Part shown: one piece after another, positions 1-42,224 of the stretch
How the letters are laid out: the number at the start of each line of letters is the position of its first letter
Numbering within the stretch: the first letter of the stretch is position 1
Origin: Gemmatimonadota bacterium
Lineage (GTDB): Bacteria > Gemmatimonadota > Gemmatimonadetes > Gemmatimonadales > Gemmatimonadaceae
Length of the DNA: 42,224 nt
Assembly (NCBI GenBank): GCA_947471365.1
Contig: CANIWQ010000010.1
Coordinates: 1 to 42,224 of the forward strand
Direction of reading: 5' to 3'
The notes under the pieces: generated by a model
Database searches by the model: none
What the model saw: the letters and a program-made list of their open reading frames with translations, nothing else
What the model was told of the DNA's origin: nothing
Translations under genes and position numbers: made by a program

Positions 1-146
1 ATCCACTGCTCGGTCTTTGCCGTAGCGGTGTCGGAGAGCGTCGCTGCGGTGCGAGCCGGAGCCTTTGGCGCCGATTGCGCCGCGAGTGGTGTACCCAGCG
101 CGAGCAGCGTAGCGACGCAGAAGGCCAGCAGGGCGAAGTGACGCAG
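1..146 (-). CDS. Secreted protein, N-terminal fragment (cut by window edge)
   Basis: The minus strand is open from the left edge back to a TAG upstream of position 190. It encodes a clear signal peptide: a basic LRH start, a hydrophobic stretch FALLAFCVATLLALG and an AAQS cleavage region, followed by an Ala/Thr/Ser-rich linker. No ATG, GTG or TTG lies in frame between the upstream stop and the signal core. The best-placed start is CTG at 146, with GGAG six bases before it. This could be a true CTG start, a sequence error, or a decayed gene. It follows the glycoside-hydrolase-like gene in the same direction. The mature domain lies outside the window, so no function can be named. Confidence 0.45.
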   Translation of the reverse strand, partial: MRHFALLAFCVATLLALGTPLAAQSAPKAPARTAATLSDTATAKTEQW

Positions 147-209
147 GAGAATCTCCGGAAAATGGACGTTCGAGAGAATACTGCGAGGTGGGTAGAAGTA
201 CCAGCCGTG

Positions 210-2468
210 CTAGGGCGATCGTGTTTCGCGCAGCACGGTGAGCGAATAGGGTGGCACGACGATCGTCTCCCCCGCGCGCCGGGTGCTCGTGCGAGGCGGC
301 AGGCTTTTCGACGGACGTCCCTTGGTGCCGTCGGCATGCCAGGCGTATTCGGCGTCCGAGTATGAGAGCACGGTTCGCGGTCCGTTCGCTCGACCGCCAA
401 ACGCGGCGCCAAAATCAAGTGTCACGCGAAAGGCGCGGTCCGGATCCTTGTTCACGAGCATGGTCGACCACGTCCCATCCGGGCGGTGCACAACGTAGGC
501 GGAAAGGAGTTCGTTGTCGTCGCTGTCGTGAACGTCGCTCTCCGCGGCGAACATCGTATGGTCGCCTCCGCTCGGCGTTACCCATTCGCGCATCATCAAC
601 TGCGCGCCGTAATAGGTAGCCACGCGTGCGCGGATGCGACGCTGGTCGTCAGTGAGGAAGAGCAGGTTGTTGCCCCACTGATGGCAGCGCGCGCTTTTGT
701 CGAGTGACGTGGGCTCCCATCCATACAGGTAGGCTTCGCGTCCGCCGAGGCTGAGAAAGCGGCCGACGATATCGGCGTTGAGCAGTGCCCCCGCGAGTTC
801 TACCTGCGATTGTCCCGCGAACGCCGAGTAGCCGTATTCGGCGATGATGCGCGGAATGTTCGCGGGGAGTCCGTCGTGTTCAATCCGCTGTAAGCGATCG
901 GTGATCCGTTCGGATGCGGCCGCGAGTTGCGGCGCGGAGGTGCCGCAGATGTCGTCGTACGGATACCACTCAAACGAAAAGAAGGTAAAATCGCCGGGGC
1001 GTCCGCGTTGCGCGAGCGATGCCAGAAAGCGCGGAATCCACGTTTCGCTTGCGCTGTCGCCAGCGCTGTCGGCGGGCCACGCGAACATCACGCGGCTCTC
1101 GAGTCCTTGAAAGCCAGGCCCGCCGAGTGGTGCCGTGGGCCAGTGGGCGCGAATGGCGCGTGCGACCTGCGCATACAGCGTTGCGTAGTCTTCGGGGGTC
1201 ACGTACTGCCCGTCGGGCTCCTCGCCCATCTCAATGCGTCCCACGGCGTAGCCGCGTCGGCGCAGAAAGCGAATTTCCGCCGCCGCGTCCTCGGGTGTGC
1301 CGTAGAGCACGGGCACGGGGATCATCGCCGGACGCCCGAAGGTGAGCCCGCTCCTGAAGACGCGATCGAAGCCCGGCTGTTCAAGTTCGACGTCGATGTC
1401 TGTGGCGCGGTGCCAGGGATCGGTGCTGGAGGCGTACGTCGTAGATTGGCGGTGTGAATCGGCGCCGTGTCGCACGGCATCGCGCAGCGTGCGGCCCTCG
1501 AGGGTGCCGATCTCGATTTCTCGAATCGCGTAGCCCGCGGAGTCACGCGGATCAGTGACGGGGAGGGCGACGCGCGCGGTACCGCGCGGTGTGTCTGACG
1601 TAGCGCTCGAGTACGCGCTCGTGTACGCGCTCGCGGTGAGCACGAGCCGCACGAAGCGTGCGCTCACCGGCGTGTCGGCAAGGCGGCGCAGTGCCGTGCC
1701 GCCGCGGCCCTCGCGTTCGGTGCCGTTGGCGAAGGTGACCCAACGTCCTGGGGGGTGCTCGTCGACATCGTGCACGTTCTCGCCGCGCCAATACTGCACG
1801 CGAAACGCCGAGGCGTGCGGTGCGCCCCAGTGAATGCGCATGGCATCCACGGGGAGTGGGCGACCCAAGTCCACAATCACCCACTGTGGGAGCAACGAGT
1901 CCGCGGTGCCGGTGAAGCGGTGGTCGAGGTACGGGTTGCTCTTCCAAAACGAGACCGTGTCGCCGTCGTCGAGGCGAGAGAAGCCGGCGTTGTCGATTTC
2001 GTCGGTGGTTCCGCGTCGCGGCAGTCGATAGCCGTGCGTCAGGAGAATCGGCGCGGTGGACGAATCGTCGGACAGCCAATAGCCGCGCTGGTGCGCCGCA
2101 TCGCTCCAGCGTCCACGTGGATTCCAGTGCCAGCTCTGAACGCCAAGCTCTGTGCGCAGGCGGACGGTGGCCATGGCGACGCCGACGGTTTGCATGGCGG
2201 CGATGTTCGCGCGCGTGAAGACGAGCGGCACGACGCCTTTGCCGTGGCCGTCGAGTCCGCCGCCGAAGGTGGAGCGCGGGTCAAAGCGGTTCACGGCGGT
2301 GCGTTCGGTGTGCACCGTCACAACGGCGTCGGCGATTGGCGCGGTGGCGCGCGTCCGCGCGTCCGGCGTTGGCTGGCGCGTCGCGCGCGTCGCGCGTTGC
2401 GCGGGTGCGACGGCAGCGTGCGCGAACAGGCACAGCACGAACGCCATGACGGTCGCGCGCCGATTCAC
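210..2468 (-). CDS. Secreted glycoside-hydrolase-like protein with discoidin (F5/8 type C) domain
   Basis: A protein of 752 residues from a GTG start that overlaps the upstream stop as GTGA; an ATG at 2447 inside the signal peptide is the alternative. Residues 1-24 look like a signal peptide (NRR, hydrophobic core, APAQ). Residues about 165-325 resemble a discoidin/F5/8 type C carbohydrate-binding fold (QWVIVDLGRPLPVDAMRIHWG, later ARFVRLVLTAS). The C-terminal half resembles a clan-A TIM barrel: RIEMGEEPDG near residue 417 fits an acid/base glutamate, and IIAEYG near 544 fits a nucleophile, with GGPGF and FSFEWYPYDD between them. It probably acts on polysaccharide outside the cytoplasm. Family and substrate cannot be fixed from the sequence. 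Translation is probably coupled to the DUF4337 gene in front. Confidence 0.72.
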   Translation of the reverse strand: MNRRATVMAFVLCLFAHAAVAPAQRATRATRQPTPDARTRATAPIADAVVTVHTERTAVNRFDPRSTFGGGLDGHGKGVVPLVFTRANIAAMQTVGVAMATVRLRTELGVQSWHWNPRGRWSDAAHQRGYWLSDDSSTAPILLTHGYRLPRRGTTDEIDNAGFSRLDDGDTVSFWKSNPYLDHRFTGTADSLLPQWVIVDLGRPLPVDAMRIHWGAPHASAFRVQYWRGENVHDVDEHPPGRWVTFANGTEREGRGGTALRRLADTPVSARFVRLVLTASAYTSAYSSATSDTPRGTARVALPVTDPRDSAGYAIREIEIGTLEGRTLRDAVRHGADSHRQSTTYASSTDPWHRATDIDVELEQPGFDRVFRSGLTFGRPAMIPVPVLYGTPEDAAAEIRFLRRRGYAVGRIEMGEEPDGQYVTPEDYATLYAQVARAIRAHWPTAPLGGPGFQGLESRVMFAWPADSAGDSASETWIPRFLASLAQRGRPGDFTFFSFEWYPYDDICGTSAPQLAAASERITDRLQRIEHDGLPANIPRIIAEYGYSAFAGQSQVELAGALLNADIVGRFLSLGGREAYLYGWEPTSLDKSARCHQWGNNLLFLTDDQRRIRARVATYYGAQLMMREWVTPSGGDHTMFAAESDVHDSDDNELLSAYVVHRPDGTWSTMLVNKDPDRAFRVTLDFGAAFGGRANGPRTVLSYSDAEYAWHADGTKGRPSKSLPPRTSTRRAGETIVVPPYSLTVLRETRSP

Positions 2469-3076
2469 GAGAGGCGCCGCGCCAGGAGGTCCGAATGGAG
2501 GTGCCAGCCCAACAGTCCGGCGAGCCCCATCAGCACACCAAAGCCGGTGGGAATCAGCGCCTCCCAGTACAGCCATCGCGTGCGGGTGAGAATGGTGACC
2601 GCCAGCATCGAGATGGCAATGGCGCACAGCGCGTCGGATAAGTCGAATTGGTCGTCGCGGTAGTTCAACGCGTCGTACGTGTTTTGATCGTCCTCGGCCT
2701 GCTTGCGCACGACGTCCTTCTTGTCTTTCTGGTCTTGGACGAGCGCCTCGTACTTGGCGATCGCGTCTGCGTAATCGGCCCGCTGTGTCGCAGGGGCGAC
2801 GGCGGCCGAGAGCCGGAGCTGCGTGGCCGTGGCATTGGCGATTTCTTCGCGAATGTTGCGTGCCTGATAAAACGACCAGTGATCGATTTTGTCGGCCTGC
2901 GCCTGTTGCATGCCTTGCACGATGTTGTCGTCTTTGACTTTACAGACGCCGAGGAACGTGGCGAGCAATGCGACGGTGATGGCCACGCGGCTGCCCAGTC
3001 GCGCGGCGTCGCGGTCACTGGTCGCCGCGTGTGCGTCGGTGGCGGTCTGCGCCGATTCCAAGGGGTCGATTTCCAT
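2465..3076 (-). CDS. DUF4337-like membrane protein
   Basis: 203 residues. The start is taken at the ATG at 3076 because further upstream the frame runs into a pentanucleotide repeat. There is one membrane segment at about 30-47 (VAITVALLATFLGV) and two near the C-terminus (about 150-165 and 170-192). Between them is a charged helical region with a coiled-coil look (KYEALVQDQKDKKDVVRKQAEDDQ). The pattern KVKDDNIVQGMQQAQADKID...W.FYQARNIRE matches my memory of DUF4337 proteins, whose role is unknown. The gene ends in a GTGA overlap with the glycoside-hydrolase-like gene, so the two probably share a transcript. Confidence 0.75.
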   Translation of the reverse strand: MEIDPLESAQTATDAHAATSDRDAARLGSRVAITVALLATFLGVCKVKDDNIVQGMQQAQADKIDHWSFYQARNIREEIANATATQLRLSAAVAPATQRADYADAIAKYEALVQDQKDKKDVVRKQAEDDQNTYDALNYRDDQFDLSDALCAIAISMLAVTILTRTRWLYWEALIPTGFGVLMGLAGLLGWHLHSDLLARRLS

Positions 3077-3130
3077 AGGCTCAATATTAGCGCGAAGTGG
3101 CCGGAGTCGCCTGCAGGGAGTAGGATTCCA

Positions 3131-3220
3131 CGGTACCGCACGGTACCGCACGACACGACACGACACGACACGACACGACACGACACGACACGACACGGCA
3201 CGGCGCGGTGCGGTCCGGTG
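3131..3220. repeat. Pentanucleotide tandem repeat between divergent genes
   Basis: Two copies of CGGTACCGCA are followed by nine uninterrupted CGACA units (3151-3195) and then degenerate 5-mers (CGGCA, CGGCG, CGGTG, CGGTC, CGGTG). It fills most of the gap between the minus-strand DUF4337 gene and the plus-strand hydrolase gene, where the promoters of both are expected. A 5-bp unit can change length by slippage, altering promoter spacing. If the hydrolase were read from a start upstream of 3256, length changes would also shift its frame. Confidence 0.9.
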
Positions 3221-3255
3221 GTCACCACTTCATCCTGCGTGTGAGGCATTTTGCA

Positions 3256-4197
3256 ATGCGACGTCTGCTGCGTAGGGTGATCCAAGTTCTTGTGGTGCTC
3301 GTGTCGGCCGACATTGCCTATGCCACGTGGAGTATTCCCGAACGCACCACACTCGACGCGGCGGCGCGCGCCGGCGCACCAGGAAAATTCGCGACACTCT
3401 CGGCGGGCGTCACGCACTACGAGATAAGCGGGCCAGATTCGGGACGCCTTGCCGTCCTCGTGCATGGATTCTCGGTGCCGTACTACATCTGGGACTCGAC
3501 GGTGGTCGCGCTCACCGGGGCAGGGTATCGCGTGTTGCGCTACGATCTGTACGGGCGTGGGTATTCGGATCGTCCGGATGTGGCATACTCGGGCGCTCTG
3601 TTCGACCAACAGCTCGACGACTTGCTCGACTCGCTCCATGTGACCACACCAGTGGACCTTGTGGGCCTCTCGTTCGGAGGCTTTGTGACCGCGCACTACG
3701 CGGCGGGGCACGCCGCGCGGTTGCGTACACTCACGTTCGTAGATCCTGTGGCCGGATCTCCCGCGCCGCCGAGCATTTTTCGGTGGCCGGTGCTAGGGCT
3801 GTGGCTCTGGAACGTGACGCAGTTGCCGGGAAAGGCCGAGAGTCAAACGGGCGACTTTCTGCATCCCGAGCATTATCCAGGATGGGCGGACAAGTATCGC
3901 CCGCAAATGCGCTACAAGGGTTTTGGACGCGCGCTCCTCTCGAGCGCCACCGAAGCCTCGCGTGTGCCGATGGACACGATCTACGGAGCCGTGGCCAAGA
4001 CGGGTGTACCGACGATGCTCATTTGGGGGAAACAAGACCAGACGGTGCCGTTCCCCCTCTCGGACGTGGTGCGACGGGCGATTCCCGCCATCGAGTTTGT
4101 GCCCGTGGACTCGGCGGGGCACCTGCCGCATATCGAACAGTCCCGGACGGTGCACGCGCGGTTCCTCGCCTTTCTCGGGGCGCATGCGGCGAAGTAG
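3256..4197 (+). CDS. Alpha/beta-fold hydrolase
   Basis: 313 residues from the ATG at 3256, which has GAGG nine bases upstream. An N-terminal hydrophobic segment (about 7-24, after RRLLRR) suggests a membrane anchor or uncleaved signal. The fold is canonical: an HGF oxyanion-hole motif at about 70-72, nucleophile Ser139 in GLSFGG, acid Asp261 in WGKQDQTVPF and His289 in SAGHLPH. The family contains esterases, epoxide hydrolases, haloalkane dehalogenases and C-C hydrolases; the substrate cannot be told. It is divergent from the DUF4337 gene across the repeat tract and stands alone on its strand. Confidence 0.88.
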   Translation: MRRLLRRVIQVLVVLVSADIAYATWSIPERTTLDAAARAGAPGKFATLSAGVTHYEISGPDSGRLAVLVHGFSVPYYIWDSTVVALTGAGYRVLRYDLYGRGYSDRPDVAYSGALFDQQLDDLLDSLHVTTPVDLVGLSFGGFVTAHYAAGHAARLRTLTFVDPVAGSPAPPSIFRWPVLGLWLWNVTQLPGKAESQTGDFLHPEHYPGWADKYRPQMRYKGFGRALLSSATEASRVPMDTIYGAVAKTGVPTMLIWGKQDQTVPFPLSDVVRRAIPAIEFVPVDSAGHLPHIEQSRTVHARFLAFLGAHAAK

Positions 4198-4281
4198 CGG
4201 GTCGCGGGGCGCGTGAGGAGCGGCGTCCTCTTGGTCGGTCGCTCCCTAGCGCGCGCTCTCGGGCGCAGGTAGGATCAAGTA

Positions 4282-4713
4282 ATGGCTCATCTTCATAAGT
4301 TTTACGGTGCTTTTGCAATGCTGTGGTGCGCGGCCCCCGTGGCAGCGCAGGCCACCAAACCCACCGCGTCGGTGATCTTCACCACCAAGGATCTCGCGCC
4401 GATCGCTGTGACGGGTGGACGAGCGGTGGCGTCGGACGCGGCGGCGGTGGCGAAGGCGCAGCAAACGCTGATCGCGATGCGTGAATACTGCCAGATGGTG
4501 GAGCGCGACGGCGTGCTGTACGTCGTGTTCGACAGTTCCACACCGTTCGTCGTGTCGCAGATGCCAAAGTCCGGAGTTGAGTGGATGGGCTTTGCGGGCC
4601 GCGTGCATGCCACGGACTCGACCTTCCATCAGCGGAGCCGTGCGGTGTCGGTCCTGCGCGACGGCAAGGTGATGGCGGAGGTGTCAGCGGTCGGGGTCGT
4701 GGTCCTGAAGTAG
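4282..4713 (+). CDS. Hypothetical secreted protein
   Basis: 143 residues with a short signal peptide (AFAMLWCAAPVAAQA, cleavage after AAQ). The mature part has alternating beta-like stretches (VLYVVFDSSTPFVVSQM, RAVSVLRDGKVMAEVSAVGVVVLK) and no recognised motif. I do not recognise the family. It could be a small periplasmic or surface protein. It lies downstream of the hydrolase on the same strand, about 85 bases away. Confidence 0.6.
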   Translation: MAHLHKFYGAFAMLWCAAPVAAQATKPTASVIFTTKDLAPIAVTGGRAVASDAAAVAKAQQTLIAMREYCQMVERDGVLYVVFDSSTPFVVSQMPKSGVEWMGFAGRVHATDSTFHQRSRAVSVLRDGKVMAEVSAVGVVVLK

Positions 4714-4775
4714 GGCGGTTCCACCCGCTGGGGCGTACGCTTCAGTATATTGATTGACCTACGAGGAGCGTGTTT

Positions 4776-4970
4776 GTGGTGAAACCGAATTTCGGCTTCC
4801 AGAAGCGCCAGAAGGAACAGGCGAGAGAACGGAAGAAGAACGAGAAAGCGCAACGGAAGCTCGAGCGGGGCGATCAGCCGCTGGAGCTGGAGGCATATGG
4901 GCTGATGCCTGCGACGCCGGCGGAGCCAGAGGCCGGTGGCGAGCAGGGGACGGAGACGCCCGAGGCATAG
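4776..4970 (+). CDS. Small highly charged protein
   Basis: About 64 residues. Three in-frame GTG codons (4770, 4776, 4779) compete for the start. AGGAG at 4764-4768 gives the best spacing (7) to 4776. The N-terminal half, after KPNFGFQKRQ, is a run of Lys, Arg, Glu and Gln that should be helical and may bind nucleic acid. The C-terminal half is acidic and Pro/Glu-rich. No known domain is seen. Its real status is supported by the strong ribosome site and the coherent composition. Confidence 0.6.
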   Translation: MVKPNFGFQKRQKEQARERKKNEKAQRKLERGDQPLELEAYGLMPATPAEPEAGGEQGTETPEA

Positions 4971-5014
4971 TCGTGGTGCCGGTCTCGCGCCGGCGCCGTG
5001 GGCGGTCGTTGTCG

Positions 5015-6598
5015 TCAGCCTTGGCTGGCAGGCAACGTCACTCGAAAGATGGTGCATCCAGGGGCGGACTCACTCAGTGTGAGTCGGCCCCCGTGCATTT
5101 CCGCAATGCGCCGCGCGATCGCGAGCCCCAGTCCCGCGCCGCTGGCGGTACTGGCCGCGCTGGACGCGCTGGCCGCGCTGGCCGCGCTGGCCGCGCTGGC
5201 CGCGCTGGCCGCGCTGGCCGCTATCGCGGCCAGCCCCTCGGTATGGTCGGCGCTCGGCGTGAGCTCCGCGGCCTCCGCACTGTCGTCGCGCGAACGTGCG
5301 GCGTCGACCCGGAAGAATCGTTCAAAGATGCGCGACTGCGCCTCGGCCGGAATGCCGATCCCGTCGTCGCGGACAGTGATCGCGTAGTCGGTGGTGATGT
5401 GCTCCAGCGCGACCGTTACCGTGCCGCCAGCCGATGAATATTTAATGGCATTGTCGAGCAAGTTGAGCAGGAGGCGGCCCAGCAGATCGGCGTCCCCTGT
5501 GAAGGGCGCGTCCGCCGTGGCGGTGAGTTCGAGCTGCACGCCGCGCCGTTCGGCCACGGCCCGCACGGCGCGTGTGGTGTCGAGCACCAGTTCATCGAGA
5601 TACAGCGGCGCCTGCTGCATGACAAGGTGGCCCGCGTCGGCGCGCGCGAGCAAGAAGAGGTCGTCGACAATGCGCGTGAGTCGGCGCGTAGCATTCCGCA
5701 TCACGCCCAGCGAGGCGCGGTACTCGTCTTCGGTGCGATGCTCGCGCGCCAGCGTGACATCGGCCTCGGTGCGCAGGATCGCCGTTGGGGTGCGCAACTC
5801 ATGCGAGGCGTCGGCCACGAAACGGCGTTGTTGCTCAAACGAATGTTCGAGCCGGTCGAGGAGATCGTTGATGACGCGCGCCAGGCCGACGAGTTCGTCG
5901 CCCCCACCCACGGGAAGTCGCTGGGCTAGGTTGGAGGCGCTGATCTCGGCCGCGTGCGCGGCCATCGACGCCACGGGGGCGAGACTCCGTTTGGCGAGGA
6001 TCGAGGCGCCGGCCGCCGCGCACGCCACAAGCACGGGAATGGCAATGAGAAAGGTGCGACGGATGCGCGCGAGCATGTCGTCAGCGTCGCGCAGGGAGTA
6101 AGCGCCGGCAATGCGATACGATTCTGCCCCGACGGTGAGCGGGCGCGCGAGCACGCGATAGTGGTCACGTTCACTGGGAAAGGTGAACGCGATCGGCGCG
6201 CTTAGATTGCGGCCGCGCAGTGCGGCCACGACTTCCCGACTCACTTCCGGCGACGGCGTGGCGGTCGGCTGGCGGTCGTTGTCCGCTAGCGCCGTCATCG
6301 CGATCACCGCGCCGGTGGCGTCGAGCACCACGATGTGCAAATCGCGAAAGCGTACTTCATCGACAGTCGCGCGAATGGCGGCCGGCGCACCGGACGTGGC
6401 CCGACGTTCGGCCGCTACCTCGCGCGACAGCGCGGAGAGCGCGTCGCGAATAAAGTGATCGGTGCGCGCCTGTAACGTGACGCCGAAGGTGAAGTATCCC
6501 GCAAGGGCAAAGCCCACAAGCGGCACGGCCAGCAGCAGGGAATACCAGAGCGTGAGACGGGCGCGCAGTGACGACGGCCACGGACGCACGCGCCTCAC
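5015..6598 (-). CDS. Two-component sensor histidine kinase with Ala/Ser repeat in the ATP lid
   Basis: 527 residues. Membrane segments at about 18-40 and 183-200 flank a periplasmic sensor domain. HAMP follows (about 202-255), then HisKA with His266 in ASHELRTP and a HATPase domain: N box LLLNLLDNAIKY near 380, G1 DDGIGIP near 412, F box FERFFRVD, and G2 GAGLGLAI near 487. Between the F box and G2, where about 10-15 residues are usual, there are about 50, mostly an AAS/SAA repeat encoded by a 9-bp tandem repeat. The ATG overlaps the stop of the upstream response regulator (ATGA), so the two form a cognate pair. The signal sensed is unknown. Confidence 0.93.
   Translation of the reverse strand: MRRVRPWPSSLRARLTLWYSLLLAVPLVGFALAGYFTFGVTLQARTDHFIRDALSALSREVAAERRATSGAPAAIRATVDEVRFRDLHIVVLDATGAVIAMTALADNDRQPTATPSPEVSREVVAALRGRNLSAPIAFTFPSERDHYRVLARPLTVGAESYRIAGAYSLRDADDMLARIRRTFLIAIPVLVACAAAGASILAKRSLAPVASMAAHAAEISASNLAQRLPVGGGDELVGLARVINDLLDRLEHSFEQQRRFVADASHELRTPTAILRTEADVTLAREHRTEDEYRASLGVMRNATRRLTRIVDDLFLLARADAGHLVMQQAPLYLDELVLDTTRAVRAVAERRGVQLELTATADAPFTGDADLLGRLLLNLLDNAIKYSSAGGTVTVALEHITTDYAITVRDDGIGIPAEAQSRIFERFFRVDAARSRDDSAEAAELTPSADHTEGLAAIAASAASAASAASAASAASASSAASTASGAGLGLAIARRIAEMHGGRLTLSESAPGCTIFRVTLPASQG
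5151..5222. repeat. 9-bp tandem repeat inside the kinase gene
   Basis: About seven to eight copies of CTGGCCGCG on the plus strand, the second copy differing at one base. On the coding strand the unit encodes Ala-Ala-Ser-type triplets within the ATP lid of the sensor kinase. Because the unit is a multiple of three, gain or loss of copies changes lid length without breaking the frame. Confidence 0.9.
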
Positions 6599-7416
6599 TC
6601 CGGCCGGCGCTTGCCGCGTGTCGCGCGCGCTGCGCGAGGCGCGCGAGGCGCGCGAGGCGCGCGAGGCGCACTCGGCTTCTGGGGCGCCGTGGCGACCGCG
6701 CTCTTGGTGCGGGCGGCTGAGGGGCTCTTGGCGGGCTTGCCCGGGATCGGTGCTTCGAGCAGAAAGCCGCTGCCGCGTACCGTGGAGAACAACGCCTCGG
6801 TCTCACCGTCGTCGAGCTTATGGCGGAGACGGCTGGCGTAGACGTCGAGGATGTTCGAGAAGGTGGCACGCGTGTCGCCCCAGACGTGCGCGAGCAGGTC
6901 GGCGCGGGAGACGACGCGCCCCGCGTTGCGCGCCATGTAGACGACGAACGCGAACTCGGTGGCCGTGAGCGGAATGTCGCGTACACCCCGCCGTGCCGTA
7001 TGGCGCAGGGTGTCGATCACGAGGTCGCCCACCACGAGCCGAGGCGGTGGGTCGTCGCCGCGCCGCCGCGTGAGGGCGCGGAGTCGCGCGAGGAGCTCGC
7101 CGAAGTCGAACGGTTTGGTGAGGTAGTCGTCGGCACCGGCATCGAGGCCCGCGATGCGCTGATCCACGCCGTCGAGCGCGGTGAGCATCAGAATGGGCAA
7201 CTGATTCCCGCGCTCCCGTAGCGTGCGACAGACGGCTATGCCGTCCTTGCCGGGGAGGAGGACGTCGAGAATGAGTGCGTCGTAGCTGCCGTCGGCGGCG
7301 AGGGCGAGCGCCTGCGTCCCGGTGGCCGCCTGATCTACCGTATAGGCCGCTTCGCGGAGCCCCCGGGTGATGGAGGCACGGAGCTGGCGGTCATCTTCCG
7401 CGAAGAGGAGTCGCAT
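6595..7416 (-). CDS. OmpR/PhoB-family response regulator with basic repeat tail
   Basis: 273 residues. The receiver domain (1-115) has the acidic pair EDD at 7-9, phospho-acceptor Asp51 in LILDVLLPG and the TKPF lysine near 102. A winged-helix DNA-binding domain spans about 125-225 (LTATEFAFVVYMARNAGRVVSRADLL, then SNILDVYASRLRHKL and TVRGSGFLL). After it comes a tail of about 45 residues rich in Lys, Ala, Pro and Arg, ending in four Ala-Pro-Arg units encoded by a perfect 9-bp repeat and then GKRRPE. Such a tail is not part of the usual fold and may add non-specific DNA affinity. The gene is coupled to the kinase by an ATGA overlap. Confidence 0.94.
   Translation of the reverse strand: MRLLFAEDDRQLRASITRGLREAAYTVDQAATGTQALALAADGSYDALILDVLLPGKDGIAVCRTLRERGNQLPILMLTALDGVDQRIAGLDAGADDYLTKPFDFGELLARLRALTRRRGDDPPPRLVVGDLVIDTLRHTARRGVRDIPLTATEFAFVVYMARNAGRVVSRADLLAHVWGDTRATFSNILDVYASRLRHKLDDGETEALFSTVRGSGFLLEAPIPGKPAKSPSAARTKSAVATAPQKPSAPRAPRAPRAPRAARATRGKRRPE
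6632..6667. repeat. 9-bp tandem repeat in the regulator tail
   Basis: Four perfect copies of GCGCGAGGC. On the coding strand it gives Ala-Pro-Arg repeats at the C-terminus of the response regulator. It is independent in sequence from the repeat in the partner kinase, but of the same unit length. Confidence 0.9.
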
Positions 7417-7449
7417 CAGACCAAGTTACGCGAAGCAGAGGGCCGAGGG

Positions 7450-7692
7450 CTACCGGGGTGCCTTTTTGGCGCGACGGGCTCGGGGTGGCGGCTGGTACGA
7501 GAGGAGGTCGCCGGGCTGTACGTCGAGCACCTGGCAGATGCGGGCCAGCGTGTCGGCGGTAAAGCGTCCAAACTGAAGCTCCGGGTCGGCCAAGCGGTAG
7601 GCGGTGGGGACGGTGAGGCCCGTCTCCCGCGAAAGCCGGTAGGGGGTCCACCCCTTCCGTTTGAGAAGGGCGGCCAAGTGAAAGCGGATCAC
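7450..7692 (-). CDS. XRE/Cro-C1-type transcriptional regulator
   Basis: 80 residues, almost entirely a helix-turn-helix domain of the YozG/Cro-C1 kind: MIRFHLAALLKRKGWTPYRLSRETGL, then a recognition helix around TVPTAYRLA, then TLARICQVLDVQPGDLL. A basic tail (PPPRARRAKK) follows. It lies 33 bases upstream of the response regulator on the same strand and could be the first gene of that operon. It is divergent from a small unknown gene across an AT-rich gap with an inverted repeat, which may be its operator. Confidence 0.87.
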   Translation of the reverse strand: MIRFHLAALLKRKGWTPYRLSRETGLTVPTAYRLADPELQFGRFTADTLARICQVLDVQPGDLLSYQPPPRARRAKKAPR

Positions 7693-7718
7693 GTCAAGCG
7701 CTCAGGGCTGAGGATCGA

Positions 7719-7773
7719 GAATAATAATGGGTATGAGCAAACTTGAAAATAGTAAGACGAAGCGTTATTATTC
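7719..7773. promoter_or_regulatory. AT-rich inverted repeat between divergent genes
   Basis: GAATAATAA at 7719-7727 is matched by its exact reverse complement TTATTATTC at 7765-7773, 37 bases apart. The intervening bases are also AT-rich, against a strongly GC-rich background. It sits between the XRE regulator gene and the divergent small gene, and the right arm touches that gene's start. A dimeric regulator binding two half sites, perhaps the XRE protein itself, is a reasonable guess. The arms could also be two -10-like elements. Confidence 0.5.
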
Positions 7774-7776
7774 CGC

Positions 7777-8037
7777 ATGAGAAGAGTCCCCGAAAAGATC
7801 AATAAAGCGTGGATCGAAACGCTGGCGGACGCCGAGGTCCTCGAGGTCGAGGCGTGGCTGTATGACAAGTTTGAGACGCTCGACCGCAAGCAGAAAAAGC
7901 TGCGCGGCCGCGACTACAACCTGTTGCGCGGCCCGACGACGCTCATCGACGCCTGGGACCGTTGGAGCCGCATGGTTGCGGTGACCAAGAGTCGCTCGCT
8001 CGTGGTGCGCCGCCGCGTCGCAATCGTCGAGGCGTAA
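7777..8037 (+). CDS. Hypothetical protein, 86 residues
   Basis: A charged, helix-rich protein (INKAWIETLADAEVLEVEAWLYDKFETLDRKQKKL, then TTLIDAWDRWSRMVAVTKSR). It has no signal peptide or membrane segment and I recognise no family. No Shine-Dalgarno sequence precedes its ATG; the start lies right after the AT-rich arm, so the mRNA may be leaderless or nearly so. It may be regulated together with the divergent XRE gene. Confidence 0.6.
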   Translation: MRRVPEKINKAWIETLADAEVLEVEAWLYDKFETLDRKQKKLRGRDYNLLRGPTTLIDAWDRWSRMVAVTKSRSLVVRRRVAIVEA

Positions 8038-8102
8038 ACCGCCCGACGGGGCCAACGGCCGCACCGCTCATGCTTCGGCGGCGAGCGGCCGAAACTCCCC
8101 AG

Positions 8103-9317
8103 ATGTCACCTCTCCTGTACGCGGCCGGCCATACGCCGCCCGTGGCAACCGCGGTTGAACCTGTCCGTCGGCTCTTTACGCCGCCCACAGGAAGCTTCTG
8201 GTTGCTCGGTCCCCGAGGCACAGGAAAATTGACGCTCGCGCTCCAGCTCTGCCCCAGCGCGGTGCTTGTGGACTTGCTCGATCCCACGGTGGAGCGCCGG
8301 CTGCTCTCCCGACCCGAAACCTTCCCCTCGCTGATTGGCGACTTCGGCGACGTGGTCATCTGCGAGATTGGGCGCGTCCCAGCGCTGGTCGACACCGTGC
8401 GCCGCCTCGCGGCACGACAGCGCGACCGGCGCTTTGTGCTCACGTCGTCCAACGCCCGCCCGTTGCGCGGAGAACGCGCGAGCGTGTTCTCGCGCCGCCT
8501 GCCGCGCGCGCGGCTGTATCCGTACGTCGCCGGAGAACTGGGCGCGCGCTTTCAGGTGTCCGACGCGATGCGCATCGGGTTGGTGCCGAGCGTCGTGGAA
8601 GCGCTCCGGCCGGCGCTCGAACGGGCCGACTATATCGACCGGTTTGTCAAACAAGAGGTGAAGCGCGAGCAACTCGTGCAACACTATGACCACTTCGTGC
8701 GCTTTCTCGACGGCGCCGCGCACGCACAGGCCACGCAAGTGCTGCCGGCCCAGCTCGCACGCCGCTGTGAAATCCCCAAGAAGTCGGTGCAGCAGTTCCT
8801 CGAAGTGCTCGAGGATTTATTTGTGGTGGAGCGACTCGGCCCGTTCGTGCAGGGTGCGCGCCGGGCGCTCTTAACCGACCCCAAACTGTTTTTCTTTGAC
8901 GCGGGGATTCAACGGTCCCTGCTCCCGAACTTTGCGCAGGAGACGTTCGACGACGTGGACGCCGCCGCGCTCGAAGGCGTCGTGTTCCAGCATCTCACGG
9001 TGTGGGCCTCGTGGGCGCCATCGGCCAATCGCACGCTGGGATTCTGGCGCACGCGCGCGGGCGCCGACGTGGACTTCGTGGTACACAGCCGCGACGAGTT
9101 TTTCGGCATTGACGTGAAGAACGTCACGCGACTGACCGAGGACGACCTGCGTGGCGTGCTCGCCTTTTCCAAAGACTACCCGCACGCGAAGCCGATCGTC
9201 CTCTACCGCGGCACCGAACGCATAGAAGAGCGCGGGGTGCTGTGCACCCCGGTGCAGGAATTCCTGCAGCGCCTGCACCCGTCGCGGCCGCTCGGCGTGG
9301 CAGCGCGCACGGGGTGA
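8103..9317 (+). CDS. DUF4143/AAA_14-family ATPase-like protein with altered Walker motifs
   Basis: 404 residues from the ATG at 8103; an ATG at 8070 would add 11. The architecture is an N-terminal AAA_14 region (about 1-140), a winged-helix region (LARRCEIPKKSVQQFLEVLEDLFVVERL) and a C-terminal restriction-endonuclease-like DUF4143 domain (GFWRTRAGADVDFVV, then FFGIDVKN). In the family the P-loop normally reads GPRGTGKST and Walker B reads DEIQRxP. Here they read GPRGTGKLT and CEIGRVP, so the Ser/Thr after the lysine and the Walker B Asp are both replaced. The nuclease-fold IEVK is IDVK. The protein may bind nucleotide poorly. The role of the family is unsettled; no partner gene is adjacent. 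Confidence 0.8.
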   Translation: MSPLLYAAGHTPPVATAVEPVRRLFTPPTGSFWLLGPRGTGKLTLALQLCPSAVLVDLLDPTVERRLLSRPETFPSLIGDFGDVVICEIGRVPALVDTVRRLAARQRDRRFVLTSSNARPLRGERASVFSRRLPRARLYPYVAGELGARFQVSDAMRIGLVPSVVEALRPALERADYIDRFVKQEVKREQLVQHYDHFVRFLDGAAHAQATQVLPAQLARRCEIPKKSVQQFLEVLEDLFVVERLGPFVQGARRALLTDPKLFFFDAGIQRSLLPNFAQETFDDVDAAALEGVVFQHLTVWASWAPSANRTLGFWRTRAGADVDFVVHSRDEFFGIDVKNVTRLTEDDLRGVLAFSKDYPHAKPIVLYRGTERIEERGVLCTPVQEFLQRLHPSRPLGVAARTG

Positions 9318-9322
9318 GCGTT

Positions 9323-9347
9323 GGTGCGCGCGATGTCGCGCCGCACC
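9323..9347. terminator. Hairpin between convergent genes
   Basis: GGTGCG-CGCGA pairs with TCGCG-(C)-CGCACC around a very short loop, exactly in the 31-base gap between the DUF4143-like gene and the oppositely oriented ketosynthase gene. It is GC-rich with no long T tract, so it would act as a bidirectional intrinsic or factor-assisted terminator. Confidence 0.6.
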
Positions 9348-9348
9348 G

Positions 9349-10479
9349 CTACACGCCGAGTCGCTGCTCCGCGAACACGGGGGCCATCAGTCCGGCCTTC
9401 GAGCGGCCATGCGGATCTTGATGGCCGCGAATGTCGTTCACCATCTCGAGTGCGGTGCGCGTACACGGCGGCAGTTCAATATCACTGCGGCCAAGCGGCG
9501 TGATGCGCGAGCCCCACTTGACGAGCAACGCGTTGTACGTGAGCCCGCCGCCGAACGCTGGCATTAACATATAGCTCCCTGGCTTCACGCGCCCTTCGGC
9601 GAGCGCCTCGCAGAGCGCGACCGGAACCGTCGCGGCACTCATGTTGCCGTACTTCTGGACCGTGACGACGACCTTCTCCATCGGAATGCCCGCATGCTTG
9701 GCCACCGACTCGATAATGCGCAAGTTGGCCTGGTGCGGAATGACAAGGCTCACCTCGTCTGGTGACACGCCGCACTGCTGCAACACCTTGACCGACGACT
9801 CGGCCATCGCCTTGACGGCACGCTTGAAGATGATGGACCCGTCAAAATCCCACAGGGTGTCGCCGAACGAAATGTCGAGGCCGGCATAGCCGCATCCAAA
9901 GCCGCGCACGCGCAATGTGTGCCGCGCCTCGGCGTCGCAGCCCAAGACGCTCCCGAGGACCCCTTCTTCAGTGTCGGTGGACTGCAAGACGACGGCCGCC
10001 GCGCCGTCGCCAAAGAGGACGGCGACATTGCGGTTACTCCAGTCCATGTAGCGGCTAATGAGTTCAACGCCAATCACGACCGCATTGCGCACGACGCCAG
10101 TTTTGATCATGGCGGTTGCGGTGGTCAGACCGTAACAGAACGATGTGCAGGCCGTGTTGAGGTCGATCGCTGCGGCATGTTTGGCACCCAACGCCACCTG
10201 CACGCCGGATGCACTATTCGGAACGAGTTCTTCGTTGCTCACGCCGCCGTAGATAATGAGATCCACATCCTTGGGATCCAGCCCGGCGCAGGCGAGTGCG
10301 CGCGTGGCGGCCACGGTGGACAGTTCAATGGCGGTGACATGCGACACACGGCGTTGTTGCATGCCGGTGCGCGAGGTAATCCACTCGTCCGATGTCTCGA
10401 GGAAGGTGGAGAGGTCGTCGTTGGTCAGAATGGCCGGCGGCATGCAAGCGCCCCAGCCGGTGATGGCGGCGTAGGTCAT
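9349..10479 (-). CDS. fabH: Beta-ketoacyl-ACP synthase III (KAS III)
   Basis: 376 residues. The catalytic triad of KAS III is intact: Cys111 in NTACTSF, His249 in IPHQAN and Asn279 in KYGNMSAAT, plus the glycine-rich FGGGLTYNALLVKWG end. It would condense an acyl-CoA with malonyl-ACP to begin fatty-acid synthesis. The protein is about 45 residues longer than usual, with a tail after VKWG (ELPPCTRTALEMVNDIRGHQ) of unknown role. There is no plsX, fabD or fabG beside it, so it may be a second, specialised FabH with a different starter acyl group. It lies about 50 bases after the TspO-like gene. Confidence 0.9.
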   Translation of the reverse strand: MTYAAITGWGACMPPAILTNDDLSTFLETSDEWITSRTGMQQRRVSHVTAIELSTVAATRALACAGLDPKDVDLIIYGGVSNEELVPNSASGVQVALGAKHAAAIDLNTACTSFCYGLTTATAMIKTGVVRNAVVIGVELISRYMDWSNRNVAVLFGDGAAAVVLQSTDTEEGVLGSVLGCDAEARHTLRVRGFGCGYAGLDISFGDTLWDFDGSIIFKRAVKAMAESSVKVLQQCGVSPDEVSLVIPHQANLRIIESVAKHAGIPMEKVVVTVQKYGNMSAATVPVALCEALAEGRVKPGSYMLMPAFGGGLTYNALLVKWGSRITPLGRSDIELPPCTRTALEMVNDIRGHQDPHGRSKAGLMAPVFAEQRLGV

Positions 10480-10528
10480 AGGCTGGATTATACGATATCG
10501 GTTCCGCGGCCGCAGGGGGGGGCTGCGG

Positions 10529-11317
10529 TCAACCCGTCGCGTGGCGTCGGCGCGCGCCGTACAGGGCGAGCAGGACGGCTAGGCCAGCGGCAATCCATGC
10601 TGCCGTGATCACGAGGCCCGCATTGGGAAGCCCGTGCGGTCCGGACTGCCGTTGGGCAATGCCGATGAAGGCCCACGTGAGCACGAGCGGAAAGGCGATT
10701 TCGCCATGCCGATGCGCCATGGCCGCACCAATCGCGGAGGCGGTACCGAGGAGTAGTACGGTCCAGAGTTGTGGCGCCAAGCCCCAGCCGCTCCAACCGA
10801 TGAAGAAGAGTACGTCGGCCGCGTTTGCGATGGTCGCGACGGAAATCCAGCCGAGGTACAGGCCAAAGGGAATGTCCACACACCAACGTTCCGCGCGCGT
10901 CACCGCGACGTGCCCCACGCCGAGCCGGCGGTAACACACGATCAGTGTGATCAGAAGCGCGGTCATCACGGCAAGGCTCAGCGCAAACTGATTGTAGTGC
11001 CAGCAAAAGAGCCAGGCGGCATTGAGCCCATTGCTGAGTGCGAACCAGAGGCCGAGTCGCACGAGGCGCGGCGACTGCCGCTGTGCGGTGGTCGCTTGGA
11101 ACAGGGCGAAGGCGAGCCAGCCGATATAGATCACGCCCCAAATCGAAAAGACGTAACCCGCCGGCACGAAGTAAATCTGAAATCGATCCGAAATCTGGCC
11201 GGTGTTTTGGCCATTAAATGGAATGATGTTCGCGAGGGCGTTGACGGTGATCGCCGCGAGCACCGACACGATCGTGATCCAAGGACGCCACGCATCCGGG
11301 ACTCGGGAGTTAAGCAT
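10529..11317 (-). CDS. TspO/MBR-like tryptophan-rich membrane protein
   Basis: 262 residues with about seven to eight hydrophobic segments and many Trp. The motif FVPAGYVFSIWGVIYIGW is typical of the larger bacterial relatives of TspO (peripheral benzodiazepine receptor family), which are longer than the classic five-helix, 160-residue TspO. Family members bind tetrapyrroles or act as sensors, but for this long subfamily the ligand is unknown. The ATG shares one base with the stop of the hybrid kinase in front (TGATG), indicating coupled translation and perhaps a joint role. Confidence 0.82.
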   Translation of the reverse strand: MLNSRVPDAWRPWITIVSVLAAITVNALANIIPFNGQNTGQISDRFQIYFVPAGYVFSIWGVIYIGWLAFALFQATTAQRQSPRLVRLGLWFALSNGLNAAWLFCWHYNQFALSLAVMTALLITLIVCYRRLGVGHVAVTRAERWCVDIPFGLYLGWISVATIANAADVLFFIGWSGWGLAPQLWTVLLLGTASAIGAAMAHRHGEIAFPLVLTWAFIGIAQRQSGPHGLPNAGLVITAAWIAAGLAVLLALYGARRRHATG

Positions 11318-13680
11318 CAGGAACGGTGTGGGTCGAGGGTGGCAAGGACGCGAGTCAGTGACTCGCGGCTGATGGGTTTGGTAATGTAATCGTTCATGCC
11401 AGCGTCGAGGCAGCGTTCACGATCACCGTCCATCGCGTTGGCGGTCATCGCCACGATCGGACGGGTGGCGTCGGCGCCGCCGCGCAGGCGGATGCGGCGC
11501 GTGGCCTCCAGGCCGTCGAGGCGCGGCATCTGCATGTCCATGAAAATCACATCAAATTCGCGCTTCGCCGATTGCTCCACGGCGTCGATGCCATCGCCCG
11601 CGATGTCGACGTCGCAGCCCAGCTGTTCGAGCATCTTGCCCGCCACCATCTGGTTGATCGGGTTGTCTTCGACGAGCAGAATCTGAAGGCGCGCGGGCGC
11701 ATCGAGGGTGTCGTCCGCGATGACCAGTGACGGGTGCGCACGCAGCATGGGCGAGCCCGTGGACTCGACGAGCGAGTGCCGCGTGATGAGCGGTGCCTCG
11801 CGCGAGCGATCACTGGGAAGCGCGAGCGTGATCTCCAGCGTGCCCTTGAGTGTGTCGGGGCGCAATGGCTTGGTGAGATACGCGTCGAATCCGGCGCGCT
11901 GGAACCGTTCGGCATCGCCGCGCGTCGGCGCCGACGTGGCGATGACGAGCGGCATGCGGAATAGATCGGGATCGGTGCGCACGGCGCGGCCAAGTGTTTC
12001 ACCGTCCATGAATGGCATCCGGTTGTCGATGACGGCCACACGGAATGCGTCGTCGGCCACCGCCGCCGCGCGTAACAGCGCGAGCGCGGCGTTCCCGTCC
12101 GACGCCGACTCCACGCGCATCCCCCACGCGCGCATCCATTCGCGCATGACGTGTACGTTGAGCTCGACGTCGTCCACGACGAGTGCGCGCACACCGGGAA
12201 GCGCCGCGCCTTGCGGCGGCTGCGGCGGTGGGTTCGGGTCCTCCGGTAGCGGGAGCGTGAACCAGAAGGTCGAGCCGACTCCTTCGGTGCTGCGCACCCC
12301 GATCTCGCCGCCCATGAGTTCGACGAGCCGCCGGCTGATGGAGAGCCCGAGTCCGGTTCCCCCAAAGCGGCGCGTGGTGCTCGCGTCCGCCTGCACAAAC
12401 GGCTCAAAGAGCGTGCCGATGGTGGCGTCCGAAATGCCGATGCCGGAGTCTCTCACTTCGAATCGCAGCTGCGTGGGGCTGCGGCCGGCAACGAGCTCCA
12501 CGCCAACAACAATCTGCCCCGTGTCGGTAAACTTCACCGCGTTGCCGAGCAAGTTGAGCAGCACCTGCCGAATGCGCCCGGGATCGCCGATCACCCGTCG
12601 AGGCGCGTCCGGCGCCAAGCGCAGCACAGTCTTGAGCCCCTTCTCCATGGCGCGCGGCACAAGCAACTCGGCGACGTCGGCCACGGCGGCGTGCACATCA
12701 AACGGAATGGGTTCGATGGCGAGCTTGCCCGCTTCGACTTTGGAGAAGTCGAGAATGTCGTTGATCACCTCAAGCAACAACTGCGCCGCGCGTCGCGTGG
12801 CTTCGGTGTACTCGGCTTGTTCAGCTGAGAGGTCGGTGCCGGTGAGCAAGCTGGTCATGCCGAGGATTCCATTCATCGGCGTGCGAATCTCGTGCGACAT
12901 CATCGCGAGGAAATCGCTCTTGGCGCGCACGGCCGCCTCGGCGTGATCTTTGGCAGCGACGAGTCCGAGTTCGTGAATCTTGCGGTGCGTGATGTCGGTG
13001 AGCACCGCGACGGTGTGTTCGAACTCGCCGCTGTCGCTGAAGACGGGGTTGGCCAGCAACTGGAACCATCGCGGGGTGCCGTCGGGGTGCGTGAAGGCGA
13101 TCTCTTGATCAAACGCCTCGTGACGTTCCGTGGCGTGGCGCCACGAGCGGGCCACCGCGTCGGTGGCGCCGATCTCTGGGAGGAGTGCCGGTGTGGAGAG
13201 CCCGAGTGCGGCGGCGCCGTCGATGCCGGTCATCACGGTGAGTGCGGGGTTCACCCAGTCAATCCGTTCGTCGGCGTCGGTGAGGAAGACGCCGCTGGTG
13301 GTGCGCTGGGCAACGAGGGCGAGGCGCCGCATCTGTTCGGTGTCTCGGTCGTTGCACATCAACACAAAACCGAACGTGAGGACAATGACACTCACGTAGA
13401 ACGTCAAAAACGAGGCGTCCTGAATGGCGCCCGGTTCAAAAATGGCGGCGTTCGCGGTGGTGGTGGTGACACCCGCGACTGCTGCGTAGTACACGGCGCG
13501 TACGCTGAGCACGGTGCCGCACGCCAGGAAGGCGCGGCCGGTAAACCGGTGACTCGCGGGTCGCGCGCGCGCGCCGCCGCTCAAGAGCACGTCACTCGAC
13601 TGCAACATGGCGGCGGCGGTGCAGACGGCGATCGCGCTGGTGCGGGCGGCGACGTTGTCGGAAGACATCGTCCAGTACAC
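11317..13680 (-). CDS. Hybrid sensor histidine kinase (main part, downstream of an amber codon)
   Basis: 787 residues from the GTG at 13680. Order of parts: remaining membrane helices (about 15-110), PAS (about 120-235, GVFLTDADERIDWVNPALTVMTGI), HisKA with His263 in MMSHEIRTPMNG, HATPase (N box LLNLLGNAVKF, GIGIS, GGTGLGLSI), receiver 1 (VVDD near its start, VIDNRMPFMDG, TKPL) and receiver 2 (VEDN, FMDMQMPRLDG, TKPI). The same frame continues upstream through TAG at 13717-13719 into a 95-residue membrane segment, so an original protein of about 895 residues is split. All catalytic residues I can see are intact, so the soluble part could still work if made by readthrough or reinitiation. Confidence 0.92.
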   Translation of the reverse strand: MYWTMSSDNVAARTSAIAVCTAAAMLQSSDVLLSGGARARPASHRFTGRAFLACGTVLSVRAVYYAAVAGVTTTTANAAIFEPGAIQDASFLTFYVSVIVLTFGFVLMCNDRDTEQMRRLALVAQRTTSGVFLTDADERIDWVNPALTVMTGIDGAAALGLSTPALLPEIGATDAVARSWRHATERHEAFDQEIAFTHPDGTPRWFQLLANPVFSDSGEFEHTVAVLTDITHRKIHELGLVAAKDHAEAAVRAKSDFLAMMSHEIRTPMNGILGMTSLLTGTDLSAEQAEYTEATRRAAQLLLEVINDILDFSKVEAGKLAIEPIPFDVHAAVADVAELLVPRAMEKGLKTVLRLAPDAPRRVIGDPGRIRQVLLNLLGNAVKFTDTGQIVVGVELVAGRSPTQLRFEVRDSGIGISDATIGTLFEPFVQADASTTRRFGGTGLGLSISRRLVELMGGEIGVRSTEGVGSTFWFTLPLPEDPNPPPQPPQGAALPGVRALVVDDVELNVHVMREWMRAWGMRVESASDGNAALALLRAAAVADDAFRVAVIDNRMPFMDGETLGRAVRTDPDLFRMPLVIATSAPTRGDAERFQRAGFDAYLTKPLRPDTLKGTLEITLALPSDRSREAPLITRHSLVESTGSPMLRAHPSLVIADDTLDAPARLQILLVEDNPINQMVAGKMLEQLGCDVDIAGDGIDAVEQSAKREFDVIFMDMQMPRLDGLEATRRIRLRGGADATRPIVAMTANAMDGDRERCLDAGMNDYITKPISRESLTRVLATLDPHRS

Positions 13681-13716
13681 GGTGGCGACCAGATCGAGCG
13701 CGGCGGGCAGATAGAT

Positions 13717-13719
13717 CTA
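13717..13719 (-). other. In-frame amber (TAG) codon interrupting the hybrid kinase
   Basis: The plus strand reads CTA at 13717-13719, which is TAG on the coding strand. The distance from the start of the upstream fragment (14004) to the GTG of the main part (13680) is 324 bases, a multiple of three, with no other stop between. It is a single nonsense codon rather than a frameshift. Confidence 0.9.
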
Positions 13720-14004
13720 GGCCAGGGGCGCCGGTCGCTCGGTGAATTCGCGGAGCGCGTGGTGGTACATCGTCAGCGAAATGACGAGGAGCGTCTGGGC
13801 GAGTACAACCGACGCGAGGTCTGGTATGACGCCCCGCATGCCGAGGAGAATCCACCCCACGGCCTGCGCGAGCGTGGCCCAGGCCCAGCGATGCATCCCG
13901 TTCATCTGCCGTGAATACGCACGCGACACGCCGAAGAGCGCGATGCTCATCAACAACGCGCCCATGGCGTTGAAGAAGACGACGGTGCGCGGATCGAGGT
14001 TCAC
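13717..14004 (-). CDS. N-terminal membrane fragment of the split hybrid kinase
   Basis: 95 residues from a GTG start, with three hydrophobic segments (VVFFNAMGALLMSIALFGVS, WAWATLAQAVGWILLGM, LASVVLAQTLLVISLTMY). It ends at TAG immediately after PAPLA. The codons after the stop (IYLPAALDLVATVYW...) continue the hydrophobic pattern in the same frame straight into the hybrid kinase, 13 codons before its first GTG. It is therefore the front of the kinase's integral-membrane sensor region rather than a separate gene. A point mutation (for example from CAG or TGG), a sequencing error, or genuine amber readthrough could each explain it. Confidence 0.8.
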   Translation of the reverse strand: MNLDPRTVVFFNAMGALLMSIALFGVSRAYSRQMNGMHRWAWATLAQAVGWILLGMRGVIPDLASVVLAQTLLVISLTMYHHALREFTERPAPLA

Positions 14005-14058
14005 GGGGGATGGGAAGGTAGAGACGACGACAACAACAACTATTACTACAGTATTGAC

Positions 14059-16389
14059 CTACAAGGCAGTATGCAGTGCGTAACTGAATTTGACGAACCA
14101 GCCGTCAGCCGATCGGCGCAGATGCTGAAAGGCGAGCGGGTCGCTTTCGGTGAGGGTGTTCCCGTATCCGCCGAACACCACCGTGCCCGGCGCGGGACGA
14201 TACGAGAGGAGGAAATCCGCGCGAAGGTTGTTGGTGCTGCGGGCCGTCGACGGCTGATAGCTGCCGTCACTGCTCTTGAGCAGGAGCGTTCGCCCCGTGG
14301 TCGGGTCGGCCAGCGGTTGGCGGACCGTCGCTTCATACTGCGCAATGAGGCGCACGAGGAGGTAGCGGGAGAGCTGATACTCGGTCTTGAGGCGTGGAAT
14401 GCGCGTCGTGGCAGAGCGTGACCCGTCGCGTTTGCGGGTGAAGCTGGAGCTGACGTACGTCGCGGTGAGGCGGAGTCGGTCGTCTGGGCGAAGGTCGAGC
14501 GAGGCGGTATAGTCGTGCCGCGTGACGTCGCCCGCTTCCAGGAAATCGATGTCGGAGCCGGTGGTGGTGCCGAGTGTGCCGGCGAAGCGCGAGAACTGCG
14601 GGGTGGAGAGGGTGGCGTTCACCAGCGTGGCCTGCTGGCGACCCAGCGGCACGTAGGCCCGTGGCACGCCAGCGGAGTTCGACGTGCGATAGCCCGCATA
14701 TGCCGCGGAATCGAAGGCATACGTTGCCACGGTTGGTGTAAAGCCCACCGTCCAGCCGCCGCGGAGTGTGAATGAACTGTTGGCATTCGCCAAATCTTCC
14801 AGCACCGAGCGCCCGTGAAAGAAATCATCGTATTTCCAGGTTCCGCTCAGCTGCCCGTACAGATTGTAGCGCTCAAGCCAGCTGCCACTCGCGCCGAAGG
14901 CGGTAAAGCGATTCATCACGGACACCTTGGTGATGCCGGTGCGACTCACGAACCCGTTGTCGGTCTGAAAATCGGGATGGATGCCAATCACGGCGTAGTG
15001 AAAGCCGAAGCTGCGTCCGGTGCGGTCAATCACGGCTTCCCACATGGGGCCGGAGCGCGACGTGCCGGCGTTACTCGTGCTGCTGGTGACCGCCTGCAGC
15101 TGTGCATAATACAGGCGGCCGAATACGTGACGCATGTCGGCACCCATAATACGGTTGGTACGGCCGCCGCCGACCCGCTCGCTGTAGAGTAATCCCGCCG
15201 TGGACTGCGCTCCAAACCCCTGCTGAATGCGCACGATGTCGATCATGGGCCGCGCACCGTTCGATGCCGAAGCGCTTTGATCGAGAGCGGAGAGCACGGC
15301 CACGTCCGTGCGTCCAATCTTGCCGGTGAGCTTCACCGCCGCATCCGGCCGCACGATGCGGCGCGTGTACACCAGGGTGTTCGGCACATTGAACTGCTCG
15401 CTGCCTTCCACGAAAAACGGTCGTTTTTCGGCGTAGAAGAGCGCGAAGCGTTCGTCCGTTGCGATCTGCGCGGCGTCAGACTCGACCTGCGAAAAATCAG
15501 GCTTGATCGTGCCGTTGAGCACGAAGTTGCTTCCGACGCCCCATCGAATGTTGCCGCCGAGCTGCGGTTTGGAGCTGTAGCCCCAGCCCTGACCATAGGT
15601 GCCGCTCGCGGCGCCAGCGATGCTGTTGGTGAGCTCAGGAATGAACTCGATTTGCTGACCGTGCTGCAGGCCGGTCATGCCGGTGAGTTCGCCGGCCTGA
15701 GAAACGAAGCTCGCGCTCCCACGAAGCGCGGGGGTCCACGTTTCTTCGTACCCGGAGTGCTGCACGTGTCGGTTAATCTGCATGCCCCATTTCTGGGTAC
15801 CGACCACGGGATAGCGGAGGCTGCTGAAGGGAATGCGCACTTCGACTTCGTAGCCCCAGTCGGTGATGTGCCCCTTGGATTCCCAGCGGAAGTCGGCGCT
15901 GAGATCATTCATTCCGGGCATCACGTTGGAGCCGGGAATAAACCCGCCCCCTTCGTTCTTGGTGCCGTCGGCCTGTACGCCCAGCGGGTTCACAATGAAC
16001 ACGAACGCGCGACGCCGCTCGTGAAAGGTGTCGAGGTGGATTTCAATGTTGTCATCGTTCGACACGCGATCACGATCGGCGAGGGTCGCGCGCACCGCGC
16101 CGTGCGTTTCGAAGGCTCGGATGCCGAAGTGAATGGCCGTCGGCGAATACCAGACGAGCACTTCGGTGGAGTCGGGGGCGGGACGCCCGTCTACCGGCTG
16201 GTAGAGCGAGAAGCCAGTCAGGAGTGCCGCCGAACGCCAGACGGGCTCGTCAAGATGACCGTCGATGGTGACGGTGGCATCGGACGCCGTCGGGCGGGCG
16301 CTGGTCTGGCCGTTGCGCGCGTGGTACACGGGGCCGGCGCTGGGGGCGGCAGCGGCCAGCTGGAATGCCATGAGAACGGGAAGAAGCAT
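14059..16389 (-). CDS. DUF5916/CBM9-domain outer-membrane beta-barrel protein
   Basis: 776 residues. A short signal peptide (MLLPVLMAFQLAAAAP) is followed by a CBM9-like domain at about 35-220 (VTIDGHLDEPVWRSAALLTGF, RDRVSNDDNIEIHLDTFHERRRAFVFIVNPLGVQADG, WGYEVEVRIPFSSLRYP). A long C-terminal region of alternating beta strands fits the DUF5916 barrel (FSQVESDAAQIATDERFALFYAEKRPFFVEGSEQF is the family hallmark). The C-terminal SYALHTAL end is compatible with an outer-membrane barrel. Members are common in Bacteroidota, Gemmatimonadota and related phyla; their substrate is not established. It stands alone on its strand. Confidence 0.9.
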   Translation of the reverse strand: MLLPVLMAFQLAAAAPSAGPVYHARNGQTSARPTASDATVTIDGHLDEPVWRSAALLTGFSLYQPVDGRPAPDSTEVLVWYSPTAIHFGIRAFETHGAVRATLADRDRVSNDDNIEIHLDTFHERRRAFVFIVNPLGVQADGTKNEGGGFIPGSNVMPGMNDLSADFRWESKGHITDWGYEVEVRIPFSSLRYPVVGTQKWGMQINRHVQHSGYEETWTPALRGSASFVSQAGELTGMTGLQHGQQIEFIPELTNSIAGAASGTYGQGWGYSSKPQLGGNIRWGVGSNFVLNGTIKPDFSQVESDAAQIATDERFALFYAEKRPFFVEGSEQFNVPNTLVYTRRIVRPDAAVKLTGKIGRTDVAVLSALDQSASASNGARPMIDIVRIQQGFGAQSTAGLLYSERVGGGRTNRIMGADMRHVFGRLYYAQLQAVTSSTSNAGTSRSGPMWEAVIDRTGRSFGFHYAVIGIHPDFQTDNGFVSRTGITKVSVMNRFTAFGASGSWLERYNLYGQLSGTWKYDDFFHGRSVLEDLANANSSFTLRGGWTVGFTPTVATYAFDSAAYAGYRTSNSAGVPRAYVPLGRQQATLVNATLSTPQFSRFAGTLGTTTGSDIDFLEAGDVTRHDYTASLDLRPDDRLRLTATYVSSSFTRKRDGSRSATTRIPRLKTEYQLSRYLLVRLIAQYEATVRQPLADPTTGRTLLLKSSDGSYQPSTARSTNNLRADFLLSYRPAPGTVVFGGYGNTLTESDPLAFQHLRRSADGWFVKFSYALHTAL

Positions 16390-16477
16390 AACCTGAAAAT
16401 ATACCGATCGCAGACCGATGCTGACGAATTCTTCAGGTGGCGCGATTTGGTCGCTCCCTCTGGGTCACGCGGCGACG

Positions 16478-16514
16478 GCCGGTCATCCCCGCGGCGGCCG
16501 CCGCGACGACCGGC
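16478..16514 (-). terminator. Long GC hairpin after the pseudopilin gene
   Basis: An outer stem GCCGGTC/GACCGGC encloses a perfect 16-base palindrome, CGCGGCGGCCGCCGCG at 16490-16505. It starts 14 bases beyond the stop of the gspG-like gene on the minus strand and precedes the DUF5916 gene. It most likely ends the gspG transcript. No strong T run follows. Confidence 0.6.
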
Positions 16515-16527
16515 AGGCCCTCGTCGA

Positions 16528-17007
16528 CTACTTCCAGCTCACCACGTCGGCTGCGTCGCCCTCGCCGCCGGGCTTGCCGTCGGCGCCGAGCGAAAGCAGG
16601 TCGTAGCCGGTGCGACTCTGGACCCCCGGCGACAGGTACTGATAGGGGTGCTCCCACGGGTCATTGGGGACCGGCTTTCGCAGGTATGGGCCGCGCCAAC
16701 TGGCGGACGCATCTGCCGGTTTATCCCAGAGGGCGCCGAGTCCCTGCGCGGTGGTGGGATAGCCGCCGATGTCGAGGCGGTACGCATCCAGCGCCGCCCC
16801 GAGCATCTCAATCTGACTCTTCGCGGTGACCGCCTTGGCCGTGCCCACGTGCTGGAAGACGTTGGGTGCCACGAGGGTAGCGAGAATGGCAATCACCACC
16901 ACGACGACAATGATCTCAATCAGCGTAAACGCGCGGCGCAGCCCCCCGAGCCGTCGAGTGTGGCGCGGGGGTCGTGACGCGCAGGGGCGTATTGGGGTCG
17001 CTTTCAC
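16528..17007 (-). CDS. gspG: GspG-type major pseudopilin (type II secretion)
   Basis: 159 residues from a GTG. A basic leader of about 26 residues ends in LRRA, followed by the processed N-terminus FTLIEIIVVVVVIAILATLVAPNV, with Glu at position +5. The body shows GspG features: KSQIEMLGAALDAYRLDIGGYPTTAQGLGALW, the GPYLRK loop, NDPWEHPYQYLSPG and YDLLSLGADGKPGGEGDAADV, the last being the calcium-binding region of GspG. The residue before the cleavage site is Ala instead of the usual Gly. No other secretion gene is nearby, so it would assemble with components encoded elsewhere. Confidence 0.92.
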   Translation of the reverse strand: MKATPIRPCASRPPRHTRRLGGLRRAFTLIEIIVVVVVIAILATLVAPNVFQHVGTAKAVTAKSQIEMLGAALDAYRLDIGGYPTTAQGLGALWDKPADASASWRGPYLRKPVPNDPWEHPYQYLSPGVQSRTGYDLLSLGADGKPGGEGDAADVVSWK

Positions 17008-17082
17008 ACTATGAAGGTTGCGTGCGTATAAGGGTTGGCGCCAGTAGCCGGCTCATGGTTCTGCGCGCGCCGCCGATACTGC

Positions 17083-17559
17083 ATGGCTACGCACATCATA
17101 CAACGAGGGCGTGTGGAACAGGAGCGGGAATGTGTGGGCTGCGCGATCGGCCGACGCCAGTTTATTACGCAGGGAACGCTCCTTGCGGCAGCGGCGGCGT
17201 TGGCGGCGTGCGGCGTGGCGGGGAGCGATTTCGGAACCGCGCCGAAATTTAGCAGTCCAACGGTCCTCAAGCTGAGTGACTATCCATCGTTGGCATCGGT
17301 CGGTGGGGTCGCGGTGCTTACCCTCGTCAACTCCCCGTTCGCGATTGTGCGCACGTCGTCCGCGACCTTCGTGACGCTCTCGCGCATCTGTCCGCACCAG
17401 GGCAGCGTGGTCACTCCGGTGTCAGGCGGCTTTACCTGCCCCAACCACGGCGCGCAGTTCAATGCCTCGGGGCAGTGGGTCGGTGGGCAACCGACCTCTG
17501 GGCTCCACTCGTATACGACCGTCTACGACGCAACGGCGGGCACGCTTACCGTTTCGTAA
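17083..17559 (+). CDS. Rieske [2Fe-2S] lipoprotein with Tat motif
   Basis: 158 residues from the ATG at 17083. Cluster ligands are Cys103 and His105 (CPHQG) and Cys119 and His122 (CPNHG), 16 residues apart between the two pairs, as in Rieske proteins. The N-terminus has twin Arg at 24-25 (GRRQFITQ), a hydrophobic stretch and a lipobox LAAC with Cys43, so it would be exported folded by Tat and lipid-anchored. A GTAPKF linker follows. No cytochrome b partner lies next to it, so it is not an obvious bc1 subunit. It may be a stand-alone electron carrier. It is divergent from gspG. Confidence 0.88.
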   Translation: MATHIIQRGRVEQERECVGCAIGRRQFITQGTLLAAAAALAACGVAGSDFGTAPKFSSPTVLKLSDYPSLASVGGVAVLTLVNSPFAIVRTSSATFVTLSRICPHQGSVVTPVSGGFTCPNHGAQFNASGQWVGGQPTSGLHSYTTVYDATAGTLTVS

Positions 17560-17567
17560 GAAGGAGG

Positions 17568-17595
17568 GCGGCGCGGCGATAGGCGGCCGCGCCGC
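17568..17595. terminator. Hairpin between Rieske gene and V-ATPase operon
   Basis: GCGGCGCGG at 17568-17576 pairs perfectly with CCGCGCCGC at 17587-17595 around a 10-base loop. It lies in the gap between the Rieske stop and the end of the V-type ATPase operon, which run towards each other, so it can end both transcripts. Confidence 0.65.
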
Positions 17596-17623
17596 TGACG
17601 ACAACGCGGGGCGCCCAGCCGGC

Positions 17624-18256
17624 TCAGCGCGTCTGCCGCGATTGCACGTGGCGCAAGCGGAGTTGCTCCTCGCGCTCCCGTTCTTCGAGCTGCCGCCGCA
17701 CGCCCGCAATCGCCTCGGTGAGTTGCGGCGCCACTCGTTGTTCGAGTGTGCGCAGGCGCCGTGTGGTGTCGGCCAGTGCTTCGCCGAGTCGCCGTACGCG
17801 TTGTTCCTTGGGAGCGGCCTCCACGAGCAGTTCGGTGAGCGCTTCATACGCGGCGGCGGCCTCCGCAGTGGAGGGGCCCGTCAGCGCAGGGGCCAGACCG
17901 CGCGCATCCATCGTGCGGCGGAACGTTGGCGCGTTGATCACGTCGCTGACGGCAATCCCCCACACCTGCGCGGGTCGCAGTTCTATAGATGGCTCGCTGA
18001 GCGGCCACGCGGCCGCGGTGAGCCCTGCCACTCCATGTGCACTGATCGCGTGGGTGAGCGCGGTGGCGGCGCGCGTGGTGGAGGTCGCGATGCGCTGCCG
18101 CACGTCGATGGCCGGCCGGGCCGCCGCAAAGAGTTCACTGACCAAGGCCTCCCGTTTGCGCCGCGTGAGCTCAATGCCCTTGACGATACGCGTGAGCTCG
18201 CGGCGCGCGCGGAGGAGGTTCATGCGCGTGGGCGCGAGGCGGGTGCGGCCGTTCAT
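17624..18256 (-). CDS. atpD: V/A-type ATPase subunit D (central stalk)
   Basis: 210 residues. The N-terminus LAPTRMNLLRARRELTRIVKGIELTRRKREALVSE is the signature of subunit D, the long coiled-coil rotor shaft inside the A3B3 head. The second long helix is at the C-terminus (EQRVRRLGEALADTTRRLRTLEQRVAPQLTEAI, then REREEQLRLRHVQ). Last gene of the operon, joined to atpB by ATGA. Length is normal for the family. Confidence 0.93.
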   Translation of the reverse strand: MNGRTRLAPTRMNLLRARRELTRIVKGIELTRRKREALVSELFAAARPAIDVRQRIATSTTRAATALTHAISAHGVAGLTAAAWPLSEPSIELRPAQVWGIAVSDVINAPTFRRTMDARGLAPALTGPSTAEAAAAYEALTELLVEAAPKEQRVRRLGEALADTTRRLRTLEQRVAPQLTEAIAGVRRQLEEREREEQLRLRHVQSRQTR

Positions 18257-19641
18257 CGCGAGGCTTCGTGCGCGGCGAGCGTCGCGGCGAGCGTCGCGGC
18301 GCTGAGTCTGGTGAGATCATCGCTCGGGAGCGTGTGCAACAGCGTCCAGCCGGCGGCGAACGTTTCGTCGATCGTGCGCCGTCCGCTCTGGTTGATAAAC
18401 GTCTGCTCAAACGCCTCGGCAAAGGCCAGCGCTCGCCGGTCGCCGGCCGGCAAGCCACTTTCGCCGACGATCGCGGCCATGGAACGCGCTTCGCGTCCGC
18501 GCGCGTAGCTCGCGTACAGTTGATCGCTCCATTCGCGATGCTCGGGGCGCGTCCGACCCTCGCCGATACCGCCGCTCATCAAGCGAGAGAGCGATGGGAG
18601 TACATCGATGGGCGGGGTCACACCGCGGCGGTGCAACTCGCGGCTCAACACGATCTGCCCTTCGGTGATGTAGCCCGTGAGGTCGGGAATGGGATGCGTG
18701 ACATCGTCGTCGGGCATCGTGAGAATCGGAATCTGCGTAATCGATCCCGGTTTGCCCTGAATGATTCCCGCGCGCTCATACAGCGACGCGAGGTCGGTGT
18801 ACATATAGCCGGGATAGCCGCGCCGCCCCGGAATCTCCTCGCGTGCGGTGGCAATCTCTCGGAGTGCTTCGCAATAGTGCGTCATGTCGGCGATCACCAC
18901 GAGCACATGCAGGCCGCATTCGTATGCGAGATGCTCGGCGGCGGTGAGCGCGAGCCGAGGCGCATGAAGCCGCTCCACCGCCGGATGCGACGCTTGGTTC
19001 AGATAGAGCACCGTGCGCGGCAGTGCACCGCTTGCGCGGACACGATCCAGAAAGTCGCGCGTCTCACGCGCCGTGATACCCACGGCGGCAAACACCACGG
19101 CGAATGGTTCGTGACGCGGGGCGCGTGCCCATTCCACAATGCGCGCGGCAATCTCGAGCCCTGGCAGCCCTGGCCCGCTGAAGATCGGAAGCTTCTGGCC
19201 GCGCACGAGGGTGTTCATGGCATCAATCGCACTGATGCCGGTTTCAATAAAGTCGCGTGGCCGTGCGCGCCGCACGGGGTTGATGGGTGCACCGTCAATG
19301 GGACGAAGCGCTTCGCCAATCGGTGCCGGGAGTCCGTCAACGGGCGCACCGTGACCGTCAAAGGCGCGGCCGAGCAGTTCGCGCCCCACGACCGTGGTGG
19401 CGACCTCGCCGGTCAGAATGATTTCCGCGCGATCCGGTGCGAGGCCGACGGTATCATCGAGGAGCTGTACGACCGTCGCGTGCTCGCCAGCATCAATCAC
19501 CTGTCCGCGGCGGTCAGCGATTCCGGTTTGCCGCACCACGACCCATTCGCCGAGCGACACCGCGCGGGTGCGCTCCAAAAAGAGCAGGGGGCCACCGGCG
19601 GCGGCGGCGCCGTGATGCGTGACGTCGAGGCGCGGACTCAT
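18253..19641 (-). CDS. atpB: V/A-type ATPase subunit B (non-catalytic)
   Basis: 462 residues, the regular length. It shows the B-subunit pattern: the beta-barrel start, a GRAFDGHGAPVDG region, IETGISAIDAMNTLVRGQKLPIFSGPGLPG where catalytic subunits carry a P-loop, the ADMTHYCEALREIATAREEIPGRRGYPGYMYTDLA stretch and SLSRLMSGGIGEGRTRPEH near the C-terminus. It alternates with subunit A in the hexameric head. It overlaps atpA by ATGA. Confidence 0.96.
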   Translation of the reverse strand: MSPRLDVTHHGAAAAGGPLLFLERTRAVSLGEWVVVRQTGIADRRGQVIDAGEHATVVQLLDDTVGLAPDRAEIILTGEVATTVVGRELLGRAFDGHGAPVDGLPAPIGEALRPIDGAPINPVRRARPRDFIETGISAIDAMNTLVRGQKLPIFSGPGLPGLEIAARIVEWARAPRHEPFAVVFAAVGITARETRDFLDRVRASGALPRTVLYLNQASHPAVERLHAPRLALTAAEHLAYECGLHVLVVIADMTHYCEALREIATAREEIPGRRGYPGYMYTDLASLYERAGIIQGKPGSITQIPILTMPDDDVTHPIPDLTGYITEGQIVLSRELHRRGVTPPIDVLPSLSRLMSGGIGEGRTRPEHREWSDQLYASYARGREARSMAAIVGESGLPAGDRRALAFAEAFEQTFINQSGRRTIDETFAAGWTLLHTLPSDDLTRLSAATLAATLAAHEASR

Positions 19642-21308
19642 GGGGTCACTCCATCGCGTTGCGCCGCGAGCGCGCGGCGCGTGGGCGCGAGATCGAGCTC
19701 GGCAAAGGCGGTACCGGAAGCGAGGGCGCGCTCGCCGTCGCGGAACGCTTCGAGGGCGGCGTGCGCGAGCGCGTAGGTTTGTGGTGGCGAGCTAATGGCG
19801 TCGTGTGGATGATAGGCGTTCTGTCGGAGCACCACTTCGCGCACCATTGCGGCAATGTCCATCACCAAATGATCGTGATCTTCGAGCGCATCGGGACCCA
19901 CGAGGCTCGCGATGTCGCGTAGCTCGCGCTCCTTTTGCAACAACGCGAGAAGGTCGGCACGTACCGCAGACCAGTGCTCCCCGCCATGCGTGGTGAACCA
20001 GGGCGCGACCTGATCGGCGTAGAGCGAGAAACTGCTTTCCCAATCGACCGCTGGATAGTGCCGCTGGTGCGCCAGTGCTGCGTCGAGCGCCCACATCGAG
20101 CCAGTGACGCGCAACGCGGCCTGCGTGACCGGCTCAGAAAAATCGCCGCCGGGTGGAGATATGGCGCCGATGATCGTCACGGCGCCCTCGCGCGTGGGGG
20201 CGCCGAGCGGACGCACACGGCCGGCGCGTTCGAAAAATTGACCGAGTCGGCTCGCGAGATAGGTGGGATAGCCTTCTTCTCCTGGCATCTCCTGTTGTCG
20301 TGCCGCCATTTCGCGCAGCGCTTCGGCCCAGCGCGACGTGGAGTCAATCATCAATGCCACGCGATTGCCTTGATCGCGGAAATATTCTGCGATCGTGACG
20401 CCCATGTAGATCGACGCCTCGCGCGCAGCCACGGGCATGTTCGAGGTGTTCACGATCAGCACGGCGCGGTCCATCACGGGACGTCCGGTGCGTGGATCGA
20501 CGAGCAGCGGAAACTCCGTGAGCACGTCCGTCATCTCGTTGCCGCGTTCGCCGCAGCCGACGTACACCACCACGTCGGCTTCCGAAAACTTGGCCAGCGA
20601 TTGCTCAATAATTGTCTTGCCCGTGCCAAAGCCGCCGGGGACGGCCGCGCTCCCCCCTTCCGCCACTGGAAAGAAGAGGTCGAACACGCGTTGCCCCGTG
20701 ACGAACGGACGTGACGAGGCAAACCGTTCGGCCACCGGCCGCGGAATGCGGACCGGCCAGCGGTGGGCGAGACGGAGCGTGGTGCCGTCGGTGAGAGCGC
20801 CGATAGGTGTGGTCACCGTGTACGTGCCGCTGTCAATTGCTGCGATCACACCGTGGACGCCTGGCGGAACGAGTACGCGATGCGTGATGGCGCGCTCTAC
20901 CACGGTGCCGAGTTCGTCGCCGGGTTCCACCGGATCGCCCACCGCGCGGGTCGCGGTAAACGCCCACTGCTGCTCGGCGTCGAGTGTGTCGGCGCGCGCG
21001 CCGGGGGCAATGAAGTCGCCGGTGGCTTCCGCGACTCGTTCCAGCGGCCGGCCAATGCCGTCGAGCACCGCTCCGAGGAGTCCGGGGCCGAGTTGCGCGG
21101 TGAGCGACACGCCGGTGTGCTCCACCGGTTCGCCAACGGCGAGCCCCGTCGTGGACTCATACACCTGCAACGTGCACACATCGCCACGCTGTTTGATAAT
21201 TTCGCCAAGCAGCCGACGCGTGCCCACGAACGCAAGCTCGTACAGCGCGCCATGAAGCGGTGCGGCCTCCACGAGCGAGCCGGCGACGCGAATGATGCGG
21301 GCGGTCAC
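19638..21308 (-). CDS. atpA: V/A-type ATPase catalytic subunit A
   Basis: 556 residues from a GTG overlapping the stop of atpF (GTGA); the canonical N-terminus (ARIIRVAGSLVEA) supports it. The P-loop is GGFGTGKT at about 225-232, followed by the VVYVGCGERGNEM motif, the MIDSTSRWAEALREMA motif and EEGYPTYLASRLGQFFERAGRV. The non-homologous insert characteristic of A subunits is present (about 110-190, with VPPGVHGVI). It hydrolyses or makes ATP in the soluble head. All expected catalytic elements are visible. Confidence 0.96.
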   Translation of the reverse strand: MTARIIRVAGSLVEAAPLHGALYELAFVGTRRLLGEIIKQRGDVCTLQVYESTTGLAVGEPVEHTGVSLTAQLGPGLLGAVLDGIGRPLERVAEATGDFIAPGARADTLDAEQQWAFTATRAVGDPVEPGDELGTVVERAITHRVLVPPGVHGVIAAIDSGTYTVTTPIGALTDGTTLRLAHRWPVRIPRPVAERFASSRPFVTGQRVFDLFFPVAEGGSAAVPGGFGTGKTIIEQSLAKFSEADVVVYVGCGERGNEMTDVLTEFPLLVDPRTGRPVMDRAVLIVNTSNMPVAAREASIYMGVTIAEYFRDQGNRVALMIDSTSRWAEALREMAARQQEMPGEEGYPTYLASRLGQFFERAGRVRPLGAPTREGAVTIIGAISPPGGDFSEPVTQAALRVTGSMWALDAALAHQRHYPAVDWESSFSLYADQVAPWFTTHGGEHWSAVRADLLALLQKERELRDIASLVGPDALEDHDHLVMDIAAMVREVVLRQNAYHPHDAISSPPQTYALAHAALEAFRDGERALASGTAFAELDLAPTRRALAAQRDGVTP

Positions 21309-21634
21309 TGGAGCCTCACACGGTAGCCAATCGCCCGTCGGAGCAACTCGAGGATATACTCCTCCGCACCGGACGGAGCGCCGGCCCACGCGGGCGCTGG
21401 AATTGGCACAAGAATGGGTACGGCACGCCGTTCGACATCGCGCCGCACGGTCTCCGGCACTGCGTCGAGCAACGCCTGCTCCACAAGCAGAATGCCCGTG
21501 TGGGGGAGCGCCGCGAGTCGCTGCAGGTGGGTGCCTGCATCCTCCGTCTTGGCGACTTCATCGACCGAAAGCCCCGACAGCCGAAAACCGGCCGCGCTGG
21601 CGGCCGACGCGAGGACGCGCACCGTGTAACTCAC
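21305..21634 (-). CDS. atpF: V/A-type ATPase subunit F
   Basis: 109 residues from a GTG that overlaps the stop of atpC (GTGA). Motifs fit the small Rossmann-like subunit F bound to the central stalk: FRLSGLSVDEV, GILLVEQALLDAVPETVRRDVERRAVPILVPIP, and a C-terminal helix EEYILELLRRAIGYRVRL. It lies between C and A as in Thermus-type operons. Confidence 0.88.
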   Translation of the reverse strand: MSYTVRVLASAASAAGFRLSGLSVDEVAKTEDAGTHLQRLAALPHTGILLVEQALLDAVPETVRRDVERRAVPILVPIPAPAWAGAPSGAEEYILELLRRAIGYRVRLQ

Positions 21635-22641
21635 GCGGCAACTCCGAGTGCGCCGGCGATGACGGCCGGAGGCACATGCATCGCGACGCTCCACGTGACG
21701 CGCATCAGTGCCTGCAGCTCGATGCGTTGCCGAAGGACGAAATGGACCACAGGCGCGAGACTCAACGGCGCGGTGCGTGCGAGCGCTCGGAACTCCTGCT
21801 CGAGCGCGCGCAAGGCGGCGTCTTCGGCTGAGCGACTCGTGGCGTTGAGCGCCGCTGCGAGCGGCGTGTGCGCGACGCGTGCGCCGAGCCGTTCCGCCAT
21901 GTCGAAGCGACTGCCCGCCGTCTGCGCGGCGGCAAGATCGTCGACACAAAGCACCGTGCCGCCGGGCACAAAAACATGTGCCGGGTCGAGGTCCGCGTGT
22001 TGGTCCGCGAGGATGAGCACCGACCACAGGTTCTCGATGTCGATCATGCGCTCGACGAACCGTCGCATGGCGGCGTCGCCTCCTGCCGTGATCTGAGCCC
22101 GTGTGGCGAACACGCGCGTGAGTGCCACTTCCAGCCGGAATAGGTCGAGATGCTGTCGTTGCGCTTCTTCGGCCACGGCGGTCGCAAACGGATGGTGCCA
22201 CGTCAACAGGTGCGCACCGACGGTCGCGACATCGCCCGCAGTCGCGAGCTGTTGCAGCGCGCGGAGCGGAAGCGACGTCGTGGGGATGAGACCCGCGAGT
22301 CGCGATTCAGGCGTGGCGCCGGCCACCGCACCGCGGACCAAGGTGCGCACACTGCGGCGATCTTCGTCGTCGAGGAGTGGTGCCAGTTGTTCCACGCGCT
22401 CGCCGGCCCAGCTCGCGAGCACGCGAAGTCGCGCCGCCGCACGGCGTCGGACATTCTCCTCTAGCGAGGCCGCATCATAGGGCACGCCAGTGGCGGGCGC
22501 ATGCACGATGCCAAGCGTCGATAACTGCGCGCCGAGGGCGCCAATGCCCTGTGCATCGCAAAGCGCGCGAACCTGTTCGTCGCGCAAGAGATGCGACGCG
22601 AGACCGCGGGTGCGTGTGATGACGTCGCCCCAGTCGGTCAT
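21631..22641 (-). CDS. atpC: V/A-type ATPase subunit C (AC39-like)
   Basis: 336 residues, nearly all helical, with a TRTRGLASHLL start and VERMIDIENLWSVLILAD in the middle, as in the funnel-shaped C/AC39/d subunit that links the central stalk to the rotor ring. It starts at an ATG overlapping the stop of atpE (ATGA). Sequence conservation in this family is low, so the call rests largely on operon position, helical content and these motifs. Confidence 0.88.
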   Translation of the reverse strand: MTDWGDVITRTRGLASHLLRDEQVRALCDAQGIGALGAQLSTLGIVHAPATGVPYDAASLEENVRRRAAARLRVLASWAGERVEQLAPLLDDEDRRSVRTLVRGAVAGATPESRLAGLIPTTSLPLRALQQLATAGDVATVGAHLLTWHHPFATAVAEEAQRQHLDLFRLEVALTRVFATRAQITAGGDAAMRRFVERMIDIENLWSVLILADQHADLDPAHVFVPGGTVLCVDDLAAAQTAGSRFDMAERLGARVAHTPLAAALNATSRSAEDAALRALEQEFRALARTAPLSLAPVVHFVLRQRIELQALMRVTWSVAMHVPPAVIAGALGVAA

Positions 22642-23237
22642 GGGGACTCTCCGGCGAGCCGGCGCGCCACCGGAATGGCCAGCGCGCGACGATCACGCTC
22701 GAGCCGTCGCGCGAACGTCACGTCTGCCACGATGCGGCCGTCGGCCGATGTGACGATGGCCCCCACGGGCACCGCGTCGTCGATCGTCACGCGGTCGGCG
22801 CGGATGCCGACGGCGTCAAGCGAACCGTCCATGGCGCTGGCCACCGCGCGCGAACACCGCACGATGGCATCATCGCCTGGTACGCACGCCAGCGCATCGG
22901 CAATCGCGCGGCTGACGACGGCGCCCATGCCGGGGTGCGCGACCAGCGCCGGAAGCTGCTGGGCGGCCGCGGAAAATATCGTGTCGAGCGCCGCGGCTCG
23001 TGCCGTGAGCGTTTCGTGTCGCACACGCTGGGCGGCGTCGGCAGACGCCAACTCCCGCGCCGCGACTGCCGCCGACTCCCGCTCGGCGATGCGTGCCGCG
23101 CGGTGCTGCGCCGACTGCTCGACGGCCTCGGCTCGGACGCGCGTGGCCTCAGCGCCGGCCGCATCAATCCGTGCGGCCGCGGTCGCGTCGGCATCGCGCC
23201 GGAGTTGCGCGAGGAGCAGAGCCGCGGGATCACTCAC
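22638..23237 (-). CDS. atpE: V/A-type ATPase subunit E (peripheral stalk)
   Basis: 199 residues from a GTG three bases after atpK. The N-terminal two thirds form a long Ala/Arg/Glu-rich helix (about 5-85) that would pair with subunit G in the outer stalk. The C-terminal globular part has ...DAVPVGAIVTSADGRIVADVTFARRLERDRRAL, matching the E-subunit GGvvv..dGki.vdntleaRLe pattern. It holds the head still while the rotor turns. Confidence 0.9.
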   Translation of the reverse strand: MSDPAALLLAQLRRDADATAAARIDAAGAEATRVRAEAVEQSAQHRAARIAERESAAVAARELASADAAQRVRHETLTARAAALDTIFSAAAQQLPALVAHPGMGAVVSRAIADALACVPGDDAIVRCSRAVASAMDGSLDAVGIRADRVTIDDAVPVGAIVTSADGRIVADVTFARRLERDRRALAIPVARRLAGESP

Positions 23238-23240
23238 CGC

Positions 23241-23468
23241 TCAGCCTCCCGTCCCCGCGCGGAGAATAATCAGGACCGCGACGATGAACCCGAGAATGAC
23301 CATCGTCTCGGGAATCGCCACGAGAATGATGATCGTTCCGGCGAGTTCAGGTTTCTCCGCCAGCGCCGCGGCGCCAGCGGTGCCGATCTTCGATTGCGCC
23401 CATGCCGTGGCCAAGGCCGAAATCGACATGACGCTGGCCGCTCCGATAACAACCCACATGATATTCAT
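23241..23468 (-). CDS. atpK: V/A-type ATPase rotor-ring proteolipid (subunit K/c)
   Basis: 75 residues forming one helical hairpin: helix 1 (about 5-35, GAASVMSISALATAWAQ...) and helix 2 (about 44-70, TIIILVAIPETMVILGFIV). Glu54 is the ion-carrying carboxylate. Gln25 lies 13 residues before the polar loop KPE, the same distance as Gln32 in the Na+-binding Ilyobacter tartaricus c subunit, and Thr55 follows the Glu. The hairpin is single, like Thermus, rather than duplicated as in Enterococcus NtpK. The ATG overlaps the stop of atpI (ATGA). Confidence 0.93.
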   Translation of the reverse strand: MNIMWVVIGAASVMSISALATAWAQSKIGTAGAAALAEKPELAGTIIILVAIPETMVILGFIVAVLIILRAGTGG

Positions 23469-25378
23469 ACGGCGTTCCTCGAAAGGCCAGCGCCCGGCGG
23501 CGCCGTCCGGTGACCGAAGGGTTCGTACTTGTGTCCGCCGGGACTGTAGAATTTTCCAAAGAACTCCACATAGTGGAGACGAAGCGCGTGAATCGCGGGG
23601 CTGAATAAGCCGATGGCGAAGTTCACGAGGTGAAACAACAGCGCGAACACCAGCCCGATGGCGGTACTCCCCACGGCGCCCACCATCTGGTTGGCTACCA
23701 CGGCGAGCATCACCGACGCCGTGCCGATGGCCATGATGCGTGCGTACGACATCACATTGCCGAGCGTGGCCAGCAGTTCGACCGGCGCAATCAGGCCCTC
23801 GGCAAAGACGAGCACGGGGAACGCCACGAGGAGGGCGACGACCGCCGGCGTGAAGAGTTGCTCCGGTAGCACGCGGAACGCGGCCATGAGGGCGGCCACC
23901 ACGAGGAGCACCATGACGGCGGAGATGCCGCTCCCGAGAGCGTGCCGCGCATGCTTGCGCCCCGCACTGATCGCGCCGAGCACAAGCCCGAGGACTACGT
24001 GCACGACGCCCAGCCCAACCGCCGCAGCCAACGCCGAGAAAATCGCTTGTTCCCGGTCGTAGATGATTGGTTCGAGTCCAAAGAGTCGTTTACCGAGGTC
24101 GCCAAAGTATTCGCCGTAGAGCACGCCGAAGATGATGGCAAAGAGCGCGCACGGGCCCGCCACCTCGGCGCCAGTGCGGAGCAGCGAGTCAGGGGCGGCT
24201 TTGCGGTGGATGAGCAACGCCAGCGCGACGAGCAACACGCCGTAGCCAACGTCACCAAGCATCATGCCGAACATCAGCGGAAAGAACACCGCGACAAACG
24301 GCGTCGGGTCGATGGTGCCGTAGCGCGGAAGCGGGAGCAGGGCGATCAGCGATTCGAATGGGCGGAAGAGCCGCGGGTTCGAGAGAATGACGGGGGCGTC
24401 TGCCGTCCCCCATTCTTCCCGGGCAATGTGTTCGACAATCACGGAGGGGCCGGCTTCGGTGGCGATCCGTTGCGTCAATGCGATCACGCCGGGCTCCGGA
24501 ATCCATCCCTCAATGGTGAAAGCGTGCGGTGTCACCGCGCATTGTTGGTGCGCATATAAGGCGGAGAGCCAGTCGCCGAGGGCGGCGTGGGCGCGACGCA
24601 GTTCTGTTGCGTGCGAGCGCGCCATCTCGGCGAGGGTGTGACGGCAGGCGTCCACGTCGCGCGGAATTTGCTGAAGGCGGTCGAGCATCAACGGCACCGC
24701 ATCCTGCAACGGCATGCCACGATACGCGGCGGGCAACGGCACCTCAGGGACGCGCGCTTCCGCGAGCCGCGATTCGAGGCGCACGCTGAACTCTTTGGGC
24801 AGCACCAAAAGGATCGCGAGATCACCGCCGGGCAGCGGCATCGTGGTCATGGAGAACTCGGCCCCAAGTTCTGCGCGGAGCGACACGGCCATCGCATCTA
24901 CCGTGGCGCGCGCCGAGGCGGGAGCGACCACCGCGTGGCTCGTGAGGCGTTCGGCGGTCGCCACGCGGCGCACCACGGGGAGTACGGCGAGAAGAAAGTC
25001 GCGGTAGCGTGCGACGAGCGCGCGCTCTTCGTCGAGCGCGGTTTCGCGATCGCGGAGCGCTCGCGCATCGCGGCGCACGCGACTGGCGACGCGTGCCCAG
25101 CGCGCGGCGTCGGCGACGGTCGCGGCGGGCGGCACGAGGCGTGGTCCCGCGGGGCTCACGGCGCGCAACGTGTGCAACGCGTCGGTGATATCCGCGACAA
25201 CGCGTTGGAGCTGGCCGTGGCGTCGCTCGCCTCGCGCATCGAGACGCGCGGGCTCCACCCCCACTCTCGCTGGCGCTTCGGCGAGGTGCAGTTGCCCGAC
25301 ATCCTGCACGGCATGCAACGTCTCCTCGAGCCGATCGCGCGGTCCAAGAATGCGCAGCCGCGCCATGGGGACGATCAC
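23465..25378 (-). CDS. atpI: V/A-type ATPase subunit I (membrane stator, a-subunit)
   Basis: 637 residues from a GTG in a GTGA overlap with the upstream gene; the resulting start (IVPMARLRILGPRDRLEETLHAVQDVG) matches the family better than the internal ATG at 25366. The N-terminal cytoplasmic half (1-340) is rich in helices. The membrane half (about 345-620) has the FFPLMFGMMLGDVGYGVLL signature, GVLYGEYFG, and the ion-channel arginine region ATLGNVMSYARIMAIGTASVML. It provides the half-channels for ion flow past the ring. Confidence 0.95.
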   Translation of the reverse strand: MIVPMARLRILGPRDRLEETLHAVQDVGQLHLAEAPARVGVEPARLDARGERRHGQLQRVVADITDALHTLRAVSPAGPRLVPPAATVADAARWARVASRVRRDARALRDRETALDEERALVARYRDFLLAVLPVVRRVATAERLTSHAVVAPASARATVDAMAVSLRAELGAEFSMTTMPLPGGDLAILLVLPKEFSVRLESRLAEARVPEVPLPAAYRGMPLQDAVPLMLDRLQQIPRDVDACRHTLAEMARSHATELRRAHAALGDWLSALYAHQQCAVTPHAFTIEGWIPEPGVIALTQRIATEAGPSVIVEHIAREEWGTADAPVILSNPRLFRPFESLIALLPLPRYGTIDPTPFVAVFFPLMFGMMLGDVGYGVLLVALALLIHRKAAPDSLLRTGAEVAGPCALFAIIFGVLYGEYFGDLGKRLFGLEPIIYDREQAIFSALAAAVGLGVVHVVLGLVLGAISAGRKHARHALGSGISAVMVLLVVAALMAAFRVLPEQLFTPAVVALLVAFPVLVFAEGLIAPVELLATLGNVMSYARIMAIGTASVMLAVVANQMVGAVGSTAIGLVFALLFHLVNFAIGLFSPAIHALRLHYVEFFGKFYSPGGHKYEPFGHRTAPPGAGLSRNAV

Positions 25379-25734
25379 GACACCGCTCCCAGTCCCGTCA
25401 GTTCCGCCACGACGGTGCGTGCCAGCGCCGCGATGTCAGTGTCTGACAATGCACGATACCGGCCCACCAGTTGTTCTGCGGCGCGCTCGATGTCATTCAC
25501 CGCGACGGTGATATCCCGTAACGAGCGGGTGTCGATAGAGGCGATCTCGAGGGCGAGAGCGGCAGCACTCACGCGTTTCGTCTCTTCTGCGTCGGCGATG
25601 GCGGCGTCGAGCAACGCGCGCGCGCGACGATCGGCATCAGCGAGTTGCTGCGCGATCTCCTGCTCCGCGGCGAGCAGCGCGTCCAGCGCCGAGGAAGGCG
25701 CTGCGACTGTGGCATGTGCGGTGCGGGTGCTCAT
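25375..25734 (-). CDS. atpG: V/A-type ATPase subunit G/H-like peripheral stalk protein
   Basis: 119 residues from the ATG at 25734, preceded by GGGGA. It is Ala/Glu/Arg-rich and almost all helical (ALDALLAAEQEIAQQLADADRRARALLDAAIADAEETKR), as expected for subunit G, which pairs with E in the outer stalk. First gene of the operon, as in Thermus, where atpG precedes atpI. Low-complexity sequence makes the family call depend on position and helix pattern. Confidence 0.8.
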   Translation of the reverse strand: MSTRTAHATVAAPSSALDALLAAEQEIAQQLADADRRARALLDAAIADAEETKRVSAAALALEIASIDTRSLRDITVAVNDIERAAEQLVGRYRALSDTDIAALARTVVAELTGLGAVS

Positions 25735-25955
25735 ATGCGTCCCCGGCCCGTTGGGAGAACGGTCGCCATGGCCGCTCTCCTCGTACGGTAGCGGGAGGTG
25801 GGCACCTGCGAAGCCGCAAAAGGGACGATTCCGTGTCGGGGAATACCGCACGAAGTGTAGGTCGTGAACGGTTAGCTCCGCCCGCGCCTGCCGTCGGCCA
25901 AAACGCGAGCCCGAGCGGTGCCAGCGACCGCGCTACTGAGACGTACCGCAGTGAC

Positions 25956-27254
25956 TCAGCCGAGATGTAGTCGCTGCAGATCGCGCGTGAGTTCGGCGCG
26001 GAAGTCCGGATGCGCAATCGAGACAAGTGCCGCACCACGCTGGCGGAGCGACAGCCCGTGGAGATTTACCGCGCCATATTCTGTTACCACCCAGTGCACG
26101 TGCCCGCGCGTGGTGACCACGCCGGCTCCCGGTTTGAGTTCCGTCGTGATGCGTGACACCGTGCCGCCCGCCGCCGTGGCGGGGAGTGCGATGATCGGTT
26201 TGCCGCCCCGCGAGCGCGCGGCGCCACGAATGAAATCCATTTGTCCGCCGATCCCCGAATACACGCGATGACCAATTGAGTCGGCGCACACCTGGCCGGT
26301 GAGGTCCACTTCGATCGCCGAGTTGATGGCGGTTACGCGTGGATTGCGGGCGATGCGCTGCGTGTCGTTGGTGCGGTCGCAGGAATGAAATTCGACGCGC
26401 AGATTGTCGTGCACAAAATCGTAGGTGCGACGCGAGCCCATGCAGAACGAGGTCACAATGAGACCGGTGTCGATGACCTTGTACTTGTTGGTGACGGCGC
26501 CACACTCCACGAGTTCCACGAGGCGGTCCGAAAACATTTCCGTGTGCACACCGAGGTCGCGCTTGTCGGTAAGTCGCGCGAGCACCGCGTCTGGAATGGC
26601 GCCGATACCGACCTGCAGGGTGGCGCGATCTTCCACGAGCCCGGCGACCAGTTCGCCAATCCGTGATTCGACCTCAGACTCCGCGCCAGGTGCGTGCGAC
26701 GGCAAGGGGCGATCGGTGTGAAGAAAGGCGTCGATCCGGTCAAACGGCACCGCGCTATTGCCATGGGTGCGTGGCATTTGTTCGTTGATCTCGGCAATGA
26801 TAAATCGCGCCGTATCGGCGGCGGCGCGCGCCGCGTCGACGCTGGTGCCGAGGGAGCAGTAGCCGTGCGCGTCGGGGGGCGAGAGTTGCAGAAGGGCGAC
26901 GTCGAGCTGCACCCGTCCGGAGTGGAAGAGCGCCGGAACATCAGACAGAAAAATGGGAACGAAGTCGGCGCGGCCGTCGTCCACCGGTTCACGCATCGCC
27001 GGGCCGTTAAAGAAGGAGATCGAATGAAAGCGGCCGGCGTGGTCTGCCGTGGTCCAAGGGGCCGCGCCGTCGGTGTGGAGGTGATACAGGCTCACGCCGT
27101 CGACGTCGGTGCGCCGTGCGAGCGCTTCGAGGAGGGGCGTCGGCGTGGCTGCGGCGCCGTGGACGTAGACGTTCATGCCGGAGCGCAGCAGTCCCATGGC
27201 ATCGTCGGCGGAAACGGCGCGTTGGCGCCAGCTATCAGGGCGTGGTTTGATCAT
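25956..27254 (-). CDS. Acetyl-CoA hydrolase/4-hydroxybutyrate CoA-transferase family protein
   Basis: 432 residues from the ATG at 27254; the frame stays open to an ATG at 27314. Family features: GMNVYVHGAAATPTPLLEAL at the start, DVALLQLSPPDAHGYCSLG, the QVGIGAIPDAV glycine motif near 215, and Glu239 in GVHTEMFSD, the residue that carries the CoA thioester in CoA-transferases. The C-terminal part has GGQMDFIRGA and VVTEYGAVNLHGLS. It moves CoA between short acyl groups or releases acetate. No operon partner shows the acceptor acid. Confidence 0.93.
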   Translation of the reverse strand: MIKPRPDSWRQRAVSADDAMGLLRSGMNVYVHGAAATPTPLLEALARRTDVDGVSLYHLHTDGAAPWTTADHAGRFHSISFFNGPAMREPVDDGRADFVPIFLSDVPALFHSGRVQLDVALLQLSPPDAHGYCSLGTSVDAARAAADTARFIIAEINEQMPRTHGNSAVPFDRIDAFLHTDRPLPSHAPGAESEVESRIGELVAGLVEDRATLQVGIGAIPDAVLARLTDKRDLGVHTEMFSDRLVELVECGAVTNKYKVIDTGLIVTSFCMGSRRTYDFVHDNLRVEFHSCDRTNDTQRIARNPRVTAINSAIEVDLTGQVCADSIGHRVYSGIGGQMDFIRGAARSRGGKPIIALPATAAGGTVSRITTELKPGAGVVTTRGHVHWVVTEYGAVNLHGLSLRQRGAALVSIAHPDFRAELTRDLQRLHLG

Positions 27255-27324
27255 GGCGAGAGAGGGGAGCGCTTGTCTGCGCACGCGGCGGTGCGCAGTT
27301 TGCGGGTTCATCAACGAGGTGCAG

Positions 27325-28254
27325 ATGATGGTGGATCAAGGGTCTGTCCGCGAGCCGTCGCTGTCCGTGTGGCTGCAGACGAGTCGGGTGAATTCGTTGC
27401 TCATTTCCACAATCTCCGTGCTCACCGGCGCGGCGCTCGCGTGGCGTGATGGCGCCGCCAGTTCGATGGTCGCGTTGGCGTGGCTTTCCGCGGTGGCCGC
27501 GCAGGCCGGTACCAACCTCATGAATGTCTCGTGGAACTATAAAGCCGGCGCGCGCGCGCCGCGTGCGGTGGATCCTCGCGGCTCGAGTGCCCCGGTGCGC
27601 GGCGGGCTGCTTACGCCCGAACAGGTGCGGCGAGCGGCGCACCTCTGCTTTACGGTGGCGCTCGTCAGTGGCGGGATGCTCGTCTGGCGCGTGGACCCGC
27701 GGCTCATGTGGCTCGGCCTGCCTGGCGTGTTGGCGGGATACTTCTATGCGTCGCCGCCCATTCGGCTCGCCTACCTCGGACTCGGGGTGCCCACGGTCTT
27801 CGCTTTCATGGGCCCCGCCATGGTGGTGGGCACCTACTGGCTCGGCGCGCACGCCACCACACCCGGCGCTTGGGCCGCTGCCTGCGCGGTCGGACTGACC
27901 GCGGCGGCCGTGATGCACGTGAATGACGTCCGTGATTTCGACAGCGACGTCGCCGTTGGGAAACGGAGTCTTGCGCGCCTCGTCGGCCCCTTCGGGGCGC
28001 GCCTGCTCATGGCCGCGATGATCGTCGGCGCCTACGGTGCGATTCTCGCGGGCGTCCTCTGCCACTGGTTGCCGTTCGGTGCGCTCGCCGTGGGGCTGTC
28101 GGTGCCGCTCGCCGTGCAGATGCTGCGAATTGTGTTCTTGAATCACGACGCGGTTCGCCTGAACGACGCGTGGCTTGCCGGCGTCAAATTGCACACCGCG
28201 TTCGGCGTGTTGCTGCTGCTTTCGCTTGTGTGGGCGGCGATGCAACGGGGGTAG
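27325..28254 (+). CDS. UbiA/MenA-type prenyltransferase with degenerate first Asp motif
   Basis: 309 residues from the ATG at 27325 (a second ATG is at 27328), with GAGG five bases before. About eight to nine membrane helices. The second aspartate motif is intact: NDVRDFDSDVAVGKRSLA near 200-217, with Asp201, Asp204 and Asp208. The region where MenA-like enzymes read NLxNDYxD has NLMNVSWN (64-71), so both Asp are gone (Val68 and Asn71). Other family parts are present: GGLLTPEQV and GYFYASPPIRLAYLGLGV. It may prenylate an aromatic or quinone precursor, but the lost Mg-diphosphate ligands cast doubt on ordinary activity. It is divergent from the CoA-transferase gene. Confidence 0.85.
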   Translation: MMVDQGSVREPSLSVWLQTSRVNSLLISTISVLTGAALAWRDGAASSMVALAWLSAVAAQAGTNLMNVSWNYKAGARAPRAVDPRGSSAPVRGGLLTPEQVRRAAHLCFTVALVSGGMLVWRVDPRLMWLGLPGVLAGYFYASPPIRLAYLGLGVPTVFAFMGPAMVVGTYWLGAHATTPGAWAAACAVGLTAAAVMHVNDVRDFDSDVAVGKRSLARLVGPFGARLLMAAMIVGAYGAILAGVLCHWLPFGALAVGLSVPLAVQMLRIVFLNHDAVRLNDAWLAGVKLHTAFGVLLLLSLVWAAMQRG

Positions 28255-28381
28255 CCACGCGGACCGGTGATGAGGTGGTGACAGCCACGTCGATCGACGG
28301 GCGCCGGAACTCCTGACCGAAGGATGGTCCACGACGCGGAAGAACTCCGTCGGGGTTGCGCCCGCGAAAGATCAGGGAATT

Positions 28382-28440
28382 CCCGCAGGAAGCGGGTCGT
28401 GCCCATCTATAGACTATCCGGTGAGGCCCCCTAACACCGG
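28382..28440 (+). promoter_or_regulatory. Two stem-loops in the leader of the TonB receptor gene
   Basis: CCCGC-AGGAA-GCGGG at 28382-28396 is a perfect 5-bp stem with the loop AGGAA. CCGGTG at 28418-28423 pairs with CACCGG at 28435-28440, ten bases before the start codon. A short AT patch (TATAGACTAT, about 28408-28417) lies between them and could be a -10 element. The 195-base gap contains no gene. No known riboswitch consensus was recognised. Confidence 0.4.
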
Positions 28441-28449
28441 AGTCTGGGT

Positions 28450-30882
28450 ATGTCATGGCAAACAACTCTTCGTGTGGCGATGCGCGTAGGTACGCTCGCC
28501 GTGCTCATGGTCGCGCCCGGGGTTTCCCGTGCGGCGCGCGCGCTCGATGGAACAGAAATCACCGGACGCATCACCGACGCGCGGACCGGGAGCGGCGTGG
28601 TCGCTGCGCAGGTCGTTGTGCGGGACGCGCAGGGCGTGATCGTGGCCGGCGCGATGACGGATTCCACGGGCCGTTACAGCATCAGCGATGTCCGCGCCGG
28701 TACCTATGTCGTGGAATCGTCGCGACTCGGTTACGCCCGCGCGGCACAGACGGACGTCGCGGTGGCGGAGCGCGCCCGAGTTGAGGTGAACCTGCGACTC
28801 GACGTCGTCGCCCTCACCGCCGCGGCGGTGGTCGTCACGAGTACGCGGCGCGTCGAGCGCGCAGCGGATACGGATGTATCGGTGACCGTTATCGCGGGCG
28901 ACGCAATCGCCAGGAGCGGCGAGCCCACGGTGTTCGGTGGCATGAAACACGCGAGCGGCGTTGACTTTTTCTCCTCGGGGCTCGGGCAGCAGCAGCCCAA
29001 TGCACGCGGCTTCGTGAATCCGTTCACGACGAACCTGCTGGTGCTGGTCGATGGTCGCTTGGCCTCGCTCCCCGGCCTCGGCACGGTGTTGCCGGGGATG
29101 ATGCTCGTGACGCCGCAAGATGTGGCGCAGGTCGAGGTGGTCACTGGGCCGTCGTCCGCGCTGTACGGTGCAAATGCGGCGAATGGAGTATTGAGCATCG
29201 TCACGCGCGACCCGCGTGATTCGCGCGGTGGCTCGATCTCGGTTACCGAGGGGGATCGCGGTGTCGCCGCCTTCAGCCTGCGCATGGCGACCGTGATAAC
29301 CGAGCAGTTCGCATTCAAACTGACCGGTGAATCGTATCAGGCCAAAGATTTTGAGCGCCGTAATGCGTTTGCTGGGTCCGGTGGTTTCTCACTGCTCGAT
29401 CAGCCGGACTTTCAGCTGTCGCACCAAAGCGCCGGTGGCTCACTGTTCTATTTCCCGAGCGCCGGGAATCGGCTCGTGTATTCGGCCGGCGCCACGCGCG
29501 CAAACTACATCAATCTGACGGTCGCCGGGCGCTTGCAGGTGAAGGACTGGGACGCTTCGTACCAGCAACTGCGCGCGAACTTCACCGATGTGTTCGGCGG
29601 CGCGCTCTACTTCAATACGGCGTACACTAGGAACGACGCGGGCGACAGCTATTATCTCGACGTGCTCACGCGGATGCAGATCCCGCCGGCCAATGGCGGG
29701 GCGGGGCTGTCGCCGGCCCTCGCGATGCAACGCGCGCTTTTTGTGGACCGCTCCGACCGCTTTGAATTTGAAGCGCAGCACGCTTGGCACAGGGGAACGC
29801 AGCACTTTGTGACCACCGGCGTGATGTGTCGGACGTCGCATCCGGTGAGCGGTGGCACATACCTCACCGATGGCACGGCTGGCGCTCCCATTCGAATCAA
29901 TGAAAGCGGAGCGTACATGGGCTATGACAATGTGGTCATTCCCAAACTCCGACTCACCGCCGTGGTGCGCTACGACACCCACAACGATTTCAGCGCTCGA
30001 TTCTCGCCCAAGCTCTCGGCGTCGTACACGCTCGCCAACGGCGATGCGGTTCGTCTCACGTACAATGAGGCGTTCAATAGTCCCACCACCTATCTCCTGT
30101 ACGCGCAGAGCAACGCGGGGCGAGATGCCACCAGCGGATTGCAGAACTGGATCCGCGGCAATCGAGCGGGCTTCACGTTTGTGAACACGGCGGGCGGCGC
30201 GGTGCCGGCGAATATTCCCGCACTCGAGCCGCTGCATGTGTCATCTGTCGAGTTGGGGTATCGCGCGACGTGGGGGAGCTCTGCGTCGCTCGACGTGACG
30301 GCGTACTACTCCACGTATCGCAACTACATCTCCAAAGAAGCCGCGATAAGCCGTCCCACGGACTCCGTGTTTGTGCGCGATCCCACCACAGGACTCCCGC
30401 GGCGCGAGGTCACAAAAACGTACCTCAACTACGGCGAACTTCCCGTGGCCGGCGTGGACGTGGCGGGCGAGTGGTTCCTCGATGCACAGTGGAGCGCGTC
30501 TGGTTCGCTGTCGTATCAACAGCCCGGCACCTTCCGGAAACCCAGGGCGGGACTCACCGAGCCCGGGTTCAATGCGCCAACGCACAAAGCCAAAGGGGCC
30601 GTGATGTGGCACGATTGGTGGCGGCCGGGCACCCGCGTGGAGCTCTCGGGCGTGCAGGTCAGTCGGTTCGAGTTCGTGAGCTCGCTGCCGTATCTCACCG
30701 GCCCAGTGCCCGCGTACGTGGTTGCGGATGCCGGGGTCTCTGTGCCAGTTTCGCTCGGGAACCACTCTCGTGCCCGGCTGGAACTCACGGCAAAGAATGT
30801 GCTGGACCGTCGCCACATTGAGGTCCCCGGCGGCGCGTGGCTCGGCCGTTTGTTCTCGCTGTCGCTTGCTGCTGACTGGTAA
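28450..30882 (+). CDS. TonB-dependent outer-membrane receptor with carboxypeptidase-regulatory-like front domain
   Basis: 810 residues. A signal peptide (about 1-30, ending SRAARA) is followed by a beta-sandwich domain at about 36-115 (ITGRITDARTGSGVVAAQVVVRD, TGRYSISDVRAGTYVVESSRLGY). The plug spans about 130-250 (NARGFVNPFTTNLLVLVDGR, VEVVTGPSSALYGANAANGVLSIVTRDP). The 22-strand barrel ends in NVLDRRHIEVPGGAWLGRLFSLSLAADW, with the terminal Trp typical of outer-membrane proteins. It imports an unknown ligand using TonB energy. It lies only 38 bases before hypC on the same strand, so nickel, another metal chelate or a cofactor for the hydrogenase is a reasonable guess. Confidence 0.93.
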   Translation: MSWQTTLRVAMRVGTLAVLMVAPGVSRAARALDGTEITGRITDARTGSGVVAAQVVVRDAQGVIVAGAMTDSTGRYSISDVRAGTYVVESSRLGYARAAQTDVAVAERARVEVNLRLDVVALTAAAVVVTSTRRVERAADTDVSVTVIAGDAIARSGEPTVFGGMKHASGVDFFSSGLGQQQPNARGFVNPFTTNLLVLVDGRLASLPGLGTVLPGMMLVTPQDVAQVEVVTGPSSALYGANAANGVLSIVTRDPRDSRGGSISVTEGDRGVAAFSLRMATVITEQFAFKLTGESYQAKDFERRNAFAGSGGFSLLDQPDFQLSHQSAGGSLFYFPSAGNRLVYSAGATRANYINLTVAGRLQVKDWDASYQQLRANFTDVFGGALYFNTAYTRNDAGDSYYLDVLTRMQIPPANGGAGLSPALAMQRALFVDRSDRFEFEAQHAWHRGTQHFVTTGVMCRTSHPVSGGTYLTDGTAGAPIRINESGAYMGYDNVVIPKLRLTAVVRYDTHNDFSARFSPKLSASYTLANGDAVRLTYNEAFNSPTTYLLYAQSNAGRDATSGLQNWIRGNRAGFTFVNTAGGAVPANIPALEPLHVSSVELGYRATWGSSASLDVTAYYSTYRNYISKEAAISRPTDSVFVRDPTTGLPRREVTKTYLNYGELPVAGVDVAGEWFLDAQWSASGSLSYQQPGTFRKPRAGLTEPGFNAPTHKAKGAVMWHDWWRPGTRVELSGVQVSRFEFVSSLPYLTGPVPAYVVADAGVSVPVSLGNHSRARLELTAKNVLDRRHIEVPGGAWLGRLFSLSLAADW

Positions 30883-30920
30883 CATCCGACGTGGCGTAGT
30901 GTCTTCAGGAGGATTCTCCA

Positions 30921-31211
30921 ATGTGCCTCGGCATTCCTGGCAAGATCATCGAAATGCGCGACGATAACGGACTCGTGATGGGTGTTGTCGACTTTGGCGG
31001 CGTGCGCCGAGAGTGCTGCTTGGCGTATGTGCAAGACGATGTGACGCTCGGCGACTACGTCATTGTGCACGTGGGCTTTGCCATCACGAAGGTGGACGAG
31101 GCCGAGGCGCAGCGCACGTTCGAAGTGCTCAAGGAAATGGGGGAGACGCAGGAACTCGAGTGGTTGGCGGAGGTTGCCGATAACTCGCTGGCGGCCGGTA
31201 ACGACGCATGA
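30921..31211 (+). CDS. hypC: Hydrogenase maturation chaperone HypC
   Basis: 96 residues with AGGAGG eight bases before the ATG. The N-terminus [12 protein letters not shown] has the essential Cys2 of the family, which binds the Fe(CN)2CO unit with HypD and also the large-subunit precursor. [15 protein letters not shown] and [11 protein letters not shown] complete the OB-fold pattern. The C-terminal helix is a little longer than usual. It overlaps hypD by ATGA and opens the hydrogenase cassette. Confidence 0.97.
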
Positions 31212-32320
31212 AGTTCTTGAGCGAGTATCGGGATGCGCAGATTGCCAAGGCGGTGATTGAACGCATCAAGGCCGAAGCCACGCAGCGTTGGTGTCTGATG
31301 GAGGTGTGCGGCGGTCAGACGCACACGATCGTGCGGCAGGGGATCGACGAGTTGCTCGAAGACGCCATCGAGATGATTCATGGGCCAGGTTGCCCGGTGT
31401 GTGTGACGCCGCTCGAACAGATCGACAAGGCGCTGCTCATTGCGGCGCGCCCCGAGGTGCTGTTCACCTCGTTCGGTGACATGCTGCGCGTTCCCGGCAG
31501 CGACTGCGACCTGCAACAGGTGCGCGCGCGGGGCGGCGATGTGCGCATTGTGTATTCGCCGCTCGATGCACTGGCGCTCGCCCAGCGCAATCCCACCAAA
31601 GAGGTGGTGTTCTTCGCGGTCGGCTTTGAGACGACCGCGCCCGCCAACGCGATGGCCGTGTGGCGCGCGCGCGAGCTCGGGGTCAAGAACTTTAGTGTGC
31701 TCGTCTCGCACGTCACGGTGCCGCCGGCCATCACGGCCATCATGGAAGCACCGGACAATCGCGTGCAGGGCTTTCTCGCCGCGGGGCATGTGTGTGCGGT
31801 GATGGGCTGGACCGAGTACGAACCGCTCGCTGCCAAGTATCAGGTGCCCATCGTGGTGACCGGTTTTGAGCCGGTGGACATTCTCGAGGGGATGTTGCTC
31901 GTGGTGCGTCAGCTGGAAGCCGGGCGTCACGAAGTAGAGAATCAGTATGTGCGTTCGGTGCGCCGCGAGGGCACGCCCGCGGCACGCGTGACCGTGGACC
32001 GCGTGTTCGAGTTGGGGAACCGCAAGTGGCGCGGCATTGGCGAAATCCCCATGAGTGGACTCAAGCTCCGTGACGAGTTTGCTGCGTTTGATGCCGAAGT
32101 GAAATTCGGCGTGCAGGATCTCACCGTGGAGGAACCCGCTGAGTGCCGCGCGGGTGACGTACTGACGGGCCGGCTCAAGCCACCCAAATGCTCCGCCTTT
32201 GGCACGCGTTGCACACCCGAGCATCCGCTGGGCGCGCTGATGGTGTCCGCAGAGGGCGCGTGCGCGGCATACTACCACATTGGGCGGTATCGCCCGGAAG
32301 CCACGGGAGCGGCGACGTGA
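31208..32320 (+). CDS. hypD: Hydrogenase maturation protein HypD
   Basis: 370 residues. The iron-binding motif [16 protein letters not shown], the [10 protein letters not shown] motif, [25 protein letters not shown] and [14 protein letters not shown] are all present. C-terminal cysteines [39 protein letters not shown] carry the [4Fe-4S] cluster. With HypC it builds the Fe(CN)2CO moiety of the [NiFe] site in the cytoplasm. It overlaps both hypC (ATGA) and hypE (GTGA). Confidence 0.97.
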
Positions 32321-33420
32321 GCCGCACGCCAGGGAAAAGCGCGACGGGCGCGGCGGCGGTGAGGTCCGCGCCGAGTCTCGCGAACGGACCCGTGTGTCCC
32401 GCGCCGATCACGACGGTGGACCGCGTACAACTCGGGCACGGCTCCGGCGGAAAGATGAGCGCGGCACTCGTGGCCGAGCGCTTCTGGCCCAAGTTGCAGA
32501 ACGACGCACTCGGCAAGTTCGCGGACGCGAGCGTGGTGCAGGTGAGCGGGGGAGAGATTGCCGTCTCCACCGACACCTTTGTGGTGCAGCCCATTGAGTT
32601 CCCAGGTGGGAACATCGGGTCGCTCGCGGTGAACGGCACGCTCAATGACCTCGCGATGATGGGCGCGCGTCCGGTGTGTCTCACCGCCGGGTTTGTGTTG
32701 GAAGAAGGCCTGTCGTTCGACGTGCTCGACCGCGTGATTGACGCGATGGCTGCGGCGTGCCGAGAGGCGGGCGTCCCCGTGGTGGCCGGCGACACAAAGG
32801 TCGTGGAGCGTGGGAAAGCCGACGGGCTGTACGTCAACACCACGGGCGTCGGTGTGTTTGACGACGCCCTGCGCCCAGCGCCGCATCGTGCCACGGTGGG
32901 CGATGTCATTCTCGTGAGCGGCCCGCTCGCACGGCACGGCATGGCCGTGATGGCGTTCCGCGAGGGGCTGGCGTTTGAAAGCGAGATTACGAGCGACAGC
33001 GCCTGCTTGGTGCCGCTGGTGCAACAGTTGCGGATGTTTGGCGCTGACGTACACGTGCTCCGTGACCCCACGCGTGGTGGCGCGGCGAGTGCGCTGAATG
33101 AAATCGCGCAATCATCGAACGTGGGCGTGGAAATCGACGAGTCCTCGATCCCCGTGCCGAGTGATGTGCGCGCGGCGTGCGAAATGCTCGGCCTCGACCC
33201 CCTATACGTAGCCAACGAGGGGGTTTTGATTGCGTTCGTTTCGTCCGAAATTGCCGTACAAGCATTGCACCAAATTCGGAGACATCCGCTGGGTTCTCAC
33301 GCGGTCGTCTTGGGACGTGTGGTTGCCGAGCATCCGCGTATGGTCGTGCTGCGCAATGCGTTGGGCGGCACGCGCGTTGTGGATCTCCTGCCGGGAGATC
33401 AGCTGCCGCGCATTTGTTGA
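32317..33420 (+). CDS. hypE: Carbamoyl dehydratase HypE
   Basis: 367 residues from a GTG within a GTGA overlap, with GGGAG upstream. After a variable leader of about 35 residues come [38 protein letters not shown] and [13 protein letters not shown], typical of the PurM/HypE fold, and [19 protein letters not shown]. It ends in PRIC: the C-terminal Cys receives the carbamoyl group from HypF and dehydrates it, using ATP, to the thiocyanate that becomes cyanide. Confidence 0.97.
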
Positions 33421-33637
33421 TAACCGATTCATCAGTTTCACCTGTACGGAAAAGCCCGACGCACTTGGGTGAGAAGTCACAATGCGCTCCGGCTGTCCGA
33501 CTCCTAGCTTCGCAACTTCGCAGTACAAGGTTGCGACACATGTCCTTTCGCGTTGGTCCGGCGCTCGCGGCGCCACGGCGAGCATCCCCCTGCTCGCACG
33601 GTTCCATCACGCAAGCTTGGCAGAGGAGGTCGGCGGC

Positions 33638-34783
33638 ATGCTTTCACCTAGTGCACATTCTTGGATCGAGGGGGAAACCCTCGGTGAGCACCTCGAAGAA
33701 CATGGGGTCTCTCGGCGCGATTTCTTAGAATATTGCGCGGAGCTCTCGGTCGTGCTGGGCGTCGGTTCGGCGCTCGCGCCGAAGATGGCGCATGCGATTG
33801 AAGTGCAGAAGCGTCCAACGGTCATCTGGCTGCAGCTGCAGGAATGTACGGGATGCGTGGAGAGTGTGATTCGCACGGAGAATCCCTCGATCGGCGATCT
33901 CTTGCTCGACGTAATCTCGCTCGACTATCAACACACGCTGATGGCCGGTGCCGGCACGGCGGTGGAGAAGGTGAAGGCCGCGTCGATGGCGGCGAATAAA
34001 GGGAAATACCTTCTCATCGTCACGGGCTCCATCCCGACGAATAACGACGACATGTACGTGATGATCGGCGGCAAGACCGCGCGCTCGGTGCTGGAGGAGG
34101 CTGCCGAAGGATGCGCCGCCATTCTCGCGCTCGGTGCCTGTGCGTTCTGGGGTGGCATTCAGGGCGCACGACCGAACCCAACCGGTGCGGTTGGCGTGCG
34201 CGACATCATCAAGAACAAGCCGATCGTGAACCTGCCGGGCTGCCCGCCCATTGGCGACACGGTTACGGCAACGGTCGTGCACTATCTCACCTTCGGCGCG
34301 CTGCCGGAAGTGGATCGCGAAGGGCGTCCGTTGTTCGCGTACGGCGAACGCATTCACGATCAGTGCTCGCGACGCGCCCACTTCGACGCCGGCCAGTTTG
34401 TGGAGACGTTCGACGATAAAGGCGCCCGCGAGGGGTGGTGCCTGTATCAGGTCGGGTGCAAAGGCCCGGCGACCTTCTCGCCTTGCCCGATTTTCAAGTG
34501 GAACAACCGCACGAGTTGGCCGATCGAAGCGGGCCATCCGTGTCTCGGTTGCACCGAACCGCATTTCTGGGACACGATGACGCCGTTCTACGGCCGTCTG
34601 CCGGATGTGGCGGGCTTTGGAATCGAAAAGCGGGTGGACACCATCGGTGCGTCGCTCGCGATTGGCGCCGCCGCCGGCGTCGCCGCGCACGCGACGATGA
34701 CCGTGATGCATCAGATCAAACGCCGCCGTGCCACCGACCAGGTGCCGGAAGCCCACGAGAATGCCGGAGAGAACAATGGCTAA
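33638..34783 (+). CDS. hupS: Uptake [NiFe]-hydrogenase small subunit
   Basis: 381 residues from the ATG at 33638, preceded by GAGGAGGT at a spacing of 7. Tat signal: SRRDFLEYC, then AELSVVLGVGSALAPKMAHA. The FeS ligands are recognisable: ECTGC, GACAFWGG, LPGCPP, the HDQC/WCLYQVGC region and SPCPIFKWNNRTSWPIEAGHPCLGC. The two additional cysteines of O2-tolerant enzymes (CTCC and WGC) are Gly here. A C-terminal hydrophobic helix (about TIGASLAIGAAAGVAAHATMTV) followed by KRRR would anchor it to the membrane next to cytochrome b. A 217-base gap before it may hold a second promoter. It overlaps hupL by eight bases. Confidence 0.96.
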   Translation: MLSPSAHSWIEGETLGEHLEEHGVSRRDFLEYCAELSVVLGVGSALAPKMAHAIEVQKRPTVIWLQLQECTGCVESVIRTENPSIGDLLLDVISLDYQHTLMAGAGTAVEKVKAASMAANKGKYLLIVTGSIPTNNDDMYVMIGGKTARSVLEEAAEGCAAILALGACAFWGGIQGARPNPTGAVGVRDIIKNKPIVNLPGCPPIGDTVTATVVHYLTFGALPEVDREGRPLFAYGERIHDQCSRRAHFDAGQFVETFDDKGAREGWCLYQVGCKGPATFSPCPIFKWNNRTSWPIEAGHPCLGCTEPHFWDTMTPFYGRLPDVAGFGIEKRVDTIGASLAIGAAAGVAAHATMTVMHQIKRRRATDQVPEAHENAGENNG

Positions 34784-36497
34784 GACCAAACTGGTCGTCG
34801 ATCCGATCACCCGTATTGAGGGACATCTGCGCATTGAGGCGCAGTCCGAGAACGGGAAGATCTCGCAAGCGTGGGCGAGCGCCACGCAGTTCCGTGGGAT
34901 TGAGCTGGTAGTGCAGGGGCGTGATCCGCGCGACGCGTGGGCCTTTACGCAGCGCATCTGCGGCGTTTGCACGGCGGTGCACGCCATTGCGTCGTGCCGA
35001 GCCGTGGAAGACTCCCTCGGCATCAAGATTCCGCACAATGCCAACACCATTCGCAACATGGTGCTCGGCATGCAGTACATCCAAGATCACGTGATTCACT
35101 TCTATCACCTGCACGCCCTCGACTGGGTGGACGTGGTGAGTGCGCTCTCGGCCGATCCGGCCAAGGCGGCGTCGATCGGCAAGAGCATTTCGCCCTGGCC
35201 GGGGAACGACGAGGCGCACCTCCGTGCGGTGCAGTTGCGCGTGAAGAAGTTCGTCGGCTCTGGTCAGCTCGGCATCTTTGCCGGCGGCTACTGGGGACAC
35301 CCGGCATATAAGCTTCCGCCAGAGGTCAACCTTCTCGCGGTGTCGCATTATCTCGAAGCGCTCGATTGGCAGCGTGATGTGATTCGTTTGCAGGCGATCT
35401 TCGGCGGCAAAAATCCGCATCCGAACTTCCTCGTGGGCGGCATGGCCTCGGCCATCAATCTGAGTCAGGCCACCACGATCAACGCCGAGCGCATTGCCGA
35501 CCTCGCGGGCATGATCAAGCGCGCCAAGACATTCGTCGAACAAGTGTATTGGCCCGACCTCGTGGCGATCGCCGGCTTCTACAAGGACTGGGGTTCGATC
35601 GGTGGCGGCGTGCCGAACTACTTGGCGTGCGGCGAGTTCCCCGAGACGGATGTGTATGATCTCAAGTCGCTTTACATGCCGCGCGGCATCATCCTGAACA
35701 ATGATTTGTCCAAGGTGGTGGAGTACGACCAGACGAAGGTCAAGGAATACATCCACAGCTCCTGGTACGACTACAGCAAGGGTCCGGAAGAAGGGTTGCA
35801 CCCGTATGAGGGCGAAACGAATCCCAAGTACACCGGCCCGAAGGCGCCGTGGACCGGCTACCTGCAGGACGAGAAGAAGTATTCGTGGATGAAGTCGCCG
35901 CGGTACGAGGGCAAGCCGATGCAGGTGGGGCCGCTCGCGCGCATGCTCGTGGCGTATGCCAGTGGGCACAAGGACGCCAAGGAGTTGATCGGCGAAGCGC
36001 TGAAGAAACTCAACGTGGGCCCCGCCGTGCTCTTCTCCACACTCGGCCGCACGGCAGCGCGCGGAGTCGAGGCGGTACTGTTGGCAAACAAGATGGAAGG
36101 GTGGCTTGGCGATCTCACCAGCCACATTAAGAATGGCGACCTCGCCACGTTCACCAAGGACAAGTGGGAGCCGTCGAGCTGGCCGAAGAAGTCCGAAGGC
36201 TACGGCTACGTCGAAGCCCCGCGCGGCGCCTTGGGCCACTGGGTGCAGATCGAAGACGAAAAGATCTCGCGCTATCAGTGCGTGGTACCTACGACGTGGA
36301 ATGCCTCGCCGCGTGATGCCCAGGGACAGCCCGGCCCATATGAAGCCGCGCTGCAGGACAACCATCCGCTCGTCGATCCCGACAAACCGTTGGAGATTCT
36401 CCGGACGATCCACTCGTTCGACCCGTGTCTCGCCTGCGGCGTGCACGTTCTCGATGCGGAGGGGAACGAGATCAGTTCGGTGGAGGTCAACGTATGA
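34776..36497 (+). CDS. hupL: Uptake [NiFe]-hydrogenase large subunit
   Basis: 573 residues from the ATG at 34776 with GGAGAG upstream. VVDPITRIEGHLRIE is the usual start. Nickel ligands are Cys62 and Cys65 in RICGVCTAVHA, and Cys551 and Cys554 in DPCLACGVH near the C-terminus. The 16 residues after His557 (VLDAEGNEISSVEVNV) are the tail removed by the endopeptidase once nickel is in place. The pattern FYHLHALDWVDVVSAL and NPHPNFLVGGM fit group 1 membrane-bound enzymes. It is exported with hupS through Tat and oxidises H2 on the periplasmic side. Confidence 0.97.
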   Translation: MAKTKLVVDPITRIEGHLRIEAQSENGKISQAWASATQFRGIELVVQGRDPRDAWAFTQRICGVCTAVHAIASCRAVEDSLGIKIPHNANTIRNMVLGMQYIQDHVIHFYHLHALDWVDVVSALSADPAKAASIGKSISPWPGNDEAHLRAVQLRVKKFVGSGQLGIFAGGYWGHPAYKLPPEVNLLAVSHYLEALDWQRDVIRLQAIFGGKNPHPNFLVGGMASAINLSQATTINAERIADLAGMIKRAKTFVEQVYWPDLVAIAGFYKDWGSIGGGVPNYLACGEFPETDVYDLKSLYMPRGIILNNDLSKVVEYDQTKVKEYIHSSWYDYSKGPEEGLHPYEGETNPKYTGPKAPWTGYLQDEKKYSWMKSPRYEGKPMQVGPLARMLVAYASGHKDAKELIGEALKKLNVGPAVLFSTLGRTAARGVEAVLLANKMEGWLGDLTSHIKNGDLATFTKDKWEPSSWPKKSEGYGYVEAPRGALGHWVQIEDEKISRYQCVVPTTWNASPRDAQGQPGPYEAALQDNHPLVDPDKPLEILRTIHSFDPCLACGVHVLDAEGNEISSVEVNV

Positions 36498-37300
36498 GTA
36501 AGGTGTCCAATGAGGTTGGCGCTCGGCATCCGCCGGGCGCCCGCTACCTCCGAGAGTTCGGCAAGCCGGTGCCGCGCGAGCGCGGGGACTTTACGTGGGT
36601 GTACCTGTGGGGCGCGCCGCTTCGCATCATGCATTGGGTCGCCGCGCTGTGCATTGTAGCGCTCGTGATTTCGGGGCTGTATGTGGGGCGGCCGTACTTC
36701 GCCACGACGGGGGAAGCCAGCGCTCACTTTCTGATGGGCAAGTTCCGCTTCGTGCACTTCACGGCCGCAGCGGTGATTGTCATGACGGGGATCGTGCGCG
36801 TGTACTGGCTCTTTGCCGGCAACGCGTTCGAGCGTTTGCCTGCGCTCTTCCCGATGTCGCCGCGGAACATGCGGAGCATGTTCAAGGTGATGCGGACGTA
36901 CTTCAATTTCCAAACGCAAGATCAGCCGCATTTTGTGGGGCACAACCCGTTGGCGCAGTGGGCCTACACCAGCGTGTATCTGCTGATGACCGTTCTGGTG
37001 ATCACCGGCTTCACCCTCTACGGGCAGTCGGCGCCGACGGGGTTCTTCTACCACCTCTTTGGATGGGTGCCGGGGTTAATGGGCGGTCTGCAGATCGTGC
37101 GCTTGGTGCATCACGCACTGACGTGGGCCATCCTGATCTTTGTGCCGATTCACATTTATCTCGCCATTCGTGCGGATTACGTCGAGCGCGCGGGGATCGT
37201 GTCGTCCATTATTACGGGCGGGCGGTTTGTGGCATCGGACGACGAGTTTGAAGACATTGACCTCGCGGCAGGAAAATCACGCCCTTGGCCAGCGGAATGA
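36494..37300 (+). CDS. hupC: Hydrogenase cytochrome b subunit
   Basis: 268 residues; the ATG overlaps the stop of hupL (ATGA). Four main membrane helices hold the haem ligands: RIMHW in helix 1, FVHF in helix 2, and LVHHALTW and PIHIYLAIRADYVERAG in the last. It takes electrons from the small subunit and passes them to the quinone pool. A soluble N-terminal stretch (about 30 residues) and an acidic C-terminal tail (DDEFEDIDLAAG) extend beyond the core. Length is normal for HyaC/HupC. Confidence 0.95.
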   Translation: MSKVSNEVGARHPPGARYLREFGKPVPRERGDFTWVYLWGAPLRIMHWVAALCIVALVISGLYVGRPYFATTGEASAHFLMGKFRFVHFTAAAVIVMTGIVRVYWLFAGNAFERLPALFPMSPRNMRSMFKVMRTYFNFQTQDQPHFVGHNPLAQWAYTSVYLLMTVLVITGFTLYGQSAPTGFFYHLFGWVPGLMGGLQIVRLVHHALTWAILIFVPIHIYLAIRADYVERAGIVSSIITGGRFVASDDEFEDIDLAAGKSRPWPAE

Positions 37301-37800
37301 GCGCGGGCACCGTACTCCTTGGCCTTGGGAGTCCGATCATGGGCGACGACGGCGTAGGCCTCGTCGCCCTTGAGCGCTTGCGTGAGCGTTGGGTGATTGA
37401 TGATATCGAACTGGTGGACGGCGGGACGTGGGGGATGACGTTGCTCCCCGTCATTCAGGACGCGGAACGGATTCTGGTGGTGGATGCGATTGCCGCGCAC
37501 CAGCCGCCGGGCTCGCTGGTGGTGCTCGAGAAGGACCGGCTCCCGATGTACCTCACGCGCGCCCTCTCGCCGCATCAGGTTGATCTGCGCGACGTCCTCG
37601 TCGTGGCGGAACTGACGGGCCGGATGCCCGACGTGATCGTGGCGATGGGTGTGCAGCCGCAAACGGTGGCGCTCTCTACGGAGCTGTCCGCAGTGGTGGC
37701 CGCGCGGTTAGACGAACTCGAAGCAGCGATTATTGAACGCCTCCGCCTGTGGGGACACCGTTGCGAGCCGGTCGCAACAGGCGCAGTATGCACGAAATGA
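37297..37800 (+). CDS. hupD: Hydrogenase maturation endopeptidase
   Basis: 167 residues; the ATG overlaps the stop of hupC (ATGA). GLGSPIMGDDGVG carries the Asp/Glu-type nickel-sensing residue, VDGGTWG and VVDAI follow, and the VELTG region and GVQPQTV match HyaD/HupD. It cleaves the C-terminal tail of HupL after nickel insertion. The C-terminal helix is somewhat extended. The gene runs 13 bases into the start of hypA. Confidence 0.93.
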   Translation: MSAGTVLLGLGSPIMGDDGVGLVALERLRERWVIDDIELVDGGTWGMTLLPVIQDAERILVVDAIAAHQPPGSLVVLEKDRLPMYLTRALSPHQVDLRDVLVVAELTGRMPDVIVAMGVQPQTVALSTELSAVVAARLDELEAAIIERLRLWGHRCEPVATGAVCTK

Positions 37801-38045
37801 GCGTGGCGATGGAAATCGCACGCATCGCGGAACAAAAGCTCGGTGCACAGGCTTCTATGCTGTGCACCGTTGCTGTGGAAGTAGGCGACGACAGCGGACT
37901 CGAACCGAGTAGTCTTGAGTTCTGTCTCGATGTCGTCTTTCGTACTCCGCCCTTCACGGGTGCCAAACCGGAGATCCTTCGCCGGGCGGGAAATGTATTG
38001 CAAGTCGCATATCTGGAGATCGACGATGGCTGTCCGGACGATTGA
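37788..38045 (+). CDS. hypA: HypA-like nickel metallochaperone lacking the zinc ribbon
   Basis: 85 residues; the family is normally about 110-120. The N-terminus MHEMSVAMEIARIAE keeps Met1-His2-Glu3, the nickel site, and VAVEVGDDSGLEPSSLEFCLDVV matches the HypA core. After FTGAKPEILRRAGN the protein goes directly to VLQVAYLEIDDG, which matches the last strand of HypA. The region of about 35 residues with the two CxxC pairs that bind zinc is absent, and the only cysteines are 26, 46 and 82. There is no sign of frameshift. The gene overlaps hupD and hypB. It should deliver nickel to HypB or the large subunit, but by a changed mechanism. Confidence 0.88.
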   Translation: MHEMSVAMEIARIAEQKLGAQASMLCTVAVEVGDDSGLEPSSLEFCLDVVFRTPPFTGAKPEILRRAGNVLQVAYLEIDDGCPDD

Positions 38046-38697
38046 AGTGCGGGAGCGCGTCATGGCGCGCAACGATGAACTCGCCGGAGGCGTGCGCCGC
38101 CGACTGGCGGATGCTGGCATTGTCGCGCTGAACCTCGTGTCATCCCCCGGGGCCGGGAAAACCTATCTCCTCGAAAAAACCCTCGCCGCCCTCGGTGAGG
38201 AACTCGACATCGCCGTCGTGACCGGCGACGTACAAACGCAGAACGATGCCGACCGTCTCGCGCGCCACACCACGCGTCTCGTGCAGGCGGTGGTCACCGG
38301 CGGGGCCTGCCACCTCGACGCGCTCCAAGTGAACACGGCCCTCGACGCGATCGACCTCACGCGCACCCGCCTGCTGTTTATCGAGAACGTGGGCAATCTC
38401 GTCTGTCCGGCGTCGTGGGACCTCGGCGAGCTCTGTAAAGTGGTGCTCTTCACCGTTACGGAGGGTGAGGACAAGCCGCTCAAGTATCCGAAGATGTTCC
38501 AGAATGCCAAGTACGCCGTGCTCACCAAGACCGATCTGCTACCGTACGTGCCCTTTGATGTGGCGCTGGCTAAGGTCAACGCGCGCGCCGTGAATCCAGC
38601 GTTGGAGTTCTTTGAAGTCTCCGCCACGAATGGCAGCGGTATGGAGGCGTGGTTCGCCTTCTTGCGCGGACTGGTGGCATCCGGCGCCACGGTGTAA
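38026..38697 (+). CDS. hypB: Hydrogenase nickel-insertion GTPase HypB
   Basis: 223 residues from the ATG at 38026, with GGAG nine bases upstream. P-loop SSPGAGKT at 39-46, the switch region VTGDVQTQNDADR, the metal-binding Cys95-His96 in TGGACHLDA at the dimer interface, the ENVGNLVCPASWDLGE motif and LTKTDLLPY. There is no N-terminal CxxCGC motif and no His-rich stretch, so it is a minimal form that does not store nickel. It overlaps the end of hypA by 20 bases. Confidence 0.96.
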   Translation: MAVRTIEVRERVMARNDELAGGVRRRLADAGIVALNLVSSPGAGKTYLLEKTLAALGEELDIAVVTGDVQTQNDADRLARHTTRLVQAVVTGGACHLDALQVNTALDAIDLTRTRLLFIENVGNLVCPASWDLGELCKVVLFTVTEGEDKPLKYPKMFQNAKYAVLTKTDLLPYVPFDVALAKVNARAVNPALEFFEVSATNGSGMEAWFAFLRGLVASGATV

Positions 38698-40985
38698 TGC
38701 CGATGGACGCCGCCACGCACGCGCGTGATTTGCGGGTCACGGGCGTGGTACAAGGCGTGGGCTTTCGCCCGTTCGTGCATCGGCTCGCGTTGCGGTATCG
38801 CCTCACCGGTTGGGTGCGCAACGTCGCTGGGACGGTGGAGATTCACGTTGAGGGTGCTCCTGAGGCGCTCGATGCGTTCCAACGCGATCTTCGAGCCGAA
38901 GCGCCGCCGGTATCCCGCATCGACACGCTGGCTTCCGCGCCGGGCACCCTCGAGGGACTCCTCGCATTCGAGATTGCCTCCAGCGCGGACGCCGACGGCA
39001 CGCGCCCCGTGCCGCCTGACGTGGCTATCTGCGCCGCCTGTGAAGCCGAGTTGCACGACACTGACAACCGGCGCTATCGGCATGCGTTCATTACCTGCAC
39101 CGACTGCGGGCCACGCTACACGATCATTGACGCGCTTCCGTACGATCGTGTGCGCACCACCATGGCCACCTTCGAGCCGTGCACCGAGTGCGCGGCCGAG
39201 TACCACACCGCCGGCGATCGGCGCCATCACGCCGAGACCCTCGCGTGCCCGTCGTGCGGCCCGCAGCTCTGGCTCGAATCACGCGATGGGCGCCGTTGGG
39301 CCTACAACGATACGGCTGTGCACCTCGCCGCCCGCTCGCTCCGCGGGGGTGCCATTCTGGGGATTCGAGGGATCGGCGGCTTTCATCTCGCCTGCGACGC
39401 ATCGAATGACGTCGCGGTGCAACGACTCCGCGCACGCAAGCATCGCGACGCAAAGCCGCTCGCCCTGATGGTGCGCACCGTTGAGGAGGCGCGGAAACTC
39501 GCGCAGGTGAACGACGCCGAGGCCGTCGCCCTCAGCGGCAGCGCGCGGCCGATCGTACTGCTGCGCGCGCGCAACGACGCGCCGCTCGCGGCGGGGCTCG
39601 CGCCTGGCCTGCGGCACATTGGCGTAATGCTCGCGTATGCGCCGCTGCATCATCTCCTGCTCGACTCGTTCGACGCGCCGCTCGTGATGACCAGCGGCAA
39701 TCTCAGCGACGAACCGATTGCGATGGGGGTGGACGAGGCACGCACGCGCTTAGCGCATATTGCCGATGAGTTCCTGATGCACGACCGCGAGATTCTGTCG
39801 CGCGTCGACGACTCTGTGGTGCGCGTGGTAGACGGCGCGCCCATGCTGCTGCGCCGTTCGCGCGGCTATGCGCCACTGTCGCTCGCGCTACCGGTGCCGG
39901 CCCCAGTCCCGATGGTCGCGGTGGGGCCGCACCTCAAGAACACATTCACCCTCGCGCGCGACGGCTGGGCCTGGCCGAGTCCACACATTGGGGATCTCGA
40001 AAACCTCGACGGTCTCGCCCACTGGCACGCGGCCTTTGATCGCTACCGCAATCTTTTCCGCATTGAGCCGCAGGTGGCGGTCCGTGATTTACACCCGGGC
40101 TATCTCTCGACACGGGTGGCCGAGGAACTCGGACTTCCGCGCCTGATGGTCGTGCAGCACCATCATGCGCATATCGCGGCGGTGGCGGCCGAGCACGGTG
40201 TCACGGACCCGGTGATTGGACTCGCCTTTGATGGCACAGGGCTCGGTGACGACGGGCATGTGTGGGGCGCCGAGACGCTCGTGGCTGATTTACGATCGTA
40301 CCGGCGCGTGGCGCGCCTCCGCTACGCTCCCCTGCCTGGCGGCGACCTCGCGGCGCGCGAGCCGTGGCGTGTCGCACTTGGCTATGCGTCGCTGGAGCCG
40401 GGGAGCGAGGCCGCATTTTCGATCGCGTACGAGGGAGTGGCGGCTGAGGAGTTGCGCATTGCGCAGCGGCAGATTGCGCGCGCCTTGAATGCGCCCTTGG
40501 CGTCGTCGATGGGACGCTTGTTCGATGCCGCTGCGGCGGTGATTGGTGTGCGCCATCGCTCCGGCTACGAAGGGCAGGCGGCTTCGGAACTCGAAGCACT
40601 CGCGGGGGACGCGGTAAGCTCACCGATCGTGATGGAGTGGCGCGCGGTTGACGGTTGCTACGAGTTCGACCCCGTTCCATTGCTTGCGACTCTTGGCATG
40701 CGCCGGCGGGGTGGTGAGCCAGCGGAGGAGTTGGCCGCGGTGTTTCACGACAGTGTGGTACACGCCGCCGCCGAGATGGCGACGATCGCCGCCGAGGCAA
40801 ACGGGATTGGCGTGGTGGCGCTTGGCGGCGGCTCGTTTCAGAATGCACGCCTGCAGAGCGGTGTGCGGCGGCTGCTCGAAGCGCGCGGCCTTCGCGTGCT
40901 CGTACCGCAGTTGTTGAGTCCGAATGACGGGGCCATCAGCTACGGGCAGGCGGCGGTGGCCGCCGCCTGCCTCGCAGCAGAATAA
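38697..40985 (+). CDS. hypF: Carbamoyltransferase HypF
   Basis: 762 residues; the ATG shares a base with the stop of hypB (TAATG), and a second ATG at 38703 is possible. Domains in order: acylphosphatase (about 8-95, VQGVGFRPFVHRLA), two zinc fingers (about 112-190, four CxxC pairs: CAAC, CTDC, CTEC, CPSC), YrdC-like (about 205-390, KHRDAKPLALMVR, TSGNLSDEPIAMG) and a Kae1-like carbamoyltransferase domain (about 395-760, VQHHHAHIAAV, GLAFDGTGLGDDGHVWG, GGGSFQNARL). It turns carbamoyl phosphate into the carbamoyl group placed on HypE. Last gene of the cassette; it ends two bases from a convergent cytochrome c gene. Confidence 0.97.
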   Translation: MPMDAATHARDLRVTGVVQGVGFRPFVHRLALRYRLTGWVRNVAGTVEIHVEGAPEALDAFQRDLRAEAPPVSRIDTLASAPGTLEGLLAFEIASSADADGTRPVPPDVAICAACEAELHDTDNRRYRHAFITCTDCGPRYTIIDALPYDRVRTTMATFEPCTECAAEYHTAGDRRHHAETLACPSCGPQLWLESRDGRRWAYNDTAVHLAARSLRGGAILGIRGIGGFHLACDASNDVAVQRLRARKHRDAKPLALMVRTVEEARKLAQVNDAEAVALSGSARPIVLLRARNDAPLAAGLAPGLRHIGVMLAYAPLHHLLLDSFDAPLVMTSGNLSDEPIAMGVDEARTRLAHIADEFLMHDREILSRVDDSVVRVVDGAPMLLRRSRGYAPLSLALPVPAPVPMVAVGPHLKNTFTLARDGWAWPSPHIGDLENLDGLAHWHAAFDRYRNLFRIEPQVAVRDLHPGYLSTRVAEELGLPRLMVVQHHHAHIAAVAAEHGVTDPVIGLAFDGTGLGDDGHVWGAETLVADLRSYRRVARLRYAPLPGGDLAAREPWRVALGYASLEPGSEAAFSIAYEGVAAEELRIAQRQIARALNAPLASSMGRLFDAAAAVIGVRHRSGYEGQAASELEALAGDAVSSPIVMEWRAVDGCYEFDPVPLLATLGMRRRGGEPAEELAAVFHDSVVHAAAEMATIAAEANGIGVVALGGGSFQNARLQSGVRRLLEARGLRVLVPQLLSPNDGAISYGQAAVAAACLAAE

Positions 40986-40987
40986 GG

Positions 40988-41551
40988 CTACTTCGGTTTC
41001 TTGGTTTCGGGGCCGGCTGGCTTCTTGGTGGTATCCACCGGCGGCAGCGGCGCGCCCTGCTTGGCGGTGAGATCCACATACTCACCAAACGGATCAGCGC
41101 CGGGCTTGGCGTTGCGCGGGAGGCGTGCACCGACCTTGTTACCGAGCGACTTCGTGTACTTGAAGGTGTTGCGAATGTCTTCTTCGGTCATGAGTGCGGT
41201 GTTGTGCCACGGCATCGGGAGTTTGCCCTCACCGTCATCCGCAGTCGTCATGACCTTCACCCAGTGATCTTCGCTCTGGCGCGCGGCAATCGAACGCAGG
41301 TTCTTGCCGTACACCGTACCCCACGGCCCCTTGTAGCCAACGGGGTTGCCGGTGAGCTGATCGTCCTTGGCCACCTTCCCCTTGGCGGCGGTCCAGCCGG
41401 CCGTGTGGCAATCGTGGCAACTGCCGATGATCATCAGGTATTCGCCTGCGGCTTCCGGCGAGGAGGCGGCCACTCTCGGCTTGTCCTGCGCAGCAAGAGC
41501 GGCGGGCAGCAGACACGCCAAAGTCAAAACAATATGACGGCTACGGAGCAT
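40988..41551 (-). CDS. Secreted monohaem c-type cytochrome
   Basis: 187 residues. Signal peptide to about residue 21 (CLLPAALAAQ). One haem-binding motif CHDCH at 45-49 and a probable axial Met113 in LPMPWHN. EEDIRNTFKYTKSLGNKVG fits the terminal helix of class I cytochromes, followed by a Pro/Lys-rich tail (TKKPAGPETKKPK). It could carry electrons in the periplasm. It is convergent with hypF (2-base gap), so not part of the hydrogenase operon, but a functional link is possible. Confidence 0.88.
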   Translation of the reverse strand: MLRSRHIVLTLACLLPAALAAQDKPRVAASSPEAAGEYLMIIGSCHDCHTAGWTAAKGKVAKDDQLTGNPVGYKGPWGTVYGKNLRSIAARQSEDHWVKVMTTADDGEGKLPMPWHNTALMTEEDIRNTFKYTKSLGNKVGARLPRNAKPGADPFGEYVDLTAKQGAPLPPVDTTKKPAGPETKKPK

Positions 41552-41597
41552 TCGGTCCTCGTCGGAGAAGTGAAGCGGGGGAACATAAGCTTAACGA

Positions 41598-41641
41598 ATT
41601 CCGGGGCTCTGGCGTTAGCGGTTACGCCAGAACCCCGGAAT
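41598..41641 (-). terminator. Strong intrinsic-type hairpin
   Basis: Arms 41598-41615 and 41624-41641 are 18 bases each with one mismatch, around the 8-base loop TAGCGGTT. It lies 16 bases after the stop of the TonB-plug-like gene on the minus strand and upstream of the cytochrome c gene, so it should end the former's transcript. The strand following it (AATTCGTTAAGCTT) is moderately T-rich. Confidence 0.8.
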
Positions 41642-41657
41642 CCAACAGCGTTTCGAC

Positions 41658-42080
41658 CTACTTTCGCTTATGGACCGTGGTGACCTCAATGGCGCCGAGT
41701 TCGTGCCCCGGCCCGCGGAGCGCGACCGCCGCGTTCTGCTCGAGGAAGCGCATGGACACCACCTGGCTGAGCTTCACCGTCTTCAGTTCTTCAAGGGACG
41801 GCTGGCGCACGTCGTCGATATAGCAGATCACTTCGCTCGCGCCGCCGCCATTGCCCAAGACATTGGACGATGACGTATGCGCCCTCGTTGGGTTCAGCCA
41901 GTTCGGACGCAGGAGCCGAATGGCGTCATACGCCGAGTGCATGCCGCTCGGCGTTTCCGCTAGGTCGTCCGCGGTGATGTGCGTGCGGTCGCCCTTCCGT
42001 TTGGTTTGCGCCTCTGCCGCCGCGGGCAAAGCGAGCCCCGCGGCGGTCAAGAGGAGCGCGACGATCGACCGCCTGCGCAT
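41658..42080 (-). CDS. Small secreted protein with TonB-plug-like region
   Basis: 140 residues. Signal peptide MRRRSIVALLLTAAGLALPAAAEAQ. The body (ITADDLAETPSGMHSAYDAIRLLRPNWL, VICYIDDVRQPSLEELKTVKLSQVVSMRFLEQNAAVALRGPGHELGAIEVTT) follows the plug-domain pattern in which a partner-encoded residue set ends in GxIxVxT. Such short plug-like proteins without a barrel are frequent in Gemmatimonadota; their role is unknown. The ATG shares a base with the stop of the preceding partial gene (TAATG). Confidence 0.72.
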   Translation of the reverse strand: MRRRSIVALLLTAAGLALPAAAEAQTKRKGDRTHITADDLAETPSGMHSAYDAIRLLRPNWLNPTRAHTSSSNVLGNGGGASEVICYIDDVRQPSLEELKTVKLSQVVSMRFLEQNAAVALRGPGHELGAIEVTTVHKRK

Positions 42081-42224
42081 TACGGAATGATCGGCAGGCC
42101 GAGGACGTCCGGATCGTCCGGATCAACTGGCGAGCTACCGTCGCCAGTACCCATCGATCCGTCTGGCGGGGTGATTTTGTAGTTGTCCGGCGGCGCCTGG
42201 CCAAGCAGGTACTGCACGAAGTAG
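42080..42224 (-). CDS. C-terminal fragment of an unknown protein (cut by window edge)
   Basis: The last 47 residues of a minus-strand gene that starts beyond the window: a YFVQYLLGQAPPDNYKI segment followed by a Gly/Ser/Asp/Pro-rich tail (TGDGSSPVDPDDPD) and LGLPIIP. It ends with TAATG overlapping the next gene, which argues that the frame is real. The domain cannot be identified from this part. Confidence 0.6.
   Translation of the reverse strand, partial: YFVQYLLGQAPPDNYKITPPDGSMGTGDGSSPVDPDDPDVLGLPIIP

Follow-up and report, generated by a model that had tools for sequence, protein, structure and literature searches.

Is a tandem repeat within the catalytic domain of a signalling protein a device for tuning that protein, or growth which the protein merely tolerates? 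The question is raised by a sensor histidine kinase gene in the window, the stretch of 42,224 nucleotides from a Gemmatimonadota bacterium analysed here. A 9-bp array lengthens the ATP lid of this kinase, and the first-pass annotation had proposed that changes in copy number may tune its activity as a contingency switch. The relevant features are listed below; G006 is the genome of the nearest species compared.

5015–6598, minus strand: sensor histidine kinase gene (527 aa, GTG start; HAMP, HisKA, HATPase_c)
6595–7416, minus strand: response regulator, the partner of the kinase (REC and Trans_reg_C), directly upstream of the kinase gene
5441–5464, minus strand: N box of the kinase (NLLDNAIK)
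5315–5326, minus strand: F box of the kinase (FERF)
5222–5284, minus strand: non-repetitive part of the lid, residues 439–459, containing extra residues common to G006 and missing from the other orthologues
5141–5221, minus strand: 9-bp tandem array, (AAS)6-ASS-AAS-TAS, 27 residues (kinase residues 460–486); 5140–5221 by TRF
5168–5221, minus strand: six perfect GCGGCCAGC units within the array
5123–5140, minus strand: G2 box of the kinase (GAGLGL), directly before which the array ends

The kinase and the repeat in its ATP lid

The regulator and kinase genes overlap, the stop codon of the first and the start codon of the second sharing the tetranucleotide GTGA. The kinase has Pfam matches above the cut-off to HisKA and HATPase_c, the latter found in pieces, and includes the phospho-acceptor His and the motifs which we take to be the N, G1, F and G2 boxes of HisKA/HATPase_c sensor histidine kinases. 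Residues H266, N379, N383, D411, G413, G415, F425, G487, G489 and G491 are invariant in a 13-row alignment. The best NCBIfam match is TIGR01386 (heavy-metal sensor kinase) with 256.7 bits, below the cut-off of 292.55 and hence outside this family by score; among the four orthologues scored, L022 passes (298.5), L021 and L025 fall below the cut-off and the G006 protein reaches 263.8. The kinase resembles the CusS/CzcS/SilS/CopS group described by TIGR01386 in domain order, in this best match and in having a TIGR01387-type partner, TIGR01387 being the best NCBIfam match of the regulator, but its best aligned part stops at residue 440, the site of the insert. Judged from sequence, it is a predicted CusS/CzcS-like sensor with a putative metal response.

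TRF reports the array with a period of 9, 9.1 copies and a score of 136 over 82 bp. The unit GCGGCCAGC encodes Ala-Ala-Ser, and six perfect and three degenerate units are read in the kinase's own frame between the F box and G2, in accordance with the first-pass annotation, which had placed an Ala/Ser tandem repeat in the lid of a sensor kinase at this position. The insert had been put at about 50 residues, mainly AAS units. Its repetitive nature stands while its length requires correction: the distance from F to G2 is 58 residues, 16 of which are normal for the orthologues, and 27 of the 42 extra residues belong to AAS, ASS or TAS units, the remainder being non-repetitive. Measured from the end of the N box to G2, the lid has 100 residues (79 in G006). 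The six perfect units are identical at each codon position, which points to growth at the DNA level. Open frames on the plus strand across the array would encode (LAA)n and (GRA)n; these were not accepted as genes, since it is the minus frame that has the HAMP, HisKA and HATPase_c matches.

A second 9-bp array in the operon (6632–6669, minus strand) encodes (APR)n in the C-terminal tail of the regulator and is 9 bp longer than in G006.

Lid length among orthologues

The lid is short in this kinase family, as had been stated beforehand: the F-to-G2 distance is 16 residues in 26 of the 30 orthologues, the others having 18 (L143), 20 (L150), 26 (L147) and 37 (L020, from G006), with no value for L032, which is a fragment. 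The lid of histidine kinases is described, in the parts of PMC10017428 that deal with it, as more variable than any other part of the domain and often disordered, with 39–61 residues from the N box to G2 in 14 published structures. Against this range stand the 100 residues of the window kinase and the 79 of G006, and the last growth step of the window lid is a DNA tandem repeat.

The kinase of the window and that of G006 share about 89–90% protein identity and are sisters with local support of 1.0 in a tree built without the lid, from which five of the 30 orthologues, not extracted, were left out. G006 has RDESAEAADLTLSTDGSDRLAAIAASTAS where the window kinase has RDDSAEAAELTPSADHTEGLAAI followed by (AAS)6-ASS-AAS-TAS; two imperfect units, AAS-TAS, thus occupy the site of the window's nine. 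The difference of seven units, or 63 bp, is in frame, and bears out the expectation that copy number alters lid length in frame, here between species. The original observation is correct, and the lid does change in length in frame from one species to the other. Two properties of a contingency locus are present, an array inside a gene and a unit number that differs between relatives, by seven units between two species.

The insert has two layers, about 21 non-repetitive residues common with G006 and 21 residues (seven 9-bp units) which are the window's own. Only G006 among the 30 orthologues has the older part and none has the nine-unit array; a search of 21 genomes with the exact 24-base repeat pattern matched one, the window's own. 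Six perfect units that had persisted since the two species separated should by now carry about four synonymous changes; none is seen (P of about 0.015, assuming half of the pairwise dS of 0.60 on each branch). The missing changes suggest that turnover of the array has probably taken place after that separation.

The same kinase gene carries another repeat change at a different place: the orthologue at L029 1303–2796 (G013) ends in repeated Val-Ala, a tail which corresponds to a short run of Ala in L028, the near-identical protein of G015.

Selection, predicted structure and arrays across the genome

Between the window and G006, dN is 0.058 and dS 0.60 over the whole kinase (dN/dS about 0.10), an average which is blind to selection on the insert alone. 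The ATPase domain without the insert gives a dN of 0.119 and a dS of 0.617; the lid-aligned codons give 0.154 and 0.80 but number only 29, too few to weigh. These substitution rates indicate that the kinase is under strong purifying selection.

The AlphaFold2 model of the kinase (62 sequences, mean pLDDT 87.9) has a core at pLDDT 91–98 in most blocks, with most of the insert at 43–55 and the repeat predicted as a weak helix. L054, an orthologue with a 16-residue lid that was modelled as a control, has the same predicted fold and its own lid dips to 63. Solved histidine kinases, HK853, YycG/WalK and CusS among them, match the model. Structure prediction, proposed at the outset as a check on the lid, thus returned a normal core, and only the insert, with its low confidence and weak helix, departs from it. 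With the control fold, this suggests that the kinase most likely combines an intact catalytic core with a flexible lid extension.

Elsewhere in the genome such arrays are numerous. In 804 kb of the window genome, 24 TRF arrays have a score of at least 100, compared with 0 in a first-order Markov copy, and they are therefore not due to chance; their density is 29.9 per Mb in this sample and 12.5 per Mb in that of G006. At a score of at least 60 the window genome has 54 arrays. Sixteen of these were paired with the G006 sample; lengths differ in 11 of them, seven by whole units. In the reverse direction, 7 of 69 G006 arrays were paired and four differ, three being longer in G006; both comparisons are biased towards longer copies in the genome from which the arrays were chosen, one genome at a time, and few arrays are paired because both genomes were sampled in part.

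Most of the arrays are located in intergenic DNA or in the tails and linkers of proteins. Twenty open frames over arrays were picked by eye, some of them alternative frames of one array, and the 16 that matched Pfam, together with the kinase and its regulator, make 18 array-bearing proteins. Once matches to repeat or coiled-coil models (Collagen, GLTT, FBF1) are disregarded, 15 of the 18 have the array outside the domain match. It is inside in the kinase and in a DUF4175 protein, there in a Gln/Gly-rich collagen-like part, and in a PLP-dependent decarboxylase it overlaps the C-terminal edge of the match. The kinase is alone in having a clean array deep within a conserved catalytic domain, and it is also the only one of the 31 window-genome proteins above the cut-off in which HATPase_c is split into two matches. 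The lid array is one among many changing in this genome, unusual mainly for its location in a catalytic domain.

Several other arrays were observed in passing. At 3149–3202 of the window, a CACGA 5-bp array of 10.8 copies lies just upstream of a gene which is presumably of the alpha/beta-hydrolase fold; the intergenic counterpart in G006 is shorter and without the CACGA array, and such a promoter-side repeat could affect expression. A DnaX-like protein (DNA polymerase III gamma/tau; L169 15645–15741) has two adjoining in-frame linker arrays, of APM and APS type, whose length differs from G006, and an MsrA-like gene (L203 17227–17325, G000:C13) has, close to its start, a 12-bp array with 8.2 copies that is 72 bp, or six units, longer than in G006.

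Probable tolerated growth and its alternatives

Our preferred reading, which we consider probable, is that the array grew by slippage in a lid tip tolerant of insertion, in a kinase that still works, and that this growth is nearly neutral, with a modest effect at most. A working CusS/CzcS-like sensor would have an ATP-lid tip that accepts changes in length. In its common ancestor with G006 the lid would have gained about 21 residues, as the tree and alignment suggest, and in the window lineage the 9-bp Ala-Ala-Ser unit beside G2 would then have multiplied by slippage or unequal exchange, adding seven units (63 bp) to the G006 state. The difference itself is observed; its direction is what we infer, and rests on one sister genome. 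The added residues would make up a loop, floppy or weakly helical, that lies away from the conserved core. Since the kinase is still selected for function, this growth would most likely be nearly neutral and alter ATP affinity or lid closure modestly at most. Array growth throughout the genome and an intact, conserved kinase favour tolerated growth over a contingency switch. Three points weigh on the other side: an Ala/Ser helix immediately adjacent to G2 could have consequences, repeats in the lid of MutL, a member of this superfamily, can change function, and the sole clean array deep in a catalytic domain among 18 proteins might be special.

The ATPase domains of histidine kinases and of MutL are related (GHKL), and the array, between the F box and G2 of a protein whose core model matches solved kinases, lies as in MutL in the ATP lid of a GHKL ATPase. 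In the sections of PMC2955026 on this repeat, MutL of Salmonella and E. coli is described as having three GCTGGC 6-bp units, encoding LALALA, in a region presented as a lid that covers the ATP pocket; a mutator arises, reversibly, when one unit is lost. Both are in-frame, GC-rich tandem repeats, and the MutL units, as described there, change by slippage with the frame kept. The MutL repeat has three units, changes within a strain and is tied to a mutator switch, whereas the array of the window has nine, lengthens the lid of a histidine kinase and differs between species. The E. coli tolA gene also has an in-frame intragenic repeat, whose copy number varies from strain to strain and which was examined for effects on stress tolerance (PMC3477136); it shares with the window array an in-frame repeat of variable copy number, although the window comparison is between species. 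Searches of the open-licence literature, with subscription papers outside the scope, returned no account of a histidine kinase whose ATP lid contains a tandem repeat.

With a possible loss of mismatch repair as the cause of the arrays in view, MutL was also sought in the window genome itself. The match, at G000:C62:17835–18218, covers profile positions 1–129 only and no other MutL piece was found in the genome; as contig C62, from its rank among the contigs by length, should measure about 18.0–18.4 kb, the gene is probably cut by the contig end.

Since a lid repeat switches function in a related ATPase, the idea of a switch is kept open, and contingency-type tuning of the kinase by the array is possible by analogy. 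It would require that unit number changes frequently within populations and sets lid length, and with it ATP affinity or the balance of kinase and phosphatase activities, giving graded, reversible variants of the pathway. In-frame unit differences between species, six identical units suggestive of recent turnover and the MutL precedent speak for such tuning. We nevertheless think it unlikely: the genome has many arrays, most of them in intergenic DNA or in protein tails and linkers, and array lengths change in both species; of the 30 orthologues, G006 alone shares the earlier portion of the insert, and the array is found in none; and the catalytic core is predicted to be unaffected. Moreover, changes of the array stay in frame and so provide no on/off state by frameshift, which argues against a dedicated switch. 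A more specific version, in which the array would act as an in-frame ruler, varying within populations, setting lid length stepwise and making kinase output graded and reversible as a histidine-kinase counterpart of the MutL repeat, appears to us quite unlikely.

About as unlikely as the ruler is an insert that would have gained a role of its own, as a docking surface or a stop limiting lid closure, and be held by selection. The older 21-residue part is retained in both species and the lid codons show a dN of 0.15 for a dS of 0.80 (on 29 codons, not firm), but the insert has low predicted order and a repeat composition and is without a relative beyond the window/G006 pair. A damaged kinase, in which the insert would block ATP binding and the gene be decaying or phosphatase-only, might be suspected from 42 residues inserted within the ATPase domain and from the uniquely split HATPase_c match; it is very improbable given a frame open throughout, conserved motifs, the low dN/dS, a normal predicted core and an intact partner regulator. 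Least probable of all is a wrong unit count in what is a draft assembly of 222 contigs, as array and flanks are in frame, 82 bp is short, some of the units differ from the others, and G006 has a counterpart of both the site and its flanks.

Under tolerated growth, the array is at present mainly an example of a catalytic domain tolerating a growing repeat. It nonetheless widens the precedent of the MutL lid repeat to histidine kinases, and its orthologues offer a natural length series of the ATP lid of one kinase, with 16, 37 and 58 residues, which makes the effect of lid length on ATP binding and autophosphorylation directly testable. If unit number does vary in populations and affects output, the array would represent a mechanism for the graded tuning of signalling.

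Follow-up and report, generated by a model that had tools for sequence, protein, structure and literature searches.

Sequence analysis of the kinase locus

The window (the whole stretch of 42,224 nucleotides analysed here) is contig C10 of a 3.3-Mb assembly in 222 contigs (G000), which is 98.8% complete and 1.4% contaminated. On the minus strand, the reading frame that extends from a GTG at 14004 to a TGA at 11319-11317 contains a single internal stop, the TAG at 13719-13717 (codon 96), and encodes 895 residues when this codon is read through. The upstream ORF (13717-14004) ends at the TAG after 95 aa, and the next listed start past it is the GTG at 13680, which opens an ORF of 787 aa (11317-13680). 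The kinase sequence is single-copy in the genome; a mix-up of paralogues was rejected on this ground.

The domain order of the frame read through comprises a hydrophobic N-terminal part, PAS, HisKA, HATPase_c and two receiver domains, with Pfam matches to PF00512 (7.3e-21), PF02518 (3.7e-31) and PF00072 (3.7e-45, with two stretches). HisKA and HATPase_c together with receiver domains define a hybrid histidine kinase. The prediction gave about seven transmembrane helices (TM1 to TM7), with hydropathy maxima near residues 8-26, 42-63, 59-77, 92-110, 123-141, 158-176 and 199-217, and codon 96 falls at the beginning of TM4. Even when the TAG is read as a sense codon, no known N-terminal sensor domain in Pfam matches the membrane part. 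Taken as a whole, the gene is of an ordinary kind and encodes a membrane-bound hybrid histidine kinase of a Gemmatimonadaceae bacterium.

Table 1. Features of the kinase locus (positions in the window)
Feature	Position	Strand	Remarks
N-terminal 95 codons	13720..14004	-	GTG start common to orthologues; predicted helices TM1-TM3; dN/dS to sister 0.07
In-frame TAG	13717..13719	-	codon 96; TGG in sister, Leu codons in two more distant orthologues
Remaining kinase frame	11317..13716	-	TM4-TM7, PAS, HisKA, HATPase_c, two Response_reg domains; stop TGA
GTG, first possible reinitiation codon	13678..13680	-	present in sister, not in L009 or L089 (protein alignment); in-frame ATG 13668-13666 next
Membrane-protein ORF, 262 aa	10529..11317	-	ATG overlaps kinase stop by one base (TGATG; TAATG in sister)

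Comparison with orthologues

Searching 17 genomes of the same genus for orthologues of the kinase revealed a close match (90%) only in G006, and matches near 60% in G016 and G017. Contig C14 of G006 is syntenic with the window, with 87.5% nucleotide identity over 37 kb, and represents a sister species in the same genus. Searches of plasmid and phage collections yielded distant kinases only, and no match. The sister orthologue (locus L088) is open for 896 codons, and the two kinases are 90.5% identical in amino-acid sequence over the full length. They share the gene order over the window, the architecture, the GTG start and the one-base overlap with the downstream gene, whereas they differ in codon 96 (GCC-TAG-ATC in the window, GCC-TGG-ATC in the sister, TGG encoding Trp) and in the terminal stop (TGA in the window, TAA in the sister). 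Two more distant orthologues, L089 and L009, are likewise open across the site, the aligned codons being CTC and CTG (Leu). L089 aligns with the kinase unbroken and at full length (56.5% over 915 columns).

Because the sister orthologue (896 residues) and L089 both align over their whole length without a break, the ORFs on either side of the TAG are, judged from these alignments, one gene and not a chance arrangement; the earlier note's view that the frame is the same before and after the TAG was thus confirmed. With TGG in the sister and Leu codons in L089 and L009, conservation of the residue at this site is not strong, and the stop amounts to one G-to-A difference found only in the genome of the window. 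A premature stop that interrupts what is an open frame in the orthologues, including the syntenic one, is the pattern of a nonsense pseudogene.

Sequence divergence of the kinase gene

No frameshifts were found in the kinase gene and its catalytic domains score well, which bears out the earlier note's description of the remainder of the kinase as intact and without decay. Between window and sister, the whole kinase gave a dN of 0.052 and a dS of 0.597 (ratio 0.087), and the ratio was similar in its parts: 0.070 before the stop, 0.072 in TM4-TM7 and 0.088 in the rest. These values indicate purifying selection between the two species and fall inside the range of the neighbouring genes (0.02-0.26), from which two ORFs (31055-32278 and 33725-35080) were left out as evident antisense artefacts with ratios >3. 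The polarised amino-acid changes were balanced, with 17 on the window branch and 20 on the sister branch, so that neither they nor the dN/dS values gave any sign of relaxed constraint in the kinase. Most of the divergence between window and sister probably predates the stop, and for this reason what these figures show is the recency of any loss, and not continued function of the gene.

Explanation of the in-frame TAG codon

A recent single-base nonsense mutation in a recently functional kinase gene is the best reading of these data, and we consider it likely. One G-to-A transition would have converted the Trp codon TGG to TAG in the lineage of the window; G/A and C/T differences are common between window and sister (of 5018 differences, 651 are G/A in this direction). 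Ribosomes would be expected to terminate after 95 residues, i.e. after three predicted helices, and the full-length sensor kinase would not be made, save for trace natural suppression or weak internal initiation. As secondary decay is not yet seen in the rest of the gene, the stop is taken to be recent relative to the divergence of species. Like nonsense-mutated bacterial pseudogenes, the kinase gene has one premature stop of its own, whereas relatives keep the frame intact; unlike them, it shows no secondary decay so far, and loss of its protein is a prediction from the sequence.

The main rival to a recent nonsense mutation is an error of assembly or consensus, or a base from a minority strain, in which case the organism would carry a sense codon and an intact kinase; the earlier note did not name an erroneous base among its explanations. 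The TAG was found in one genome only, the assembly is fragmented, with the completeness and contamination given above, the difference concerns a single base inside an otherwise pristine gene, and the sister has TGG at this place. Against this, no further conserved gene in the 42 kb is clearly disrupted by a frameshift or nonsense codon, which suggests a low error rate. Sister ORFs mapped over the rest of the window showed no internal stops in conserved genes; the stops met elsewhere are confined to the upstream ends of ORFs that were called too long, to poorly conserved ORFs and to ORFs that overlap real genes in another frame. Moreover, the site is not a homopolymer. With TGG, the codon context reads CCTGG, a Dcm-type site (CCWGG); a Dcm-family C5-methyltransferase (TIGR00675) had no match in G000 but is present in the sister genome G006. 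Since no such gene was found in G000, neither a deamination hotspot, which was set aside, nor a methylation-linked sequencing artefact is indicated. An erroneous base is rather unlikely, and the TAG would be real in the organism.

Of the three options that the earlier note had left side by side, the comparison with relatives, which it had proposed, favours the recent nonsense mutation through the sense codon in the sister species, speaks against programmed readthrough and yielded no positive evidence for reinitiation. A start at the GTG 13680 or the ATG 13668 would give a shortened but functional kinase whose membrane part consists of TM5-TM7. The in-frame GTG follows the stop by 36 bases and the ATG four codons later by 48, the downstream domains are intact and conserved, and a product with TM5-TM7 would keep the predicted parity of the helix number, which makes function conceivable but unsupported. 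However, both codons lie at or just past the core of the predicted TM4, the start would fall inside this helix, and no evident ribosome-binding site accompanies it, a purine-rich Shine-Dalgarno-like stretch not being visible just upstream of GTG 13680. The GTG is not conserved in the two more distant orthologues, and conservation of the downstream part is mostly older than the stop and hence no proof of function afterwards. Reinitiation appears improbable.

Programmed or suppressor-mediated readthrough of the amber codon would yield the full-length kinase. It agrees with the frame being open on both sides of the TAG, and Trp or Leu at the site suggests a residue tolerant of substitution. The stop is, however, not shared by any orthologue, whereas programmed readthrough would be expected to show a stop conserved among relatives, with selection continuing behind it. 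Release factor 1 was found (TIGR00019, 465.8 bits against a cut-off of 423), and in both species other genes routinely end in TAG, e.g. the neighbouring gene 14059-16389. The search for an amber-suppressor tRNA suggested in the earlier note returned no CUA anticodon among the 43 tRNA genes found, and a suppressor was rejected on this basis; for two tRNAs at contig ends, absent from the ARAGORN list, visual inspection gave CAT and TGA anticodons. The tRNA list is incomplete, lacking tRNA-Tyr and some Thr tRNAs despite a stated completeness of 98.8% for G000, and an unassembled suppressor keeps a small probability. The in-frame TAG is what the kinase has in common with amber recoding (stop-to-sense code change, suppressor tRNA, pyrrolysine); it differs in that its TAG is not conserved, release factor 1 is present, TAG serves for termination and a CUA-anticodon tRNA was not found. 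Reported TAG readthrough in E. coli is low: as a percentage of wild type, the reporter means were 0.49 at 18 °C, 0.80 at 25 °C, 0.03 at 37 °C and 0.01 at 42 °C (PMC11126739). Other literature searches gave nothing directly relevant. Readthrough to the full-length kinase is extremely improbable. A very small probability, too, is given to an amber codon kept as a leaky switch, in which low suppression by an unassembled tRNA (e.g. a tRNA-Tyr variant) or reinitiation would provide a little full-length or shortened kinase and reset the dosage of the sensor.

Under the favoured nonsense mutation, a single base would have cost one lineage a sensor kinase, in reality or in appearance; such losses are common in bacterial genomes. 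The case would matter only if the TAG were retained and read through in strains or proteomes.

Neighbouring genes and further differences from the sister contig

The predicted membrane protein encoded by the ORF 10529-11317 matched no Pfam family above threshold. Its ORF is likely translationally coupled to the kinase gene and, because the kinase stop overlaps its ATG, the premature stop in the kinase could also lower its translation.

A GTT-rich micro-repeat ahead of the kinase start (14032-14046) makes the window 15 bases longer than the sister at this place. The stretch 2465-3250, which contains a DUF4337 gene (about 3076-2468, minus strand) and a pentanucleotide repeat (GTGTC units near 3150-3200), does not align to the syntenic sister contig, as a result of either an insertion specific to its own lineage or a deletion on the sister's side. 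At 18253-22641, the minus strand carries genes for a V/A-type ATP synthase, including two subunits of the alpha/beta family and a C/AC39 subunit; these genes are conserved in the sister.
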